From positions 824,501-888,500 of the forward strand of contig NC_012034.1 of NCBI RefSeq assembly GCF_000022325.1: DNA of 64,000 nt, written 5' to 3'. A program made the position numbers and the translations under genes. Source of the DNA: Caldicellulosiruptor bescii DSM 6725. Its GTDB lineage: Bacteria; Bacillota; Thermoanaerobacteria; Caldicellulosiruptorales; Caldicellulosiruptoraceae. This document shows, piece after piece, positions 1 to 64,000 of the stretch. The notes beneath the pieces are model-generated. The model was not told the DNA's origin. It was given only the letters and a program-made list of their open reading frames with translations, and did no database searches. Position 1 is the stretch's first letter. Each line of letters begins with the position of its first letter.

Positions 1-2
1 GG

Positions 3-521
3 TTTTTGTTTCCAGATACATATGAAGTATATCCCGGCGCTTCTGAAAAGGATATTATAAAAATGATGCTAAATAGATTTTTAGAAGTATATGAAAACAT
101 AAAAATTAAAAAGACAACAAATTTAGATGATATTCAAACAGTTATACTTGCTTCAATTGTTGAAAAAGAGGCAAAAAAAGATAGCGAAAGAGGGATTATT
201 GCTGGTGTGTTTTCAAACAGGCTACAAAGAGGCATAAAACTTGAAAGCTGTGCAACGGTAGAATATGTGTTGCCTGTTCACAAAGAGGTTCTTTCTTTGC
301 AGGATGTTAGAATAGAATCTCCGTACAATACATACCTAAAAAAAGGACTGCCGCCTTCTGCTATCTGCAGCCCTGGCAGAAAAAGTCTTCTTGCAGCTTT
401 AGCTCCTGAAAAAACAGATTATCTATTTTTTGTTGCCAAAAAGGATGGAACTCATATATTTTCAAAGACATTTGAAGACCATTTGAGGGCTCAAAAACAA
501 ATAGAAGAAGGGAAAAAATAA
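3..521 (+). CDS. mltG: Endolytic murein transglycosylase MltG, C-terminal part
   Basis: Only the last ~172 codons are in the window; the reading frame is open to the left edge. MltG is a membrane-anchored YceG-family lytic transglycosylase that cuts nascent peptidoglycan glycan strands. The visible part has the family's FPDTY motif, the catalytic-Glu motif ASIVEKEA (Glu near visible residue 53), and the SPYNTY and GLPPSAICSPG motifs near the C-terminus. The next gene starts 2 bases after its stop, so they are probably co-transcribed. The N-terminal membrane anchor and LysM-like region cannot be judged. Confidence 0.93.
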   Translation, partial: FLFPDTYEVYPGASEKDIIKMMLNRFLEVYENIKIKKTTNLDDIQTVILASIVEKEAKKDSERGIIAGVFSNRLQRGIKLESCATVEYVLPVHKEVLSLQDVRIESPYNTYLKKGLPPSAICSPGRKSLLAALAPEKTDYLFFVAKKDGTHIFSKTFEDHLRAQKQIEEGKK

Positions 522-523
522 AA

Positions 524-1162
524 ATGGATATATCACAGGACATTTTAAACCAGTTTATAAGAAGTAAGCTTACAAATTTGGACCCAAGACTTTCTAAGAT
601 TGAAAAGGAGGCTCAAAAGAAAAATATACCAATAGTTTCAAAAGAGGTATCGCGGCTTTTAACAATACTTACAATGCTGAAAAAACCAAAGAGAATATTG
701 GAGATTGGCACTGCAGTGGGATTTTCAACGCTGTCCATGCACCTTGGCTGTCCTGAAGCAAAGATTATTACAATAGAGATGGACTTTGACATGGTCATGG
801 AGGCTAAGAAAAATATAAAAGAGTTTGGTGCACAGGACAAAATAGTTGTTATTGGTGGTGAGGCGGAAGAGGTTTTAGAGGCAATTGAAGGTGAGTTTGA
901 CATGATATTTTTTGATGCCGCAAAAGCTCAGTACATTGATTATTTCAACCTTACCAAGGAGAGGATGGCTAAAAATTGCCTCCTTATATGTGACAACGTG
1001 CTTTTTAAGGGAATGGTTGTGGGAAGAAGATATCTTAAAAGAAGGATGATAACAATTGCAAAAAGAATGAACAAGTTCATAAAAATGATAGAAGATGACC
1101 CTGACTTTGTAATGACACTTCTTCCCATCAGCGACGGGGTCTTGATAGCCGTAAGAAAGTAG
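524..1162 (+). CDS. trmR: tRNA 5-hydroxyuridine methyltransferase TrmR-type O-methyltransferase
   Basis: A 212-aa class I SAM-dependent O-methyltransferase of the YrrM/caffeoyl-CoA-OMT family. The SAM-binding motif ILEIGTAVGFST lies near residue 60, and the metal-ligand motif MIFFDAAKAQY near residue 127. In Bacillus subtilis the homologue YrrM (TrmR) methylates 5-hydroxyuridine at wobble position 34 of tRNA, and its gene sits beside U32-peptidase-family genes that install the hydroxyl. The same pairing occurs here (U32 gene directly downstream), which favours TrmR over a generic methyltransferase. Confidence 0.85.
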   Translation: MDISQDILNQFIRSKLTNLDPRLSKIEKEAQKKNIPIVSKEVSRLLTILTMLKKPKRILEIGTAVGFSTLSMHLGCPEAKIITIEMDFDMVMEAKKNIKEFGAQDKIVVIGGEAEEVLEAIEGEFDMIFFDAAKAQYIDYFNLTKERMAKNCLLICDNVLFKGMVVGRRYLKRRMITIAKRMNKFIKMIEDDPDFVMTLLPISDGVLIAVRK

Positions 1163-1191
1163 AAGAAAAGTTTGTGGAGGTTTTTAAGAAG

Positions 1192-2418
1192 ATGAAGATA
1201 AAAAAGCCTGAACTTGTTGCACCTGCGGGCGATTTGGAAAAGCTCAAAACTGCAATTTTGTACGGGGCAGACAGTGTATATATTGGCGGCAGGGAATTTG
1301 GACTTAGAAAATATGCGGGCAATTTTGATTTTGATGAGATGAAAGAAGGCATTGATTTTGCACACAAACATGGCAAAAAGGTGTATCTTACAGCTAACAT
1401 ATTTGCAAGGAATGAAGATATTAAGAAAATAGATGAATTTTTTGACATTATAAAAAGCTTTGAATTTGACGGAATAATTGTGTCCGACCCAGGGATATTC
1501 GTGAAAGCTAAAAAGCTTGGAATACCAATTCATATAAGCACTCAGGCAAATACAACAAACTATGAATCTGCTCGTTTTTGGCATCAGCTTGGAGCAAAGA
1601 GGATTGTACTTGCAAGGGAGTTGTCTTTGGATGAAATCAGAGAAATAAGAGAAAATGTTCCAGATATACTTGAGCTTGAGGCTTTTGTTCATGGAGCGGT
1701 CTGCATTTCATATTCAGGCAGGTGTTTTCTAAGTGCGTATATGACATACAGAGACGCAAACAGAGGCGAGTGTGCTCATCCGTGCAGGTATAAATATTAT
1801 GTCATGGAAGAAAAAAGACCAGGCCAGTATTTTGAGGTATTTGAAGATGTTGATGGCACGTATATTTTTAACTCGAAAGACCTTTGCATGGTTGAGCACA
1901 TTGACAAGCTTGCTTTTGCAGGTATTGACGCTTTTAAGATTGAAGGAAGGATGAAAAGTAGTTTCTACGTTGCGACAGTTGTAAGTGTGTACAGAAAAGC
2001 AATTGACAAGTTTATAAAAGACCCTGAACATTTTGAACCTGAAAAAGAGTGGCTTGAAGAAATTGCAAAGTGTTCTCACAGAAGTTACACAACGAACTTT
2101 TATTTTGGAAAGCCAGATCATGACGACTATAGATTTGAGTCAAGCAAATATGTCAGGGAATATGAATTTGTGGGAATTGTCAAAGAGGTATTGAATGACG
2201 GCTGGGCTGTGGTTGAGCAAAGAAATAGGTTTTTCAAAGGAGATACTGTTGAGGTTATACTTCCAAACGGAAAATATTTTATACAAAAACTTAATGAAAT
2301 ATACGACTTAGAAAACAATCCTTTAGATGTTGTTCCTCATGCCCAGCAGCTTACAAAAATAAAATTTGACAGACCTGTTGTAGAGTTTGCAATGCTAAGA
2401 AAGAAGGTGGAAAATTAA
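1192..2418 (+). CDS. Peptidase U32 family protein, probable tRNA uridine 5-hydroxylation protein (TrhP/YrrO-like)
   Basis: A 408-aa U32-family protein. It starts with PELVAPAGD and has the U32 signature EAFVHGAVCISYSGRCFLS, followed by the second Cys pair in RGECAHPCRYKY; these Cys probably bind an iron-sulfur cluster. Bacterial U32 proteins TrhP/YrrN/YrrO use prephenate-dependent chemistry to hydroxylate tRNA U34. The ATG at 1192 is preferred because GTGGAGG at 1174-1180 is its ribosome site; the in-frame GTG at 1174 lies inside that site. With trmR upstream it forms a hydroxylation-methylation pair for wobble uridine. Confidence 0.87.
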   Translation: MKIKKPELVAPAGDLEKLKTAILYGADSVYIGGREFGLRKYAGNFDFDEMKEGIDFAHKHGKKVYLTANIFARNEDIKKIDEFFDIIKSFEFDGIIVSDPGIFVKAKKLGIPIHISTQANTTNYESARFWHQLGAKRIVLARELSLDEIREIRENVPDILELEAFVHGAVCISYSGRCFLSAYMTYRDANRGECAHPCRYKYYVMEEKRPGQYFEVFEDVDGTYIFNSKDLCMVEHIDKLAFAGIDAFKIEGRMKSSFYVATVVSVYRKAIDKFIKDPEHFEPEKEWLEEIAKCSHRSYTTNFYFGKPDHDDYRFESSKYVREYEFVGIVKEVLNDGWAVVEQRNRFFKGDTVEVILPNGKYFIQKLNEIYDLENNPLDVVPHAQQLTKIKFDRPVVEFAMLRKKVEN

Positions 2419-2503
2419 AAATTAATGGTGGACATGCAACAAAATGGGGGAATGAGCATAAACTATATGCTGACCTTAAAAAATGTGGCGGGGAATAAGA
2501 AAA

Positions 2504-3163
2504 ATGTTTTACATCGAAAATCAAAGCTCATTCCCCCAACCGATGTCTCCTGAAGAAGAAGAAATGTATCTGAACAAGATGAGGGAAGGCTGCAAAGAGG
2601 CGCGAAATATTCTCATTGAAAAAAATCTGCGTCTTGTTGCGCATATAGCAAAAAAATACACATTTTCATTCCCAAATTTAACAGATGATATCATTTCTGT
2701 TGGGACAATTGGCCTTATAAAAGCAATTGAGACTTATTCTTCAGCTAAGTGCACAAAGCTTTCTACATATGCAGCAAAATGTATCGAGAACGAGATACTG
2801 ATGTATCTTAGGCAGAACAAAAAATTTTTGTCTCAGCTTTCACTTGAAAATCCAATTGGTAGTGACAAAGACGGAAATGAGATAACGCTCATGGACGTTA
2901 TGCAAAATGACCAGGAAGATATAGACGAGCAGGTTGATTTAAAAATCCAGATAAAAAATCTTTTGAAAAAGCTTGACAAAATTTTAAAAGGTCGCGAAAA
3001 AAAGATCATTGAGCTCAGATACGGGCTTAAAAATGGCATAGAAAGAACACAGATGGAGGTTGCAAACTTGCTTGGTATTTCCCGCTCATACGTTTCACGA
3101 ATAGAAAAAAAGGCACTTCAAAAGCTCTATGGGGAACTTCAAAAGTTATGTGATGGTATATAA
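2504..3163 (+). CDS. sigK: Sporulation sigma factor SigK (no pro-sequence)
   Basis: A 219-aa sigma-70 factor closely resembling SigK, the late mother-cell sporulation sigma. After a short start it runs FPQPMSPEEE, then region 2 ([49 protein letters not shown]). The region 4 helix-turn-helix reads QMEVANLLGISRSYVSRIEK. ATG 2504 is chosen because GGCGGGG (2487-2493) is a good Shine-Dalgarno site for it. Only ~9 residues precede the FPQP motif, so the inhibitory pro-peptide of Bacillus pro-SigK is absent, as in some clostridia. The gene abuts the 50-bp att repeat at 3164. Confidence 0.9.
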   Translation: MFYIENQSSFPQPMSPEEEEMYLNKMREGCKEARNILIEKNLRLVAHIAKKYTFSFPNLTDDIISVGTIGLIKAIETYSSAKCTKLSTYAAKCIENEILMYLRQNKKFLSQLSLENPIGSDKDGNEITLMDVMQNDQEDIDEQVDLKIQIKNLLKKLDKILKGREKKIIELRYGLKNGIERTQMEVANLLGISRSYVSRIEKKALQKLYGELQKLCDGI

Positions 3164-3213
3164 AATGGTCGGGATGACAGGACTTGAACCTGCGACCTCC
3201 TGGTCCCGAACCA
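3164..3213. repeat. att repeat, left copy (3' half of tRNA-Pro)
   Basis: 50 bp identical to 12437-12486. Read on the - strand it is the 3' part of tRNA-Pro(CGG), from the anticodon stem through the CCA end. The left copy diverges immediately after the shared block, so it is a tRNA fragment left by integration and not a working gene. It marks the left boundary of the inserted element. Confidence 0.95.
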
Positions 3214-3240
3214 AGTAGTTATTTGAATAAATGAAAGAAA

Positions 3241-3270
3241 AAGAAAAACCACCATAAAGGTGGTTTTTTA
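3241..3270 (-). terminator. Terminator of the RHH regulator gene
   Basis: A perfect stem (3244-3253 with 3259-3268, 5-nt loop) lies four bases beyond the stop of the - strand gene. In that direction it is followed by a T-rich tract. The A/T flanks are symmetric, so it could work both ways. Confidence 0.75.
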
Positions 3271-3273
3271 AAA

Positions 3274-3435
3274 TTATGAGGGATGCTTTTCTAACTCTTC
3301 AAGGTATTTTTGAATAATAGTCAACACAAAATTACTCAAAGTCCTGTTTTCTTTGTTGGCCATCTCTTGAAGCTTTTCTCTCAATTCTCTTGGCATTGTT
3401 ACAAGTACACGAGTATTTTTCTTTGACACAGCCAT
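3274..3435 (-). CDS. Ribbon-helix-helix (CopG/Arc-type) DNA-binding protein
   Basis: A 53-aa protein read from the complement: it begins MAVSKKNTRVLVTMPREL and continues through RTLSNFVLTIIQKYLEEL. A short beta strand with basic residues (RVLVTMP), then helix, turn (NKENRT) and helix match the ribbon-helix-helix fold of small repressors. An AAGGTG ribosome site precedes the ATG. A near-perfect promoter lies 38-66 bp upstream (3473-3501) and overlaps the promoter of the rightward operon. It is the likely local regulator of that divergent pair; this role is inferred. Confidence 0.8.
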   Translation of the reverse strand: MAVSKKNTRVLVTMPRELREKLQEMANKENRTLSNFVLTIIQKYLEELEKHPS

Positions 3436-3472
3436 TCAATCACCTTCTTACAAAGTCTTTGTTTACTATTTG

Positions 3473-3501
3473 ATTATATCACTCTAATACACTCTTGACA
3501 A
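3473..3501 (-). promoter_or_regulatory. Leftward promoter for the RHH gene
   Basis: Complement reads TTGTCA (3496-3501), a 17-bp spacer, TATAAT (3473-3478). Its -35 box overlaps the -35 box of the rightward promoter. Confidence 0.85.
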
Positions 3502-3530
3502 TAGGTGTTACACAGTGTATAATAGTGATA
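3477..3530. promoter_or_regulatory. Candidate operator: 16-bp inverted repeat across both promoters
   Basis: Arms 3477-3492 and 3515-3530 match at 14 of 16 positions as an inverted repeat, roughly centred on the shared -35 region, and each arm covers or abuts a -10 box. The dyad makes the two promoters near mirror images. A dimeric or tetrameric repressor bound here would control both directions; the RHH protein encoded beside it is the obvious candidate. Confidence 0.6.
3495..3523 (+). promoter_or_regulatory. Rightward promoter of the element's left operon
   Basis: Consensus sigma-A promoter: TTGACA (3495-3500), 17-bp spacer, TATAAT (3518-3523). Transcription should begin near 3530, about 25 bp before the first gene. 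Confidence 0.88.
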
Positions 3531-3554
3531 CAAAACTATAGGGAGATGGTGAAG

Positions 3555-3761
3555 ATGTACAAAGAAATATATAACCAGCTTTGGGATATGCGTTCAAGCC
3601 TTATTGACTATTGCGACAAGATGGATGAGTTTATGAAAAAAGTACTTGAAGAAGGTGAGAGAGATTTAGTAATAGCTCTTAAAAATGAACTTGAGTGTGC
3701 AGTTACTGTTGTAAACATGCTTATGAGTAAAATTTTTTACAAAGCCATATATCAAAAATAA
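3555..3761 (+). CDS. Hypothetical 68-aa element protein
   Basis: Not recognised. A short, mostly helical, acidic-to-neutral protein starting MYKEIYNQLWDMRSSLIDY, with no cysteine pairs, signal peptide or membrane segment. ATG 3555 is preferred over an upstream in-frame TTG that lies inside the promoter; GGGAGATGG (3541-3549) serves as ribosome site. First gene of the rightward operon, followed 18 bp later by an RHH-like gene. It could be a small regulatory or structural accessory protein; no function is assigned. Confidence 0.6.
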   Translation: MYKEIYNQLWDMRSSLIDYCDKMDEFMKKVLEEGERDLVIALKNELECAVTVVNMLMSKIFYKAIYQK

Positions 3762-3779
3762 GGGGAGCGTGATTTTACA

Positions 3780-4262
3780 ATGCCAAAGGTAACAGTGAAC
3801 ATACCTAAGCCAGTCTATGACAAGCTTTGTAAACTTGCAGTTGAAGGCAGGACTTTGGACGAGATTGTAACCCATGCAAGTGGAATTTTGATTGACACTA
3901 TAAGAAGAGCTACCAAAAGAGAGTTAGAGACAGCTCACTGGTTTACAATTGCTTCTGCCATTGATATGGATTACAGAAAGCTTTTGATTGCATTTTTAGA
4001 CCAAGGCACAGAGCTATTCTCATCAGTCTTTATAAAGAACCTCAAAGTTGGAAATAACAGAGAAACTTCTCAGTGTTTAAGAACTCTCATATTGCTTGAG
4101 TACTTGAAAGAGTGTATACACAATGAAGGTATTGTAAATCTGGTAGAGCTCAGATATCCACCTTTGGATGAAGAACTCAAGTTTTGGCAGGACAAAGGCT
4201 TTACAATTCCAGAGAACATACTTCTAAAATCCAATTCAGAAAGCGAGGCGGTTTATCAATGA
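3780..4262 (+). CDS. Hypothetical protein with RHH-like N-terminus
   Basis: A 160-aa protein. The N-terminus MPKVTVNIPKPVYDKLCKLA resembles the beta strand and first helix of ribbon-helix-helix proteins, followed by GRTLDEIVTHASGIL. The remaining ~120 residues are helical and unrecognised. The GGGGAGCGTG ribosome site before ATG 3780 is clear. Its stop overlaps the start of the next gene (ATGA at 4259-4262), so translation is coupled. It may bind DNA in the element's regulation or maintenance; that rests only on the N-terminal pattern. Confidence 0.6.
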   Translation: MPKVTVNIPKPVYDKLCKLAVEGRTLDEIVTHASGILIDTIRRATKRELETAHWFTIASAIDMDYRKLLIAFLDQGTELFSSVFIKNLKVGNNRETSQCLRTLILLEYLKECIHNEGIVNLVELRYPPLDEELKFWQDKGFTIPENILLKSNSESEAVYQ

Positions 4263-4561
4263 TAACAATTGAGAAAGCTCAAACAAATGATGTATTTGAA
4301 AAAGTCTTTTCGCAGCTAACAGTTGACCTTGTAAGCTATAGGTCTAACGAGATTTTAAAAGACCCAGAGTATTTAAAGACAACAGGCAAAATTGATATCC
4401 TTGAGGCAAAGCTCAAAGAACTGATGAGTAAAGAAGCTTTAGAAATTTACACAGAGATTGAAGAACTCCAGAACTACCTATGTGCAATTTATGAACTTCA
4501 CGGTTACAAACAAGGTCTCAAAGATGGTGCAAAACTGACAGTAAAGCTTTTGGCAGAATAG
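4259..4561 (+). CDS. Hypothetical 100-aa helical element protein
   Basis: Starts at ATG 4259, overlapping the previous stop by four bases; a longer in-frame extension exists but lies inside that gene. The sequence (KIDILEAKLKELMSKEALEIYTEIEELQ) suggests a helical hairpin or coiled coil, and the C-terminus carries YKQGLKDGAKLTVKLL. Small proteins of this look (a coiled pair of helices plus a G-x-K-D-G motif) occur on Firmicute mobile elements with no known function. An imperfect hairpin follows the gene (4574-4602). Confidence 0.6.
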   Translation: MITIEKAQTNDVFEKVFSQLTVDLVSYRSNEILKDPEYLKTTGKIDILEAKLKELMSKEALEIYTEIEELQNYLCAIYELHGYKQGLKDGAKLTVKLLAE

Positions 4562-4573
4562 AAGCTTATGTTG

Positions 4574-4602
4574 GAGCCGATGGGGTGAGAACCTGTCGGC
4601 TC
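4574..4602. other. Intergenic hairpin
   Basis: GAGCCGA (4574-4580) pairs perfectly with TCGGCTC (4596-4602) around a 15-nt loop. There is no strong T-tract after it, so it is more likely a processing or attenuation element within the operon than a full terminator. Confidence 0.45.
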
Positions 4603-4628
4603 TTAAATACAAGTGAAGGAGGTTGACT

Positions 4629-5279
4629 ATGAAGGCAGAGGCGTTATTATATCTCAAGGCTGCTGAAAGAACAATTGCAAGCTTTTTATCTGAACAAAAA
4701 ATGGACAAGCCAGCAGGGCAAAGCATAGAAGAGATACTCAAAAAAACTGTTTTCTATCTGATCAGGTATATAAACACCAAACCAAAAACTGATTTTACGA
4801 CAATGGAAGATGTAGAAGCTGCTCTTTCACTGCAAACTTTGGCCTTACAATTTATTGCTCAAATGACACCAAAACAGTTTTTAAACATCTTCCCTATCAG
4901 GAAATTTTACAAGGGTAGCAAGTATTCAACCAAAGATTACTACACAACAAAAAAAATGCTCAGCAAAGTTGATATGAACAGTCCTATTGGTGACAAGGTT
5001 ATTGATTTTTTATGGGATTATGCCAATGACGACATAGAAGAATTTCTTGTAAGATACATGGTCACAGTCAGCAAATTAAGAAGATTTGAAGGCAAACCAT
5101 CCCTTGCTGAAGAGATGGCAAAAGAACTTGGGCTTAAAACTTATAGATTGTATCAAAGCAGCAATGGCAAAAAGTTTTTGCTTGATGAAGAAACAGGCAG
5201 AACTATAAGAGTTAAAGAAAGACCAAAACATTTGAAACTGATAAAAGGCAGGGGTAGGGGGGAGTCAAAAATTTTGTAA
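4629..5279 (+). CDS. Hypothetical 216-aa element protein
   Basis: Not recognised. ATG 4629 follows an excellent AAGGAGG ribosome site (4616-4624); an in-frame TTG six bases upstream falls inside that site. The protein is largely helical, without membrane segments. The middle has FLNIFPIRKFYKGSKYSTKDYYTTKKML and the C-terminus is very basic (KERPKHLKLIKGRGRGESK), which suggests nucleic-acid contact. It closes the element's left operon and is followed by a strong terminator at 5343. Confidence 0.6.
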   Translation: MKAEALLYLKAAERTIASFLSEQKMDKPAGQSIEEILKKTVFYLIRYINTKPKTDFTTMEDVEAALSLQTLALQFIAQMTPKQFLNIFPIRKFYKGSKYSTKDYYTTKKMLSKVDMNSPIGDKVIDFLWDYANDDIEEFLVRYMVTVSKLRRFEGKPSLAEEMAKELGLKTYRLYQSSNGKKFLLDEETGRTIRVKERPKHLKLIKGRGRGESKIL

Positions 5280-5342
5280 AAAGCTTATGGATCGCGCGGG
5301 GCAAGTCAGCGCGCAAAAAGTTCCCTTTATTTCGCAAAAGGG

Positions 5343-5370
5343 GGTATCCTTATTTGGGGATACCTTTTTT
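5343..5370 (+). terminator. Rho-independent terminator of the left operon
   Basis: GGTATCC (5343-5349) pairs with GGATACC (5358-5364), followed directly by six T residues. It lies 64 bp after the preceding stop. Confidence 0.9.
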
Positions 5371-5402
5371 GTTGCAAACACATAACAAGATTATGACAAA
5401 AT

Positions 5403-5432
5403 TCGACATAAAAGCTTTGCATATAGTATAAT
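5403..5432 (+). promoter_or_regulatory. Promoter upstream of the TerS-like gene
   Basis: TCGACA (5403-5408), 18-bp spacer, TATAAT (5427-5432), about 35 bp before the start at 5467. Confidence 0.6.
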
Positions 5433-5466
5433 CATAGTAAGAACATAAGTTTGAGGTGATTTCAAA

Positions 5467-5949
5467 ATGCCATACTATGACTGGGAAAGTTTAAAACGTG
5501 AGTTTATGCTTGGAGATTTCAAGACTCTCAAAGAGTTTGCACAGGCTAAAAATATAAGCTATGGATTTTTGAGAAACAAAGCAAAAGGCTGGACTCAGGA
5601 GAAAAGACAACTTAGCAAAACCAAGAGTCAGCTTGTGGTTGAAAAGACATTGCAAAAACAAATAGAAAAAGCAAGCGACTACAATACTTTGCATGTTGAG
5701 TTTTGGGACAGGCTTCTTGACTTGGTGTGGCAGGCTTTGCATGATGAGAAAACCATCAAAACCAAGGATGGCAGAATAAACATTTATGCACTTGAAAAGC
5801 TGGCTTTGGTGGTTGAGAGGGTGCAAAAAGGACAGAGACTTGCTCTTGGACTTGATGAGAAAAACTCAAATCAACCGCAGATTGAAGACAGTATTAGAGA
5901 ACTTATCAAAGCACTTCATGAACCAGATGAGCCTTCTGTTTTAAACTAA
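5467..5949 (+). CDS. TerS-like / helix-turn-helix element protein
   Basis: A 160-aa protein. The N-terminus (DWESLKREFMLGDFKTLKEFA, then AKNISYGFLRNKAKGWTQEK) looks like the helix-turn-helix of phage terminase small subunits, where a Trp-ending basic segment follows the recognition helix. The central and C-terminal helices include ALEKLALVVERVQKGQRLALGLDE, also reminiscent of TerS oligomerisation regions. No large terminase is present; satellites that hijack a helper phage typically carry only terS. The call is tentative; it could instead be another DNA-binding regulator. The start follows TTTGAGGTGATTTCAAA. Confidence 0.45.
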   Translation: MPYYDWESLKREFMLGDFKTLKEFAQAKNISYGFLRNKAKGWTQEKRQLSKTKSQLVVEKTLQKQIEKASDYNTLHVEFWDRLLDLVWQALHDEKTIKTKDGRINIYALEKLALVVERVQKGQRLALGLDEKNSNQPQIEDSIRELIKALHEPDEPSVLN

Positions 5950-5979
5950 GCTTGCAATATAAGGAGTGGCAATAAACAA

Positions 5980-6912
5980 ATGCAGCAGTCAGAAAAAAGA
6001 CAGTTTGCCAAGGTACAAAGCCAGCTTTTAATTGTCGACAACCTGAAGCTTGTGTATCATGTTGCAAATAAATTTATGCCATGTCCAAAGGGCTATTACT
6101 ATGAAGTTGATGACCTTGTCAGTGAAGGGTACATTGGACTTGTTGTTGCAGCAAAGAACTATGACCCTGCCAAAGGCAGTTTTTCAACCTATGCTTGCAA
6201 GGTGATTGAGAGCAAGATAAAAAGAAGCTTGCCAAAATACGAGTTATCTTGTGCCATCTCTTTGGACAGTCCAGTATCAAAAGAACCCGAAGAAGATACA
6301 TCTACAGTTGCAGATATAATCTCAGATGGTTATTCAGTCGAAAGCGAAGTGATTAGGAAAGACACAGTCCAAAAGCTACATAGGTATTTTGCCATCTTAA
6401 CCGAAGAGGAAAAAGAAAGAGTCTTATATTACATCTCCACAGGAAAGAATTTACCTGCCAGTGATAATGTGTTCAAAAAAGCAAGAAGAAAGATAATAGC
6501 CAAGATGAGACAAGAACAGTTTGAGGCAGACCTTGACGACTTGACAGTGTTTATATCCTGCCCAGCTGTGCATATAGCAAGTGGTAGTAATTTTGGCTAT
6601 TCACCAGTTGAGGCAACTGTTATTGATAGAGAAGAGAAAAGAAAACAGCTTGAGGTTTTGTCTGCAATACCACAATTGGACAAGCTGAGGGTTTTAAAAC
6701 AACAAGGCGAACAGGACAGAATGAAACTTCTTGTTGCCAAGTGGGAAGTAGAAGAGTTTATAGAACGCAACTGGGATAATCTCACAATCCAGAATGCAAG
6801 GCTTTTGCAGGACTATTTTGTGTATTGTCTTTCCCATCTTTCAATGGTACAAAAGTATGGCAGCAAGTACAGAGAGCAAATAAAAAGAGTGGTCAAAAAG
6901 TTAGCTTTGTAA
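5980..6912 (+). CDS. Sigma-70-like regulator encoded by the element
   Basis: A 310-aa protein whose first ~100 residues match sigma-70 region 2: NLKLVYHVANKF, DDLVSEGYIGLVVAAKNYDP and GSFSTYACKVIESKIKRSL. A diverged middle part (TEEEKERVLYYISTGKN, FKKARRKIIAKM) may stand in for region 4, and ~130 extra C-terminal residues match nothing I recognise. It probably redirects host RNA polymerase to element promoters, or is a recombination or replication regulator built on a sigma fold. The gene ends 12 bp before the first repeat array. Confidence 0.7.
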   Translation: MQQSEKRQFAKVQSQLLIVDNLKLVYHVANKFMPCPKGYYYEVDDLVSEGYIGLVVAAKNYDPAKGSFSTYACKVIESKIKRSLPKYELSCAISLDSPVSKEPEEDTSTVADIISDGYSVESEVIRKDTVQKLHRYFAILTEEEKERVLYYISTGKNLPASDNVFKKARRKIIAKMRQEQFEADLDDLTVFISCPAVHIASGSNFGYSPVEATVIDREEKRKQLEVLSAIPQLDKLRVLKQQGEQDRMKLLVAKWEVEEFIERNWDNLTIQNARLLQDYFVYCLSHLSMVQKYGSKYREQIKRVVKKLAL

Positions 6913-6924
6913 AAATTTTTTCTT

Positions 6925-7072
6925 GCGAAAAAAGCGAAAAAAGCGAAAAAAGTCTTGAGAATAGGAATATCAAGGTTTTTAGTATACCTACTTTTTTCGC
7001 AGCTATTGCGAAAAAAGTTCAGAAAAAGCCTAAAAACCTTGTGGCGACTGAATTACAACCTTGCGAAAAAAG
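6925..7072. repeat. Left GCGAAAAAA repeat array with nested palindromes
   Basis: Three exact tandem copies of the 9-mer GCGAAAAAA (6925-6933, 6934-6942, 6943-6951). Then comes an 11-bp-arm palindrome built from two opposed copies (6991-7001 with 7007-7017), then one more copy at 7063-7071. A second, 12-bp inverted repeat (6971-6982 with 7030-7041) surrounds the inner palindrome, so the block can fold as a nested cruciform. The array is mirrored at 11265-11373. It resembles iteron or operator DNA. Confidence 0.85.
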
Positions 7073-8670
7073 TGTGAAAAAAGTCCATATACCCTATAGG
7101 GGGTATAAAACTTTGGTATATCCCCCCACCTTGACAAGTAGGCAAGCCATCTTGAGACCGGCGGGCCCAGCTCCAAAAACCTGCGATTGACACGCACACG
7201 AGGGGGGTTAAACAAAAAAGGTTAAAAAACAAACAAAATTTCGCATTTTAGCTTAAAAAGTCTGAAATAATTTTAAAATTGCTTAAAACATTGCAATTTT
7301 AAAGAGGCTAAAAAGCTTTCACAGGACAAAAAGGAAAGACAGAGAACAGATACAAAATTTCAAAAGATCATTTTGAACCTTTGAAACATTCACAGCATAG
7401 CCAGTAATTTAAATGTTCAAATTGAACCTTATAATTCCTTTCCAGTAATTCCATTCTTACCATCGTTTATAAGCACATCAAAATGGCAAGATGGTATTTT
7501 ATATTCCCCTATCTCATTCTGCACGTTGTAGAGACTTTAAAAGCGCTTTGAGAAGGTTGTCAAACGTGTCAAATGCAAAGTTTAACGTGACAGGTTGACA
7601 ATTTAACAGAGCTGATTTTGACCGCAGCGGTCAAAGTGGAACAAGCTTAACAACCATCGAGAAAAGATTAACAGGTTAACAGTTTTAAATTGTCAAGAAG
7701 TGTCAAATTGTTTTATAAACGCTGTCCTGTGTTAAGAAATGTTAAGGTAAGCTACAGCTTTGACCTCTCTTTAAAGCTTATCAACCTTGGCACATCTCAA
7801 AATGGCAGTTATTCAAGTTTAACAGCCGATGAAATTCGTTGTCTGTTTTCAGCCAAGCCGACGAAATTCGTATGCTTGAACATGCTAACAAATGCTAACC
7901 TTTGGAGAAGACTCTACAAAGGGTATTCTAACTTGGAACATCCTAAATACAGGGTGTCGAAATTCACGACACCCCATAAACTATTCGGAAATTTCGGAGT
8001 CCCTAAAAAAAGAGCAACATAAAACTTACAATTTTGCAGTTCCTAAAAGGTGACTTCCTAACTTGGAAAGTCATTTTAAAGGGGAATGGACCTATAAATC
8101 CTTGTAGTTTTTCAATCAGGACCAGCGCGCTGGGGTTTGCATATGTGACCGCAAGTTTTCAATGTCTTTTGGAGCTTGTCTGTTCTTTGCAGGCTTTAGT
8201 TTAAACTCCAGAATTTTGAGCAAAAAGCTACTTAGTAAAACTTAAGGTTTGTTAAGGTTTTGAATTTGATAAAACTTGAGAAAACTGGAGGTTTTGCATT
8301 TGGGTGACTTGCTGACAAGTAAAAAGTGCAACTAACAGTCGCACTTTTACCAAAAAATTTTTAAACTGCACTTACAAATAGGAAATTAATTAGCATAACT
8401 TGAAATAAAACCAAAATTCATATCTAATAGTTGGCAATAAAGACAGACAAAATACATATTTGGACGATTTCTGATTGCACAAAACTATATTTTTGCGCAA
8501 TATAATAACAATGATTTCTTTGTTTACAAGTGTATAAAATACGTATTTATTTTTTATTGTTCCCACTTGATTTGGCAAATTTTTTGTGATATATACAATA
8601 TTGTATATGGGACAGTCACAAAGTGAGACAACCTATATACGGCACAAAATAAATGTTTGGAGGTGATATT
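7073..8670. other. 1.6-kb noncoding region, candidate replication or regulatory zone
   Basis: No ORF with a ribosome site was found on either strand. It holds several perfect palindromes: 7617-7635 (9-bp arms TTTGACCGC), 7952-7974 (8-bp arms GGGTGTCG), CCAGCGCGCTGG at 8122-8133, and a hairpin at 8322-8348. It also has recurring short words (TAACTTGGAA, GCTAAC, CCTAA) and AT-rich tracts near 8360-8600. It lies between the left repeat array and the Xre/PrimPol genes, the place expected for an origin and control region. Nothing here proves function. Confidence 0.5.
8591..8608. promoter_or_regulatory. Perfect 18-bp palindrome, probable Xre operator
   Basis: ATATACAATATTGTATAT is a perfect dyad 62 bp upstream of the Xre-family gene. 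Xre/Cro-type repressors commonly bind such dyads in their own promoter region. Confidence 0.6.
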
Positions 8671-8883
8671 ATGAACATTCTTGAAAAACTCAGAAGGGAA
8701 AGAAATTTGAGTATTTCTAAGGTATCTATAAAAACGGGGCTCAATTACAACATATTGTGGCAGGTCGAAAAAGGGTATAGGAAGGCATACCCAAGAATGA
8801 TGAAAGCTCTATCTGAATTCTATGGGGTTGCTGTAAATGAGATTTTTGAAGATGATGGGACTCCCAAAGTTGTCAACAGATAA
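8671..8883 (+). CDS. Xre-family helix-turn-helix regulator
   Basis: A 70-aa single-domain HTH_3 protein. Helices 1-2 span EKLRRERNLSISKVSIKTGL, the recognition helix is NYNILWQVEKGYRKAYP, and the end is MMKALSEFYGVAVNEIFED, a typical Cro/C1 layout. ATG 8671 follows GGAGGTGA (8659-8666). A perfect 18-bp palindrome lies upstream, so it probably autoregulates and controls the downstream replication genes. It is the likely lysogeny-type switch or copy regulator of the element. Confidence 0.88.
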   Translation: MNILEKLRRERNLSISKVSIKTGLNYNILWQVEKGYRKAYPRMMKALSEFYGVAVNEIFEDDGTPKVVNR

Positions 8884-9033
8884 GGAGAGAGGAATCCAAA
8901 AATTTTGAGTTTTGAAGGAGAAAATTTAAAAAATTTTGAGTTTTGCCTTAAGACAATATTACAAAATGGTAAACACATTGTCAACTAAATGAAACATTTT
9001 TATGAAAATTAAACAAAAAGGAGGTGTAATACT

Positions 9034-9897
9034 TTGAGTAGTATTGGAAAAAACTACAATAGAATGTTAAGAGCAGCGATTGCTTACGTAGAAAAGTTGA
9101 ACTGGGCTGTTTTGCCCCTGCATTCTGTGATAAATGGCAGTTGTACCTGTGGAAAAAAAGATTGTACAAGCGCAGGCAAACATCCCATCGGTGAGATTGT
9201 ACCTAATGGAGTGAAAGATGCCACAAAAGATATCAGCAAAGTAAAAGAATGGTGGCTCAAAAAGCCATGGGCTAATATTGGTATCGCAACTGGTAAGATA
9301 TCTGGATTCTTTGTTTTGGATGTTGACGGTGAGATAGGGAAGGAAGAATTGAGAGCTCTTGAAGTTGAATACGATAAGCTACCTGATACTGTTGAACAGT
9401 TAACAGGTAGTGGAGGTAAACATATTCTCTTTAAATATCCCGAAAATATTGTAATACAAAACAAGGTAGGCTTTATTCCTAAGGTAGATATTAGGGGCGA
9501 TGGAGGTTACATTGTTGTTGCTCCATCTATTCATAAAAGTGGCAATCAATACATGTGGGAAGCTTTCAGCCACCCATTGGAGGTTGAGATAGCTGAGCCT
9601 CCAAAATGGTTGATTGATATGATAGCCGAAAAGCCTTCAACACCAGATGGAAAAAGACCACCTGAATGGTGGAGAAAATTAGCACAAGGCGTACCAGAAG
9701 GCTACAGAAATATGTCGGCAGCCTCTCTTATGGGGCTGTTGCTGAGGAAGAGGATAAATCCTGTTTTAGCTACTATGCTGGTTATAGCATGGAATAGAGA
9801 ATTCAATAAGCCACCAATGGATGATAAAGAAGTTATAAGAATATGTGAATCAATAGCCAAAAGAGAGGTACAAAGACTAAAGGAGGGAATGAAATAA
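9034..9897 (+). CDS. Bifunctional DNA primase/polymerase (PrimPol)
   Basis: A 287-aa archaeo-eukaryotic primase superfamily protein. A Cys-rich insert (CTCGKKDCTSAGKHP, residues ~37-51) is typical of bacterial PrimPols on mobile elements. The metal-binding DxD lies at 96-98 (VLDVDG), the nucleotide-binding GSGGKH at ~125-130, and the third motif in VDIRGDGGYIVVAPS at ~151-165. TTG 9034 is the start because AAGGAGGTG (9018-9026) lies at proper spacing. It overlaps the next gene by one base (TAATG). The pair would prime and unwind element DNA during replication. Confidence 0.9.
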   Translation: MSSIGKNYNRMLRAAIAYVEKLNWAVLPLHSVINGSCTCGKKDCTSAGKHPIGEIVPNGVKDATKDISKVKEWWLKKPWANIGIATGKISGFFVLDVDGEIGKEELRALEVEYDKLPDTVEQLTGSGGKHILFKYPENIVIQNKVGFIPKVDIRGDGGYIVVAPSIHKSGNQYMWEAFSHPLEVEIAEPPKWLIDMIAEKPSTPDGKRPPEWWRKLAQGVPEGYRNMSAASLMGLLLRKRINPVLATMLVIAWNREFNKPPMDDKEVIRICESIAKREVQRLKEGMK

Positions 9898-11252
9898 TGA
9901 GCAACATCATAGAACTTGAGACACTTTTAAATTCAGCTCAAAACAATCAAGAGTTTGAAGATTTGGACAATATAGAGATAAAAGAATTTCCTCAGCCTAT
10001 GCCTGCAGAGGTATATCGAGGAATGGTAGGTACTATTGTAAAATATCTTGAAAACTTTACTGAAGCAGCTCCTGAAGCTTTGCTTATCAACTTATTGGTA
10101 GTATTTGGTGCCATTGTTGGGAAGGAAGCATGGATAGAGGTAGGAGGCGACAGGCATTATCCAAATCTCTTTGCTGTCTTGGTAGGAGATACTGCAAGTG
10201 GACGAAAAGGGTCAAGTTGGTCAATTATTGAAAGGGTATTGGAGAAAGCTGACAAAAATTTTGTATTAAACAATTTAAGAAATGGTACAGTGTCAGGTGA
10301 GGGTATTATATATCATGTCAGAGACCCTATTTTCAAGTGGGACAAGAACTCTGAGACTTATGAAATGATAGACCCCGGCGTTGAGGATAAGAGGTTACTT
10401 ATTATTGAGTCTGAGTTTGCCTCTCTACTTAGGGTTATGAAAAGAGAAGGGAACACAATTTCTCCATTGTTAAGGAATGCATGGGATGGCAAATACAAAT
10501 TAGAGACACTCTCAAAAACAAATTACACAAAGGCAACTAATGCTCATATCTCATTGATTGGGCATATAACGTTTGATGAACTGAAAAAAGAATTATCAGA
10601 CGTTGAGAAAATGAACGGTTTTGGCAACAGGTTTTTATGGGTATGTACACGAAGAAGCAAACTGTTACCTAATCCACCGTTATTACCAGAGGACAAGCTT
10701 ACAGGTTGGGGATTATTATTAAGAGAGAGTATTTCAAAAGCACCAAAAGGTTTAATTACAAAAACTCCTGCAGCTGAAGAAGCTTGGGCACTTATATATG
10801 AAAAATACGCAGACAAGGGAGAAGGTGAGACAGCGGCTTTAATAGGCAGGGCAGAAGCACAGATTTTGAGATTAAGCCTAATATATGCTTTATTAGATGG
10901 GAGCGAGAAAATTACTCATGAACATATATGCACTGCAAGGTTGGTGTGGGAGTACTGTCAAAAATCTGTTGAATTCATTTTCAGTGAATTCAACAGAGAA
11001 AAAGAAAGCTCAATGGTTTTAAATTTATTGAGCGCACTAAAAGAAAAACCATTGAGCCAAAGCGAAATTTATGAGGTTTTCAACAAACATATCAATGCCA
11101 AGAAAATGGCTTATTTGCTAAAAAAGATGAGTACAAAAGGTTATATAGAAGCAAAGAAAGAAAGAAGCAACGGCCGACCAAAAACACGCTGGTACATTAC
11201 ACCACTTGGTCTAAAGAAACTGGAATCTTCTAATATCGATTTTGCTTCTTAA
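9897..11252 (+). CDS. DUF3987-type ATPase/helicase-like replication protein
   Basis: A 451-aa protein resembling the DUF3987 proteins that accompany PrimPol on phages and plasmids. It has the conserved PEALLINLLVVFGAIVG segment, an unusual P-loop-like stretch (VLVGDTASGRKGSSWS, ~residues 98-113) and an acidic Walker-B-like IIESEF. The C-terminal winged helix ends in ERSNGRPKTRWYITPLG. The P-loop has GRKGSS where GKS/T is expected, so the ATP-binding mode is uncertain. It starts at ATG 9897 within the PrimPol stop and probably serves as replicative helicase or initiator. Confidence 0.75.
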   Translation: MSNIIELETLLNSAQNNQEFEDLDNIEIKEFPQPMPAEVYRGMVGTIVKYLENFTEAAPEALLINLLVVFGAIVGKEAWIEVGGDRHYPNLFAVLVGDTASGRKGSSWSIIERVLEKADKNFVLNNLRNGTVSGEGIIYHVRDPIFKWDKNSETYEMIDPGVEDKRLLIIESEFASLLRVMKREGNTISPLLRNAWDGKYKLETLSKTNYTKATNAHISLIGHITFDELKKELSDVEKMNGFGNRFLWVCTRRSKLLPNPPLLPEDKLTGWGLLLRESISKAPKGLITKTPAAEEAWALIYEKYADKGEGETAALIGRAEAQILRLSLIYALLDGSEKITHEHICTARLVWEYCQKSVEFIFSEFNREKESSMVLNLLSALKEKPLSQSEIYEVFNKHINAKKMAYLLKKMSTKGYIEAKKERSNGRPKTRWYITPLGLKKLESSNIDFAS

Positions 11253-11264
11253 CAAATTTTGCAG

Positions 11265-11373
11265 AGGGACTTTTTTCGCACTTTTTTCGCAGAGCTTTGC
11301 GAAAAAAGTCCCTACCTCAAACCCTTGAAAATCCTGTTTTTTAGAGTTTTTTCGCTTTTTTCGCTTTTTTCGC
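11265..11373. repeat. Right GCGAAAAAA repeat array, mirror of the left array
   Basis: A 15-bp-arm perfect inverted repeat (11265-11279 with 11299-11313) carries opposed copies of the 9-mer, with another inverted copy at 11282-11290. Three tandem copies in the reverse orientation (TTTTTTCGC at 11347-11355, 11356-11364, 11365-11373) follow. The triple arrays at the two ends face each other across ~4.4 kb that includes the replication genes. It sits directly upstream of the integrase gene and may also affect its expression. Confidence 0.85.
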
Positions 11374-11422
11374 AGGAAAAAGTTTTTTGAATATACGTTC
11401 GCTATAAGGGGGTTGGTTTTCA

Positions 11423-12400
11423 ATGCAATATCACAGTACTACAAATTTTGGACTAACATTTTCTCAATGGTTAGATATTTGGATGAATCAATTCATGAAA
11501 ATTAAACTGAGACCTACAACCTATTCAAGCTATATTCAGCTTATAAACAAGCATATAAAACCCAAACTGGGTCATATTCAGCTTCAAAATTTATCCCCTT
11601 TGGCTATTCAAGAGTGTTACAATAGCCTTTTACTTGAAAACCTTTCACCTAAAACAGTTAAGAACATTCATGTAATTATCCACAGTGCTCTAAAACAAGC
11701 TATAAAATGCGGCTACATAAATCAAAATGTATCTGAGGCAGTAGCACTACCCAAAGTTGAACGTCCAGAAATAAAAACTCTCTCTTCAGAGCAAGTAACA
11801 ACATTTTTGCAAGCTGCCCAAACAGACTCTCTTTATCCTGCATTTTTGTTAGAGCTTTATACAGGTCTCAGGCGAGGCGAACTGTTAGGGCTAAAATGGG
11901 ATGACATAGACTTTGATAATTGTACCATTCACGTTAAAAGGTCATTAGTTAGAGTATATGACCACAATTTGAAAAAAACAACACTCCTTCTCCAGCCACC
12001 TAAGACCAAAGCAGGTTATAGAGTTATACCAATTCCAGACTTTGTTGTTGCAGAATTAAAAGAACTCTATGAGGAACATCAAAGGATAAAATTATCCCAG
12101 CCTAACTTTAACTCTTTAAATTTGATGTTTGTTACTACTCAAGGAACACCTATCGACCCAAGGAATTTTGAGAGAAAATTTAAACAACTTCTCAAAAAAG
12201 CCAATTTGCCAAACATCAGGTTACACGATTTGAGGCATACTGTGGCTACCTTGCTATTGCAGCAGAACGTACATCCCAAAATTGTCCAAGAAATCTTAGG
12301 GCATAGAGATATCTCAACCACGTTGGATATTTACAGTCACGTTAACATTGAGCTAAAGAAAAAAGCTACATCTTGCTTAGTAGAAATCCTGAATTCGTGA
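11423..12400 (+). CDS. int: Tyrosine site-specific integrase
   Basis: A 325-aa phage-type integrase. The N-terminal SAM-like core-binding domain (LTFSQWLDIWMNQF, PTTYSSYIQLINKHI) is followed by the catalytic domain with Arg150 (TGLRRGELLGL), His268-x-x-Arg271 (LHDLRHT), His294 (LGHRDISTT) and nucleophile Tyr304 (LDIYSHV); all catalytic residues are present. ATG 11423 has a GGGGG ribosome site. The gene lies 36 bp from the right att repeat and catalyses integration into, and excision from, tRNA-Pro. Confidence 0.95.
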   Translation: MQYHSTTNFGLTFSQWLDIWMNQFMKIKLRPTTYSSYIQLINKHIKPKLGHIQLQNLSPLAIQECYNSLLLENLSPKTVKNIHVIIHSALKQAIKCGYINQNVSEAVALPKVERPEIKTLSSEQVTTFLQAAQTDSLYPAFLLELYTGLRRGELLGLKWDDIDFDNCTIHVKRSLVRVYDHNLKKTTLLLQPPKTKAGYRVIPIPDFVVAELKELYEEHQRIKLSQPNFNSLNLMFVTTQGTPIDPRNFERKFKQLLKKANLPNIRLHDLRHTVATLLLQQNVHPKIVQEILGHRDISTTLDIYSHVNIELKKKATSCLVEILNS

Positions 12401-12417
12401 AATAGAATCACGAATTC
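12391..12417 (+). terminator. Hairpin over the integrase stop codon
   Basis: GAATTCGTGA (12391-12400, containing the int stop TGA) pairs perfectly with 12408-12417 around a 7-nt loop. A run of seven T (TTTTTTT at 12430-12436) follows 12 bp later. It may be a terminator or mRNA 3' stabiliser; the T-tract is too distant for a textbook terminator. Confidence 0.5.
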
Positions 12418-12436
12418 GTGACAAAAAGGTTTTTTT

Positions 12437-12486
12437 AATGGTCGGGATGACAGGACTTGAACCTGCGACCTCCTGGTCCCGAACCA
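12437..12486. repeat. att repeat, right copy (within tRNA-Pro)
   Basis: 50 bp identical to 3164-3213. Here the sequence continues into the 5' half of the tRNA, so this copy forms the working gene. It marks the right boundary of the element. Confidence 0.95.
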
Positions 12487-12515
12487 GGCGCTCTACCAAG
12501 CTGAGCCACATCCCG
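12439..12515 (-). tRNA. tRNA-Pro (anticodon CGG)
   Basis: A 77-nt cloverleaf on the - strand. The acceptor CGGGATG pairs with CATCCCG, with discriminator A and encoded CCA. The anticodon stem CCTGG/CCAGG carries loop TTCGGGA, giving anticodon CGG for codon CCG. The T arm contains GGTTCAAGTCC. The element integrated into its 3' half and restored it, leaving a fragment at 3164. Confidence 0.97.
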
Positions 12516-12547
12516 ACCTTTTTCTTTATATGTTTTTTAAAATAAAG

Positions 12548-12577
12548 TTTACAAAGCTCTATTTAACATTATATAAT
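12548..12577 (+). promoter_or_regulatory. Promoter of the DUF402 operon
   Basis: TTTACA (12548-12553), 18-bp spacer, TATAAT (12572-12577), about 38 bp before TTG 12615. Confidence 0.65.
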
Positions 12578-12614
12578 AATTTTCAAAAAAATCAATCGAA
12601 AAAGGAGAATAAAA

Positions 12615-13079
12615 TTGAAGCTTATAAGAAAAAGATTTTACCCAGAAGAAGAGATAGATATCTCATCTGACCAAATAGTCTACCTCGACGAACAAGTATT
12701 GGTCACCAAGTGGCTGCCAATCAAAAAAAGAGAGGATATCAAATGGGGAGCTTCTTGCATATACTTTGACAAGGGAATAAAGATTAGCAAGGTCTATGGA
12801 CATGATGATAGACTAATTTACACCTATTGTGATATCATTAATACACGGAAAGATGAAGAAAAGATTGTCACAGAAGATCTGCTTGTTGATGTTGTGGTAT
12901 ATCCTGACGGTAGCTACAGAATAATGGACATAGATGAGCTTGTAATGCTGAGAAGAGAAAATAAAATCTCTGAAGAGATGGTTTTAGATGCGCTTCACAA
13001 GCTCAATTTTCTTTTAAACGACATTTACAATGGTTTTGAACTGGACAAGGTAGAAGAGTATCTTAAGAAAAAGGAGTGA
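12615..13079 (+). CDS. DUF402 family protein
   Basis: A 154-aa protein of the DUF402 family. It includes VTKWLPIKKREDIKWGASCIY, EDLLVDVVVYPDGSYRIMDIDEL and a helical C-terminus. Family members have been linked to nucleoside di/triphosphatase or RNA-binding roles, but the role here is unproven. The TTG start follows AAAGGAGAAT. It opens a run of tightly spaced housekeeping genes, next to a folate-dependent methyltransferase. Confidence 0.8.
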   Translation: MKLIRKRFYPEEEIDISSDQIVYLDEQVLVTKWLPIKKREDIKWGASCIYFDKGIKISKVYGHDDRLIYTYCDIINTRKDEEKIVTEDLLVDVVVYPDGSYRIMDIDELVMLRRENKISEEMVLDALHKLNFLLNDIYNGFELDKVEEYLKKKE

Positions 13080-13088
13080 AAACCCAGA

Positions 13089-13886
13089 ATGATAATTATT
13101 GGTGAGAAAATAAATTCAACAGTCAAAAACGTCGCAGAGGCTATAAAAAATGAAGATTACAATTTCATAGTATCCCTTGCAGAAAAACAGGCAAAAGCAG
13201 GTGCTCATTATATAGATGTAAACGCTGGGGCGTTTGTTGACATTGAGGCGGAAATACTAAAAAAGATGGTTCAAAGCATTCAAAGCAAAGTTGACACCCC
13301 ACTTTCAATTGACAGTCCACGACCAGAGGTAATTTCTGAGGTTATGAAAGTCTACAGGGGTCAAAGAGCAATTTTCAATTCTGTTATATATGAGCAAGGA
13401 ATCTTAAATAAAGCTCTGCCCGTGATAAAAGAGTACAACATGAAAGTTGTTGCACTTTTGATGGAAGACAGTGGTATTCCTGAAGATCCTAAAAGTAGAC
13501 TTGAGATAGCAAAACGACTTGTTGACAGATTTGACAAGGAAGGAATCTTGCTTGAGGACATTTTTTTGGACCCGATGGTTCAGCCAGTTTCTGTGGATAA
13601 AAGATATGTTGATATTGCACTTGAGACAATCAGGCTTTTGAGGAATGAGTTTGAGAATGTGAATATCATATGCGGACTTTCAAATATATCCTTTGGCTTG
13701 CCAAAAAGAAGATGGATAAACAGAGCATTTTTGCCTATTGCAATCTATTATGGACTCAACAGTTGTATTGCTGATCCGCTTGATGATGTTCTGATGAAAC
13801 TCATTTATGCTTCTGAGACTTTGTCTGGGCAGGATGAGTTTTGCATGGAATTTATAACAAAAGCACGGGAAGGTTTTTTAGATTAA
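13089..13886 (+). CDS. Methyltetrahydrofolate:corrinoid methyltransferase-like protein
   Basis: A 265-aa pterin-binding TIM-barrel protein. MIIIGEKINSTVKNVAEAI, GAHYIDVNAGAF, PLSIDSPRPEVI, DPMVQPVS and the NIICGLSNISFGLPKR segment follow the AcsE/MetH-pterin domain pattern. Such enzymes move the methyl group of methyl-THF to a corrinoid protein. No corrinoid protein or CO-dehydrogenase gene is nearby, so its partner is unknown. It could serve a MetH-like or an orphan C1 role. Confidence 0.82.
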   Translation: MIIIGEKINSTVKNVAEAIKNEDYNFIVSLAEKQAKAGAHYIDVNAGAFVDIEAEILKKMVQSIQSKVDTPLSIDSPRPEVISEVMKVYRGQRAIFNSVIYEQGILNKALPVIKEYNMKVVALLMEDSGIPEDPKSRLEIAKRLVDRFDKEGILLEDIFLDPMVQPVSVDKRYVDIALETIRLLRNEFENVNIICGLSNISFGLPKRRWINRAFLPIAIYYGLNSCIADPLDDVLMKLIYASETLSGQDEFCMEFITKAREGFLD

Positions 13887-13910
13887 AAAAGCATATGAAA
13901 AGGTGAAAAG

Positions 13911-15212
13911 ATGCTAAGGGTTTCGAAAGTAGCTGAAAAAAGCTTAGCTCATAAATGCGGTATCGTAGAAGGAGATATGATTTTGAGCATAAATGGTAAT
14001 AAAATTAATGATCTTCTTGACTATATGTATTACTCCAAGGATGAAAGTCTTGTAATAGAATATATAAGAGACGGCAATATCCAAAAAATAGGGCTTATAA
14101 ATAGAAAAGTGAAGCCTCTTGGGATGGAATTTGAATATGAGAATGTAAAAAGGTGCACAAACAAATGTATATTTTGTTTTATTGACCAGCTTCCCAAAGG
14201 AATGAGAGATACCTTATATGTCAAAGACGATGACACCGTTCTTTCGGTTTTAAGTGGTAACTATATCACTCTTACCAACCTGACTACAGAAGATTTTGAG
14301 AGAATAGTTAAGTTTCACTTGAGTCCTTTGAAAATTTCTGTGCACACAACAGACCCGCAGCTTCGAAAATTTATTCTTAAAAATCCCAAAGCTTCTTTGA
14401 TTTTAAAGCAACTTGAATATTTGTCAAGCCACAACATTGAATTTGATGTTCAAATAGTTTTGATGAAAAATATCAACGATAAAGATAATCTTGACAGGAC
14501 TATATCAAGCCTTGCAAACTTCTATCCAAACCTTCGGTCGATTGCAGTTGTGCCTGTTGGACTTACCAAGTATAGAGAGGGGCTTTTTGAACTTGAGCCT
14601 TTTTCAAAAGAGGATGCAAAAGAGGTTCTTTGGCAGATATCAAAATGGCAAAAAGAGTTTGAAAGAAGATTTGGAACCAAACTTGTATTTGCTTCAGATG
14701 AGTTTTATGTAAAGGCAGAAGAGAAAATACCTGATTATAGATTTTATGAAGAGTTCAGACAGATTGAAAATGGAGTGGGTCTTCTTGCCCTTTTTAAAAA
14801 ACAGTTTTTAAGTAGCTTAAAAAAACTAAAACCAAATGTTAAATTAAAAAAACGTATAACTCTTGTGACATCTGTGGCAGCATATAAGTTTATGAAAGAA
14901 CTAATTGAAACTTTTAACCAGAAATACCCAAATATAAAGGTTGATGTTGTGGCTATTGTCAATAATTTTTTTGGTGAAAATGTCACTGTTGCAGGGCTTT
15001 TAACTGGCCAGGATATTATAAGCCAGCTAAACTGCAGAGAACTTGGGGATTATGTTTTGGTTCCTGCATGTGCTCTCAATCATGAAAATAAATTCTTGGA
15101 TGATGTTCATATAGATGATGTTGCCAAAGAAATAAAAAAGCCTGTATATCCTGTGCAAAATCATGGCAGAAAACTTTTATATTACCTTTTGAAAGGTGGT
15201 GAGAAGAATTGA
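13911..15212 (+). CDS. DUF512 family PDZ/radical-SAM-like protein
   Basis: A 433-aa protein. An N-terminal PDZ-like domain (KSLAHKCGIVEGDMILSING) is followed by a radical-SAM-type cysteine cluster (CTNKCIFCFID, Cys-x3-Cys-x2-Cys, near residue 80) and the DUF512 C-terminal domain (CALNHENKFLDDV). It is conserved in clostridia next to der, as here, where it overlaps der by four bases. This suggests a role in ribosome or GTPase biology, but the reaction is unknown. Confidence 0.85.
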   Translation: MLRVSKVAEKSLAHKCGIVEGDMILSINGNKINDLLDYMYYSKDESLVIEYIRDGNIQKIGLINRKVKPLGMEFEYENVKRCTNKCIFCFIDQLPKGMRDTLYVKDDDTVLSVLSGNYITLTNLTTEDFERIVKFHLSPLKISVHTTDPQLRKFILKNPKASLILKQLEYLSSHNIEFDVQIVLMKNINDKDNLDRTISSLANFYPNLRSIAVVPVGLTKYREGLFELEPFSKEDAKEVLWQISKWQKEFERRFGTKLVFASDEFYVKAEEKIPDYRFYEEFRQIENGVGLLALFKKQFLSSLKKLKPNVKLKKRITLVTSVAAYKFMKELIETFNQKYPNIKVDVVAIVNNFFGENVTVAGLLTGQDIISQLNCRELGDYVLVPACALNHENKFLDDVHIDDVAKEIKKPVYPVQNHGRKLLYYLLKGGEKN

Positions 15213-16531
15213 AGCCAACAGTTGCAATAGTTGGAAGACCAAATGTGGGTAAGTCAACACTTTTTAACAGGCTCATTGGCGAAAGACGGGCAATTGTGGA
15301 TGACACACCGGGTATTACCCGTGACAGGATAATTGGTGAGACAGAATGGAGAGGAATCACTTTTAATGTGATTGACACTGGCGGAATTGAACCGTACTCT
15401 GAAGACATAATATTAAAACAAATGAGAAGACAAGCCCAGTTTGCAATTGATATGTCTGACGTTATTATTTTCATGGTTGATGGCAAGACTGGTCTTACTG
15501 ATGCAGACAGAGAAGTTGCCAACATGCTCAGAACCTCAAAAAAACCAATTGTTCTTGCTGTAAATAAGATTGATAATATTTCGCAGCAGGCTATGATATA
15601 TGAGTTTTATGAGCTTGGGCTTTCTGACCCGATAGCTATGTCTGCTGAGCACGGAACAGGAGTTGGAGATGTTTTAGATGCAGTTGTTAATTATTTAAAT
15701 AAAGAGGGAATAAATGAAATAGAGGAAGGTACAATAAAGGTGGCGATAATAGGGAAGCCAAACACAGGAAAGTCCTCTCTTGTAAATTATATTCTTGGTG
15801 AGGAAAGGGTTATTGTGAGCGATATTCCTGGAACAACGCGCGATGCGATAGACTCTACGTTCGAATTTGAAGGCATTCCTATAACTTTGATTGACACGGC
15901 TGGACTTCGGCGAAAAAGCAAGATATATGACAACGTGGAAAGGTATAGTATGCTGAGAACTCTTCAGGCAATAGAAAGAAGTGATATCTGTATAATTTTA
16001 CTGGATGGAACAGAAAATGTTTCTGAACAAGATGCAAAGGTTGCAGGATATGCTTATGAGGCTGGGAAAGGTTGTATTGTGGCAGTCAACAAATGGGATG
16101 CTGTTGAGAAGGATGAAAAAACTGCAGATGAGTACAAAAAACAGATAGAAGAAAAGCTCAGTTTTCTAAAATTTGCACCGGTACTTTTTATTTCGGCAAA
16201 AACAGGGTTCAGAGTCAAGAAGCTGCTTGAGACAGTATTATATGTATATGGCAATTATACACGAAGAATAACCACCGGTCAGTTAAATGATGTTTTAGCA
16301 GAAGCAACTACAATCTATCAGCCACCAAGCGACAAAGGAAAGCAGCTCAAAATCTATTACATGACTCAGGTGTGTGAAAAACCGCCCAAAATAGCTATTT
16401 TTGTAAACAGCAAGGACCTGTTTCATTTTTCATATCAACGGTATATTGAGAATTATTTGAGAAAAACCTTCGACTTTACTGGAGTTCCGATAATATTTCT
16501 TATTAGAGAGAAAGGGGAACAGGACAAATGA
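15209..16531 (+). CDS. der: Ribosome biogenesis GTPase Der (EngA)
   Basis: A 440-aa double GTPase needed for 50S assembly. First G domain: GRPNVGKST, DTGG, NKID. Second G domain: GKPNTGKSS, DTAG, NKWD. A KH-like C-terminal domain follows (~350-440). The TTG start overlaps the upstream stop (TTGA), a coupled arrangement. Length and domain order are normal. Confidence 0.97.
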   Translation: MKPTVAIVGRPNVGKSTLFNRLIGERRAIVDDTPGITRDRIIGETEWRGITFNVIDTGGIEPYSEDIILKQMRRQAQFAIDMSDVIIFMVDGKTGLTDADREVANMLRTSKKPIVLAVNKIDNISQQAMIYEFYELGLSDPIAMSAEHGTGVGDVLDAVVNYLNKEGINEIEEGTIKVAIIGKPNTGKSSLVNYILGEERVIVSDIPGTTRDAIDSTFEFEGIPITLIDTAGLRRKSKIYDNVERYSMLRTLQAIERSDICIILLDGTENVSEQDAKVAGYAYEAGKGCIVAVNKWDAVEKDEKTADEYKKQIEEKLSFLKFAPVLFISAKTGFRVKKLLETVLYVYGNYTRRITTGQLNDVLAEATTIYQPPSDKGKQLKIYYMTQVCEKPPKIAIFVNSKDLFHFSYQRYIENYLRKTFDFTGVPIIFLIREKGEQDK

Positions 16532-17136
16532 AAGCACTTCAGATTTTGATTATCCTTGCAGTGGGTTATTTACTGGGAAGCGTTCTTCCAGCCCTCATAA
16601 TCGGCAAGATGGTAAATGGTATTGATATTAGAAAGTATGGGAGTGGAAATCCTGGAACAACAAATGTTTTGAGGACTCTTGGAATTGGTCCTGCAATTTT
16701 GGTTTTTGCAATTGACGTTTTAAAAGGAGTTGTTGCGACCTTGTTTGCAAAGATAGTTATGCCAGATGACGTTGTGCTTGGTGTTACTTTGGCTGGATTT
16801 GCGGTTATTTGGGGGCATACTTTCCCACTTTATTTCGGGTTCAGGGGAGGAAAGGCAGCGGCAACTTCAATTGGTGTTGCGCTTGTTGCAACACCTACCA
16901 TAACACTTGTTGTGATTGCTTTAGCGCTTATTGTTCTTCTACTGAAAAGGTACATGTCTTTGACAGTGATTGTTGGAGCAATTTTGTATTTCTTTGCAGT
17001 TCTGACATTTGCAAGAGAGTATTGGTTTTTAGCTTTAATTATTTTAGTGGTTATAATCGTAAGACACAGAGAAAATATTAAAAGGCTTTTAAATGGCACA
17101 GAAAGAAAGGTAGGGGAAAGGGTTAAGCTTCAATAA
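16528..17136 (+). CDS. plsY: Acyl-phosphate glycerol-3-phosphate acyltransferase PlsY
   Basis: A 202-aa integral membrane enzyme that acylates glycerol-3-phosphate using acyl-phosphate, the first step of phospholipid synthesis. Family motifs: YLLGSVLPALIIGK, the GSGNPGTTNVLRTLG phosphate-binding loop, and HTFPLYFGFRGGKAAATSIG. About five hydrophobic segments. It overlaps der by four bases (ATGA). Confidence 0.96.
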   Translation: MKALQILIILAVGYLLGSVLPALIIGKMVNGIDIRKYGSGNPGTTNVLRTLGIGPAILVFAIDVLKGVVATLFAKIVMPDDVVLGVTLAGFAVIWGHTFPLYFGFRGGKAAATSIGVALVATPTITLVVIALALIVLLLKRYMSLTVIVGAILYFFAVLTFAREYWFLALIILVVIIVRHRENIKRLLNGTERKVGERVKLQ

Positions 17137-17141
17137 ACAAA

Positions 17142-17873
17142 ATGAATTCGTATAGTAAAATAGCTGCTTACTATTCAAAATTTTCGTCATTGTTTTTTAG
17201 TAGGAAAGACATTCTCAGATTTATTGAAAAAAGTTTTTTGAATTTTGGAGTTAAAAAAGATTGTAAGATATTGGATATAGGGTGTGCAGATGCCAAACTG
17301 CTATTTCTTTTAAAAAGGAGAAGTTTTAAAAAACTTTATGGAATTGATATTTCTGCAAAGATGATAGAGCTTGCTTTCAAAAGAGCCGTTTTAAAAGGGA
17401 TAAAGCTTTACAATCTGAATTTTTTGAATTTTACGTCCAGAAAGAAGTTTGATGCTGCTCTGTGCACAGTGGATGTTGTAAATCACATTCCTAAGAAAGA
17501 GATATTTGGCTTTTTTAAAAGTGCCAATACCATTTTGAAGAAAAATGGAATATTTATTTTTGATATAAATACCAAAGAATACCTACAAAAGCTTGGCAAG
17601 AGAAGATTTGTTGTCAAAAAAATTGGAGGAACACTTTTGAGATGGAAGTTTAGCTTAAGCTCAAGGTATCTCAAAATAAATTTCTCAGTAAGAGAAAAAA
17701 ATGGTGAGAATGTTTCGGAAGATGTATACCAGTTTATATATGACGAGGAATTTATTGAGAATACCTTAAAAGACTGCGGTTTTGAGGTCTTGAAGAAAGT
17801 GTATGATTATAAGCTGCCTTTTAAAACCAAATTTTCATCAAAAGTGTGCTATGTGTGTAAGAAGATTTGGTGA
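17142..17873 (+). CDS. Class I SAM-dependent methyltransferase
   Basis: A 243-aa methyltransferase. Motif I is CKILDIGCADAKLLFLL (~residue 42), with an acidic residue after strand 2 (LYGIDIS) and motif IV AALCTVDVVNHI. The substrate is unknown. The gene lies 5 bp after plsY and has a weak ribosome site, so it probably relies on translational coupling. Confidence 0.75.
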   Translation: MNSYSKIAAYYSKFSSLFFSRKDILRFIEKSFLNFGVKKDCKILDIGCADAKLLFLLKRRSFKKLYGIDISAKMIELAFKRAVLKGIKLYNLNFLNFTSRKKFDAALCTVDVVNHIPKKEIFGFFKSANTILKKNGIFIFDINTKEYLQKLGKRRFVVKKIGGTLLRWKFSLSSRYLKINFSVREKNGENVSEDVYQFIYDEEFIENTLKDCGFEVLKKVYDYKLPFKTKFSSKVCYVCKKIW

Positions 17874-17942
17874 ATAATAATATCTCAAAAAAGAGAATAA
17901 TATTCTGTGTAAATCATTTTTGAAGAAGGTGGATTTTTAAAA

Positions 17943-18143
17943 ATGCGAGGCAAGGTCAAATGGTTTAATCCCGAAAAAGGTTATGGGTTTATAAGTGCTG
18001 ACAATGGCGAAGATGTGTTTGTGCACTTCTCTGCTATCAATATGGAGGGGTACAAGACACTTGCAGAAGGGCAGACGGTTGAGTTTGACATTGTGAAGAC
18101 AGAAAGAGGCAATCAGGCTTTGAATGTAAGGAAAGTAAAATAA
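17943..18143 (+). CDS. Cold-shock domain protein (CspA family)
   Basis: A 66-aa single CSD RNA chaperone. RNP1 is GYGFISA and RNP2 is VFVHFSAI, in the standard [17 protein letters not shown] context. The ribosome site GAAGGTGG lies at 17925-17932. It forms a single-gene unit ended by a strong terminator. Confidence 0.96.
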
Positions 18144-18173
18144 GCTTCTGGCAGTTTTGCTGGAAGCTTTTTT
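18142..18173 (+). terminator. Terminator of the csp gene
   Basis: AAGCTTC (18142-18148) pairs with GAAGCTT (18163-18169), followed by T-rich sequence; the stem overlaps the csp stop codon. Confidence 0.85.
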
Positions 18174-18236
18174 GTTTTTGGATTAAAATAGACTTATATA
18201 ACTCTCAATAAATTGAATTTCGGAGGGAGAATTTAC

Positions 18237-19091
18237 ATGGCACAAATTTTAAGGGCTCTGTCAAAAGACAAAAACATAGCAATCTTTATCATGGAGTCAA
18301 CAGATATAGTAGAATATGCGTGCAAAATACATAATCTTCCACCTATTCCTGCAGCAGCTTTAGGAAGGTTATTGACAGCAACATCTATGATGGGTGTTAT
18401 GTTAAAAGGTGAAAATCATTCTGTGTCAGTTCAAATATCATGTTCAGGTGTACTCAAAGGTTTGGTTGCTGTTTCTGACTCAAAAGGAAATGTAAAGGGA
18501 TATGTAAAAAACAAAGAGGTACTCACAGAGATTGATGAGAGAGGAAAGTTAAATGTAAAAGGAGCAATTGGAGAAGGCACGCTAACGGTGATAAAGGATT
18601 TGGGTTTGAAAGAACCTTATATAGGTCAAATTGAACTTGTATCTGGCGAAATAGCAGAGGATATAACACACTATTTTGCCATGTCAGAACAAATTCCTTC
18701 AGCAGTTGCGCTTGGTGTTTTAATTGACAGAGATGAAAGTATAAAGTCAGCAGGAGGCTTTATTATTCAGGTTTTACCTGAGACAGATGAGAAGGTTATT
18801 TTGGAACTTGAGCAGAAATTGAAGGATTTTTCGAATATCTCATCAGTACTTGAAAATAAAAGCATTGAAGAGATTGTAAAAGAACTTTTTGGCAATATAG
18901 AATATGAAGTGTTAGCTAAGTATCATCCAGTATACAAGTGTGACTGTTCTAAAGAAAAGGTGGAATCTATAATTCCGCTTTTGAAGGACGAAGAAATTTC
19001 AAATGAGATAATCGAAATTGTATGCACTTTTTGCCAGAAAAAATACTATTTTTCCAAGGAAGAAGCTTTTAAAATTAAATATGGTGAATAA
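18237..19091 (+). CDS. hslO: Hsp33 redox-regulated chaperone
   Basis: A 284-aa holdase chaperone activated by oxidation. It begins MAQILRALSKDKNI and carries SVSVQISCSGVLKGLVAVSD and the C-terminal zinc-binding redox switch (CDC near residue 237, CTFC near residue 267). ATG 18237 follows GGAGGGA (18222-18229); the in-frame TTG 24 bases upstream has no such site. Confidence 0.95.
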   Translation: MAQILRALSKDKNIAIFIMESTDIVEYACKIHNLPPIPAAALGRLLTATSMMGVMLKGENHSVSVQISCSGVLKGLVAVSDSKGNVKGYVKNKEVLTEIDERGKLNVKGAIGEGTLTVIKDLGLKEPYIGQIELVSGEIAEDITHYFAMSEQIPSAVALGVLIDRDESIKSAGGFIIQVLPETDEKVILELEQKLKDFSNISSVLENKSIEEIVKELFGNIEYEVLAKYHPVYKCDCSKEKVESIIPLLKDEEISNEIIEIVCTFCQKKYYFSKEEAFKIKYGE

Positions 19092-19189
19092 TTGAGAGAA
19101 AAATCGAGATTTTTTTAGCAATAGTAAGGAGAAGCTAAAATTTGAGCTAAAACGGCTAAATTTAAAAAAATTTTGCCCAAAAAATACTA

Positions 19190-19218
19190 TTGAAAAAAAC
19201 ACGCATCTTAAGTATAAT
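19190..19218 (+). promoter_or_regulatory. Promoter of the tRNA operon
   Basis: TTGAAA (19190-19195), 17-bp spacer, TATAAT (19213-19218), 41 bp before the first tRNA. A GCCGC/GCGGC hairpin lies in the leader (19229-19248). Confidence 0.82.
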
Positions 19219-19258
19219 AAAACATGTCGCCGCTGATTGAAGCGGCGGTTGAAAAAAT

Positions 19259-19334
19259 GGGCGGTTAGCTCAGCTGGGAGAGCACCTGCCTTACAAGCAG
19301 GGGGTCGCAGGTTCGAGCCCTGCACTGCCCACCA
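19259..19334 (+). tRNA. tRNA-Val (anticodon TAC)
   Basis: 76 nt. Acceptor GGGCGGT pairs with ACTGCCC including one G-T pair; CCA is encoded. Anticodon loop CTTACAA gives TAC. First of five tandem tRNAs. Confidence 0.97.
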
Positions 19335-19342
19335 TATAAAAT

Positions 19343-19419
19343 GGCCCAGTAGCTCAGTCGGTTAGAGCGCCAGCCTGTCACGCTGGAGGTCGAGGGTTCG
19401 AGTCCCTTCTGGGTCGCCA
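19343..19419 (+). tRNA. tRNA-Asp (anticodon GTC)
   Basis: 77 nt. Acceptor GGCCCAG/CTGGGTC, anticodon stem CCAGC/GCTGG with loop CTGTCAC; CCA encoded. Confidence 0.97.
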
Positions 19420-19435
19420 GCTTAAAAATAAATGT

Positions 19436-19511
<76 letters not shown>

Positions 19512-19524
19512 TCTTTTAAAATGA

Positions 19525-19600
19525 GCGGGAATAGCTCAGGTGGTAGAGCGCTACCTTGCCAAGGTAGATGTCGCGGGTTCGAGTCCCGTTTCCCGCTCCA
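19525..19600 (+). tRNA. tRNA-Gly (anticodon GCC)
   Basis: 76 nt. Acceptor GCGGGAA/TTCCCGC, anticodon stem CTACC/GGTAG with loop TTGCCAA; CCA encoded. Confidence 0.97.
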
Positions 19601-19623
19601 AAATTTTATATAAGAAAAAATAC

Positions 19624-19698
19624 GGCGCCATAGCCAAGCGGTAAGGCAAGGGTCTGCAAAATCCTGATTCCCCGGTTCAAATCCGGGTGGCGCCTCCA
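19624..19698 (+). tRNA. tRNA-Cys (anticodon GCA)
   Basis: 75 nt. Acceptor GGCGCCA/TGGCGCC, anticodon stem AGGGT/ATCCT with loop CTGCAAA; CCA encoded. Last gene of the operon. Confidence 0.96.
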
Positions 19699-19717
19699 AT
19701 ATGTGAAAGTTATTAAA

Positions 19718-19746
19718 CCTGCTCTGAAACGCGTGAGCAGGTTTTT
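19718..19746 (+). terminator. Terminator of the tRNA operon
   Basis: CCTGCTC (19718-19724) pairs with GAGCAGG (19735-19741), followed by TTTTTG. Confidence 0.9.
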
Positions 19747-19767
19747 GTTTTTCTAAAGAAGGATTTT

Positions 19768-19796
19768 TTGAGCTTTGTGTCGAATAAAAATATACT
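19768..19796 (+). promoter_or_regulatory. Probable hppA promoter
   Basis: TTGAGC (19768-19773), 17-bp spacer, TATACT (19791-19796). A palindrome TTGTCAA/TTGACAA (19814-19831) follows in the leader and might be an operator or a second promoter region. Confidence 0.55.
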
Positions 19797-19861
19797 GTAC
19801 GCTTTTTTAAAGGTTGTCAAATTATTGACAAGAAATTTTATTCTAAAGAGGAGGGATTATT

Positions 19862-21997
19862 GTGGGAGCCTACATAGCTTTAATCTATGGAGTTATTGTA
19901 TTTGCAATTCTTGTAATCATTGGTCTTGTCAGGTTTATCTTTTCTCAAGAAAAAGGCAATGAAAAGATGCAGGAGATTGCAGGTGCAATTAGAGAAGGTG
20001 CAATGGCATTTTTAAACAGGCAGTACAAAACTATAGGTATTCTTGCGTTGATTGTAGCTGTTATAATCATCATTGCAAACTATTTTGGTAACCTTTCAAA
20101 AGGTTCGGCACAGGCTGCTTCGATTGCTTTTCACATAGGTTTTGCTTTTATAACAGGTGCACTCTGCTCAGCAATATCTGGGTATTTGGGAATGTATATT
20201 GCAGTGAATTCTAATGTCAGAGCTGCAGCAGGTGCAAGAAAAGGCCTGAACAGAGCCTTGCAGATAGCTCTTCGTGGCGGTGCAGTGACAGGATTGGCTG
20301 TGACCGCGCTGTCGCTTTTGGGTGTTGCGACACTGTTTTTACTGTACGGAGGAGCTTCTGGAAAAGAAAATCTTATAAAAGAGGCTCCTTCGTTGATTGT
20401 TGGTTTTGGCTTTGGTGCATCGTTTGTGGCTCTCTTTGCTCAGCTGGGCGGTGGAATTTATACAAAGGCTGCTGACGTTGGCGCTGACCTTGTAGGTAAA
20501 GTAGAAGCAGGAATTCCTGAGGATGATCCGAGGAACCCAGCTGTTGTTGCTGACCTTGTTGGTGACAATGTTGGAGACTGTGCAGGCCGTGGTGCAGACC
20601 TTTTTGAGTCAACAGCAGCTGAGAATATAGGTGCTATGATATTGGGTGTTGCACTGTATCCGGTGTTCGGATGGAAGGGAATTTTGTTCCCGCTTGTTGC
20701 GCGTGCTGTAGGTATTGTTTCCTCTGTTATTGGTCTTTTCTTTGTCAACACAAAGGATGAAAGCAAAGACCCAATGAAGGCTTTGAATAAAGGTTATTTT
20801 GTTACTACAATTTTGAACTTGATAGTATTGATTTTCATAGTAAAAGCAATGCTCTCTGGCAAGCTTCCAAACGGTCAAGAGGTTAACTGGTGGCTTTTGT
20901 ATGGCTGTGCAGTTGCAGGAATAATTCTTAGCTATATTTTCGTATGGCTTACAGACTTTTATACCTCATACCACTACAGACCTGTTCAGGAGATAGCTAA
21001 AGCATCAACAACTGGGCCTGCAACAAATATCATTACAGGTATGTCTGTTGGTATGGAATCAACTGCATTACCGGTTATATTTATCTCAATTGCGATTTAT
21101 ATCGCATACAAGCTTGGTGAACATGCACTTCCTGGGTTTGCAAACGGAGGACTTTACGGAACAGCAATTGCGACAATGGGTATGCTTTCAACCTGTGCAT
21201 ACATTTTAGCAATGGACACATTTGGACCGATTACAGACAATGCAGGTGGTATCACTGAGATGTCAGGTGCACCTGAAGAGGTAAGAAATGTTACAGACAG
21301 GCTTGATGCCTGCGGTAATACTACAAAAGCCTTGACAAAAGGTTATGCTATTGGTTCTGCGGCACTTGCAACTTTCTTACTTTTCTCTGCTTACCTTGAT
21401 GAGGTCAAAAAGATACTGGGAAGACCACTTGAGTCTTGGTTCTCTGTTGATATTGGAAAACCTGAAGTATTCATCGGTGCATTTATAGGTGCGATGGTTG
21501 TTTACCTTTTCAGCTCAACAGCAATAAGGGCGGTTGGAAGAGCAGCTCAGTATGTTATCTTGGAAGTAAGACGTCAATTTAAAGAGATACCTGGCATTAT
21601 GGAAGGAAGAGCAAAGCCTGACTACGCAAAGTGTGTTGATATTGTTACAAAAGGTGCTTTGAAAGAGATGGTTGTTCCTGGTATGATAGTTGTTATTGCG
21701 CCAATACTTGTTGGAATACTTCTTGGTAAAGAGGCAGCAGCAGGCTTTTTAATGATAGGAACAATTGCAGGTGTTATCTTGGCACTTTTCCTCAACAACG
21801 GCGGTGGTGCTTGGGACAATGCAAAGAAGTTCATAGAGCTTGGCAACTACGGCGGTAAGAGGTCAGATGCACACAAGGCAGCAGTCGTTGGCGATACAGT
21901 GGGTGACCCATGCAAAGACACAGCAGGTCCGTCCTTGCATGTGCTTGTAAAGCTTATATCTACAATTACTCTTGTATTTGTATCACTCTTTAGATAA
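19862..21997 (+). CDS. hppA: Membrane-bound proton-pumping pyrophosphatase
   Basis: A 711-aa polytopic M-PPase that couples PPi hydrolysis to cation export. The catalytic loop has DVGADLVGKVEAGIPEDDPRNPA and GDNVGDCAGRGADLFES; the second PPi-binding loop has GDTVGDPCKDTAGPS. The GNTTKALTKGYAIGSA segment carries Lys and Thr at the two positions that mark K+-independent H+-pumping members; K+-dependent ones have Ala/Gly there. The GTG start follows GAGGAGGG. It is a single-gene unit with its own terminator. Confidence 0.96.
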   Translation: MGAYIALIYGVIVFAILVIIGLVRFIFSQEKGNEKMQEIAGAIREGAMAFLNRQYKTIGILALIVAVIIIIANYFGNLSKGSAQAASIAFHIGFAFITGALCSAISGYLGMYIAVNSNVRAAAGARKGLNRALQIALRGGAVTGLAVTALSLLGVATLFLLYGGASGKENLIKEAPSLIVGFGFGASFVALFAQLGGGIYTKAADVGADLVGKVEAGIPEDDPRNPAVVADLVGDNVGDCAGRGADLFESTAAENIGAMILGVALYPVFGWKGILFPLVARAVGIVSSVIGLFFVNTKDESKDPMKALNKGYFVTTILNLIVLIFIVKAMLSGKLPNGQEVNWWLLYGCAVAGIILSYIFVWLTDFYTSYHYRPVQEIAKASTTGPATNIITGMSVGMESTALPVIFISIAIYIAYKLGEHALPGFANGGLYGTAIATMGMLSTCAYILAMDTFGPITDNAGGITEMSGAPEEVRNVTDRLDACGNTTKALTKGYAIGSAALATFLLFSAYLDEVKKILGRPLESWFSVDIGKPEVFIGAFIGAMVVYLFSSTAIRAVGRAAQYVILEVRRQFKEIPGIMEGRAKPDYAKCVDIVTKGALKEMVVPGMIVVIAPILVGILLGKEAAAGFLMIGTIAGVILALFLNNGGGAWDNAKKFIELGNYGGKRSDAHKAAVVGDTVGDPCKDTAGPSLHVLVKLISTITLVFVSLFR

Positions 21998-22027
21998 AAG
22001 ATTTATTTGGGAAAATAGAGGCAAAAG

Positions 22028-22064
22028 GGAAGAAGGGAAGCTACAGTCCTTCTTCCTTTTTTTT
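22028..22064 (+). terminator. Terminator of hppA
   Basis: GGAAGAAGG (22028-22036) pairs with CCTTCTTCC (22048-22056), followed by eight T. Confidence 0.92.
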
Positions 22065-22186
22065 GTTTTTGAGAATTGAAGATAGGGACTGAATTTAAGT
22101 TTGCTTATACAGAAAATAAATTAAAGTTGTTAAACAATTTTCAAAAATGGTATAATAAAATTAGGAAATGAATAGGGGGAGCACAG

Positions 22187-22513
22187 ATGGGTCTGTTTGG
22201 ATTAGGGGTTCCAAAACAGATAAAAGAGCTGGGACGCGACATCTGTGAGCCGCTTGATGTTGAGTACATTGAAGGTCATCCAGACATAAAGTATCAGGGT
22301 AGAATGAAGTTGCATGTCTGCCAAAACGGTTTTTACCTAATTGACCCATCAAAAAAACACTTTGGAGTTGTTAAGTGGACAGATTTTAAAGATGCATACC
22401 CCAGCAAGACAGGTGACAGAAGAACAGTGATTGCAACAAATAATTTCAAGATTTATTTACTTGGGATTGAAGAAAGGGTTTGCGAGGTTTTGACAAAGAG
22501 GATGGCAAGCTAA
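22187..22513 (+). CDS. Hypothetical 108-aa protein
   Basis: Not recognised. A compact soluble protein starting MGLFGLGVPKQIKELGRDIC, with IDPSKKHFGVVKWTDFKDAYP in the middle; the pattern suggests a small beta-rich fold. The ribosome site GGGGGAG is well placed. It stands alone with its own terminator (22556-22584), so it is probably an independently expressed gene. Confidence 0.65.
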   Translation: MGLFGLGVPKQIKELGRDICEPLDVEYIEGHPDIKYQGRMKLHVCQNGFYLIDPSKKHFGVVKWTDFKDAYPSKTGDRRTVIATNNFKIYLLGIEERVCEVLTKRMAS

Positions 22514-22555
22514 GGTGAGGTAAGTATATGCTTGAAAGGTGTTTTGTAAGGAGAG

Positions 22556-22584
22556 GGACTGCGCTTTGCAGTCCTTTATTTTTT
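22556..22584 (+). terminator. Terminator of the 108-aa gene
   Basis: GGACTGC (22556-22562) pairs with GCAGTCC (22568-22574) around 5 nt, followed by TTTATTTTTT. Confidence 0.88.
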
Positions 22585-22709
22585 GGACTAAATATGTCAA
22601 AATATTTACTCTTCTACAGAAAAATTTATTGAGGTGGGAATTTTTAATTTAATCGAGATCTAAACTCAAAAAATGAAATTACTTTGACGAAAAAAAGCAA
22701 AATTGATCA

Positions 22710-22737
22710 TTGACAAAGTTGCAAGTAGTTGTATAAA
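22710..22737 (+). promoter_or_regulatory. Promoter of the small-peptide region
   Basis: TTGACA (22710-22715), 16-bp spacer, TATAAA (22732-22737). The 22590-22709 stretch before it is AT-rich with no ORF. This promoter heads the block of small ORFs that precedes the ABC transporter. Confidence 0.65.
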
Positions 22738-22764
22738 ATTTTAACAGAAAACTACAGGGAATAA

Positions 22765-22908
22765 GTGGTTAAAAGATTAATTGTAGCAAAAATCATAATA
22801 GAACAAGAAAAAAACACAAAAGCTATATTTAGCAAAAGTATACGGATAATGAGTGGAAAATACTGCTATGTAAGACAGAGGAATATACTAAGATTAGAGC
22901 AATCTTAG
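22765..22908 (+). CDS. Possible 47-aa basic peptide
   Basis: GTG start with AGGGA four bases upstream, 28 bp after the putative -10 box. The peptide begins VVKRLIVAKIIIEQEKN and is basic, with no clear signal or family. It may be a real leader peptide or chance coding; included because it is the first translatable unit behind the promoter. Confidence 0.25.
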   Translation: MVKRLIVAKIIIEQEKNTKAIFSKSIRIMSGKYCYVRQRNILRLEQS

Positions 22909-22961
22909 TTTTGATCTACGGTCACAATCTCTATTGTGCGCATAGGAGGTGTGATAAAAAA

Positions 22962-23120
22962 ATTAACGAGGACCTTCTGCTTCGATTTCTAATGTGGGAC
23001 TCAATGGCGCTGGCTATTCACTTAATGTATCTTACTCCCATGTCAATAAATGTTGGCAAAGATGCAGCGGTGGCCAAACAATTAATTAAAATTCAAATTT
23101 TAGGAGTGATTCAATATTGA
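22962..23120 (+). CDS. Possible 52-aa small protein (ATT start)
   Basis: GGAGGTG (22946-22952) is a strong ribosome site but has no ATG/GTG/TTG at usable distance; ATT 22962 is 10 nt away and opens a 52-codon frame rich in Met and hydrophobic residues. The stop overlaps the next ORF's start (ATTGA). A competing frame (22994-23089) overlaps it and looks more like a secreted peptide. The choice of frame is unresolved. Confidence 0.3.
   Translation: MNEDLLLRFLMWDSMALAIHLMYLTPMSINVGKDAAVAKQLIKIQILGVIQY
22994..23089 (+). other. Alternative frame: Gly/Ser/Cys-rich bacteriocin-like peptide remnant
   Basis: In the +2 frame relative to the neighbour ORF, 31 codons from GTG 22994 give VGLNGAGYSLNVSYSHV followed by NKCWQRCSGGQTIN and stop. 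The Gly, Ser, Asn and Cys content and the lack of Glu/Leu are typical of bacteriocin cores. A stop codon lies 24 bp upstream of the GTG, so no leader is in frame. It may be a decayed or frameshifted peptide gene; this is speculative. Confidence 0.25.
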
Positions 23121-23301
23121 ACAAAAAAATGATTGGAAAGGCGCTTTAACCATTATAAGAACAATAACTTTAGTTTTTATGTTTACAGCCTTTATATTCC
23201 AAGATACAAACGTAAGTCTTTTGTTTATTCTTTCAGTTTTAACTGCTACCTATATATATATCAAACTATTTTTAGTCAGAAATAAAAATATGATTCAATG
23301 A
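23116..23301 (+). CDS. Small two-helix membrane protein (ATT start)
   Basis: 61 codons starting at ATT 23116, eight bases after AGGAGTG (23102-23108) and overlapping the upstream stop. It begins with a charged stretch (EQKNDWKGALTIIR), then two hydrophobic segments (TLVFMFTAFIF and LLFILSVLTATYIYIKLFL) and a basic tail. That is typical of immunity or small transporter-associated membrane proteins. It lies before an ABC ATPase/permease pair. The non-standard start is the main doubt. Confidence 0.45.
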   Translation: MEQKNDWKGALTIIRTITLVFMFTAFIFQDTNVSLLFILSVLTATYIYIKLFLVRNKNMIQ

Positions 23302-23310
23302 CAATAGTTA

Positions 23311-23341
23311 GGGTGGGCAAAAAGTAAATAATTGCCTACCC
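23311..23341 (+). terminator. Probable terminator after the small ORFs
   Basis: GGGTGGGCA (23311-23319) pairs with TGCCTACCC (23333-23341) with one mismatch, followed by a loosely T-rich stretch. 23342-23534 is otherwise AT-rich with no further ORF. Confidence 0.45.
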
Positions 23342-23534
23342 CTGTTTATTTTGTTTATTAGTTTGATCTTGGTACAAAAATTTTGTCCGTAAAATACAAT
23401 AATTAAATCCAAAAACATACTTCTCAGTATATTGTCATAGCTGCTTTGGTGTTGCATATTCTCTTGATTTTCACAAATGTAAATGGAAAGAACAACTGAG
23501 AAGAGACTTAGTAACTTTTCGGAGGGTAATTATA

Positions 23535-24176
23535 ATGTCTGTTCCACTTTATATTGCCACTGAATTAACAAAAAAATTTGGAAATAAAATGGTTATAGAT
23601 AAACTGAGTTTTGAAATATATGAAAATGAATTCGTTTATTTAAAAGGAGCAAATGGAGCAGGAAAGACTACGCTACTCAATATTATTGCAAAGTTAGATA
23701 ATTTATGGGGTGGTGAACTAAAATTTAAAGGCGTAAGCTTAAAAAAGATAAAATTACATAATTATCCAATCAGTTATATACCAGATACACCTATTTTTTA
23801 TGAAGGTTTAACAGTAAAGGAGCATTTGAATTTTATATCCTCAATGTATGGTTTAAAAGACGAAGAAGCAAGAGAAATTGTAAATATATATGTTAGTGTA
23901 TTTAATTTAAAAGAATATTTGAATTATTTACCTTCTCAACTTTCGCGTGGTAATAAGCAAAAAGTAATGCTGTGTTGTGGTTTGCTAAAGGATTTTGAGG
24001 TGTTAATAGCTGACGAGCCATTTAATTTTTTGGATACTGATTCTATTAAGGCTTTATTCGAAATATTATCTATAATAAAAAGTAGTGGAAAGACTATAAT
24101 ATTAACATCGCATGAAGTTGAATATATAAAAAGTTTGATAGACAGAGAGATTGAACTTAAGAGGAGTGTAGAGTAA
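23535..24176 (+). CDS. ABC transporter ATP-binding protein
   Basis: A 213-aa single ATPase domain. Walker A is GANGAGKTT (~residue 38), the signature is LSRGNKQK, Walker B is VLIADEP, and the H-loop is LTSHEVE. It is of the CcmA/bacteriocin-immunity exporter type. The ribosome site CGGAGGG lies nine bases before the ATG. The next gene (membrane partner) starts 2 bp after its stop. The very low GC content and small peptide ORFs upstream suggest an acquired peptide export or self-protection system. Confidence 0.88.
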   Translation: MSVPLYIATELTKKFGNKMVIDKLSFEIYENEFVYLKGANGAGKTTLLNIIAKLDNLWGGELKFKGVSLKKIKLHNYPISYIPDTPIFYEGLTVKEHLNFISSMYGLKDEEAREIVNIYVSVFNLKEYLNYLPSQLSRGNKQKVMLCCGLLKDFEVLIADEPFNFLDTDSIKALFEILSIIKSSGKTIILTSHEVEYIKSLIDREIELKRSVE

Positions 24177-24177
24177 A

Positions 24178-25413
24178 GTGTTAAAGTTGCTTTTAGTTGA
24201 ATATAAAGATAAACTACGAATGCAAATGTTGATATTTAAACGTTCTGGAGTAATACTTGTATTTGGATTGATATTATTATTTTGGATAATGCCAAATTTG
24301 ATTAATACCCATTATTTAAATAAATTGAATTATTTAGCAATTAGATGGATGCTCTTTTCAGCTATTACATTATACTTTACTTTGAAGATATATATATCTA
24401 AAAATACTAACTTCTACATTTATTTACCTACATTTGTTCATTTTTATACGCAAAATTTTTATAGACTTGGACTTGTAATAATAATGAGACTTATCAACTA
24501 CTTAATTTCAAGAAGTTTTTTATTTTACTTTTTATATAAAATCATGATATATATATTTGGTGATAATTTACATTCTTTTATAACAAAGGAAATTTTATTT
24601 CTGTTTATTGTAACAGACATTTTTTCAGAGTCAATCAAGTTTATTTGTTCGTTTACTCTTTTTTTAAAATATTCTTTCATAATAAAAACGCTATCGTTGT
24701 TGACGTTTGTTTTATTAGTTTACGTTTTGAAGGAAAAGGTTTTTCTTATATTATTAGCAATTGAGATAGTGTTAATACCCATAATTTTGAAAAACGTTGA
24801 TACACAGAAATTGCTAAATTATAGCAAGATTATATATAAATCAAATTGGGGATTTGCAAAAGGTGACTGGGGATTACTTGTAGAAGTAGGTGAAGAATAC
24901 AAGAAGTTGATTGATTTTAGTGAAAAGAAATCTTGTGATTTGGTGCTGTCATTTCCGTTTAATGCTTATTTATACCAATTTTTGATTTTCAAAAGAGTCT
25001 ATTCGAGGCAATTAATGTTGTTATTGTTGATAACTATATTATCGATTATTATCATGCCAAAACAGCAATTAAGTGTGCAGCCATATTGCTATTTTATCAT
25101 TCATAGCTTCTTATTATTTTACCTTTTACTATTCTACCTGATGGATACAAAAGAACATGTATATTTCTATATGCATAGATTGAACAACTTAAAATTAATA
25201 TTTTCAGCATTGTCTTTTGTGCTTATTAATATATTTTTAAATTTCTTACTACTTGCCTTTTTACAACCGTTTTGGTATTACAAAGTGATTTGGTATTTAG
25301 TATTAGATTCACTCTTGTTTTTTGTGTTGAAAATTTTTTGGCAAAATGAAAAAGTTAAGTTCTTAATGTTGTGTGGCGTAATAATTCTCCAAGGTTTGTT
25401 ACTTAAATTTTAA
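24178..25413 (+). CDS. Polytopic membrane protein, partner of the ABC ATPase
   Basis: A 411-aa protein with roughly ten hydrophobic segments and a soluble loop in the middle (~residues 220-260, NWGFAKGDWGLLVEVGEEYK). It matches no ABC permease family I can name, but gene order and spacing (GTG start 2 bp after the ATPase) make it the likely membrane subunit. The DNA is markedly AT-rich against the surrounding housekeeping genes, consistent with transfer. Confidence 0.65.
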   Translation: MLKLLLVEYKDKLRMQMLIFKRSGVILVFGLILLFWIMPNLINTHYLNKLNYLAIRWMLFSAITLYFTLKIYISKNTNFYIYLPTFVHFYTQNFYRLGLVIIMRLINYLISRSFLFYFLYKIMIYIFGDNLHSFITKEILFLFIVTDIFSESIKFICSFTLFLKYSFIIKTLSLLTFVLLVYVLKEKVFLILLAIEIVLIPIILKNVDTQKLLNYSKIIYKSNWGFAKGDWGLLVEVGEEYKKLIDFSEKKSCDLVLSFPFNAYLYQFLIFKRVYSRQLMLLLLITILSIIIMPKQQLSVQPYCYFIIHSFLLFYLLLFYLMDTKEHVYFYMHRLNNLKLIFSALSFVLINIFLNFLLLAFLQPFWYYKVIWYLVLDSLLFFVLKIFWQNEKVKFLMLCGVIILQGLLLKF

Positions 25414-25501
25414 TTTTCTTTGGGAAATAAAATCTTTGCTGTAACACTTTGTTAACTTACCAATTTCAAAAGCCTCCTTAATTACGATTAAAGGGAATAA
25501 G

Positions 25502-25528
25502 AGCCTTAGCAGAAGGCTTTATTTTTTT
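25502..25528 (+). terminator. Terminator after the ABC pair
   Basis: AGCCTT (25502-25507) pairs with AAGGCT (25513-25518), followed by TTATTTTTTT. Confidence 0.82.
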
Positions 25529-25633
25529 GTAGATAAGTACCCCTCTTCTTTTTCTTGATAACAAAATTTTTTTACTATAAAATAAAGAAGAGTAGCAAAA
25601 AAGCTTTAAAAACAAAAGGAGATGAGATAAAGT

Positions 25634-25918
25634 ATGATTACAAGAAACGATGTTGAATATGTTGCAAACCTTGCAAGGCTAACTTTGACAGAAGAAGAGA
25701 TAGAGAAGATGACAAAAGAGCTTGGAGCTATAATCGAGTTTGCAAATAAGCTTTCTGAGTTAAATACTGAAGGGATTGAACCAACAGCACATGTCCTCAA
25801 TATTTACAATGTTTTTAGAAGCGATGAGGTAAAACCTTCATATCCACGTGAAGAGATTTTGAAAAATGCCCCATCTCATGACGATGTTTGTATAAAAGTT
25901 CCAAAAATAGTAGAATAA
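25634..25918 (+). CDS. gatC: Asp-tRNA(Asn)/Glu-tRNA(Gln) amidotransferase subunit C
   Basis: A 94-aa stabilising subunit of GatCAB. It begins MITRNDVEYVANLARLTLTE and has a conserved C-terminal R-x-D-E-V (FRSDEVKPSYPREEIL). AAAGGAGATGAG ribosome site. First gene of gatCAB; its presence implies indirect charging of Gln- and/or Asn-tRNA. Confidence 0.95.
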   Translation: MITRNDVEYVANLARLTLTEEEIEKMTKELGAIIEFANKLSELNTEGIEPTAHVLNIYNVFRSDEVKPSYPREEILKNAPSHDDVCIKVPKIVE

Positions 25919-25948
25919 ATCTTTATATGTAAGGAGGCAAAACAAAAG

Positions 25949-27409
25949 ATGCTCTACAAACTGACTGCTCACGAGGCAATTGATCTTATCAAGAAAAAAG
26001 AGGTAAAATGCCAAGAGGTTGTTGAAAGCGTTCTTGAGAGAATTAAACAGGTTGAAGATAAGGTAAAGTCATATATAACAATCACAGAAGAACAGGCTTT
26101 AGAAAATGCAAAAAAAATTGATGAAAAGATTGCCAAGGGTGAACAGGTAGGAAGCTTATATGGGCTTCCAATTGCTCTCAAAGACAACCTGTGCACAGAT
26201 GGAATAAAGACAACCTGTGCCTCAAAAATCCTTTACAACTTTGTTCCCCCTTACGATGCAACTGTTGTGAAAAAGCTAAAAGAAAATAATATGACGCTTT
26301 TAGGAAAGCTCAATATGGACGAGTTTGCAATGGGCTCATCAACAGAAAACTCTGCTTTCCACACAACAAGAAATCCGTGGGATTTAGAAAGAGTTCCGGG
26401 GGGTTCATCAGGTGGATCTGCTGCGGCTGTTGCGGCAGATGAAGCATTTTTCACCCTTGGTTCTGACACAGGTGGGTCTATCAGACAGCCAGCTTCACTT
26501 TGTGGAGTTGTTGGCATGAAGCCAACATATGGAAGGGTTTCGCGATTTGGACTTGTTGCATTTGCATCTTCTCTTGACCAGATAGGACCTTTGACAAAAG
26601 ATGTTGAAGACTGTGCTTTAGCTATGAATATCATCTGTGGACATGACCCATATGATGCAACATCAGCACCAATTGAGGTTCCTGACTTTACGAAGGCTCT
26701 TGTAAATGATGTCAAAGGTCTTAAGATTGGAGTTCCAAGAGAATATATGGAAAAAGGAATTAACGATGAAGTAAAAAAAGCTATTGAAAAAGCTCTTGAG
26801 CTTTTAAAATCTTTGGGTGCAGATTATGAAGAGTTTTCAATACCAATTGTGGAGTATGCTCTTCCAACTTACTACATCATTGCATCATCTGAGGCAAGTT
26901 CAAACCTTGCAAGGTATGATGGAATCAAATATGGGTACAGGACGCAAAACTATGAAGACCTAATAGATTTATACAAAAAGACAAGGTCTGAAGGTTTTGG
27001 TGCAGAGGTAAAAAGAAGAATTATGCTTGGCACATATGCACTTTCTGCGGGGTATTATGATGCATACTACAAAAAAGGACTTCAGGTGAGGACATTGATT
27101 AAGCGAGCATTTGATGAAGCTTTCCAGAAATATGACGTCATAATCACTCCTACAAGCCCAACAACAGCTTTTAAAATAGGTGAAAGAGTTTCAAACCCTC
27201 TTGAGATGTATATGTCGGATATATGCACAGTGCCAGTTAACATTGCAGGGCTTCCTGCAATATCTATTCCGTGCGGTTTTGATTCTAATAACCTTCCAAT
27301 AGGTCTTCAGATTATAGGCAAGGCGTTTGATGAACAGACGATATTAAGAGTTGCATATACCTATGAGCAGAACAGCGGATATAGAAACTTAAAACCTCAG
27401 AATTTATAA
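25949..27409 (+). CDS. gatA: Asp/Glu-tRNA amidotransferase subunit A (amidase)
   Basis: A 486-aa amidase that releases ammonia from glutamine. The amidase catalytic triad is Lys in IALKDNLC and two Ser in the [13 protein letters not shown] and [12 protein letters not shown] stretches. Normal length; AAGGAGG ribosome site. Confidence 0.97.
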
Positions 27410-27467
27410 TACAGGACCCTATAGATTGAACAAAACCATTATTTTAAACAAGAGGTGAAAAAAGAAG

Positions 27468-28910
27468 ATGGAATATGAAGTTGTAATAGGTTTAGAGGTT
27501 CATGCTGAGCTTGCGACAAAGTCGAAAATATTTTGCAGCTGCACAACAGAGTTTGGCGGTGAGCCAAATACCCACTGCTGTCCTATTTGCACTGGTATGC
27601 CAGGAGTTCTTCCTGTTTTGAACAAAAAGGCAGTTGAATATGCCATAATGGCAGGTCTTGCAACAAACTGCCAGATAGCAAGATATAGTAAGCAAGACAG
27701 AAAAAATTATTTTTATCCGGACCTTCCAAAGGCTTACCAGATTTCACAGTATGACTTGCCACTCTGTTACAATGGTTATATAGACATTGAGGTAAATGGG
27801 CAGAAAAAGAGAATAGGAATAAAGAGGATTCACATAGAAGAAGATGCCGGAAAGCTTCTTCATGACCAGTGGGAAGAAGGGAGTCTTGTTGATTTTAACA
27901 GGTGCGGTGTTCCTTTAATTGAGATTGTTACAGAGCCGGATTTACGTTCAAGTGAGGAGACACGAATTTTTCTTGAAAAGCTAAAAGCAATTTTGCAATA
28001 CACAGAGGTTTCTGACTGCAAGATGCAGGAAGGTTCTCTCAGAGTGGATGTGAACCTATCTGTGCGTCCAAAAGGTTCAAAAGAATTCGGTACAAGAACA
28101 GAAATGAAAAACTTAAACTCTTTCAGGTCTGTTGTGAGAGCAATAGAATATGAGGCAAGAAGGCAAATAGAGGTTTTAGAAAGCGGTGGTGTTGTTGTTC
28201 AGGAGACAAGGCGCTGGGATGATCCAAAAGGTATAAGTTTATCTATGAGGACAAAAGAAGAAGCGCATGACTACAGGTATTTCCCAGAGCCTGACCTTCC
28301 ACCTATAGTTGTAGACGACAGCTGGATTGAGGAGATTAGAAAAAGAATTCCTGAACTTCCTGACCAGAAAAAGGAAAGGTATATAAAAGAGTATGGGCTT
28401 CCAGAATATGATGCCGGCGTTCTGACTTCATCAAAGGCTATAGCCAACTATTTTGAAGAGTGCATAAAATATACGCAAAACATAAAGGCTGCAAGCAACT
28501 GGATGATGGGAGAGATTATGAGAATCTTAAATGACAAAGGGTTAGAACCTGAGGAAATTAACAATATAAAGATTAAGCCAAATCAGCTTGCAAGCCTTAT
28601 TAACCTTGTTGATAACAAGACAATTTCCAACACTATTGCAAAACAAGTCTTTGAAGAGATGTTCGAAACGGGCAAAGATCCTGAAGTTATTGTAAAAGAA
28701 AAAGGGCTTGTTCAGATAACAGACAGGAACGTAATTTTAGAAGCTGTGAAACAGGCAATAGCAAACAATCCAAAATCAGTAGAAGATTACAAGAATGGCA
28801 AAGATAAGGCGTTTGGCTTTTTGGTTGGGCAGGTTATGAAGATAACAAAAGGCAAGGCCAATCCACAGCTTGTAAATGAGATTTTAAGAGAGGAGCTTGA
28901 GAAAATTTAA
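27468..28910 (+). CDS. gatB: Asp/Glu-tRNA amidotransferase subunit B
   Basis: A 480-aa kinase/tRNA-binding subunit that activates the mischarged aminoacyl-tRNA and transfers ammonia. It starts [20 protein letters not shown], followed by the zinc-site cysteines ([14 protein letters not shown]) and the GatB/YqeY tail domain at the C-terminus. A terminator stem overlaps its last codons. Confidence 0.97.
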
Positions 28911-28924
28911 GCTCCCTCTTTTTT
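28889..28924 (+). terminator. Terminator of gatCAB, overlapping the gatB stop
   Basis: AGGAGCTT (28891-28898) pairs with AAGCTCC (28909-28915) plus flanking pairs with a one-base bulge, followed by CTCTTTTTT. Confidence 0.8.
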
Positions 28925-28945
28925 AAATTTTTTGAAAAGGTGAGA

Positions 28946-29281
28946 ATGAAGGTGGAAACCAAAAGGTTTGGAATAGAGGAAGAAATCTTAGATAAGATTA
29001 TCGAGATTTTTAAAAAATATAAGCAAGTTAAAAAAGCTTGCATCTTTGGTTCGAGGGCAAGAGGAGACTATAGAAGAGGTTCTGATATAGATATATGTAT
29101 TTGGCTTGAAGAGGAGAGTGAAAATCCAATTTATAAAATCCAGAATGAATTAGAAGAAGTTAATACAATATTGCTGTTTGATGTTGTTGCGTTCAATAGC
29201 ATTACAAAAGAAAGTCTCAAAGAAAGTATCATAAAAGAAGGAGTAATTATATATGAAAGAGAGAATAGTAGAGAAGTATGA
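28946..29281 (+). CDS. Minimal nucleotidyltransferase (MNT-type)
   Basis: A 111-aa nucleotidyltransferase-fold protein. The signature GSRARGDYRRGSDIDICIW (GS-x10-DxD, near residues 34-52) is complete; the third acidic residue is likely in LLFDVVAF. It overlaps a HEPN-family gene by 29 bp. In HEPN-MNT (type VII) toxin-antitoxin pairs the MNT protein neutralises the HEPN partner by adding AMP to it. ATG 28946 is preferred over GTG 28940, which lies in the ribosome site. Confidence 0.85.
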   Translation: MKVETKRFGIEEEILDKIIEIFKKYKQVKKACIFGSRARGDYRRGSDIDICIWLEEESENPIYKIQNELEEVNTILLFDVVAFNSITKESLKESIIKEGVIIYERENSREV

Positions 29282-29654
29282 AGATTTTAAGACTGTTTTA
29301 AAAAGATTAGAAGAAGGTATGAGTATACAGCCGGACAAGGATATTATTATGGACGGGGCAATCCAGAGATTTGAATTTGTCTTTGAACTTTCATGGAAGC
29401 TCATGAGGGAATATTTGAAGTATACTGGTTTGGAGATTAACAATCCTCGGACCGTTATAAAGTATGCATATCAAAATGGCATTATAGAAGACGGTGACAA
29501 GTGGCTTAAAATGCTTTCAGATAGAAATATGACTTCACATTTATATAACCAAAAAATGGCTTGTGAGATTTATAACAACATTAAATACGAGTATATAGAA
29601 CTATTTAGAAAGTTACTTTTAAAATTTGAAGAGATAGTATCTTCTGAACTATGA
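29253..29654 (+). CDS. HEPN-like protein, partner of the MNT gene (HI0074 family)
   Basis: A 133-aa all-helical protein. It has the family-typical QRFEFVFELSWKLMREYL and SDRNMTSHLYN segments; the latter supplies an Arg-x4-His that fits the HEPN RNase motif. HI0073/HI0074-type pairs are known as nucleotidyltransferase plus substrate-binding (HEPN) subunits. It probably acts as an RNase toxin neutralised by the upstream protein, but may be a housekeeping modification pair. Confidence 0.82.
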   Translation: MKERIVEKYEDFKTVLKRLEEGMSIQPDKDIIMDGAIQRFEFVFELSWKLMREYLKYTGLEINNPRTVIKYAYQNGIIEDGDKWLKMLSDRNMTSHLYNQKMACEIYNNIKYEYIELFRKLLLKFEEIVSSEL

Positions 29655-29748
29655 AGATGGCAAATTTGTTGATGGATTTGCAAAAAAAGGGTAAAATAAA
29701 ATTAAGAAAAGAAGCTTTTAACAAGCAGACATTTGAGGAGATGGGAAG

Positions 29749-31023
29749 ATGCAAAAGAAAGAAAAAAACAACAACTTTTACATGGCATTTTGTGATGACA
29801 GGTTCAAGATAAATAGAATAGCAGTTACCTTTATAGACAGGCTTGAAAGAGAAAAAAATACTTTGAATGCCCTGTTTCCAATGGTTTTAATAAGAGGGAA
29901 CAACAAGTACAAGGATATGAAAGAAATAAATAGATTTTTGGACAATATGTATGGTGCATCTTTGAGCATTGATGTAGATAAAAAGGGTGACCTGCAGGCA
30001 ATTTCATTTGCAATAAGCTTTTTAAATGATAGATTTGCAGGAGAAAACCTTTATACAAAAGCGCTACAGTTTTTGTATGACATCATATATGGTCCGATAA
30101 AATATGGCGGTGGATTTGAAGAAGAAGCTATATTGCAAGAGAAGAACAATCTAAAACAGGAGATTGAAGGCAGGATAAACGACAAGGTCCAATACGCAAT
30201 TGACAGGTGTATAGAGATTATGTTTGAGGGGCAAAACTATGCTCTTTATGAAAAAGGAAATGTTGATGACTTGCAAACCATCACAAAAGACAAGCTCTTT
30301 TCACAATACCAAGAGGTTATTACCAAAAAGCCTATGTACGTGTTTGTCTATGGTGACTATGATGAAGAATGGGCAACTTCAAAAGCATTAGAGATTTTTG
30401 GAGAGGAAAAAAGAGAGAGTATACACAATAATTTTTTTGTAAACATTCCATTTGAAAACACAAGATATGTAACAGAAGAAATGGAAGTAAATCAAGGCAA
30501 AATTGCCCTTGGGATAAGAACAAATGTGGATGTGACATCTGAGGATTATTACAAACTTTTGATGCTCAACGGAATTTTAGGAGCATCTCCAAAATCAAAA
30601 CTTTTTGAAAATGTTCGCGAAAAAGCTTCTTTGTGCTACTACGTATTTTCAAGGATTGACAGGTTCAAATCTGTAATGATTATTAGCTCTGGAATTGAGA
30701 TTAAAAACTATGAAAAGGCTCTGAATTTGATTTTGCAACAAATAGAGGATATCAAAAATGGGAAGATTGATGATATCGAATATGAAAGTGCAATAAACTA
30801 TTATAAAACAGCCCTGATGGCTATATATGACAGTCCAAGGGATCTTCTGAGTTTTTATTTAAATCAGGCATTGGTTGGACAAATAATAGAGCCCAAGGAA
30901 GTCTTTGAAAACCTCAAAAATGTGAATATAGAGGATATAAAAAGGATAGCAAACAGGTTTGAGCTTGATACTGTATATTTTTTGAAAAACAGAGGTGTTG
31001 CTAAAGATGGAAAGGATTTATGA
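29749..31023 (+). CDS. M16-family peptidase-like protein without active site (YmfF-like)
   Basis: A 424-aa protein with M16 (pitrilysin/insulinase) architecture. The N-terminal half lacks the zinc motif HxxEH at the expected position, where RGNNKYKDMKEINRFLD runs instead. The C-terminal half keeps the family's VREKASLCYYVFSRID segment. It is followed by, and slightly overlaps, an active M16 gene; the two resemble the Bacillus ymfF-ymfH pair. It is likely the non-catalytic half of a heterodimeric protease. Confidence 0.82.
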   Translation: MQKKEKNNNFYMAFCDDRFKINRIAVTFIDRLEREKNTLNALFPMVLIRGNNKYKDMKEINRFLDNMYGASLSIDVDKKGDLQAISFAISFLNDRFAGENLYTKALQFLYDIIYGPIKYGGGFEEEAILQEKNNLKQEIEGRINDKVQYAIDRCIEIMFEGQNYALYEKGNVDDLQTITKDKLFSQYQEVITKKPMYVFVYGDYDEEWATSKALEIFGEEKRESIHNNFFVNIPFENTRYVTEEMEVNQGKIALGIRTNVDVTSEDYYKLLMLNGILGASPKSKLFENVREKASLCYYVFSRIDRFKSVMIISSGIEIKNYEKALNLILQQIEDIKNGKIDDIEYESAINYYKTALMAIYDSPRDLLSFYLNQALVGQIIEPKEVFENLKNVNIEDIKRIANRFELDTVYFLKNRGVAKDGKDL

Positions 31024-32287
31024 TGAGGCTCTTCACGAAGAAGTTTATATAAATTCGTATTCCAACGGGCTAAAAGCTTTTGTTATAAAAAAGAAAAACT
31101 TTAGCAAGGCATTTGCAGGTTTTGCAACAAAATACGGTTCTGTTGATAGCAAATTTGTCCATCCAAAAACAAAAGAAATTGTTGAGGTTCCAGATGGCAT
31201 TGCACATTTTTTGGAACACAAATTGTTTGAGGAAGAAGAAGGAAATGTGTTTGACAGATTTGCAAAATTTGGTGCAATGGCAAATGCATTTACTTCCTTC
31301 AAAGAAACAGTCTACTATTTTATATCCACTCAAAACTTTTATGAAAATTTTGAGATTCTCTTAGATTTTGTTCAAAATCCATATTTTACTGATCAAAATG
31401 TCGAGAAAGAAAAAGGAATAATTGGACAGGAGATAAGAATGTACCAGGACAATCCAAACTGGAGGGTTTATTTTAATCTCTTGAATGCACTTTATGTAAA
31501 CAATCCTGTGAAAATTGACATTGCAGGAACCTTAGAAAGTATTCAAAAAATTACAAAAGAGGATTTGTATTTGTGTTATAATACATTCTATCATCCAAGC
31601 AATATGATAATTGTTGTATGCGGTGATGTGGACCCGCAAAAAGTTTTTGATATAATTGAAAGGATGGAAAAGACAAAAGAATATCAAAGCCTGATAGAAA
31701 GGATTTATCCTGATGAGCCCGAAGAAGTAAATCAAAAAAAGATAGAGGCAAGGCTTTCGGTGGCAGTGCCAATCTTCTATATAGGCTTTAAAGACAATCA
31801 AAATGACCTTCCACCGTATGAGATGATAATGAAGGATATCCAAACACAGATAGTGGCTGAGATGTTATTTGGAAAATCCACAGATTTTTATGAGAAGCTT
31901 TATAAAGAAGGGCTTATCAATCAAAACTTTGGGTTTGAGTACAACTGTGAGCCTGAATATTCATTTTTTATGATTGGTGGAGAAAGCAAAGACCCTGAAG
32001 AGGTCTACAAGAGAATAATAGAACACATAGAGGGGGTCAAGAAAAAACGAATTGACAGGGCAGAGTTTGAGAGGGCAAAAAAGGTTGTGCTGGGAAGCCA
32101 CCTGAGAAAGTTTGACAATCCTGAAAAACTCTCTGTTGAGTTTATATACAGCTATTTCAAAGGAGTCAATATTTTTGAATATGTTAAGGAAATCACTTCT
32201 GTATCATTTGAAATGTGCGAAAAAAGGCTCAAAGAATTTTTTGATGAGAGCTTGAGCTGTATATCAATTGTATGGCCTGCAGATTGA
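31007..32287 (+). CDS. M16-family zinc peptidase (YmfH-like)
   Basis: A 426-aa protease subunit with the inverted zinc motif His-Phe-Leu-Glu-His (GIAHFLEHKLFEEE, ~residue 68) and the downstream Glu in the NVEKEKGIIGQEI segment. ATG 31007 starts inside the end of the upstream M16 gene, so translation is coupled. It forms the active half of the pair; the substrate is unknown, probably small peptides or a processed precursor. Confidence 0.88.
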   Translation: MERIYDEALHEEVYINSYSNGLKAFVIKKKNFSKAFAGFATKYGSVDSKFVHPKTKEIVEVPDGIAHFLEHKLFEEEEGNVFDRFAKFGAMANAFTSFKETVYYFISTQNFYENFEILLDFVQNPYFTDQNVEKEKGIIGQEIRMYQDNPNWRVYFNLLNALYVNNPVKIDIAGTLESIQKITKEDLYLCYNTFYHPSNMIIVVCGDVDPQKVFDIIERMEKTKEYQSLIERIYPDEPEEVNQKKIEARLSVAVPIFYIGFKDNQNDLPPYEMIMKDIQTQIVAEMLFGKSTDFYEKLYKEGLINQNFGFEYNCEPEYSFFMIGGESKDPEEVYKRIIEHIEGVKKKRIDRAEFERAKKVVLGSHLRKFDNPEKLSVEFIYSYFKGVNIFEYVKEITSVSFEMCEKRLKEFFDESLSCISIVWPAD

Positions 32288-32313
32288 AAAATAAAAGTAT
32301 GGAGTAAAGGAAA

Positions 32314-33117
32314 ATGATAGATGATAGCATAGTCTTTCCAGGACTTGGTTTGAGGTTTGACTTCAGTCCTATAGCATTTGAGATTTTTGGACTTGAGGTC
32401 AGATGGTACGGGATTATAATTGCAATTGGTTTTTTATGTGGCTTTCTTGTAAGCACATATTTTGCCAAAAAAGAAGATATAAATCCAGAGATTTTACTTG
32501 ACATTGCAATAATTGCAACGCCTGTTGCAATAATCTTTGCAAGGGCTTATTATGTGATTTTTAATTTTAAAGAGTTCGAAGGAGATATTTTAAGTATATT
32601 TGCCATTCGCCAGGGTGGAATTGCGATATATGGAGCTCTGATAGGTGCAATTTTGATCACATACATTTATTGCAAGATAAAAAAAATAAATTTTTTCAAA
32701 ATATGTGATGTAGGTGTTCACGGTCTGATATTAGGACAGGCAATAGGAAGATGGGGTAACTTTGCAAACAGGGAAGCTTACGGGTATGAAACAAATCTTC
32801 CGTGGCGTATGCAGATTTATAGCAGAGAGGCGGGAAAAAGAATAGAGGTTCATCCAACATTTTTGTATGAATCTCTATGGGATTTTCTTGTCTTCTTACT
32901 TTTGATATTCTTAAGAAAGTATAAAAAGAAAGAGGGGGATATTTTAGGGTATTACTTTATACTTTACTCTCTCGGCAGATTCTTTATAGAAGCCTTAAGG
33001 TCAGACAGTTTAATGATAGGAAATTTTAGAGTTTCTCAAATTGTTGCAGTTTTGTGTATTGTTGTAGGAAGTGCGATTGTGGTATCGAACAGCAGGTCAT
33101 TTTTCGACAAAATATAG
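32314..33117 (+). CDS. lgt: Prolipoprotein diacylglyceryl transferase
   Basis: A 267-aa, about seven-span membrane enzyme that adds diacylglycerol to the lipobox Cys of prelipoproteins. Signature GRWGNFANREAYG (~residue 148); also VRWYGIIIAIGF near the start and HPTFLYESLWDF after the signature. Start follows AGTAAAGGAAA. Confidence 0.96.
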   Translation: MIDDSIVFPGLGLRFDFSPIAFEIFGLEVRWYGIIIAIGFLCGFLVSTYFAKKEDINPEILLDIAIIATPVAIIFARAYYVIFNFKEFEGDILSIFAIRQGGIAIYGALIGAILITYIYCKIKKINFFKICDVGVHGLILGQAIGRWGNFANREAYGYETNLPWRMQIYSREAGKRIEVHPTFLYESLWDFLVFLLLIFLRKYKKKEGDILGYYFILYSLGRFFIEALRSDSLMIGNFRVSQIVAVLCIVVGSAIVVSNSRSFFDKI

Positions 33118-33154
33118 CAAAAAAATAGTACAATGTATTTTTAGAGTATTTTTG

Positions 33155-33183
33155 TTGACAAAATACGCGTTTGGGTTTATAAT
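33155..33183 (+). promoter_or_regulatory. Promoter of the Spo0E-like gene
   Basis: TTGACA (33155-33160), 17-bp spacer, TATAAT (33178-33183), 31 bp before ATG 33215: a perfect consensus sigma-A promoter. Confidence 0.88.
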
Positions 33184-33214
33184 TAAAATACAATCTTTGT
33201 AAGATGGTGGGAAT

Positions 33215-33394
33215 ATGATAACAGAAAAAATAATGAAACTAAGAGAGAAGTTGGATGAACTGATTAACAACAATGCTGATTATGAATCGATATATCATGT
33301 CAGTACAGAGCTGGACAAGCTTATTTTGGATTATTACAAGGAGAGAAATGAAATGGTGATCAAAAAACTAATCAAAAAGGAAGGGAATGCGTAG
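33215..33394 (+). CDS. Spo0E-like aspartyl-phosphate phosphatase (59 aa)
   Basis: A short ORF with GGTGGGA as ribosome site. The protein begins MITEKIMKLREKLDELI and contains YHVSTELDKLILDYYKE, which carries the Ser-x-x-Leu-Asp-x-Leu-Ile motif that identifies Spo0E-family phosphatases; these dephosphorylate Spo0A~P and hold back sporulation. Strong promoter before it and a terminator after it make it a stand-alone gene, easily missed by automatic calling because of its size. Confidence 0.85.
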   Translation: MITEKIMKLREKLDELINNNADYESIYHVSTELDKLILDYYKERNEMVIKKLIKKEGNA

Positions 33395-33470
33395 AAAAGT
33401 TTGCTTTGGTCAAAAAAAGCCTGATAGCGGGGGGCAAAACACAAAAGATGAAAAGTTTTAAGATATAAAA

Positions 33471-33505
33471 AATAGGGCAGATAAAAATCTGTCCTATTTT
33501 TTTTT
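33471..33505 (+). terminator. Terminator of the Spo0E-like gene
   Basis: A 12-bp stem (33471-33482 with 33487-33498, one G-T pair) with AAAA loop, followed by an unbroken T run to 33505. Confidence 0.93.
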
Positions 33506-33511
33506 CATTTG

Positions 33512-33540
33512 TTGAAGGATTTTTCAAGTTGGTATAGAAT
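33512..33540 (+). promoter_or_regulatory. Promoter of the mraZ / dcw cluster
   Basis: TTGAAG (33512-33517), 17-bp spacer, TAGAAT (33535-33540), directly upstream of the AAAGTGG repeats. Confidence 0.65.
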
Positions 33541-33548
33541 ATTTTTAT

Positions 33549-33575
33549 AAAGTGGTTCAAAGTGGAGTAAAGTGG
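33549..33575 (+). promoter_or_regulatory. MraZ operator: three AAAGTGG repeats
   Basis: AAAGTGG occurs at 33549-33555, 33559-33565 and 33569-33575, exactly 10 bp apart, between the promoter and the mraZ start. MraZ rings bind direct repeats of this GTGG type spaced by one helical turn and autorepress the dcw operon. Confidence 0.85.
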
Positions 33576-33579
33576 TTGA

Positions 33580-34011
33580 ATGTTAATAGGAGAATACAAA
33601 CATGTGGTGGATAGTAAAGGTAGAATAATTCTTCCTTCTAAATTCAGAGAAGAGCTTGGTGAGAGATTCATACTTACAAAAGGGCTTGACAACTGTCTTT
33701 TTGGCTATTCTTTAAAAGAGTGGGGTGTACTTGAGGAAAAGCTCAAAAAACTTCCACTTACAAGCAAAGAAGCACGAACATTTTTAAGATTTTTCTTTGC
33801 GGGAGCCTGTGAGTGCGAGGTTGACAAACAGGGAAGGGTCCTCATTCCCCAGAACCTCAGAGAATATGCAGGTATTCAAAAAGAGGTATTTATAATTGGA
33901 GTAATGACAAGAATTGAAATATGGAGCGAGAATAACTGGCTAAAAGAAATGACCAATGAGAACCTTTCTGTTGATAGGATAGCACAAAAAATGGAAGAAT
34001 TGGGCATATAA
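33580..34011 (+). CDS. mraZ: Transcriptional regulator MraZ
   Basis: A 143-aa AbrB-like double-domain DNA-binding protein. Two SpoVT-AbrB repeats carry the D-x-K-G-R-I/V-x-(I/L)-P signature ([15 protein letters not shown] and [15 protein letters not shown]). It is the first gene of the division/cell-wall cluster and its probable autoregulator through the AAAGTGG repeats next to its start. Confidence 0.96.
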
Positions 34012-34038
34012 GTTTTGAGAGGAGCAGAGGAAATTCTG

Positions 34039-34962
34039 ATGTTTGAGCATATACCAGTACTACTTGAAGAGTCTGTATCTTTTTTGATTACAAATCCGGA
34101 TGGAATTTATGTCGATGCTACTTTTGGTCTTGGTGGACATTCAAAAAGAATTCTTGAAAAGATTTCAAATAAGGGTTTTCTTATTGCCATTGACAGGGAC
34201 TTGGAAGCCATTGAACTTGGAAAAAGAAAATTAGAAGCATACAAGAATGTAAAGATTGTGCATTCTTCATTTTCAAAAGTGGATGAGTTGCTGGAATGTT
34301 TAGGAATTGAAAAGATAGACGGAATACTTTTCGATTTTGGAGTTTCCTCTTTGCAGCTTGACAAGCAGGAAAGAGGTTTTTCATACAATAAAGAAGCCTT
34401 TTTGGATATGAGAATGGATACAACATCAAAGCTCACAGCATATGATGTTGTCAACTTTTATTCTCAGGAAGATTTGGAAAAGATAATTAGAGAATACGGT
34501 GAAGAGAGGTTTGCAAGAAGGATTGCAAAAGCTATTGTTGAAAGAAGGAGTAAAAAGCCTATTGAAACCACAACAGAGCTGAGCAGTTTAATTTCTTCTT
34601 TAGTGCCAAGGCCAAAGGACGGGTCACACCCTGCACAGAGAACTTTCCAGGCCATCCGAATAGAGGTAAACGGTGAGCTTGACGAGATAAAGATTGCACT
34701 TGAAAAGAGTTTGAGATTTTTGAGATCTGGTGGGAGGATATGTGCAATTTCTTTTCACTCTCTTGAGGACAGAATAGTAAAAGAGTTTTTCAAATTTCAC
34801 TCTCTTGAGTGTGTCTGTCCGAAAGATATTCCTGTATGTAGATGTGGCAAGAAAAAAGAGCTTAACATCATTACAAAAAAGCCAATAACCCCTTCTAAAG
34901 AAGAGATTGAGAGTAACAAAAGAAGTCACAGTGCAAAACTTAGAGTTGCCGAAAAGGTCTGA
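34039..34962 (+). CDS. rsmH: 16S rRNA m4C1402 methyltransferase RsmH (MraW)
   Basis: A 307-aa SAM methyltransferase that methylates N4 of C1402 in 16S rRNA. It starts MFEHIPVLLEESVSFL and has VDATFGLGGHSKRIL, DGILFDFGVSSLQLD, FQAIRIEVNGEL and ISFHSLEDRIVK. ATG 34039 is chosen for GAGGA eight bases upstream and because family members start M-x-H-x-P-V-L; a longer TTG start at 34015 is less likely. Confidence 0.96.
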   Translation: MFEHIPVLLEESVSFLITNPDGIYVDATFGLGGHSKRILEKISNKGFLIAIDRDLEAIELGKRKLEAYKNVKIVHSSFSKVDELLECLGIEKIDGILFDFGVSSLQLDKQERGFSYNKEAFLDMRMDTTSKLTAYDVVNFYSQEDLEKIIREYGEERFARRIAKAIVERRSKKPIETTTELSSLISSLVPRPKDGSHPAQRTFQAIRIEVNGELDEIKIALEKSLRFLRSGGRICAISFHSLEDRIVKEFFKFHSLECVCPKDIPVCRCGKKKELNIITKKPITPSKEEIESNKRSHSAKLRVAEKV

Positions 34963-34985
34963 AAAATATAAAGGGGGTTTTTAAA

Positions 34986-35486
34986 ATGTCAAGAACAGGT
35001 TCAGCAATTTACAGTGAGGATTACTGGGAAAATTATCAGGTTGCAAGAGAAGAGATTGAACAGGAGATTGCCAGAAAAAATCAGATAATAAAGCAAATCT
35101 CAAAACAAAAAAAGGTTGAGAAGGTGAGGTTTTTAAGGAATGTATTGTTTGTTTGTATATTTTGCAGTATGTCAATAATTATTATGTGCGGGTATGTGAA
35201 TATTACTCATGAGAGAGCAAAACTTGCTCAGCTTCAGAATGAACTTAAATTACAAACTGATATGAACAAACAGTTAAAGCTTGAGATAGATGGCAAGCTT
35301 ACTCTCTCAGAGATAGAAAAGATTGCACAGCAGAAGTATTCAATGACTTATCCTGACTTTTCTCAGGTTGTATATATCACTGTCCCTTCAGCTGAAGAAA
35401 AAAATCAAAGGGTCGCAAAAGAAGTAAAATCGAATTATAATAATAAAGTGTCTTTGATAATAAACTTTATTAAGAAAATCTTTTAA
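34986..35486 (+). CDS. FtsL-like division protein
   Basis: A 166-aa bitopic membrane protein: cytoplasmic basic region, one transmembrane segment (VLFVCIFCSMSIIIMCGYV, ~residues 53-71), then an extracytoplasmic coiled coil (AKLAQLQNELKLQTDMNKQL) and the L-x-x-I-E-x-I-A motif seen in FtsL. Its place between rsmH and a class B PBP is the standard ftsL locus. Primary sequence is too divergent for a firm symbol. Confidence 0.8.
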   Translation: MSRTGSAIYSEDYWENYQVAREEIEQEIARKNQIIKQISKQKKVEKVRFLRNVLFVCIFCSMSIIIMCGYVNITHERAKLAQLQNELKLQTDMNKQLKLEIDGKLTLSEIEKIAQQKYSMTYPDFSQVVYITVPSAEEKNQRVAKEVKSNYNNKVSLIINFIKKIF

Positions 35487-35523
35487 ATTTTTTTAAGACC
35501 CAAGAAGCTGGAGGAAATAAGAC

Positions 35524-37683
35524 TTGAAAGAAGCGGCGTTAAGGGTAAAAAAGAGAATCCTTTTTGTTATGGCAGTGTTTTTTTTAAGCTTTGTGTTGCT
35601 GGTGGGACGCCTTTTTTATCTTCAACTGATAAAAGGAGAAGAACTCAAAAAAAGAGCTTTTTCCCAGTGGACACGGGAGAGGCTTGTTGCACCTAAAAGA
35701 GGAAGCATTGTAGACAGAAACGGCAAGATCTTGGCAATGTCAATCACAGCTGAGACAGTTGTTGCATCTTTGAATCAGATTAAAGACAAAGAATGGACAG
35801 CTAAAGTGCTGTCTGGTATTTTGCAGATGGACTATAAAAAGATTTTGAATAAGCTTAATACAAAAGGAGTTTCAGACATCTACATAGCACGCAATATTGA
35901 CAAAGAGAAAGCAGATAAGATAAGGAAGTATGCCCTGCCAGGGATTTACTTAACAGGCGGAACAAAAAGGGTGTACCCAAACGGCAATTTTCTGGCTCAG
36001 GTTCTTGGTTTTACAGGAATAGACGACCAAGGACTTTCTGGGCTTGAACTTTATTATGATAAGTATCTTCGCGGCAAGCCCGGTGCTATTTCAGCCCAGA
36101 CTGATGCAAGCGGCAGGGCTGCGCCGTTTTCGGAAGAGTTTTTTAAAAAACCTGTTGATGGATATGACCTAATGCTTACAATTGATGAGACAATACAACA
36201 TTTTGCTGAAAAATATGCACAAAAAGCGCTTTACGATAACAAAGCAAAAAGTGTGACCATAATTGTCGAGAAGGTTAAAACAGGCGAGATTCTGGCCATG
36301 ACCTCAAAACCTGATTTTGACCCCAATAGACCATTTGAGCTTATATACAAAGATAAGTTTCCTGATTTTTATAAGCTTTCTCAAGCAGAGAAAAACAAGA
36401 TAGTCCAGTCGATGTGGAGAAACAGAGCACTGACAGACACATATGAGCCCGGGTCAACATTTAAGATAGTCACCGCAGCTGCAGGACTTGAAGAAGGGAT
36501 TGTCAATGAGAATTCTCAGTTTTATTGCAGGGGATATGTTAAGGTTGCAAATGCAATATTAAAGTGCTGGAGATATTACAACCCGCATGGTAGCGAAAAC
36601 TTTGTTGAGGGTGTTCAAAATTCATGTAACCCTGTGTTCATAGAGGTGGGGCAAAGGCTGGGAAAAGAGAAACTTTACAAATATATAAACCTTTTTGGGT
36701 TTGGTCAAAAGACAGGAATAGACCTTCCCGGTGAGGCAAAAGGGATTGTTCAGCCACTTGGAAAGGTTGGACCTGTTGAACTTGCAACAATTTCTTTTGG
36801 CCAGGGAATTTCAGCAACTCCCATTCAGGTTATCAGCATGATAAATGCAGTTGCAAACGACGGTGTGTGGGTCCAGCCTCATGTTGTAAAGGCCATATAT
36901 GATAAGGACAAAAAACTGTTCAAGTCTTTTGACACACCACAAAAAAGAAGAGTTTTAGACCAAGATGTTGCGCGAAGGCTTAAAGTAATACTTCAGTCTG
37001 TTGTGACAAACGGAACAGGGCACAATGCTTATCTTCTGGGCTATAAAGTTGCAGGAAAAACAGGAACTTCGCAAAAGTATGACAAAACATCTAAAAAGTA
37101 TATAGCATCATTTGGAGGGTTTGCACCAGCTGACAATCCCGAGGTGTCGGTTCTTGTCATAATAGATGAGCCTGACCCTTCACTTTATTATGGAGGTCTT
37201 ATAGCCGCACCGGTTGCAAGAGATTTGTTAAATGATATACTAAGATATTTGGACATACAGCCACAGTATACAGCCGAAGAGTTGAAACAGATTGAGTTTT
37301 ATAAAGAGTATATAGTGCCAAATACAATCGGGATGAATGTTGAAGATGCAAAGAAAGAAATAAACGATAACAAGTTCAACGCAAAAGTCATAGGTAATGG
37401 TAACAAAGTGATTGACCAGGTTCCAAAAGCTGGGTTTATGTTGAAAGAAGGTTCAACGATAATATTGTTCACTCAAGAGATGTCGCAGACAACTGTAGCT
37501 GTTCCAAATGTAGTGGGCTTGAGTTCCCAGGATGCACAAAAGGTGCTTTCAAATAGTCTTCTCAACATAAAAGTGAAAGGAATAAAGGGAAAGATTATAA
37601 GACAAAATCCACAACCAGGAACAAAAGTTTCAATAGGTTCAATTGTTGAGGTTGAAATTGCTGACAAAGAGAATGCAGAATAG
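35524..37683 (+). CDS. Class B penicillin-binding protein with two PASTA domains (PbpB/SpoVD type)
   Basis: A 719-aa transpeptidase: N-terminal anchor, dimerisation domain (VAPKRGSIVDRNGKILAMS), transpeptidase motifs Ser-Thr-Phe-Lys (EPGSTFKIVTAA), SCN (QNSCNPVF) and KTG (VAGKTGTSQK). Two PASTA domains follow (VPNTIGMNVEDAKKEI and VPNVVGLSSQDAQKVL). The TTG start follows CTGGAGGAAATA. Bacillus has separate pbpB and spoVD here; only one gene is present, so it may serve vegetative septation, the spore cortex, or both. Confidence 0.93.
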   Translation: MKEAALRVKKRILFVMAVFFLSFVLLVGRLFYLQLIKGEELKKRAFSQWTRERLVAPKRGSIVDRNGKILAMSITAETVVASLNQIKDKEWTAKVLSGILQMDYKKILNKLNTKGVSDIYIARNIDKEKADKIRKYALPGIYLTGGTKRVYPNGNFLAQVLGFTGIDDQGLSGLELYYDKYLRGKPGAISAQTDASGRAAPFSEEFFKKPVDGYDLMLTIDETIQHFAEKYAQKALYDNKAKSVTIIVEKVKTGEILAMTSKPDFDPNRPFELIYKDKFPDFYKLSQAEKNKIVQSMWRNRALTDTYEPGSTFKIVTAAAGLEEGIVNENSQFYCRGYVKVANAILKCWRYYNPHGSENFVEGVQNSCNPVFIEVGQRLGKEKLYKYINLFGFGQKTGIDLPGEAKGIVQPLGKVGPVELATISFGQGISATPIQVISMINAVANDGVWVQPHVVKAIYDKDKKLFKSFDTPQKRRVLDQDVARRLKVILQSVVTNGTGHNAYLLGYKVAGKTGTSQKYDKTSKKYIASFGGFAPADNPEVSVLVIIDEPDPSLYYGGLIAAPVARDLLNDILRYLDIQPQYTAEELKQIEFYKEYIVPNTIGMNVEDAKKEINDNKFNAKVIGNGNKVIDQVPKAGFMLKEGSTIILFTQEMSQTTVAVPNVVGLSSQDAQKVLSNSLLNIKVKGIKGKIIRQNPQPGTKVSIGSIVEVEIADKENAE

Positions 37684-37699
37684 AAAGGGTGAAGACTTC

Positions 37700-39160
37700 T
37701 TGAAATTATTGGATTTGATTGAGAATATTGATGTTTTAGAAACAAATGTTGGAGATTTTGATAAAGATATAACTGATATTGCGTACAATTCAAAGAATGC
37801 AAAAGAAGGCTGTGTTTTTGTGTGTATAAAAGGCTTTAAAACAGATGGGCATGAATATATAAATGAGGCAATCCAAAATGGTGCATGTTTGGTGGTTGTA
37901 GATGAGTTTTTTGACACATCTAAAATTGAAGGGAAGATTGATTATATAAAGACTTCAAATACACGTAAAGCCCTTGCTGTTATGTCTGCAAACTTTTTTG
38001 GTCATCCTTCAAAGGACTTTTTGCTAATAGGTGTAACAGGTACAAACGGCAAAACTTCAACAACATTTATGATAAAATCCATCCTTGAAGCTCATGGGCA
38101 AAAAGTGGGGTTGATTGGTACAATCAAGAATATGATAGGTAGCAGAGAAATTGAAGCTCAGCATACAACGCCTGAGTCTTATGACCTGCAAAAACTCTTT
38201 TGGCAAATGAAAAGTGAGGGTGTTGACAGTGTTGTGATGGAAGTTTCTTCGCACTCTCTTGAACTTTTTCGAGTATATGACTGTGATTTTGACGTTGGAG
38301 TTTTTACAAACCTCACTCAGGACCATTTAGACTTTCATGGAACAATGGAAAATTATTTTGCTGCAAAGTTGAAACTTTTCGGTATGAGCAAAAAGAGGGT
38401 TGTAAATGCTGATGATATGTGGGGAAAAAGGATTATAGAAATGTATCCTGACAGTGTGACATACGCTAAAGACAGCGATGCCCAAGTTTTTGCACGAAAT
38501 ATAAAACTTTTTGTTAACAAAAATCAATTTGAGTTGTGGTACAATGGGGAAAAAGAGGAGATAACACTTAACATTCCTGGTGTTTTTTCGATTTACAACA
38601 GCCTTGCTGCTTCTGCATGTTGTATTTCGCTTGGTATAAAGCTTGATGATATAAAAAAAGGGCTTGAAAATCTAAAAGCAGTGCCAGGAAGGTTCGAGAT
38701 TGTAGAGTCAAACCAAAAGTTTACTGTGGTGATTGACTATGCACACACACCAGATGGGTTATTAAATCTCATGAAGACAGTAAATGAAGTTACAGACGGC
38801 AGAAAAGTGTTACTTTTTGGATGTGGCGGAGACAGAGATAGGACAAAAAGACCGATTATGGGTGAGATTGCCGGAAGAATGGCAGATTTTGTGATTGTTA
38901 CATCTGACAATCCACGAACAGAAGACCCACTCAAGATAATTGCTGATATCTTGGAAGGGATAAAAAAGACAAATGTTGAGTACGTGGTCATACCCGACAG
39001 GTATGAGGCTATTAAATATGCCATAAAGAATGCAAGAGAAAACGATTTTATTGTTCTTGCCGGGAAAGGACATGAGACTTACCAGATTTTAAAAGACAGA
39101 ACAATACCATTTGATGAGAGAGAGGTTGTGAAGAATATCTTAAAGGAGATAAGAGAATGA
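37700..39160 (+). CDS. murE: UDP-MurNAc-tripeptide synthetase MurE
   Basis: A 486-aa Mur ligase that adds the third stem amino acid. ATP-binding GVTGTNGKTSTT (~residue 114), UDP-sugar-binding HTTPESYDLQ, and the specificity motif DNPRTEDP (Asp-Asn-Pro-Arg), which marks meso-diaminopimelate ligases. TTG 37700 is preferred: AAAGGGTGAAG (37684-37694) is its ribosome site, whereas earlier in-frame starts lie inside the PBP gene. Confidence 0.95.
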   Translation: MKLLDLIENIDVLETNVGDFDKDITDIAYNSKNAKEGCVFVCIKGFKTDGHEYINEAIQNGACLVVVDEFFDTSKIEGKIDYIKTSNTRKALAVMSANFFGHPSKDFLLIGVTGTNGKTSTTFMIKSILEAHGQKVGLIGTIKNMIGSREIEAQHTTPESYDLQKLFWQMKSEGVDSVVMEVSSHSLELFRVYDCDFDVGVFTNLTQDHLDFHGTMENYFAAKLKLFGMSKKRVVNADDMWGKRIIEMYPDSVTYAKDSDAQVFARNIKLFVNKNQFELWYNGEKEEITLNIPGVFSIYNSLAASACCISLGIKLDDIKKGLENLKAVPGRFEIVESNQKFTVVIDYAHTPDGLLNLMKTVNEVTDGRKVLLFGCGGDRDRTKRPIMGEIAGRMADFVIVTSDNPRTEDPLKIIADILEGIKKTNVEYVVIPDRYEAIKYAIKNARENDFIVLAGKGHETYQILKDRTIPFDEREVVKNILKEIRE

Positions 39161-40503
39161 ACCTGTGGCTTTCTGAGATAGCAAAAGCTGTAAATGGAGA
39201 ACTTAAAAATTTTTCTACTGATGTTCTTGTTAAAAATTTTTCAATTAACAGCAAAAGTATAGGAAAAGATACTTTGTTTATTCCCTTAAGAGGAAGCAGA
39301 TTTGACGGACACGATTTTGTAAAAGAAGCACTGCAAAACGGTGCAATTTCGTTTATTTCTCAGAAAGACTTTGATGATTTAAAAGTACCTTATGTTAAGG
39401 TAGGAGATACGCTTTTAGCACTGCAAAGCTTGGCTTATTTTGCAAGAAGAAAATTAAATGACTTGAAGGTTGTAGGAGTTACTGGTAGTGTAGGCAAGAC
39501 CTCAACAAAGGAGTATATATTCAATGTATTGAGTTTGAGGTACAGAGCTTTTAAAAACCAGGGCAACTTTAACAACCACATAGGTCTTCCAATTTCTATT
39601 CTGAACATGCCAGAAGATACACAGGTTGCTGTATTTGAAATGGGAATGAGTAATTTTGGAGAGATTTCTAAACTATCTCAAATTACAAAACCCGATATTG
39701 GTGTTATTACAAATATTGGTGTTGCTCACATTGAAAATTTAAAGTCACGGTACAACATTTTTCTTGCAAAGTCAGAGATTCAGGACGGAATGCCGGAAAG
39801 TGGAATACTGATTATAAACAACGACAATGATATTTTGAACCTTCACAAAAAAGAATTCAAAAGAAAGGTTGTTACCATTGGGATTGAAAACGAGAGCAAT
39901 TTCAGAGCGCAAAACGTGCAAAAACATCAGAATGGATTTTCATTTGAGGTAGATAACTACACCTATTTTATAAAAAGCTTTAATTTTCATGACATTTATA
40001 ACTCTCTTTTTGCAATTGCAGTGGGGACAATCTTAGAGATAGACAGGGAGCTTATAAAAGAAGCAATCCGTCAAAAGGAGAGGCTAAAAAGAAGGTTTGA
40101 GGTTATCAATAAAGGAAGCATTACAGTTGTGGATGATACTTACAACGCAAGCACACATTCGATGCTGTCTGCCATAGACAGTATATGTGAGTTTGACGGC
40201 AAAAAGATATTAGTGCTGGGCGACATGCTTGAACTTGGCGAGTTTTCTGAAGAGGAACACAGGAGGGTTGGCAGATACATATTGCAAAAGCCGATAGATG
40301 TTGTCATATGTACAGGGAAAGATGCGTTTTATATATTCGATGAAGCAAAAAAGAAAGATGGTGTAAAAGCATATTTTGTTTCAAAAGATGAGTGTTTAGA
40401 TGTGTTGAAAAGAGAAGTTACAAGCAACTGTACAATCCTTTTTAAAGCTTCGCGGGGCATAAAACTTGATGAAGTTGTAGATGAATTTCTCAAGGAGAGA
40501 TAA
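39157..40503 (+). CDS. murF: UDP-MurNAc-tripeptide:D-Ala-D-Ala ligase MurF
   Basis: A 448-aa Mur ligase completing the UDP-MurNAc-pentapeptide. ATP site GVTGSVGKTSTKE, NNHIGLPISIL, FEMGMSNFGEI and VVDDTYNAST (family NAN/NAS region). It overlaps murE by four bases (ATGA). Confidence 0.96.
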   Translation: MNLWLSEIAKAVNGELKNFSTDVLVKNFSINSKSIGKDTLFIPLRGSRFDGHDFVKEALQNGAISFISQKDFDDLKVPYVKVGDTLLALQSLAYFARRKLNDLKVVGVTGSVGKTSTKEYIFNVLSLRYRAFKNQGNFNNHIGLPISILNMPEDTQVAVFEMGMSNFGEISKLSQITKPDIGVITNIGVAHIENLKSRYNIFLAKSEIQDGMPESGILIINNDNDILNLHKKEFKRKVVTIGIENESNFRAQNVQKHQNGFSFEVDNYTYFIKSFNFHDIYNSLFAIAVGTILEIDRELIKEAIRQKERLKRRFEVINKGSITVVDDTYNASTHSMLSAIDSICEFDGKKILVLGDMLELGEFSEEEHRRVGRYILQKPIDVVICTGKDAFYIFDEAKKKDGVKAYFVSKDECLDVLKREVTSNCTILFKASRGIKLDEVVDEFLKER

Positions 40504-40506
40504 AAG

Positions 40507-41469
40507 ATGCTTGACATAGACACAATACTTGCAATAATAATTTCATTTTTGATTGTCTTAATTGTTATGCCAATTGTAATTCCCTTTTTAAAATATTTAA
40601 AATTTGGTCAGGTTGTGAGAGATGATGGTCCAAAAACACACCACAAAAAAAGTGGAACACCTACAATGGGCGGGCTTGTTATAGGTCTTGCTATTATTGT
40701 GACATCGCTAATTTTTTACAAAAAGTATCCTGCAATTGGAGCACCTCTGATAGCCACAGTTGCGTTTGGGCTTATAGGTTTTATAGACGATTTTATAAAG
40801 GTAGTGCTAAAAAGGTCGTTAGGTCTTCGCGCACGCGAAAAGTTGGTACTTCAATTTTTGATTAGCATAACGTTTTTGTATGTTATACAAAAACATTTGG
40901 GAAGCGATGTTTACTTACCCGTTATAAATAGATACATTGATTTGAAATGGGCATATGTTCCTGTGATGTCAGTTTTAATGGTGTTCACTGTAAATGCTGT
41001 GAACCTTACAGATGGACTTGACGGCTTGGCAAGCGGTGTGACAATGATAGTTTCTTTGTTTTTAGCCATCATATCTATATTTTCGAAAAACCATGATATG
41101 GCAATATTTAGCGGAGCTATTGTGGGAAGCTGCATGGGATTTTTGAGATACAACGCCCACCCGGCAGTTGTGTTTATGGGAGATACTGGTTCTTTGATGC
41201 TGGGAGGAAGTATTTTTGCAATTGCTGTGATGTTAAAGCAGCCTGTACTTGTTTTGGTAATAGGTGGGCTATATATAATAGAGGCAGTATCAGTAATGCT
41301 TCAGGTATTATATTTTAAGCTCACAAAAAAGAGAATATTTAGAATGGCACCTTTGCACCATCACTTTGAACTTTTGGGCTGGGATGAGGCAAAGGTTGTT
41401 GTTGTGTTTTGGATATTTACAATTCTGTTTTGCCTTCTTGCCTTGGCAATGATACAGCTAAAAATTTAG
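40507..41469 (+). CDS. mraY: Phospho-MurNAc-pentapeptide translocase MraY
   Basis: A 320-aa ten-span membrane enzyme making lipid I. The magnesium-site motifs [21 protein letters not shown] and [11 protein letters not shown], and the APLHHHFE loop, are all intact. Starts 3 bp after murF. Confidence 0.97.
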
Positions 41470-41487
41470 GAGTTGGAGGTTTATAAA

Positions 41488-42861
41488 TTGGATTTAAAAG
41501 GGAAAAATGTTTTGGTAGTAGGTCTTGGTAGAAGCGGATTAGCTTCTGCGCGGTTTTTAAAAAAACATGGTGCTTTTGTGATAGGCTTTGATGAAAAAGC
41601 AGAAGAACAGTTCAAAGAAGAAAAAAATGATGCACAAAAGTTACTTGATGAAATCTATTATTGTGAGATTCCTGATGAGTTTATAGACAGGGTCCAACTT
41701 GTTATTGTAAGTCCTGGAGTGCCACTTAGCAAAAGACCTTTGGTGCTTGCTCATAAAAAGGGCATTGAGGTTATTGGTGAGATTGAACTTGCGTACAGGT
41801 TTTGCAAAAGTAAAAACATAGTTGCAATCACTGGGACAAATGGCAAGACAACAACAACAACTCTTGTAGGAGAGATTTTAAAAAAGCAGTATGAAGATGT
41901 GGTTGTATGCGGCAACATTGGTCTTCCATTTATTGATACGATAGAAACATCAAGTGAAGATACTATTTTTGTACTTGAAATATCAAGTTTTCAACTTGAA
42001 ACAATTAAGTACTTTAAACCGAAGATTGGGTGTATTCTCAATATAACTCCCGACCATCTAAACAGACACCTAACAATGGAGAATTATACAAAAGCAAAGA
42101 TGAGAATATTTGAAAATATTGATGAAATGGGATATACAGTCCTCAACTATGACAATAACATAACCCGTGACTTAATAGGATTGGCAAAAGGAAATGTGAT
42201 AGTGTTTTCAAAAACAAAGACTCAGTTTGAAAATGTAGTGTTTGTCGAAAATGATGTAATCTATTTTACTTTTGAAGGAAAAACACAAGAGGTTATGAAA
42301 AAAGATGAGATATTTATCCCGGGGCAGCACAATTTAGAAAATGCTCTTGCAGCAATTAGTTGCACTTTGCCGTTTGGAATAGAAAAAGATACAATTGAGC
42401 AGGTACTGAAAACCTTTAGAGGAGTTGAACACAGGATAGAGTTCGTGGCAGAGATAAATGGTATAAAATTTTACAATGATTCAAAAGGTACAAACACTGA
42501 TGCGGCTGAAAAAGCACTCAATGCTTTTGAAAACCCAATAATTTTAATTGCTGGAGGGTATGACAAGGGAGAAAGTTTTGAAAAGTTTGCAAGCTTAGTT
42601 GCCAAAAAGGTTAAGAAAGTATTTTTGCTCGGTCAGACAAAACAAAAGATTGCTAGTGAGCTTGAGAGAATTGGGTATAAAAACTTTGAGTTTGTCTCTA
42701 CTTTGAAAGAGGCAGTTAGAAAAAGCTTTGAATGTGCGCAAAATGGCGATATTGTACTTCTGTCACCTGCGTGTGCGAGTTGGGATATGTTTGAAAACTA
42801 TGAACAAAGAGGAAGGATGTTTAAAGAATATGTAAATGAGCTTTTAACAACAGGGATGTGA
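41488..42861 (+). CDS. murD: UDP-MurNAc-L-alanine:D-glutamate ligase MurD
   Basis: A 457-aa Mur ligase. N-terminal dinucleotide-like fold (NVLVVGLGRSGLASARFL), ATP site AITGTNGKTTTTT, ISSFQLETI, and LSPACASWDMFENYEQRG near the C-terminus. TTG 41488 is the start: GGAGGT (41475-41480) sits at ideal distance, and the longer frame would begin inside that site. Confidence 0.95.
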   Translation: MDLKGKNVLVVGLGRSGLASARFLKKHGAFVIGFDEKAEEQFKEEKNDAQKLLDEIYYCEIPDEFIDRVQLVIVSPGVPLSKRPLVLAHKKGIEVIGEIELAYRFCKSKNIVAITGTNGKTTTTTLVGEILKKQYEDVVVCGNIGLPFIDTIETSSEDTIFVLEISSFQLETIKYFKPKIGCILNITPDHLNRHLTMENYTKAKMRIFENIDEMGYTVLNYDNNITRDLIGLAKGNVIVFSKTKTQFENVVFVENDVIYFTFEGKTQEVMKKDEIFIPGQHNLENALAAISCTLPFGIEKDTIEQVLKTFRGVEHRIEFVAEINGIKFYNDSKGTNTDAAEKALNAFENPIILIAGGYDKGESFEKFASLVAKKVKKVFLLGQTKQKIASELERIGYKNFEFVSTLKEAVRKSFECAQNGDIVLLSPACASWDMFENYEQRGRMFKEYVNELLTTGM

Positions 42862-42871
42862 ATGTTAAAAA

Positions 42872-43969
42872 ATGGAAAGGAAGATGATTGACTATCCGCT
42901 TTTGTATATTACTCTTTTGCTTTCGCTAATTGGGGTTGTGATGATATTTAGCGCAAGCTATTATTACGCTTATTACCATTTTCATGACAGTTACCATTTT
43001 TTAAAAAAACAAATAATAGGTCTTGTACTTGGTTTGATAGTAATGTATATAACAAGTCAGATTGACTATAGAGTATGGAAAAAGTTTGCTATTATGCTCT
43101 ATATAATAGCTGCAATATCGCTTGTAGCAGTTTTAATTCCGGGCATAGGCAAGCTTGTAAACAACGCGCGTAGATGGATAGATATTGGTCCAATTCAGTT
43201 TCAACCATCAGAACTTGCAAAATATGCTCTTGTGATAACACTCAGTACTTATTTTGACCATATTGAAAAACCAAAGTCAAGGTTTAAAGTTTTTGTCTTT
43301 TCAATGTTTTTGACAGGGCTGTTTTTTGTCCTTATTTATAAAGAACCAAACATGAGCACTTGCATACTGATACTTGGTATTTCAATGCTCATGCTCTTTG
43401 CTTGGGGGTTAAATCTTGGATATTTTATCACGATGGGTGCTTTGGCTGTACCAGTTTTGTATTACCTCACAACAAAAGAGCAGTACAGGGTTGAAAGAAT
43501 TCAGGCGCTTTTTAACCCGTGGGCAGACCCAACAGACAAAGGATACCAGATAATTCAATCATTGTATGCAATTGGTTCCGGTGGGCTTTTTGGAATGGGA
43601 CTTGGGCAGAGTAGGCAAAAATTGCTGTACATTCCTGAACCCCACACAGACTTTATATTTTCAATATTATGTGAGGAGCTGGGGTTTATTGGAGCTATTT
43701 TTGTGATAATCCTATTTGTACTTTTTGTATGGAGAGGGATTGTTATTGCGCTAAATAGCCCTGACAGGTTTGGAACACTTTTAGCATTTGGTGTCACAAG
43801 CGTAATAGCCATGCAGGCAATCCTGAACATAGCTGTTGTTACAGCTTCAGTGCCGGCAACAGGTGTGCCACTACCTTTTATAACATACGGGGGAACTTCA
43901 ATAGTGTTTCATCTTTTTGGTGTAGGGATATTACTGAGCATTTCAAAAAGGATAAAGGTGATAAAATGA
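42872..43969 (+). CDS. ftsW: SEDS-family glycosyltransferase FtsW
   Basis: A 365-aa, about ten-span membrane peptidoglycan polymerase working with the septal PBP. Diagnostic motifs: GNARRWIDIG-type segment (NNARRWIDIGPIQFQPSELA), EPNMSTCIL, HTDFIFSILCEELGFIG and TGVPLPFITYGGTSI. Start is either ATG 42872 or ATG 42884; the former is kept, though a GGAAAGG lies before the latter. Confidence 0.95.
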   Translation: MERKMIDYPLLYITLLLSLIGVVMIFSASYYYAYYHFHDSYHFLKKQIIGLVLGLIVMYITSQIDYRVWKKFAIMLYIIAAISLVAVLIPGIGKLVNNARRWIDIGPIQFQPSELAKYALVITLSTYFDHIEKPKSRFKVFVFSMFLTGLFFVLIYKEPNMSTCILILGISMLMLFAWGLNLGYFITMGALAVPVLYYLTTKEQYRVERIQALFNPWADPTDKGYQIIQSLYAIGSGGLFGMGLGQSRQKLLYIPEPHTDFIFSILCEELGFIGAIFVIILFVLFVWRGIVIALNSPDRFGTLLAFGVTSVIAMQAILNIAVVTASVPATGVPLPFITYGGTSIVFHLFGVGILLSISKRIKVIK

Positions 43970-45072
43970 CACAAAGAAGTAAAACATTGATATTTAGTGG
44001 TGGCGGAACAGGTGGTCATATTTATCCTGCAATTTCTGTTGCTGACTGTCTGAAAAAGATTGATAGTCGTGCGAACATAATCTTTATTGGGACAAGGGAA
44101 GGACTTGAAGCAAAAATTGTACCAGAGACAGGATATATGATAGAATTCATAGAAGTAAAAGGTCTTAAAAGACAGATAAAAATAGAAAATATTACTGTAG
44201 CAGCAAAATTTTTGAAAGGATTTTGGCAGGCAAGGAAAATATTAAAGCTATATAAGCCAGCTTGTGTATTTGTAACAGGCGGGTATGTATCACTTCCTGT
44301 TGCATTTGCTGCAAAAAGTTTTGGGATAAAGATTATTTTACACGAACAGAATGCTTTTCCGGGGCTTGCCAACAGGATAATTTCAAGGTTTTGTGACAAG
44401 GTCTTGATAAGCTTTGAGGAGAGCAGAAAATACTTCAAAAAAAGCAAAGATATCATTTTAACAGGGAATCCTATCAGGCTTGAGATTTTGAATTACGATC
44501 AAGCTCAGGCAAAACGTGAAATTGGAATGGATGGCAAGACCACCATTTTGATAGTAGGTGGAAGCAGAGGAGCAGAAAATCTAAACAGGGCAGCGATAAA
44601 ACTTGCAAAGTCTTTTGAAGGTAACAATGATGTACATTTTATCCTTTCGACAGGTGAGAAGAAGTTTGATGATGCAAAGAGTTATGCCGAACAGTTGAAT
44701 GCGGGGGCAAACATAAGTCTGTATCCGTACATTAAGGAAATGCCAAAGTACCTTGCCGCTGCTGATATTGTTATTTCAAGAGGTGGTGCTATAGCCATCT
44801 CAGAGATAACTGCACTTGGTAAGCCAAGTATAATTGTTCCATCACCATATGTTGTTAACAACCATCAAGATTACAACGCAAGGGCTTTAGAAAAAGAAGG
44901 TGCATGTTTTGTGGTACTTGAAAGTGAACTTGATGGCGATAAACTCAGAATTCTTTTGGAAAAGCTTATATATGATAAACAGCTATATACTTCTATGCAG
45001 AAAAAAAGCAGAAACTTGGGAAGACCTGATGCAACCGAGAAAATAGCGAGGTTATTGAGTGAATATATCTAA
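43966..45072 (+). CDS. murG: UDP-GlcNAc:lipid I GlcNAc transferase MurG
   Basis: A 368-aa peripheral membrane glycosyltransferase making lipid II. G-loop FSGGGTGGHIYPA, HEQNAFPGLANR, VGGSRGAENLN, and the donor-binding ISRGGAIAISEITALGKPSI. Overlaps ftsW by four bases. Confidence 0.97.
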   Translation: MTQRSKTLIFSGGGTGGHIYPAISVADCLKKIDSRANIIFIGTREGLEAKIVPETGYMIEFIEVKGLKRQIKIENITVAAKFLKGFWQARKILKLYKPACVFVTGGYVSLPVAFAAKSFGIKIILHEQNAFPGLANRIISRFCDKVLISFEESRKYFKKSKDIILTGNPIRLEILNYDQAQAKREIGMDGKTTILIVGGSRGAENLNRAAIKLAKSFEGNNDVHFILSTGEKKFDDAKSYAEQLNAGANISLYPYIKEMPKYLAAADIVISRGGAIAISEITALGKPSIIVPSPYVVNNHQDYNARALEKEGACFVVLESELDGDKLRILLEKLIYDKQLYTSMQKKSRNLGRPDATEKIARLLSEYI

Positions 45073-45152
45073 TAAGTTTTTTGTAACAGTCAATGCAGTT
45101 TGAGAATAAAATAATATGCGACGGTTTGCTAAATAAAAGTTTGGAAGTAAAA

Positions 45153-46421
45153 ATGCAAAAACTTATCATATATGGTCCGACAAGCCTCATGGGAGAGATT
45201 GAGGTTGAAGGTGCAAAAAATGCAGCACTTCCCATATTGACGGCTTCTATTTTAGCTCAAAATAAAGTTATTATTACAAATGTACCTGATATTGTTGATG
45301 TAAAACATACCATAGAGATTCTAAAGTATCTTGGGTGTAATGTATTATTTGAAAACAATACGGTGGTGGTAGATAGTAGTTCAATTGAAAGATTTACCAT
45401 TCCACCAGAGTATGCAAAGCTTATGCGGTCAAGTGTACTTTTTATGGGAGCACTATTGAGCAAGTTCAGAAGAGTAGAGTTATCTAATCATCCAGGGGGG
45501 TGTGAGATAGGGCAAAGACCAATTGACCTTCACATCTCAGCTTTTAGACAGCTTGGAATAGAGGTATTTGAAAGTAATAACAGAATAATGTGCCGCTGTG
45601 ATAGAATTAAAGGCAGTGAAATTTTTTTGCCAATTCCCTCAGTTGGAGCAACAGAAAATATAATTCTTGCTTCCATATTTTGTGACGGTGAAGTAGTAAT
45701 AAAAAATGCGGCAAAAGAACCAGAGATAGTTGACCTTTGTCATTTTTTAAATAAGCTTGGTGCAAAGATAAAAGGTGCAGGTACACATATAATTAAGATT
45801 GAGGGTGTGAAAAGGTTAAATAGTGAAGAGGTAATTCACAAGGTTATTCCTGATAGAATTGTAGCAGGGACGTACCTGTGTGCAGTTGCTGCGTGCGGGG
45901 AAGAAGTAGTTTTAAAAAGTGTATTTCCAAGACATTTAGATTCAATATTGCATATTCTCAAAGGTTCGGGATGTAAAATTAAAGAGTCAAAGAATGAAAT
46001 TTGGATAAAGAAAGAAGGAAGATTAAAAGGCGGTTTGCGGATAACCACACATTATTATCCTGGTTTTCCCACAGACCTTCAGGCTCCTGTTTGCAGTGCG
46101 TTTGCAGTAGCAAGCGGAGTTACAATAATCAAAGAAACCATCTTTGAAAACAGGTTCAAACACGTACCCGAACTTGTCAAAATGGGTGCTGATATACATG
46201 TTGAAAAGGATATTGCAGTTATAAACGGTGTTGAGAAGTTAAGAGGTTGTAAGGTTTTTGCGCGTGATTTGAGAGGTGGTGCAGCACTTTTTATAGCGGG
46301 GCTTTCTGCTCAAGGGGTAACAGAGGTTATGGATGCAGACTATATCGACAGGGGATACGAGAAAATAGAGGAAAAATACTCATTGCTTGGAGCAAAGATT
46401 CTCAGAGAAAAAGGTGAGTGA
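45153..46421 (+). CDS. murA: UDP-GlcNAc enolpyruvyl transferase MurA
   Basis: A 422-aa EPSP-synthase-like enzyme, first committed step of peptidoglycan synthesis. VEGAKNAALPILTASIL at the start, the catalytic-Cys loop HPGGCEIGQRPIDLHI (fosfomycin target Cys present), and DLRGGAALFIAGL near the end. ATG 45153 fits family starts (M-x-K-L-I-I) and has GGAAG upstream; the 60-bp upstream extension from 45093 lacks homology. Confidence 0.95.
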   Translation: MQKLIIYGPTSLMGEIEVEGAKNAALPILTASILAQNKVIITNVPDIVDVKHTIEILKYLGCNVLFENNTVVVDSSSIERFTIPPEYAKLMRSSVLFMGALLSKFRRVELSNHPGGCEIGQRPIDLHISAFRQLGIEVFESNNRIMCRCDRIKGSEIFLPIPSVGATENIILASIFCDGEVVIKNAAKEPEIVDLCHFLNKLGAKIKGAGTHIIKIEGVKRLNSEEVIHKVIPDRIVAGTYLCAVAACGEEVVLKSVFPRHLDSILHILKGSGCKIKESKNEIWIKKEGRLKGGLRITTHYYPGFPTDLQAPVCSAFAVASGVTIIKETIFENRFKHVPELVKMGADIHVEKDIAVINGVEKLRGCKVFARDLRGGAALFIAGLSAQGVTEVMDADYIDRGYEKIEEKYSLLGAKILREKGE

Positions 46422-46431
46422 ATATTTAAAA

Positions 46432-47166
46432 ATGGGTAGATTGAGTGTAAAGATTAGTGTATTATTAATGTTAGGAGTTGTATTTTCTCTTTTTATTTTT
46501 AATTTGGACTACTTTGATGTAAAAAATTTCAGTATACATAATTTGCAAAGAGTTAAAAAAAATGATATTATAAAAATAATACAGCAATATCAAAACCAGA
46601 ACATATTGAGTGTGAACACAAAAGAGCTTAAACAAAAGTTTTTGGAAAATCCGGAAATAGAAGATGTTGTAATAAAAAGAAAGCTACCCGATACCCTTTT
46701 AATATATGTGAACGAAAAAAGGACAGTTGGTCTTATAAAATATTTAAATTCGTATATAGAAATCGACAAAAAAGGGTATGTAATAAGAATAGAAGGAGAT
46801 TTACCACAAAATTCGATTGTGTTCGAAGGGCTTAAAGTAACTCAAGCAGCAGTTGGCAAGAAAATTGTGGTCACAGATGAAGTACTTTTGCAGAGGGCAA
46901 TTGATGTAGCTGAGAGTCTTTTACGTTTTAATGCGCTAAAGGTTTTTAAAATAGAAAAGATCATTTTGCTTTTAAAAAATGTCAGCGACCTTCAACTTAA
47001 AATGGGCAAGCTAACTATAAAACTTGGAGACGGGTCAGATATAGATTACAAATTAAGACTTTTGAAAAGTGTATATGATAAATTGCCAAAAAATGTTGAA
47101 GGGATTATTACACTAAATTCTAATGGTATTGCCACATTCAGTCCAGATACTGGGGAGGACAATTGA
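46432..47166 (+). CDS. FtsQ/DivIB-type division protein
   Basis: A ~244-aa bitopic protein: one transmembrane segment (VLLMLGVVFSLFIFNL), a POTRA domain (YFDVKNFSIHNLQRV ... QNILSVNTKELKQKFLENP, VVIKRKLPDTLLIYVNEKRTV), then the FtsQ beta domain ending LRLLKSVYDKLPKNVEGIITLNSNG. The start is uncertain: ATG 46432, GTG 46414 or TTG 46387 are in frame; AAGGTGAG (46410-46417) lies within that spread. It acts in the FtsQ-FtsL-FtsB hub. Confidence 0.88.
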   Translation: MGRLSVKISVLLMLGVVFSLFIFNLDYFDVKNFSIHNLQRVKKNDIIKIIQQYQNQNILSVNTKELKQKFLENPEIEDVVIKRKLPDTLLIYVNEKRTVGLIKYLNSYIEIDKKGYVIRIEGDLPQNSIVFEGLKVTQAAVGKKIVVTDEVLLQRAIDVAESLLRFNALKVFKIEKIILLLKNVSDLQLKMGKLTIKLGDGSDIDYKLRLLKSVYDKLPKNVEGIITLNSNGIATFSPDTGEDN

Positions 47167-47172
47167 AAGAAT

Positions 47173-47916
47173 ATGAAGGTAAAGATTAAAAAACCGACGG
47201 GTGGACAGGTTGCCATTGCTATTTTGCTACTAGTTTTAGGGATTTTAATGTCAATGCAAATTAAAAGTGTTAGACAGAGCAATGAATTGAAAAATTTAGA
47301 AAAAGCAAGAGCCATTGAACTTGCTGAACAGATAAACAAACTTAGAGAAGAAAATGTAGGTCTTCGCCAGCAGATTTATGATTATGAGAAAAAAATCAAA
47401 GAATATCAGGACTCAGCAGCAAGTATTAGCAAAACAACCGAGCTTTTGAAAGAGGAGCTTGACAAAGTCAAGATTTTAGCAGGGCTTACGGATGTAGAAG
47501 GACCAGGTATAATTATTACACTTGATGACAGCAAAATGCCTACCCAGCCCAATGTTGATCCGAACAGTTTTCTGCTACATGACTCTGACATTTTACAGGT
47601 TATAAACGAACTTCGGGCAGCAGGAGCTGAAGCAATAGCGATAAATGACCAGAGAGTGGTTTCAACCACAGAGATAAGATGTGCAGGACCAACTATAAGC
47701 ATAAACAACACAAGGTATTCTGCTCCGTACATAATAAAGGCAATCGGTGACCCTAAGATTCTTAAAAATTCTCTTGAGATGCGGGGAGGTATCATAGATC
47801 TTTTGAAGGAATTTTCTATAGAGGTTAAGATTGAAGAAGCTTCAAAAGTTGTGATTCCACGTTATACTGGAAGCTTAAGATTCAACTACGCAAAGATAAG
47901 AAGTGAAGGAAGCTGA
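47173..47916 (+). CDS. DUF881 family protein
   Basis: A 247-aa protein with an N-terminal transmembrane helix, a coiled-coil stretch (ELAEQINKLREENVGLRQQI) and the DUF881 domain (GLTDVEGPGIIITLDDS ... SDILQVINELRAAGAEAIAINDQR). DUF881 proteins commonly sit in dcw clusters of Gram-positives between ftsQ and ftsZ, with or without the small basic protein found next here; division-related but undefined. Confidence 0.88.
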   Translation: MKVKIKKPTGGQVAIAILLLVLGILMSMQIKSVRQSNELKNLEKARAIELAEQINKLREENVGLRQQIYDYEKKIKEYQDSAASISKTTELLKEELDKVKILAGLTDVEGPGIIITLDDSKMPTQPNVDPNSFLLHDSDILQVINELRAAGAEAIAINDQRVVSTTEIRCAGPTISINNTRYSAPYIIKAIGDPKILKNSLEMRGGIIDLLKEFSIEVKIEEASKVVIPRYTGSLRFNYAKIRSEGS

Positions 47917-47923
47917 TGAAAAG

Positions 47924-48286
47924 ATGATAGTACTTGTAATTGCTCTTTTGGTTGGAATATTGATAGGACTTTTTATTCCAATAAGTATTCCTCAGGATTA
48001 TTCATCTTATGTTGCAGTTGGTCTTCTTGCAGCACTTGATTCCATATTTGGTGCTTTAAAGTCAAATCTAAAGGGTGATTTTAAGATTGACATATTTATT
48101 TCAGGGTTTGTGGGCAACACTCTCATAGCCATGCTTCTTGCCTACATGGGTGACATGCTTGGCATTCCGCTGTACCAGGCAGCGGTTGTGGCTTTTGGTG
48201 TGAGGATTTTTCAAAATTTTGGGGAGATGCGAAGAAGTATTTTGATAAAAAACAAGAGTTTTTCTAAGGAGGAGAAAAACCAATGA
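47924..48286 (+). CDS. DUF1290 small basic membrane protein (Sbp-like)
   Basis: A 120-aa protein with three hydrophobic stretches ([59 protein letters not shown]) and the conserved [11 protein letters not shown] tail of the DUF1290/Sbp family. ATG 47924 is favoured over an upstream GTG that would overlap DUF881. Usually located just before ftsZ in Firmicutes. Confidence 0.85.
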
Positions 48287-49365
48287 TTAGTTTTGACACA
48301 GAAAAAATGACTGTTGCACAATTGAAAGTTATTGGTGTTGGTGGCGCAGGAAACAATGCGGTAAATAGAATGATTGACGTTGGTGTGTCAGGAGTAGAGT
48401 TCATAGCAGTTAACACCGACAAGCAAGCTCTTCAGCGTTCAAAGGCACATTATAAGATTCAGATAGGTGAGAAGATTACAAAAGGACTTGGAGCGGGGGC
48501 AGACCCGGAGATTGGAAGAAAAGCTGCAGAGGAGAGTAAAGAGGATATAGCGCAGGTGTTAAAAGGAGCAGACATGGTATTTATTACAGCAGGAATGGGT
48601 GGTGGGACCGGTACGGGTGCTTCACCTGTTGTTGCTGAGATTGCAAAAGAGCTGGGGATATTAACTGTTGCTGTTGTTACAAGACCGTTTAAAAGTGAGG
48701 GTGCGAAACGAAGAATTAACGCAGAAAAAGGAATAGAAGAGCTGAAAAAGATTGTTGACACAATAATTATTGTGCCAAACGATAGACTCTTTATGCTTTC
48801 GACTAATAAGAGCCTTAAAATTTCAGATGCATTCAGAATGGCTGATGATGTGCTAAGACAGGGTGTTCAGGGAATTTCTGATATTATATTGAATGCTGGG
48901 TTAATAAATGTGGACTTTGCAGATGTGAAGACTATCATGATGAATAAGGGATATGCTCACATGGGAATAGGCAAGGCAAAAGGCGATGAAAAAGTACTCA
49001 AAGCTTTAGAGCAAGCGATCAACAGCCCGCTTCTTGAGACTTCAATAAAAGGTGCGAAAGGTGTTCTTGTAAACTACACGGGAAATCCAGAAGAACTTCT
49101 GCTTGACGAAATTGAAAGAGCAAACGAGCTTATTTCTTCCGAAGCTGATGAGAATGTCAACTTTATAATGGGTATTGTTTTCAATGAAGAAATGAAAGAC
49201 GAGGTTCAAGTTACTGTCATTGCAACAGGGTTTGACACAACCAATGAAGAGTCGTCATCTGCCCAGGTAAATAAAGCCTCGATGCCAAAAATGGGCAATC
49301 TCCAAAATCTGTTCCAAGATGATGATATATTTGAAATCCCTATATTTTTGAAAAATAAGAAGTAA
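48283..49365 (+). CDS. ftsZ: Cell division GTPase FtsZ
   Basis: A 360-aa tubulin homologue. GTP loop [13 protein letters not shown]-terminal [17 protein letters not shown]7 loop [11 protein letters not shown], and the conserved C-terminal tail [15 protein letters not shown] that binds partner proteins. Start follows AAGGAGGAG and overlaps the upstream stop. FtsA is not encoded in the cluster. Confidence 0.98.
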
Positions 49366-49405
49366 AAGAGAGTAACATACAAAAAATTATACATTATACG
49401 ATTAA

Positions 49406-49446
49406 GGGGCTATCCAGTTATCTTTTTGCTGGGTAGTCCCTTTTTG
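49406..49446 (+). terminator. Terminator after ftsZ
   Basis: GGGCTATCCAG (49407-49417) pairs with CTGGGTAGTCCC (49429-49440) with one bulge, followed by TTTTT. The rest of 49447-49584 is AT-rich and shows no ORF. Confidence 0.85.
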
Positions 49447-49584
49447 CTTTAAAGTACTCTTTAATAAAAAATTCTTTTATTTTATAAATACACAATTGCG
49501 ATGGGTATAAAACAATTAAGAATTTATTTTTTGCAAAAAATTGTTAGAAAATTGTTTTTTACTAAGGAAACAATTGAAACTATT

Positions 49585-49617
49585 TTGACATAATTTTACC
49601 CTTTTCAGGAATATAAT
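49585..49617 (+). promoter_or_regulatory. Long-spacer promoter of spoIIG (Spo0A-type)
   Basis: TTGACA (49585-49590) and TATAAT (49612-49617) are both near consensus but 21 bp apart, far from the usual 17. The Bacillus spoIIG promoter has a similarly long spacer and needs Spo0A~P. TTTGACA here differs from a reversed 0A box (TTCGACA) by one base. Confidence 0.6.
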
Positions 49618-49665
49618 TATTACTTAGAGGTGCCTATTTTGAGGATAAAGAGTTGATAGAATAAG

Positions 49666-50499
49666 ATGATTATTTATGCAGATATATATATATTGGAAAA
49701 TTTAGTTATAAATTATTTTATTCTACTTGCAACATCATATTTACTTAAAGCCAATGTGAACAGTTTTAAGATTTTACTTGTAAGTATACTTGGAGCTTTT
49801 TATTCACTATTTCAATTTTATCAGCCTTTACAGTTATTATATTCTCCAATTGGGAAAATAATTGTTTCGGCTTTCTTTGTATATCTTACCTTTTCGCCGA
49901 AAAATTTTTATGGATTTATTAGACAGTTTCTTAGTTTTTACCTTGTTACAATCATGTTTGGGGGAATGGGATTTTTTCTTTATTACATTTCGGAAAATAG
50001 TATTGAATACTCTGTTCAGCTAAAACTAAAAAATGTTCTACTTGCACTTGGCATTTCACTAATTGTGTTCAAATTATCATATGAACTTATAATCAAAAAG
50101 GTTTACAAAGATTCACTCATTAGGTATATAAGATTCAAGATAAATCAATTAGAGTATAGCTGTGTAGGATATATAGATACAGGCAATAACTTAAAAGAAC
50201 CTTTTTCAGGCAAACCTGTTGTAATTGTTGAAAAAAAGCTACTTGGAATGGAAGAAGAGGCAAAAGACATATCTTCCAAGGACCTTGAGAAGCTTCAAAA
50301 AACTTTTGGTAGCAGAATTGTTTTGATACCTTACAATTCAATTGGGCAGGAACATGGGGTTTTGGTAGGAGTTATACCTGATGAGTTTTATGTTTCAGAA
50401 AACAAAAATACATGGGTAAGGAAAGATGTAGCGATTGCCTTGTATGACAAAAAAATTTCAAACAGATACTCGGCACTTCTTGGTCCTGATTTAATTTGA
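49666..50499 (+). CDS. spoIIGA: Sigma-E processing protease SpoIIGA
   Basis: A 277-aa protein: five N-terminal membrane helices (residues ~1-150) and a C-terminal aspartic-protease domain with the catalytic CVGYIDTGNNLKEP motif and LIPYNSIG. In sporulation it removes the SigE pro-sequence after signalling from the forespore. Its partner sigE lies 2.26 kb downstream because of an inserted transposon; normally they are adjacent. Confidence 0.95.
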   Translation: MIIYADIYILENLVINYFILLATSYLLKANVNSFKILLVSILGAFYSLFQFYQPLQLLYSPIGKIIVSAFFVYLTFSPKNFYGFIRQFLSFYLVTIMFGGMGFFLYYISENSIEYSVQLKLKNVLLALGISLIVFKLSYELIIKKVYKDSLIRYIRFKINQLEYSCVGYIDTGNNLKEPFSGKPVVIVEKKLLGMEEEAKDISSKDLEKLQKTFGSRIVLIPYNSIGQEHGVLVGVIPDEFYVSENKNTWVRKDVAIALYDKKISNRYSALLGPDLI

Positions 50500-50569
50500 T
50501 TCTTAAAGGAGGTCACAACAGTTGAAAATAACAATGCAAAAAGGTATAATTTTGACCAGGTGATATTGA

Positions 50570-51178
50570 ATGTTGCTAAGTGTGCAAAAAGTTAAAGAGA
50601 TATATTCTATCTGCCGAAGAACACTAATAAACTGGGAGAAGGAAGGGTTAATAACACCTCTCAGGACACCGAAGGGAAGGAGAAGGTATAAAAAAGAAGA
50701 CATAGAAAAACTACTTGGCATGATAAAGGAAAAACCAAAACCAACCGTTGTTTTGTATGCAAGAGTCTCCACTAAAAAGCAAGAAGAGTACCTTAAAAAC
50801 CAAATTAGAAGACTTGAGGAATACGCAAAGTCTCAAGGTTGGCAGTATGAAGTTATATCTGAAATAGCCAGCAAAGTAGATGAAAACAGGAGAGGACTAT
50901 TAAAACTTTTGAACAAAATCAAAAGAGGAGAAGTTACAAAAGTTGTAATAGAGTATCCAGACAGACTTGCAAGGTTTGGATTTGAGTATCTTAAGTTTTT
51001 CATGGAGAGCTTTGGGGTAGAACTGGTAGTGTTAAATGGCAGAGAAAATGAAGAAGATATAAACAGAGAACTGGCAGAGGACTTAATAGCGATAGTAACA
51101 TCTTTTGCAGCGAGGATTTATGGGCAAAGAGGTGCTAAAAGACATGGTAACAGTTCAGGCGAAGTTAGTGTTCGATAG
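50570..51178 (+). CDS. tnpA: IS607 TnpA serine recombinase
   Basis: A 202-aa recombinase: N-terminal MerR-like helix-turn-helix (RRTLINWEKEGLITPLRTPK), then a resolvase catalytic domain with the nucleophilic Ser in VVLYARVSTKKQEEY and the conserved EYPDRLARFGFEYL. It cuts and rejoins the transposon ends. Start ATG follows CCAGGTGAT across the insertion junction. It overlaps tnpB. Confidence 0.92.
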   Translation: MLLSVQKVKEIYSICRRTLINWEKEGLITPLRTPKGRRRYKKEDIEKLLGMIKEKPKPTVVLYARVSTKKQEEYLKNQIRRLEEYAKSQGWQYEVISEIASKVDENRRGLLKLLNKIKRGEVTKVVIEYPDRLARFGFEYLKFFMESFGVELVVLNGRENEEDINRELAEDLIAIVTSFAARIYGQRGAKRHGNSSGEVSVR

Positions 51179-52682
51179 AGAGGAAGACAAAAAGGCAGTA
51201 TTAGATCTTATGAGAAGATGGTCCTCTTGTATGAGGTATGCATACAAGAGACTACTGGAAAGGCATAAAAGGAATGAACTAAAAAGAGAGCTGCAAGGAA
51301 TTTTTAATCTTAATTCCCGATACGTTGATGATGCAATAATGAAAGCAAACAGTGTTTTAAACTCATGCAAAGGAAGAGGAGAAAATCCTGAAAAGGTCAT
51401 TTTTGGTGGTAGGCAACTTTTTGAAAAACTAAAGAGGCGGTACATAAACGGCAAGGTATATAGGAAACTTCAACGAGAGTGGCAGGAGAAGAGGAAGGGG
51501 AATCTGTACTCAAGAGGAGACAGGAGCAAAAAGGGGAATCTCAATACAAGGATTGAGATAGACGGGAACTTCACAAAACTCAGGATTAACGTAGGAAAAA
51601 GAGAGTACGTATATGCGACGATACAAGCTGGATGGAAGATGAAAGGTAAGACATACATGGATAGGAACCTACTGCTACAAGCAATAAGCAGCTTTAGTGG
51701 ACCTTATTCTGTAGAACTGAAACTCAAAAACGGTGTAGTATATGCCTACTTCACCGTTGAAGAAGTTTTCCCCAAGCCTGCGATAACGAGAGCAAATGGA
51801 GTTATAGGGATAGACACTAACGCATATCCAAAGAATGTTGCATGGGCAGAAACAGATGAGTACGGACAGTTTCTGGGATATGGCAGAATACCACTTGAGA
51901 AGCTTGAGAGTGGAAGCTCAAGCAAGAGAGAGTATTACAGGTGGCAGTATGCACACATGATAGTACAAATGGCGAAAGAGAAGCAAAAATCGATAGTGAT
52001 TGAGAACCTTAGCATACAGGACAGGGGCAGAAGAGGCGACTTTTCAGGTAGAAAATCAAGACGGATAAGGCACTATTTTGGGTACAGGTCACTTTTGGAG
52101 AAGGTAAAACTTCTGGCAAAGCGTGAAGGGATAGAGGTTATAGAAGTAGACCCGGCGTATACTTCTGTGATAGGGATGTTGAAGTATGCACCGCAGTATA
52201 TGGTGAGCAAGGATATTGCGGCAGCGTATGTAATAGCGCGAAGAGGACTTGGCTTGAGAGAAAGGATACCGCACAATTATATGCTGCTTCTTAGTAGGCT
52301 TGATGTAAACAACCTGGAAGAGCTAAAAGAGTATGTAAGGGAGGTAGTCAAGAACAAACATCTGAGGAAAAAACAACTCAAAACGATAGATAGAGCGATA
52401 AAGTTTTTACAAAGCTCTGGGAGTGAGCCAGGGAGGCTATCCGTGCCTCTGGATGGAACAAGCGCGGGTAGTCGTGGCAAAAAACACAATCCCTGGCAAG
52501 TTCTTAGGGTAGCGGTGGTAACGCCACTCTCCCCTGACAGAGTCCTGCGTGATATGTCTGTCTTGAAATCGCTTTTGATTTCAGGGCAAGTGGGGAAGAC
52601 CTGTAAGGGCGTAAGTTCCTGTTTCTTGGGGCAGGGGCTATGGCTTTCCCAAATACCGCCTGCTGGGGCTGGGAAAGCCTGA
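51144..52682 (+). CDS. tnpB: TnpB RNA-guided nuclease lacking the zinc ribbon
   Basis: A ~512-aa TnpB/Cas12-type protein. RuvC-like acidic residues are present: Asp224 (IGIDTNAYP), Glu287 ([10 protein letters not shown]) and Asp357 ([10 protein letters not shown]). The Cys4 zinc ribbon that normally sits between the last two motifs is missing; [19 protein letters not shown] is there instead. ATG 51144 is preferred (GAGGTG upstream; TnpBs usually begin near V-Q-A-K-L). The last ~90 codons overlap the probable omega-RNA and may not be conserved protein. Confidence 0.85.
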
Positions 52683-52746
52683 AAGGCGGACTACAAATAC
52701 CCCAGCCGCCAATACTGTGCAATTTTGCACAGTTTGGTTGACCAGG
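52560..52746 (+). ncRNA. Probable omega-RNA (TnpB guide scaffold)
   Basis: Overlaps the 3' end of tnpB. Contains TGAAATC/GATTTCA (52564-52583) and GGCTTTCCC/GGGAAAGCC (52642-52679). Loop bases CCGCCT (52656-52661) can pair with downstream AGGCGG (52684-52689), and CTGGGG (52663-52668) with CCCCAG (52700-52705), forming a pseudoknot. The hairpin at 52714-52733 follows. TnpB omega-RNAs end at the right transposon end with the guide taken from flanking DNA, here the sigE leader. Boundaries are approximate. Confidence 0.5.
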
Positions 52747-52755
52747 AGTGATTTT

Positions 52756-53490
52756 ATGAAACTTGATTCTAATATTTTGCAATATGTATTAAAAATATTT
52801 AAAAAACTTGGTTTTAAACTTTCAAAAAATCAGATAATGGAGATTTTCTATATTGGTGGATGTGATACTCTTCCGCCGCCGCTTACACCTGACGAAGAAG
52901 CCCAGATTTTATACAAGATTCATTACCAAGGGAAAGAAGAATTAAAAAAGCTTTTAGTAGAAAGGAATTTGAGGTTGGTTGTCTACATTGCTAGAAGATT
53001 TGAAAATACAAAGATTAATCTTGAAGACCTTGTTTCAATAGGCACAATAGGTTTGATTAAAGCAATAAATACATATAATCCAAACAAGAATATAAAACTT
53101 GCTACTTATGCTTCAAAATGTATTGAAAATGAAATTTTGATGTTTTTAAGACGAAATTCAAACAAAAAGCTTGAGTTGTCAATAGACGAGCCACTAAATG
53201 TAGATTGGGATGGCAATGAGCTTTTACTTTCTGATGTTCTGGGAACTGATACAGAAGAAATTTACAACAGGATTGAGAGTAGTGTGGAGAGAGAAGCACT
53301 TTTGCGAGCAATTCAAAAACTTCCGTCAAGGGAAAAAAAGATTGTTGAACTGAGATTTGGATTTGGAGATGGTGGAGAAAAAACTCAAAAAGAGGTTGCA
53401 GATATGCTGGGGATATCACAAAGTTATATCTCGCGCTTGGAAAAAAAGATTATAACAAGACTAAAAAAAGAACTGGCAAAAATTATATAA
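52756..53490 (+). CDS. sigE: Sporulation sigma factor SigE (pro-form)
   Basis: A 244-aa mother-cell sigma factor with a pro-sequence. It starts [20 protein letters not shown], followed by the conserved [18 protein letters not shown] around the cleavage site for SpoIIGA. Region 2 reads [16 protein letters not shown] and [16 protein letters not shown]; region 4 reads [23 protein letters not shown] 52756 has CAGGAGTG upstream, only ~10 bp from the transposon edge, so the ribosome site survived the insertion. Confidence 0.95.
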
Positions 53491-53575
53491 TATAGAAATC
53501 TATTTTAGAATAATTACCTTCCCCAAGGTTAATAATAACCATAGTGTAAAGTAAAAAAAGGGGGAGGTAATTAAA

Positions 53576-54343
53576 TTGAACAAAGTAGAAATTTGTGGTG
53601 TGAATACATCAACACTCCCCGTTTTAAGCCATGAAGAAAAGCTTGAACTTTTGAAAAGAATGAAAGAAGGAGACAAAGAAGCACGAAGAATTTTTATTGA
53701 AGGAAATTTGAGGCTTGTTTTGAGCGTTGTACAAAAATTTGCAAACAGGGGCGAGAATTTAGACGATTTGTTCCAGGTAGGATGCATTGGTCTTATAAAG
53801 GCAATTGATAATTTTGACCTTTCTCAGAATGTAAAGTTTTCGACTTATGCGGTGCCGATGATAATCGGGGAGATAAGAAGATATCTGAGGGATAATAACT
53901 CTATGAGAATTTCGAGGTCTTTGAAAGATACAGCCTATAAAGCTTTAAAAATAAAGGAAAAGTATATAAATAATAACCAGAAAGAACCAACATTAGAAGA
54001 GATAGCAAAAGAGCTATCAATAACCAAAGAAGATCTTGTTTTTGCGCTTGATTCTATACAAGAACCAATCTCTCTTTATGAGCCAGTGTTTCAAGATAGT
54101 ACTGATACAATGTATGTTGTGGAAAGACTGTGCGACCACAAATCATGCGAAAGTGTTTGGCTTGAGGAGATTTCACTCAAAGATGCTCTCTCGAAACTTA
54201 CAAAGCGCGAAAAAGAAATTCTGTATTTGCGTTATTATAAAGGAAAAACCCAAATGGAGGTAGCAAAAATTGTAGGAATTTCTCAAGCACAGGTCTCAAG
54301 AATTGAAAAAAGTGCAATAGGACATATTAAAAAGTATATTTAA
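53576..54343 (+). CDS. sigG: Sporulation sigma factor SigG
   Basis: A 255-aa late forespore sigma factor. It starts NKVEICGVNTSTLPVLSHEE, has the almost invariant GNLRLVLSVVQKF, DDLFQVGCIGLIKAIDNFDL, VPMIIGEIRRYLRDNN, and region 4 QMEVAKIVGISQAQVSRIEK. The TTG start follows GGGGGAGGTAATTAAA. spoIIGA-sigE-sigG is the classic order. Confidence 0.96.
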   Translation: MNKVEICGVNTSTLPVLSHEEKLELLKRMKEGDKEARRIFIEGNLRLVLSVVQKFANRGENLDDLFQVGCIGLIKAIDNFDLSQNVKFSTYAVPMIIGEIRRYLRDNNSMRISRSLKDTAYKALKIKEKYINNNQKEPTLEEIAKELSITKEDLVFALDSIQEPISLYEPVFQDSTDTMYVVERLCDHKSCESVWLEEISLKDALSKLTKREKEILYLRYYKGKTQMEVAKIVGISQAQVSRIEKSAIGHIKKYI

Positions 54344-54353
54344 GATTTTGTTG

Positions 54354-54383
54354 TTGACAATTTATGCATTCAAAATTTATAAT
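54354..54383 (+). promoter_or_regulatory. Promoter of the acyl-CoA synthetase gene
   Basis: TTGACA (54354-54359), 18-bp spacer, TATAAT (54378-54383). Confidence 0.78.
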
Positions 54384-54400
54384 AATCTAAAACTGACAAA

Positions 54401-54434
54401 AAGCCTTTTACCTTAAAAGTAAGGTAAAAGGCTT
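54401..54434 (+). promoter_or_regulatory. Leader hairpin, possible attenuator (or sigG terminator)
   Basis: A perfect 14-bp stem (54401-54414 with 54421-54434, 6-nt loop), then GTAAATTTTTT. It lies about 10 bp after the predicted start of transcription from 54354-54383 and before the ribosome site at 54448. It could terminate sigG read-through or attenuate/stabilise the downstream mRNA. Confidence 0.65.
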
Positions 54435-54462
54435 GTAAATTTTTTAAGGGGGCAATGTTTCA

Positions 54463-56124
54463 ATGTCTCTTATAGAAATGACTATTCCAGACTATTTTGA
54501 TATTATAGCTACAAAGTTTGCTGACAATCCCGCTGTCATTTACCATCATGAAAAGATTTACCTTACATATTCCCAGTTCAAAAAAATGGTTGATGATACA
54601 GCAAAAGGGTTTATGGCAATTGGGATTCAAAAAGGAGAACATGTAGCTGTATGGGCAACGAACAGGCTTGAATATCTCATTTCTATCTTTGCTTTAGCCA
54701 AGATTGGAGCAGTGCTTGTTACTGTAAATACCAACTATAAGATATATGAGCTTGAGTATCTTCTCAGACAATCTGACAGTTCCACTTTAATATTCACAGA
54801 AGGATTTAAAGATTCAAATTATCTTGAGATTGTTAAAAAACTTAATCCTCAGCTTCAGGTGTGCAAAAAAGGAGAACTTGAAAATCCTAATCTGCCTTAT
54901 CTTAAAAGACTAATTTTTATCGGGCAAGACTCTCATGATGGAATATACAACTGGCACGAGGTAATTGAACTTGGAGAGAATATCCCTGATGAGGACCTCA
55001 TTCAAAGACAAAAAAGCCTTGAGCCAGATGAAGTAATAAATATGCAATACACTTCTGGTACCACTGGATTTCCAAAAGGTGTTATGCTTACACACAAAAA
55101 TATTCTCAACAATGCAAACACTATAGCAGATTGTATGAAACTTACACACAAGGACAAGCTGTGCATCCCCGTTCCATTTTTCCATTGTTTCGGACTTGTT
55201 TTGGGTATAGGTGCATGCGTGACAAAAGGTGCCACCATGGTACCGCTTGACCATTTCAATCCTCTTAAAGTTATGGAGACAGTCCACTTTGAAAGATGCA
55301 CTGGCTTACATGGTGTGCCAACAATGTTTATTGCAATATTGGAGCATCCTGAATTTAATAAGTTTGATTTTTCTTCTCTTCGTACTGGTATAATGGCAGG
55401 AGCACCTTGCCCTATCAAGGTTATGAGAGAAGTTGTCGAAAAAATGCACATGAAAGAGATTACAATAGCATATGGTCAAACTGAGGCATCACCTGTAATA
55501 ACTCAGACAAGGGTTGACGACCCTCTTGAGTTTAGGGTGTCTACAGTTGGAAAACCACTTGAAGGTGTGGAGGTAAAAATTGTGGATATCCACACTAAAA
55601 AAGAGGTTCCAAACGGTGTTATTGGCGAGATATGTGCAAGGGGATACAACGTTATGAAAGGGTATTACAAGATGCCAGAGGCAACAAAACAAGCCATCGA
55701 CGAGGATGGTTGGCTTCACACAGGTGATTTAGGATACATTGACCAAAATGGATATTTAAGAATTACTGGTAGGCTCAAAGATATGATAATAAGAGGTGGA
55801 GAAAACATATATCCACGTGAAATAGAGGAGTTTTTATATACACATCCGGCAGTGAAAGATGTGCAAGTTGTAGGTGTACCAGATAAAGTCTATGGTGAGG
55901 AGATAGCTGCATTTATAATCCTCAAAGATGGGTGTTATGCAAGCGAGGAAGAGATAAAAGAGTTTGTAAAAGCAAATCTTTCACGGCACAAAACGCCACG
56001 ATACGTTGTGTTTGTTAGCGAGTTTCCCACAACTGCAAACGGAAAAGTACAAAAATATAAACTAAGAGAGATGGCTATAGAGATGTTTGGTCTTCACGAT
56101 GCGGCAAATATCGAAACAGCTTAA
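54463..56124 (+). CDS. AMP-forming fatty-acyl-CoA synthetase family protein
   Basis: A 553-aa adenylate-forming ligase. AMP/ATP-binding YTSGTTGFPKGVMLTHKN (~residue 193), AYGQTEASP, the GWLHTGDLGYID segment, and the A8/A10 motifs (GRLKDMIIRGGENIYPREIE, NGKVQKYKLRE). Likely a medium- or long-chain acyl-CoA ligase; substrate length cannot be read from sequence. Stands alone behind its own promoter and leader hairpin. Confidence 0.9.
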   Translation: MSLIEMTIPDYFDIIATKFADNPAVIYHHEKIYLTYSQFKKMVDDTAKGFMAIGIQKGEHVAVWATNRLEYLISIFALAKIGAVLVTVNTNYKIYELEYLLRQSDSSTLIFTEGFKDSNYLEIVKKLNPQLQVCKKGELENPNLPYLKRLIFIGQDSHDGIYNWHEVIELGENIPDEDLIQRQKSLEPDEVINMQYTSGTTGFPKGVMLTHKNILNNANTIADCMKLTHKDKLCIPVPFFHCFGLVLGIGACVTKGATMVPLDHFNPLKVMETVHFERCTGLHGVPTMFIAILEHPEFNKFDFSSLRTGIMAGAPCPIKVMREVVEKMHMKEITIAYGQTEASPVITQTRVDDPLEFRVSTVGKPLEGVEVKIVDIHTKKEVPNGVIGEICARGYNVMKGYYKMPEATKQAIDEDGWLHTGDLGYIDQNGYLRITGRLKDMIIRGGENIYPREIEEFLYTHPAVKDVQVVGVPDKVYGEEIAAFIILKDGCYASEEEIKEFVKANLSRHKTPRYVVFVSEFPTTANGKVQKYKLREMAIEMFGLHDAANIETA

Positions 56125-56143
56125 GTTTTTGCCCCCGGTAATA

Positions 56144-56173
56144 TTGAATTTTTCTTTGATTGTATGATAGAAT
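56144..56173 (+). promoter_or_regulatory. Possible lysA promoter
   Basis: TTGAAT (56144-56149), 18-bp spacer, TAGAAT (56168-56173). Confidence 0.5.
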
Positions 56174-56209
56174 TATTTTCAACATTAAAATTGCGAGGGG
56201 AGAAAATAC

Positions 56210-57511
56210 ATGCAACTAAGATATAATCTTGAAGTTTCACCAAAAGGTAATCTTTCATGGGAAGGAATTGACCTTCTTGACTTGATAGAGATGTATGGAA
56301 CTCCTCTTTATGTTATGAATGAGACAATGATAAGAGAAAATATCAATATATTTAAGACTTCCCTGAATAAATATTTTGGAGAAAATGGTCTTATAATTTA
56401 TGCATCAAAAGCTTTTTGCACAAAGGCTATGTGCCAAATAGCAAAAGAGGAAGGAATTGGCCTTGATGTTGTATCAGGGGGGGAACTTTACACAGCACTT
56501 TCTGTAAATTTTGACCCAGATAAGATATTCTTCCATGGAAATAATAAAACATATGATGAGCTTGAGATGGCAGTTGAAAAGGGTGTAAAGATTGTACTTG
56601 ATAATTTTGATGAGCTCGAGATGCTAAGTCTGATATGTAGAACAAAAAACAAAAAAGCAGATGTTTTGATTCGAATAAAACCAGGAATAGAAGCTCATAC
56701 ACATGAGTTTATTAGGACAGGGCAGATAGACTCAAAGTTTGGGGTTGCGCTTGAAAATGGCGAAGCATTCTCTATTGTTCAAAAAGTTTTGCAAAAAGAG
56801 GAGCTAAACTTGGTAGGTCTTCATTGCCATATTGGCTCACAGATTTTCGAAACAGCTCCGTTTAAGCTTGCTGCAAGGGTCATGCTTGAGTTTATGCTCA
56901 AGATTAAAAATGAACTTGGCTATGAGATAAAAATATTAGATTTAGGGGGCGGATTTGGAATAAAATACACCGCTCATGATGAACCACCAAGAGTTGAAAA
57001 GTTTATAGAAGTAATTACTGAAGAGGTAGAAGAATTTTGTAGCTTAAAGGGGCTAAAAAAACCGTTTATTGTTTTAGAACCTGGAAGGTCAATTGTGGGT
57101 GAAGCTGGAATTACGCTTTATACAATTGGAAATGTCAAAGAAATACCAAATGTTAGAAACTATGTATCTGTTGATGGTGGAATGACAGACAATCCACGAT
57201 ATGCGCTGTATCAGGCAAGATATGATGCATATGTTGTTGAAAATCCTTTGGGGCAGCGGACAAAAGTTTATACAATAGCGGGAAGATGCTGTGAGTCTGG
57301 TGATATACTCATCAAAGACATAAAGCTTCCAGAGCTTAAGACTGGTCAACATCTTGCCATTTTGGCAACAGGAGCATATAATTATTCTATGTCAAGCAAC
57401 TACAATAGGTTCCCAAGACCTGCAGTTGTACTTTTGAAAAATGGTCAAGCAAGGGTTATTGTAAAACGTGAAACATATGAAGACCTTGTGAAAAATGATA
57501 TGGAGATTTAA
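56210..57511 (+). CDS. lysA: Diaminopimelate decarboxylase
   Basis: A 433-aa PLP enzyme of the fold-III alanine-racemase-like type; converts meso-DAP to lysine. PLP-Lys in IIYASKAFCTKAM (~residue 65), GLHCHIGSQI, glycine loop DLGGGFGIKY, EPGRSIVGEAG and catalytic Cys in CCESGDILI. Start follows GGGGAGAAAATAC. Confidence 0.95.
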   Translation: MQLRYNLEVSPKGNLSWEGIDLLDLIEMYGTPLYVMNETMIRENINIFKTSLNKYFGENGLIIYASKAFCTKAMCQIAKEEGIGLDVVSGGELYTALSVNFDPDKIFFHGNNKTYDELEMAVEKGVKIVLDNFDELEMLSLICRTKNKKADVLIRIKPGIEAHTHEFIRTGQIDSKFGVALENGEAFSIVQKVLQKEELNLVGLHCHIGSQIFETAPFKLAARVMLEFMLKIKNELGYEIKILDLGGGFGIKYTAHDEPPRVEKFIEVITEEVEEFCSLKGLKKPFIVLEPGRSIVGEAGITLYTIGNVKEIPNVRNYVSVDGGMTDNPRYALYQARYDAYVVENPLGQRTKVYTIAGRCCESGDILIKDIKLPELKTGQHLAILATGAYNYSMSSNYNRFPRPAVVLLKNGQARVIVKRETYEDLVKNDMEI

Positions 57512-57535
57512 TAAAATTATGTTTGGAGAGAATTT

Positions 57536-58171
57536 ATGATGGCTGTGCCAAGTATTATTACAATGCTTTTGAGAATTCCAGGGCTGCTTTTTGCAATATC
57601 TGTGCATGAGTCAGCCCATGGCCTTGTTGCATATTTGCAGGGAGATGACCTGCCAAAAAGACAAGGAAGAATAACCTTAAACCCTCTTCCGCACATAGAT
57701 TTGTTTGGTGCGATAGCGCTGATTCTTTTTGGATTTGGATGGGCAAAACCTGTTGTGACTGATCCAACAAGATACAAAAATCCAAAAGTAGGTATGGGGC
57801 TGACAGCCTTAGCAGGACCTGTTGCAAATATTCTTTCTGCAATTGTCTTTGCTATTGTGCTTAAATATATTGACAAGTACAATTTAATAACAAATAGATA
57901 TCTTCAAATTATGATTCAAGAAGCATATTTGATTAATGTGTATCTTGCAATATTCAATTTATTACCAATACCACCCTTAGATGGTTCAAAGATTCTGTTT
58001 ATCTTTGCACCAAACAGATATGTTGAGTTTTATTATAGATATGAAGTGGTAGGGCAAATAATATTGATTACTTGCATATTTTTTGCACCTTTTTTGCTTT
58101 CATACGTTTTGCAGCCAATAGCATATTTTATTTTCAATTTCATTGATTTTATTGTCATGTTATTTCCTTAA
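57536..58171 (+). CDS. Site-2 (M50) membrane protease
   Basis: A 211-aa intramembrane zinc metalloprotease: HExxH in SVHESAHGLVAY (~residue 24) and the second zinc ligand region NLLPIPPLDGSK (~residue 147) in the last helices. It lacks PDZ or CBS domains, like the clostridial YwhC-type proteases. SpoIVFB, which processes pro-SigK in Bacillus, is another M50 member, but SigK here has no pro-sequence. Confidence 0.88.
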   Translation: MMAVPSIITMLLRIPGLLFAISVHESAHGLVAYLQGDDLPKRQGRITLNPLPHIDLFGAIALILFGFGWAKPVVTDPTRYKNPKVGMGLTALAGPVANILSAIVFAIVLKYIDKYNLITNRYLQIMIQEAYLINVYLAIFNLLPIPPLDGSKILFIFAPNRYVEFYYRYEVVGQIILITCIFFAPFLLSYVLQPIAYFIFNFIDFIVMLFP

Positions 58172-58220
58172 ATGTTTATAAAAATCAAAAAATCTTGTAG
58201 GAGAATAGGAGAATGAAAAG

Positions 58221-59198
58221 ATGAGACGAGTTTTGTCTGGTACACGACCAACGGGTATTTTGCACCTTGGAAACTATTTTGGAGCTATAGAGAGCTGGGT
58301 AAAACTTCAGGATGAATATGAATGTTTCTTTTTTGTTGCAGATTGGCATGCGCTGACAACCGGATATGAGGACACTTCGAATTTAAGAGAATATACAAAG
58401 CAGGTTGTGATAGACCTTTTGGCATGCGGTCTTGACCCGAAAAAGTGTACAATATTTGTGCAGTCGCATGTTCCACAGCATGCTGAGCTTCATCTTTTGT
58501 TTTCAATGATAATGCCTCTTTCTTGGCTCTACAGGTGTCCAACTTACAAAGACCAGATGAGAGAGTTAAAAGAGAGGAACATTGCAACATATGGTTTTTT
58601 GGGATATCCATGTCTTCAGGCAGCGGATATATTGATATACAAAGCAGAGCTTGTGCCAGTTGGTGAAGACCAGCTCCCGCATTTGGAGCTGACACGAGAG
58701 ATTGCAAGAAGGTTTAACTTCTTATATGGTCAGACTTTTCCAGAACCACAAGCAATCCTTAACACTGTAAAGGTGCTTGTTGGGACAGACGGACGCAAGA
58801 TGAGCAAGAGCTACGGAAATACAATTGCACTTTCTGAAGACTTGGAAAGTGTAAGGAAAAAGGTAATGAACATGGTAACAGACCCTGCAAGGATTCGCAA
58901 AAACGACCCTGGACATCCTGAAGTGTGCACAGTCTTTGCATACCATCAGATATTCAGCCCAGAGACTGTATCAGAGACAGAAGAGGACTGCAGACAGGGT
59001 AAAATAGGTTGTGTTGAGTGCAAAAAGAGGTTATTTGAAAATATTTCAAGGTTTTTAGAGCCAATTCAGTCAAAAAGAAGAGAGCTTGAAAATGACCTTG
59101 ACTATGTTTTGGGAGTTATAAATGAAGGTGCAAGAAAGGCAAGAGAAATAGCATCAAGAACATTACAAGAAGCAAAGGACAGGGCAGGTTTGTTATGA
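58221..59198 (+). CDS. trpS: Tryptophanyl-tRNA synthetase
   Basis: A 325-aa class I synthetase. HIGH-type motif TRPTGILHLGNYFGAI near the start and KMSKS in GRKMSKSYGN (~residue 195). Length and layout match bacterial TrpRS. No T-box was seen upstream. Overlaps scpA by four bases. Confidence 0.96.
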   Translation: MRRVLSGTRPTGILHLGNYFGAIESWVKLQDEYECFFFVADWHALTTGYEDTSNLREYTKQVVIDLLACGLDPKKCTIFVQSHVPQHAELHLLFSMIMPLSWLYRCPTYKDQMRELKERNIATYGFLGYPCLQAADILIYKAELVPVGEDQLPHLELTREIARRFNFLYGQTFPEPQAILNTVKVLVGTDGRKMSKSYGNTIALSEDLESVRKKVMNMVTDPARIRKNDPGHPEVCTVFAYHQIFSPETVSETEEDCRQGKIGCVECKKRLFENISRFLEPIQSKRRELENDLDYVLGVINEGARKAREIASRTLQEAKDRAGLL

Positions 59199-59905
59199 AC
59201 TTTGAGGTTAAACTTCCTAACTTTGAAGGACCTCTTGACCTGTTGCTTTACCTTATAAAAAAAGAAAAGATAAACATTTATGATATTCCTATATCCGAGA
59301 TTACAAACCAATATTTGGTATATTTGAACCATTTAGATACAATCAATGTAGATTCTGTTTCTGAGTTCATGGTAATGGCTGCAACACTTTTAGAGATAAA
59401 ATCAAGAATGCTTTTGCCAAAAGCTCAACAAGAGCAAGACCCGCGCCAAGAACTTGTGGAAAGGCTGAGAGAATATCAGAGATACAAACAGATCGCCGTC
59501 TACTTAAAAGAAAATTATCCTTACAGGGAATGTTATAGAAAAACAAATCAAGATTATTTGCTTTTAAAGGAAAATAAAAAAGAGCTTGTAGCTCAGCTTG
59601 ATATTAAAAAACTTTGCAGAGCATATTTAGCCATTAGCCAAAAAAATCAGGATTTGCCAAAAGAGAGCATTCAAAAGCTTCAGGAGATTACCAAAAAACA
59701 GCCAATATCTATTTTGAAAGTTGTGAAACAGGTTTTTGAATATATCAAACAAAAAGGGGTTTTATATTTTAGCAGCCTCATTAAAGGGATTTCAAAAGAA
59801 GAGATAATCTACAGATTCTTGGCAATTTTAGAACTGTGCAAGCTTGGTCATATTTTTGCTCATCAGCAAGAGGTGTTTGACGACATAAAGATTTTGAAGA
59901 GGTAG
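59195..59905 (+). CDS. scpA: Segregation and condensation protein A
   Basis: A 236-aa kleisin subunit of the Smc-ScpA-ScpB complex. N-terminal FEGPLDLLLYLIKKEKINIYDIPI and C-terminal winged-helix ELCKLGHIFAHQQEVFDDI. Overlaps trpS; scpB follows 10 bp later. Confidence 0.95.
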   Translation: MNFEVKLPNFEGPLDLLLYLIKKEKINIYDIPISEITNQYLVYLNHLDTINVDSVSEFMVMAATLLEIKSRMLLPKAQQEQDPRQELVERLREYQRYKQIAVYLKENYPYRECYRKTNQDYLLLKENKKELVAQLDIKKLCRAYLAISQKNQDLPKESIQKLQEITKKQPISILKVVKQVFEYIKQKGVLYFSSLIKGISKEEIIYRFLAILELCKLGHIFAHQQEVFDDIKILKR

Positions 59906-59915
59906 CAAGACAGAG

Positions 59916-60455
59916 ATGGAAAGAATAAGAATAAAATCAATCGTGGAAAGTATACTATTTTTGGCTACTGAACCTTTGGATGTACAAAAGGTTGCAAAGA
60001 TTTTAGAAGTAGATAGTCAAGAGGTCAAAAGCTGTATTGAGGAACTAAAACAGGAATATTTACAACAGAACAGAGGGTTTCTGATAACCGAACAGGAAAA
60101 TGGATATGTTTTGGTCACCAATCCAGAAAATTCAGGATATATAAGGGAGTACTTTGACTTGGAGCAAAAGTATATATCTCTTTCTCAGGCGGCGTATGAA
60201 GTGCTATCAATTGTGGCGTTGAAAGGTCCCATTACAAGGCAGGAGATAGAAAAAATAAGAGGGGTCAGCAGCGAGAATGTCATAAAAAGCCTTATAGAAA
60301 AAGGGCTCATCAGAGAAGCTGGAAGACTGGATACAATTGGCAAGCCTGCTGTTTATGAGGTAACCTCACTTTTTTATACTTCTCTTGGCATTAAAGATAT
60401 AGACGAACTCAAAGAAAAAATTTTAAAAATCCAGAAAGAGGATACATCAAATTGA
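59916..60455 (+). CDS. scpB: Segregation and condensation protein B
   Basis: A 179-aa double winged-helix partner of ScpA. SIVESILFLATEPLDVQKVAKIL, LSQAAYEVLSIVALKGPITRQEIEKIRG and the RLDTIGKPAVYEVT segment are typical. Its stop codon lies inside the terminator stem. Confidence 0.95.
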   Translation: MERIRIKSIVESILFLATEPLDVQKVAKILEVDSQEVKSCIEELKQEYLQQNRGFLITEQENGYVLVTNPENSGYIREYFDLEQKYISLSQAAYEVLSIVALKGPITRQEIEKIRGVSSENVIKSLIEKGLIREAGRLDTIGKPAVYEVTSLFYTSLGIKDIDELKEKILKIQKEDTSN

Positions 60456-60466
60456 TGTATCCTCTT
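60436..60466 (+). terminator. Terminator overlapping the end of scpB
   Basis: Near-perfect dyad, 60436-60450 with 60452-60466, followed by TTATTTTTG. The stem covers the scpB stop (60453-60455). Confidence 0.85.
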
Positions 60467-60530
60467 TTATTTTTGTGGCAATAATTTTAATAAAACCACA
60501 GCACTTTGTGAGGGTCATTGATAAAAAAAA

Positions 60531-61088
60531 TTGATAGTTCTTTTAAATTTCTTGCTTTTTACAATATTAGTTATTTATCTTTGCTTACCAAAAATATTTT
60601 TGATTGAGATAAAAGTTGAAAAAGCAATTTTTGTTGGAGTAAAGTTTAACTTTTTAGGAATTTATGTGTGTATATTTTATAAAAAAATTCCTGTTTCTGG
60701 GTGTAAAAAAGTTAAACATTTTTCTATTGGAAAAGGAGCGAAAAAGAAAAAATCAAAACTTTTTTCTACCAAGACTGTATTTAGACTTATAAGAATCTTC
60801 CTTTTGTCTACTGTAGTGAAAGTAGTGAAGATTTGTGCGCGTATTTACTGTGCAGATGCTTTTATTTTGAGTATTTTAAGTGCAAGTATATATTCAATTT
60901 GGGGAATATTAATGTCATGTGGACAGAATACAAAACTTGATTATCAAGCATTCTGTCAAGAGAATTTTTTGTCAAGTACTTTGCAACTAAATATTAGCAT
61001 CAAGATATTTCCTATAAAGCTTCTAACTAATACAATAAAAGCAATAAATAAACAAAAAGGTGGTGTTAAACTTGGCACATCCAATTGA
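60531..61088 (+). CDS. DUF2953 family membrane protein
   Basis: A 185-aa protein with an N-terminal membrane helix (LLNFLLFTILVIYLCLPKIF) and the DUF2953 domain (cysteine-containing central region, then FLSSTLQLNISIKIFPIKL). Bacillus has the DUF2953 gene ytfI directly before ytfJ, the same order as here. The TTG start is the only one fitting; GAGGG is 14-18 bp upstream, weaker than usual. Confidence 0.8.
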   Translation: MIVLLNFLLFTILVIYLCLPKIFLIEIKVEKAIFVGVKFNFLGIYVCIFYKKIPVSGCKKVKHFSIGKGAKKKKSKLFSTKTVFRLIRIFLLSTVVKVVKICARIYCADAFILSILSASIYSIWGILMSCGQNTKLDYQAFCQENFLSSTLQLNISIKIFPIKLLTNTIKAINKQKGGVKLGTSN

Positions 61089-61455
61089 AATGCTTATGCA
61101 GACAACAATGGAAAACCTAAAACAGATGATTGACGTTAACACAATTGTGGGTGATGCTGTTCAAAGTTCGGCTGGAGCTGTTATAATTCCGGTCTCAAGA
61201 GTTTCGTTTGGATTTGTGGCAGGTGGGGGTGACATAAAACAGGACAGTAATAAGATGAATAAAAACGACGAAAATATTCCGCTTTTTGCAGGCGGCACTG
61301 GTGCTGGAATCTCTGTTATGCCAATTGCGTTTTTAGTTGTAACACAGGACCAGATAAGGCTTTTAAATGTTTCAGCAAACAGCAGCATCGAGAGAATAAT
61401 TGATATCATTCCAAACATAATTGAAGATATCAAGGAAATTATTCAGAGAAGATGA
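61072..61455 (+). CDS. ytfJ: Spore protein YtfJ/GerW
   Basis: A 127-aa protein: HPIEMLMQTTMENLKQMI, then VNTIVGDAVQSSAGAVIIPV and SFGFVAGGGD, matching the GerW family of forespore proteins needed for germination in Bacillus. TTG 61072 follows AAAGGTGGTG and gives the family-standard start. It overlaps the DUF2953 gene by 17 bp. Confidence 0.92.
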   Translation: MAHPIEMLMQTTMENLKQMIDVNTIVGDAVQSSAGAVIIPVSRVSFGFVAGGGDIKQDSNKMNKNDENIPLFAGGTGAGISVMPIAFLVVTQDQIRLLNVSANSSIERIIDIIPNIIEDIKEIIQRR

Positions 61456-61487
61456 TAGCAAGATAGCTTTGCTATCATCTTTTTTTA
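61451..61487 (+). terminator. Terminator after ytfJ
   Basis: GATGATAGCAA (61451-61461) pairs with TTGCTATCATC (61469-61479), followed by TTTTTTT. Confidence 0.93.
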
Positions 61488-61538
61488 TGTGAAAGAATAG
61501 AAATTAAATTGAAAATAATTGAGAAGGGAGCAATGAAA

Positions 61539-62114
61539 ATGAGAAAAAAGAAAATAGCAGAGAAAAGTTCAAAAGTACCAATAATAAAAGCGATACTGGT
61601 GTTTCTTATTTTACTTTTTGTCCTGACACTAAAGTTCAAATATATTCATATTAAAAATTTTCCATTTGAAAAAGCCAAAGTTTTTTTTCAGCGTGATGAA
61701 AATATTTATTCAGAGCTGGTCAAATGGGTAGAAGATTTTTTGCAGCCTTTATCTTTCTCAGATCCGACAAGCAAGGACAGCTTGCTCAAAAAACAATCTT
61801 CTACATCCTACATATATCCTGCAGATGGGCAAATTCAAACCTCTGACGATGGAGGAACTTTTATTATAGTTAAAAAGAAAACTAATATTCTCAGTCCCTG
61901 TGATGGAAAGGTAGCAGAAATTATTAAAAAAGGTGAAACTTTTGATGTTGTCATACAGCAAGGTAGCAGGATACTTTATAGGATTGAAAACATTAATGTT
62001 TTAAACATTCAAAAAGGGGAAGTTTTAAAAAAAGGTGAGATAATAGGATATAAGCTGCCATTTGACCTTGTGGGAAAAGATTTTATATATTTTAAGAGAG
62101 AAGAAATAATGTAG
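61539..62114 (+). CDS. Membrane protein with degenerate M23 (LytM-like) domain
   Basis: A ~191-aa protein: basic N-terminus, one membrane helix (AILVFLILLFVLTLKF), a linker, and a C-terminal M23-like fold (YIYPADGQIQTSDDGGTFIIV, ILSPCDGKVAEIIKKG, VLKKGEIIGYKL). The zinc-binding His/Asp pairs of M23 peptidases are missing, so it should be non-catalytic. This resembles SpoIVFA or other scaffold-type LytM proteins of spore formers. ATG 61539 is spaced best from AGAAGGGAG; 61533 is possible. Confidence 0.7.
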   Translation: MRKKKIAEKSSKVPIIKAILVFLILLFVLTLKFKYIHIKNFPFEKAKVFFQRDENIYSELVKWVEDFLQPLSFSDPTSKDSLLKKQSSTSYIYPADGQIQTSDDGGTFIIVKKKTNILSPCDGKVAEIIKKGETFDVVIQQGSRILYRIENINVLNIQKGEVLKKGEIIGYKLPFDLVGKDFIYFKREEIM

Positions 62115-62227
62115 TTTAGAAATATTTCACAAATGACATTTCAAGCTAATTTATGCTATACTAAATTTAGACAAAAATCGACAGATTAAAGTGAATAAAA
62201 TAAAGTAGAATACAAGGATGGGGCAAG

Positions 62228-63883
62228 GTGGAGCTGAGATTTAAAATGCTTGTTCTTACACTGATAATAGCGTTTTTACCAACAACAATTGTCGCTATGT
62301 ATGTAATGAACAACGTAATTCCTCAGTACGAAAAAATTACCTATGATTACTTTGTAAACAAACAGCAACAAACATTAGAGAGGATAACTCAAAAGATTTT
62401 TGATGATATGTCAAACATAGCAAAAGAATATGCTATTTGGAATGAACTTTACAGAGCTGTTTTGACAAAAGATGAAAAGACAATCAACTTTTACTGGACA
62501 AGCTGGTTATACCAGAAACCTTACAATTTCTCACTAATAATTGGTTTTTCGAAAGAGGGGAGTATTATTTCGTATCACTCTCCATTTGGGAATATTAAAA
62601 GCTCTGATAGCACAAAAGTATTCCATGTATTTAAAAAAGTAACAAGCACAGTTTACCCTTCTAATAGTATAAATTTAATACCTGTTGAAAGAGGTTTTCT
62701 TAAAATAAATGATAAGGTATTTGCCTTTGTATGTTCGCCTGTTTTGGATGACAAAGATTTAACAAAACCTGTTGCTGGAGCACTTTTTCTGGCAAGGGAT
62801 ATTGATGAGTTTGTGGCTTTGATTCAGCCTTACATGGTGGATAGAATATATTTCGTGGATAAAACAAATGTATCTACCGAAGAAAACCTTCTTAAAAATC
62901 ATGTTGAGCTATTTGATATTGATGGTTATAGGATAGGAACACTTGTAATCAATTATAATGAAAGAACACTTGTGAATATAAAAAGACACTTTGAAAAACT
63001 ACTTATTATTACATTTTTGTTTCTCATAGCTTTGACTTTACTTATTGCATTTTTAGGGGGAGTATATCTTACAAGAAAAGTTATTCAACTTGAAGATTAC
63101 GCTATTTCTCTATTTTCTGGCATAAACGGTGATGTAACCACTCCAAAACCAACCGTAAAGAAAGAGGGAAGGTTTAAAAATGTAGAGCTTATTTTGGAAT
63201 ATTTTTCAAACGAAATAAAAAGCAAGATTTCGATATTAAAGCAGCAGGATAAACTATTGAAAGAATTGTTTGAAAAGGAGAAGAGAAACTTTGAAGGAGC
63301 GATAAAACTTTTAATATCTATTATTGAAATGAAAGACCCTTACACTAAAGGACATGCAGAAAGGGTTATGAAATACAGCAAGAAAATTGGAGAAAAACTG
63401 TCTTCAAAGGGATATAAAATAGACCTGTTTGACTTAGAAATTGCCGCATATCTTCACGATATTGGCAAGATTGTAATTCCGGAAAGTATCTTAAACAAAC
63501 CTGACAAGCTCACGCAAGAAGAATATTCAATAGTCAAAAGACATTCATTGGATGGTTATAACATTCTTTCAAACATTGAATATTTTGATAATATAAAAGA
63601 GATTATTTTGTACCATCACGAAAATGTAGATGGAAGTGGCTATCCGCTGGGGATAAAAGGAGACAAAATTCCCCTTGAGTCAAAGATAATCTCTGTTGCA
63701 GATGTATTTGATGCTCTTACCACAGACAGACCTTACCGCAGTGCTTTTTCAGAGGAAAAGGCATTAGAGATTATAAAAGAAGATGTTGGTAAGAAGTTTG
63801 ACCCTGAAGTTTTTGAGGCGTTTTTGAGTGTGCTTAAAGAGGAAAAAATCTTAAATTCGGTAGAGATGAAGATAGATGGATAA
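62228..63883 (+). CDS. CHASE4-sensor HD-GYP phosphodiesterase
   Basis: A 551-aa signalling protein: first membrane helix (LVLTLIIAFLPTTIVAMYVM), extracytoplasmic CHASE4-like sensor (~30-255), second helix (IITFLFLIALTLLIAFLGG), linker, and a C-terminal HD-GYP domain with HD (AAYLHDIGKI), YHHENVDGSGYP and DVFDALTTDRPYR. HD-GYP proteins hydrolyse cyclic di-GMP. All metal-binding residues look intact. GTG start follows GGATGGGGCAAG. Confidence 0.9.
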   Translation: MELRFKMLVLTLIIAFLPTTIVAMYVMNNVIPQYEKITYDYFVNKQQQTLERITQKIFDDMSNIAKEYAIWNELYRAVLTKDEKTINFYWTSWLYQKPYNFSLIIGFSKEGSIISYHSPFGNIKSSDSTKVFHVFKKVTSTVYPSNSINLIPVERGFLKINDKVFAFVCSPVLDDKDLTKPVAGALFLARDIDEFVALIQPYMVDRIYFVDKTNVSTEENLLKNHVELFDIDGYRIGTLVINYNERTLVNIKRHFEKLLIITFLFLIALTLLIAFLGGVYLTRKVIQLEDYAISLFSGINGDVTTPKPTVKKEGRFKNVELILEYFSNEIKSKISILKQQDKLLKELFEKEKRNFEGAIKLLISIIEMKDPYTKGHAERVMKYSKKIGEKLSSKGYKIDLFDLEIAAYLHDIGKIVIPESILNKPDKLTQEEYSIVKRHSLDGYNILSNIEYFDNIKEIILYHHENVDGSGYPLGIKGDKIPLESKIISVADVFDALTTDRPYRSAFSEEKALEIIKEDVGKKFDPEVFEAFLSVLKEEKILNSVEMKIDG

Positions 63884-64000
63884 GTACAAGCTTAAAATGC
63901 TACTTGAGTCTGATGAGGGACCGAAACTTGATTTTAAACAGTCTCTTTCGCTTGAGACAGATGGTGAAAAGAAAGAGCTTGTAAAAGACGTCATTGCCAT
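63876..64000 (+). CDS. AlbA_2/Schlafen-type ATP-binding protein, 5' end
   Basis: The window ends inside this gene. ATG 63876 overlaps the previous stop; the 41 visible codons read MDKYKLKMLLESDEGPKLDFK and continue with a Glu/Lys-rich stretch. The LLESDEG-x-x-LDFK pattern is the start of AlbA_2 domains (putative DNA-binding/ATPase proteins). Function cannot be judged from this fragment. Confidence 0.6.
   Translation, partial: MDKYKLKMLLESDEGPKLDFKQSLSLETDGEKKELVKDVIA

Follow-up and report, generated by a model that had tools for sequence, protein, structure and literature searches.

Near the left end of an integrated element, within the 64-kb stretch of DNA analysed here (the window), two sigma-70-type promoters point away from each other from a common -35 region. 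Is this pair a switch in its own right, or is it the target of a regulator encoded beside it? We favour the latter, with a probability of about three in four: the control region is probably divergent and autoregulated, with a small RHH protein repressing both the element and itself and a dyad lying over the promoters serving as its operator.

The element is ~9.3 kb long, is integrated in tRNA-Pro(CGG) and carries PrimPol and DUF3987 genes together with a putative integrase gene (Table 1). The integrase was assigned by sequence only, whereas the families of the other rightward genes come from Pfam and PHROG profiles. The 3' part of the tRNA is duplicated at the left end of the element (att), and the tRNA was the sole match in an Rfam search. 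Window 12437-12486 matches the left end of a homologous element in another genome of the genus, G010, at 98% over 50 bp, and on its left that element joins tRNA-Pro sequence in the same way. The first protein of the rightward series (68 aa), which is 81% identical in G010, is predicted to form a two-helix hairpin (pLDDT 93) and has no Pfam or PHROG family. A structural model of the 160-aa protein was too poor for use (pLDDT 49).

Table 1. Features of the control region and of the element (window coordinates)
Feature	Position	Strand	Basis and remarks
att remnant, ~50 bp of tRNA-Pro 3' part, left end of element	3168-3217	.	duplicated sequence at both ends
RHH-type DNA-binding protein, 53 aa, candidate autorepressor	3274-3435	-	profile match, sequence
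Leftward -10 TATAAT	3473-3478	-	sequence; expected start ~3466-3467
Leftward -35 TTGTCA	3496-3501	-	sequence
Rightward -35 TTGACA	3495-3500	+	sequence; 3496-3500 common to leftward -35
Rightward -10 TATAAT	3518-3523	+	sequence; expected start ~3530
Dyad left arm	3474-3493	.	17/20 complementary to right arm; axis 3503.5; near-identical in G010
Dyad right arm	3514-3533	.	near-identical in G010
Ladder unit L1 TATCACTCTA	3477-3486	+	direct repeat with L2, left arm
Ladder unit L2 ATACACTCTT	3487-3496	+	direct repeat with L1, left-hand side
Ladder unit R1 TATCACTATT	3530-3521	-	right arm
Ladder unit R2 ATACACTGTG	3520-3511	-	right-hand side
Ladder unit R3 TAACACCTAT	3510-3501	-	weaker third unit, outside right arm
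68-aa all-helical protein, first of rightward gene series	3555-3761	+	ORF and SD
Remaining rightward genes, start	3780-12400	+	160 aa; 100 aa (DUF6809); 216 aa (phrog_6329); terminase-small-like
Remaining rightward genes, continued	3780-12400	+	sigma region 2 protein; HTH; PrimPol; DUF3987; tyrosine integrase
Tyrosine integrase-like ORF	11423-12400	+	assigned from sequence
tRNA-Pro(CGG), intact; right boundary of element	12439-12515	-	tRNA search

The rightward genes probably do not form one transcript, because a second strong promoter-like site (5403-5432, 11/12; TCGACA-18-TATAAT) lies ahead of the terminase-like gene at 5467. The protein encoded at 5980-6912 contains sigma-70 region 2 (PF04542, E 3e-14; phrog_351); Pfam matched no further sigma region in it. 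Just ahead of the HTH and PrimPol genes, 1.7 kb without convincing genes (6913-8650) contain repeated GCGAAAAAAG words and several inverted repeats (6918-7092); this stretch is a candidate replication origin. The gene block at 3780-6912 has a second copy in the same genome (G000:C1:1106500-1120500, locus L070). The 160-aa, 100-aa and terminase-like proteins of this copy are 98-99% identical and the sigma-like protein 95%, whereas identity falls to 77% for the 216-aa protein encoded between them, which suggests recombination between elements. In the homologous G010 element (L021, 7246-8505), an insertion with a transposase-like gene interrupts the 216-aa gene, and a similar transposase-like gene lies at a truncated 160-aa gene in locus L071.

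The rightward promoter matches the consensus at 12/12 positions with a 17-bp spacer and is the best of 41 promoter-like sites in the 12 kb scanned. The leftward promoter scores 11/12, also with a 17-bp spacer, and has TG preceding its -10 box. The first-pass annotation had read these as TTGACA-17-TATAAT and TTGTCA-17-TATAAT with five -35 bases in common (3496-3500), and both observations hold. The -10 boxes are 40 bp apart and the expected starts ~64 bp apart. Both divergent genes have good ribosome-binding sites, that of the RHH gene being AAGAAGGTGA (3449-3440). Back-to-back overlapping promoters, each of at least 11/12, occur once in the window and not at all in 40 dinucleotide shuffles of the 64 kb. 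The perfect-hexamer version of the pair occurs once in this 2.93-Mb genome (2,931,662 bases in three contigs) and zero to one times per genome among 12 genomes of the genus. Given a good -35 box followed by A, the five-base overlap is almost free, because TTGACAA is nearly its own reverse complement; what is improbable is that both TATAAT boxes are perfect and correctly spaced, and that the dyad is there as well. At the sequence level this is an overlapping opposed pair of the P22 Pant/Pmnt and pLS20 Pr/Pc kind. 5' RNA-Seq has been described for C. bescii (GSE163475; PMC8579813).

The same annotation had described a 14/16 inverted repeat that makes the two promoters mirror images. The repeat is present, and over its full arms reaches 17/20, but it does not relate the promoters to each other. 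Its axis lies 5.5 bp from the promoter axis (3498.0), and under the dyad the leftward -10 box falls on TACAAA (3529-3534) and the rightward one on CTAATA (3484-3489), so that neither -10 box is carried onto the other. Complementarity extends to 20 of 30 flanking positions about the dyad axis, compared with 12 of 30 about the promoter axis. A by-product of promoter symmetry is thereby ruled out; because the axes differ, the dyad, which overlies both promoters, is distinct from them and needs its own explanation. The window contains two inverted repeats that reach 17/20 or better with a spacer no longer than 30, whereas 20 shuffles of the 64 kb gave 0.15 on average. The other one is centred at 11032.5, within the DUF3987 gene, and is likewise above shuffle expectation.

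The dyad consists of a ladder of TATCACT/ATACACT units in 10-bp steps, two on the left and three on the right, inverted to each other. This asymmetric ladder lies half a helical turn away from the symmetry axis of the promoters. Counted from the expected starts, CACT-like words lie at about -13 to -16 and -23 to -26 of both promoters, with one further word at -3 to -6 of the rightward promoter only. At up to three mismatches, the 17-bp two-unit motif is found in the 64-kb window only at the two dyad arms, and in G010 the dyad motif occurs only at the same place. The 33 genome matches to the 17-mer AGTGTATAATAGTGATA were rejected as further relatives, being about the chance number for 257 Gb.

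Such 10-bp spacing would suit RHH dimers, and one of the two divergent genes encodes an RHH-type regulator, as the first-pass annotation had proposed. The 53-aa protein has an RHH domain by profile (RHH_5, PF07878; E 3.7e-11, 43 bits against a Pfam cut-off of 26, residues 8-48) and matches a PHROG Arc-like repressor family (1.6e-9). The conserved 10-bp-stepped units overlie its promoter and are, from the sequence, a candidate operator. The RHH protein AmrZ reads two half-sites, separated by a 5-bp linker, as a dimer of dimers (PMC3325190), and half-site reading with a short linker would be compatible with the 10-bp steps seen here. However, the 10-bp units within each arm are direct repeats, whereas those in the Arc, CopG and AmrZ operators are inverted, which counts against our reading.

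Conservation of the dyad could be assessed in one pairwise comparison, because G010 is the only other genome with close relatives of the RHH gene, the intergenic region and the 68-aa gene. The RHH gene, the dyad and the 68-aa gene co-occur, in the same two genomes only. Between these genomes the dyad is nearly unchanged, with two substitutions at 3469-3531. Over 3467-3533, 4 of 67 positions differ: 3487 and 3509 inside, and 3468 and a change in A-run length at the edges. By comparison, 30 of 123 third codon positions in the flanking genes (P = 0.0008 against the dyad region) and 10 of 52 UTR positions (P = 0.026) have changed. No further close relative of the RHH protein was found among genome contigs, viral contigs, phages, plasmids and 398 genomes of the phylum.

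Distant RHH relatives are encoded on cyanobacterial plasmids; in two of the three records examined, the gene lies immediately ahead of a primase gene, and the adjoining genes in the two cases encode a P4-type primase and a PriCT-2 protein. On Nostoc plasmid NZ_CP091918.1 (L079, 1393-1488), four CTTC(A/T)GAAG repeats, 27-29 bp apart, lie within the 100 bp directly upstream of the RHH gene beside the PriCT-2 protein gene. These repeats are probably the operator array of an RHH relative.

In the autoregulated control region that we propose, leftward transcription from the promoter pair would express the RHH gene, and rightward transcription the main gene series of the element. A single RNA polymerase would be expected on the pair at a time because the -35 boxes overlap, and the first-pass annotation's claim to this effect fits the anatomy, mutual occlusion following from the overlap geometry. 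RHH dimers would bind the units side by side over the dyad, blocking both promoters, limiting RHH synthesis and silencing the element. The rightward promoter is probably held tighter, because it has three units (one over -6 to -3) where the leftward promoter has two. It is tempting, though doubtful, to go further and see the 2+3 ladder as a minimal one-protein switch, in which low levels of RHH protein would shut the main promoter while its own was spared or favoured, and higher levels would then shut its own.

Overlapping promoters might instead act alone as an intrinsic switch, polymerase exclusion giving alternative states and the RHH protein doing no more than biasing the outcome. The common -35 boxes and near-equal consensus strength agree with this. 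In addition, pLS20 conjugation uses overlapping divergent promoters, although of unequal strength and with a regulator, as one layer of a real switch (PMC4207663). However, overlap yields competition, not memory. Five bidirectional promoters of E. coli, whose geometry is tighter, had so little basal activity that competition between polymerases did not matter (PMC12825309); the decisive element here is therefore likely to be the RHH protein and not the overlap. The offset of the dyad from the promoter axis and its conservation also point to a protein-bound operator, and we consider an intrinsic switch unlikely. The E. coli promoters studied by Warman and Grainger resemble the present pair in giving two divergent transcripts with mutually exclusive polymerase binding (presumed here), but they share or overlap their -10 elements and their starts are 10-23 bp apart (PMC12825309). 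Here the -35 boxes are shared and the starts ~64 bp apart; since the -10 elements are not shared, the pair is not a bidirectional promoter of that type.

Another protein of the element or of the host might bind the dyad, with the RHH protein acting elsewhere. The XRE-like HTH protein (8653-8883), which is encoded in the same element and conserved in G010, would be one candidate and the 160-aa protein another. However, a search for direct and inverted repeats upstream of the HTH gene found none, and genes like that for the 160-aa protein are present in loci lacking such a dyad. Seven loci of the genus (L070-L076) carry the downstream module of 160-aa, 100-aa, 216-aa, terminase-like and sigma-like proteins with neither an RHH gene nor a convincing dyad match; a single three-mismatch motif match in L075 is at chance level. 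For this reason they could not extend the operator comparison. The RHH gene and the dyad, in contrast, adjoin and co-occur, making another ligand quite improbable.

In a further reading, the RHH protein would bind the dyad as a centromere or iteron, for partition or replication, and control of the promoters would be secondary. RHH proteins such as omega and ParG function in segregation, and ORF56, to which the RHH protein is weakly related in sequence, is part of the minimal pRN1 replicon together with a PrimPol-type protein. We nevertheless regard this reading as highly improbable: the element proteins that were scanned included no recognisable ParA/ParM-like product, the repeats overlap the promoter boxes and form no separate array, and the repeat-rich, gene-poor 6913-8650 is a better origin candidate.

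Autorepression through the dyad would have close parallels. At immI of phage P22, Pant and Pmnt are under the control of the RHH repressors Mnt and Arc. As here, divergent overlapping promoters, with an operator (here a candidate) inside them, separate the gene of an RHH repressor from genes of the mobile element, but P22 has two RHH proteins, of which Mnt is larger and has a tetramerisation region. The Pr/Pc pair of pLS20 likewise consists of overlapping divergent consensus promoters on a Gram-positive mobile element, and its regulator RcoLS20 represses the main operon and controls itself, as the RHH protein may do here. In pLS20, however, the -10 box of one promoter coincides with the -35 box of the other, RcoLS20 is not described as RHH (the present regulator is RHH_5), and DNA loops between operators (PMC4207663), whereas no second operator was seen here. 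ORF56 of pRN1 (55 residues; PDB 2K9I) is a small CopG-type RHH protein in a replicon with a PrimPol gene, and is proposed to bind its own promoter, as we propose for the RHH protein. Its match to the latter is weak (E 0.007), and it is cotranscribed with its PrimPol gene (PMC3869888), whereas the RHH gene here is divergent.

The arrangement is most likely, by analogy with P22 Pant/Pmnt, pLS20 Pr/Pc and the CopG/ORF56 autorepressors, classic on/off control of a kind already known. As a control region of a mobile element it is compact and open to test, combining a candidate operator and repressor with two near-perfect promoters; the host is heat-loving, Caldicellulosiruptor-like and probably extremely thermophilic. 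The region might find use as a regulated promoter pair, and it points to what probably keeps the element quiet.
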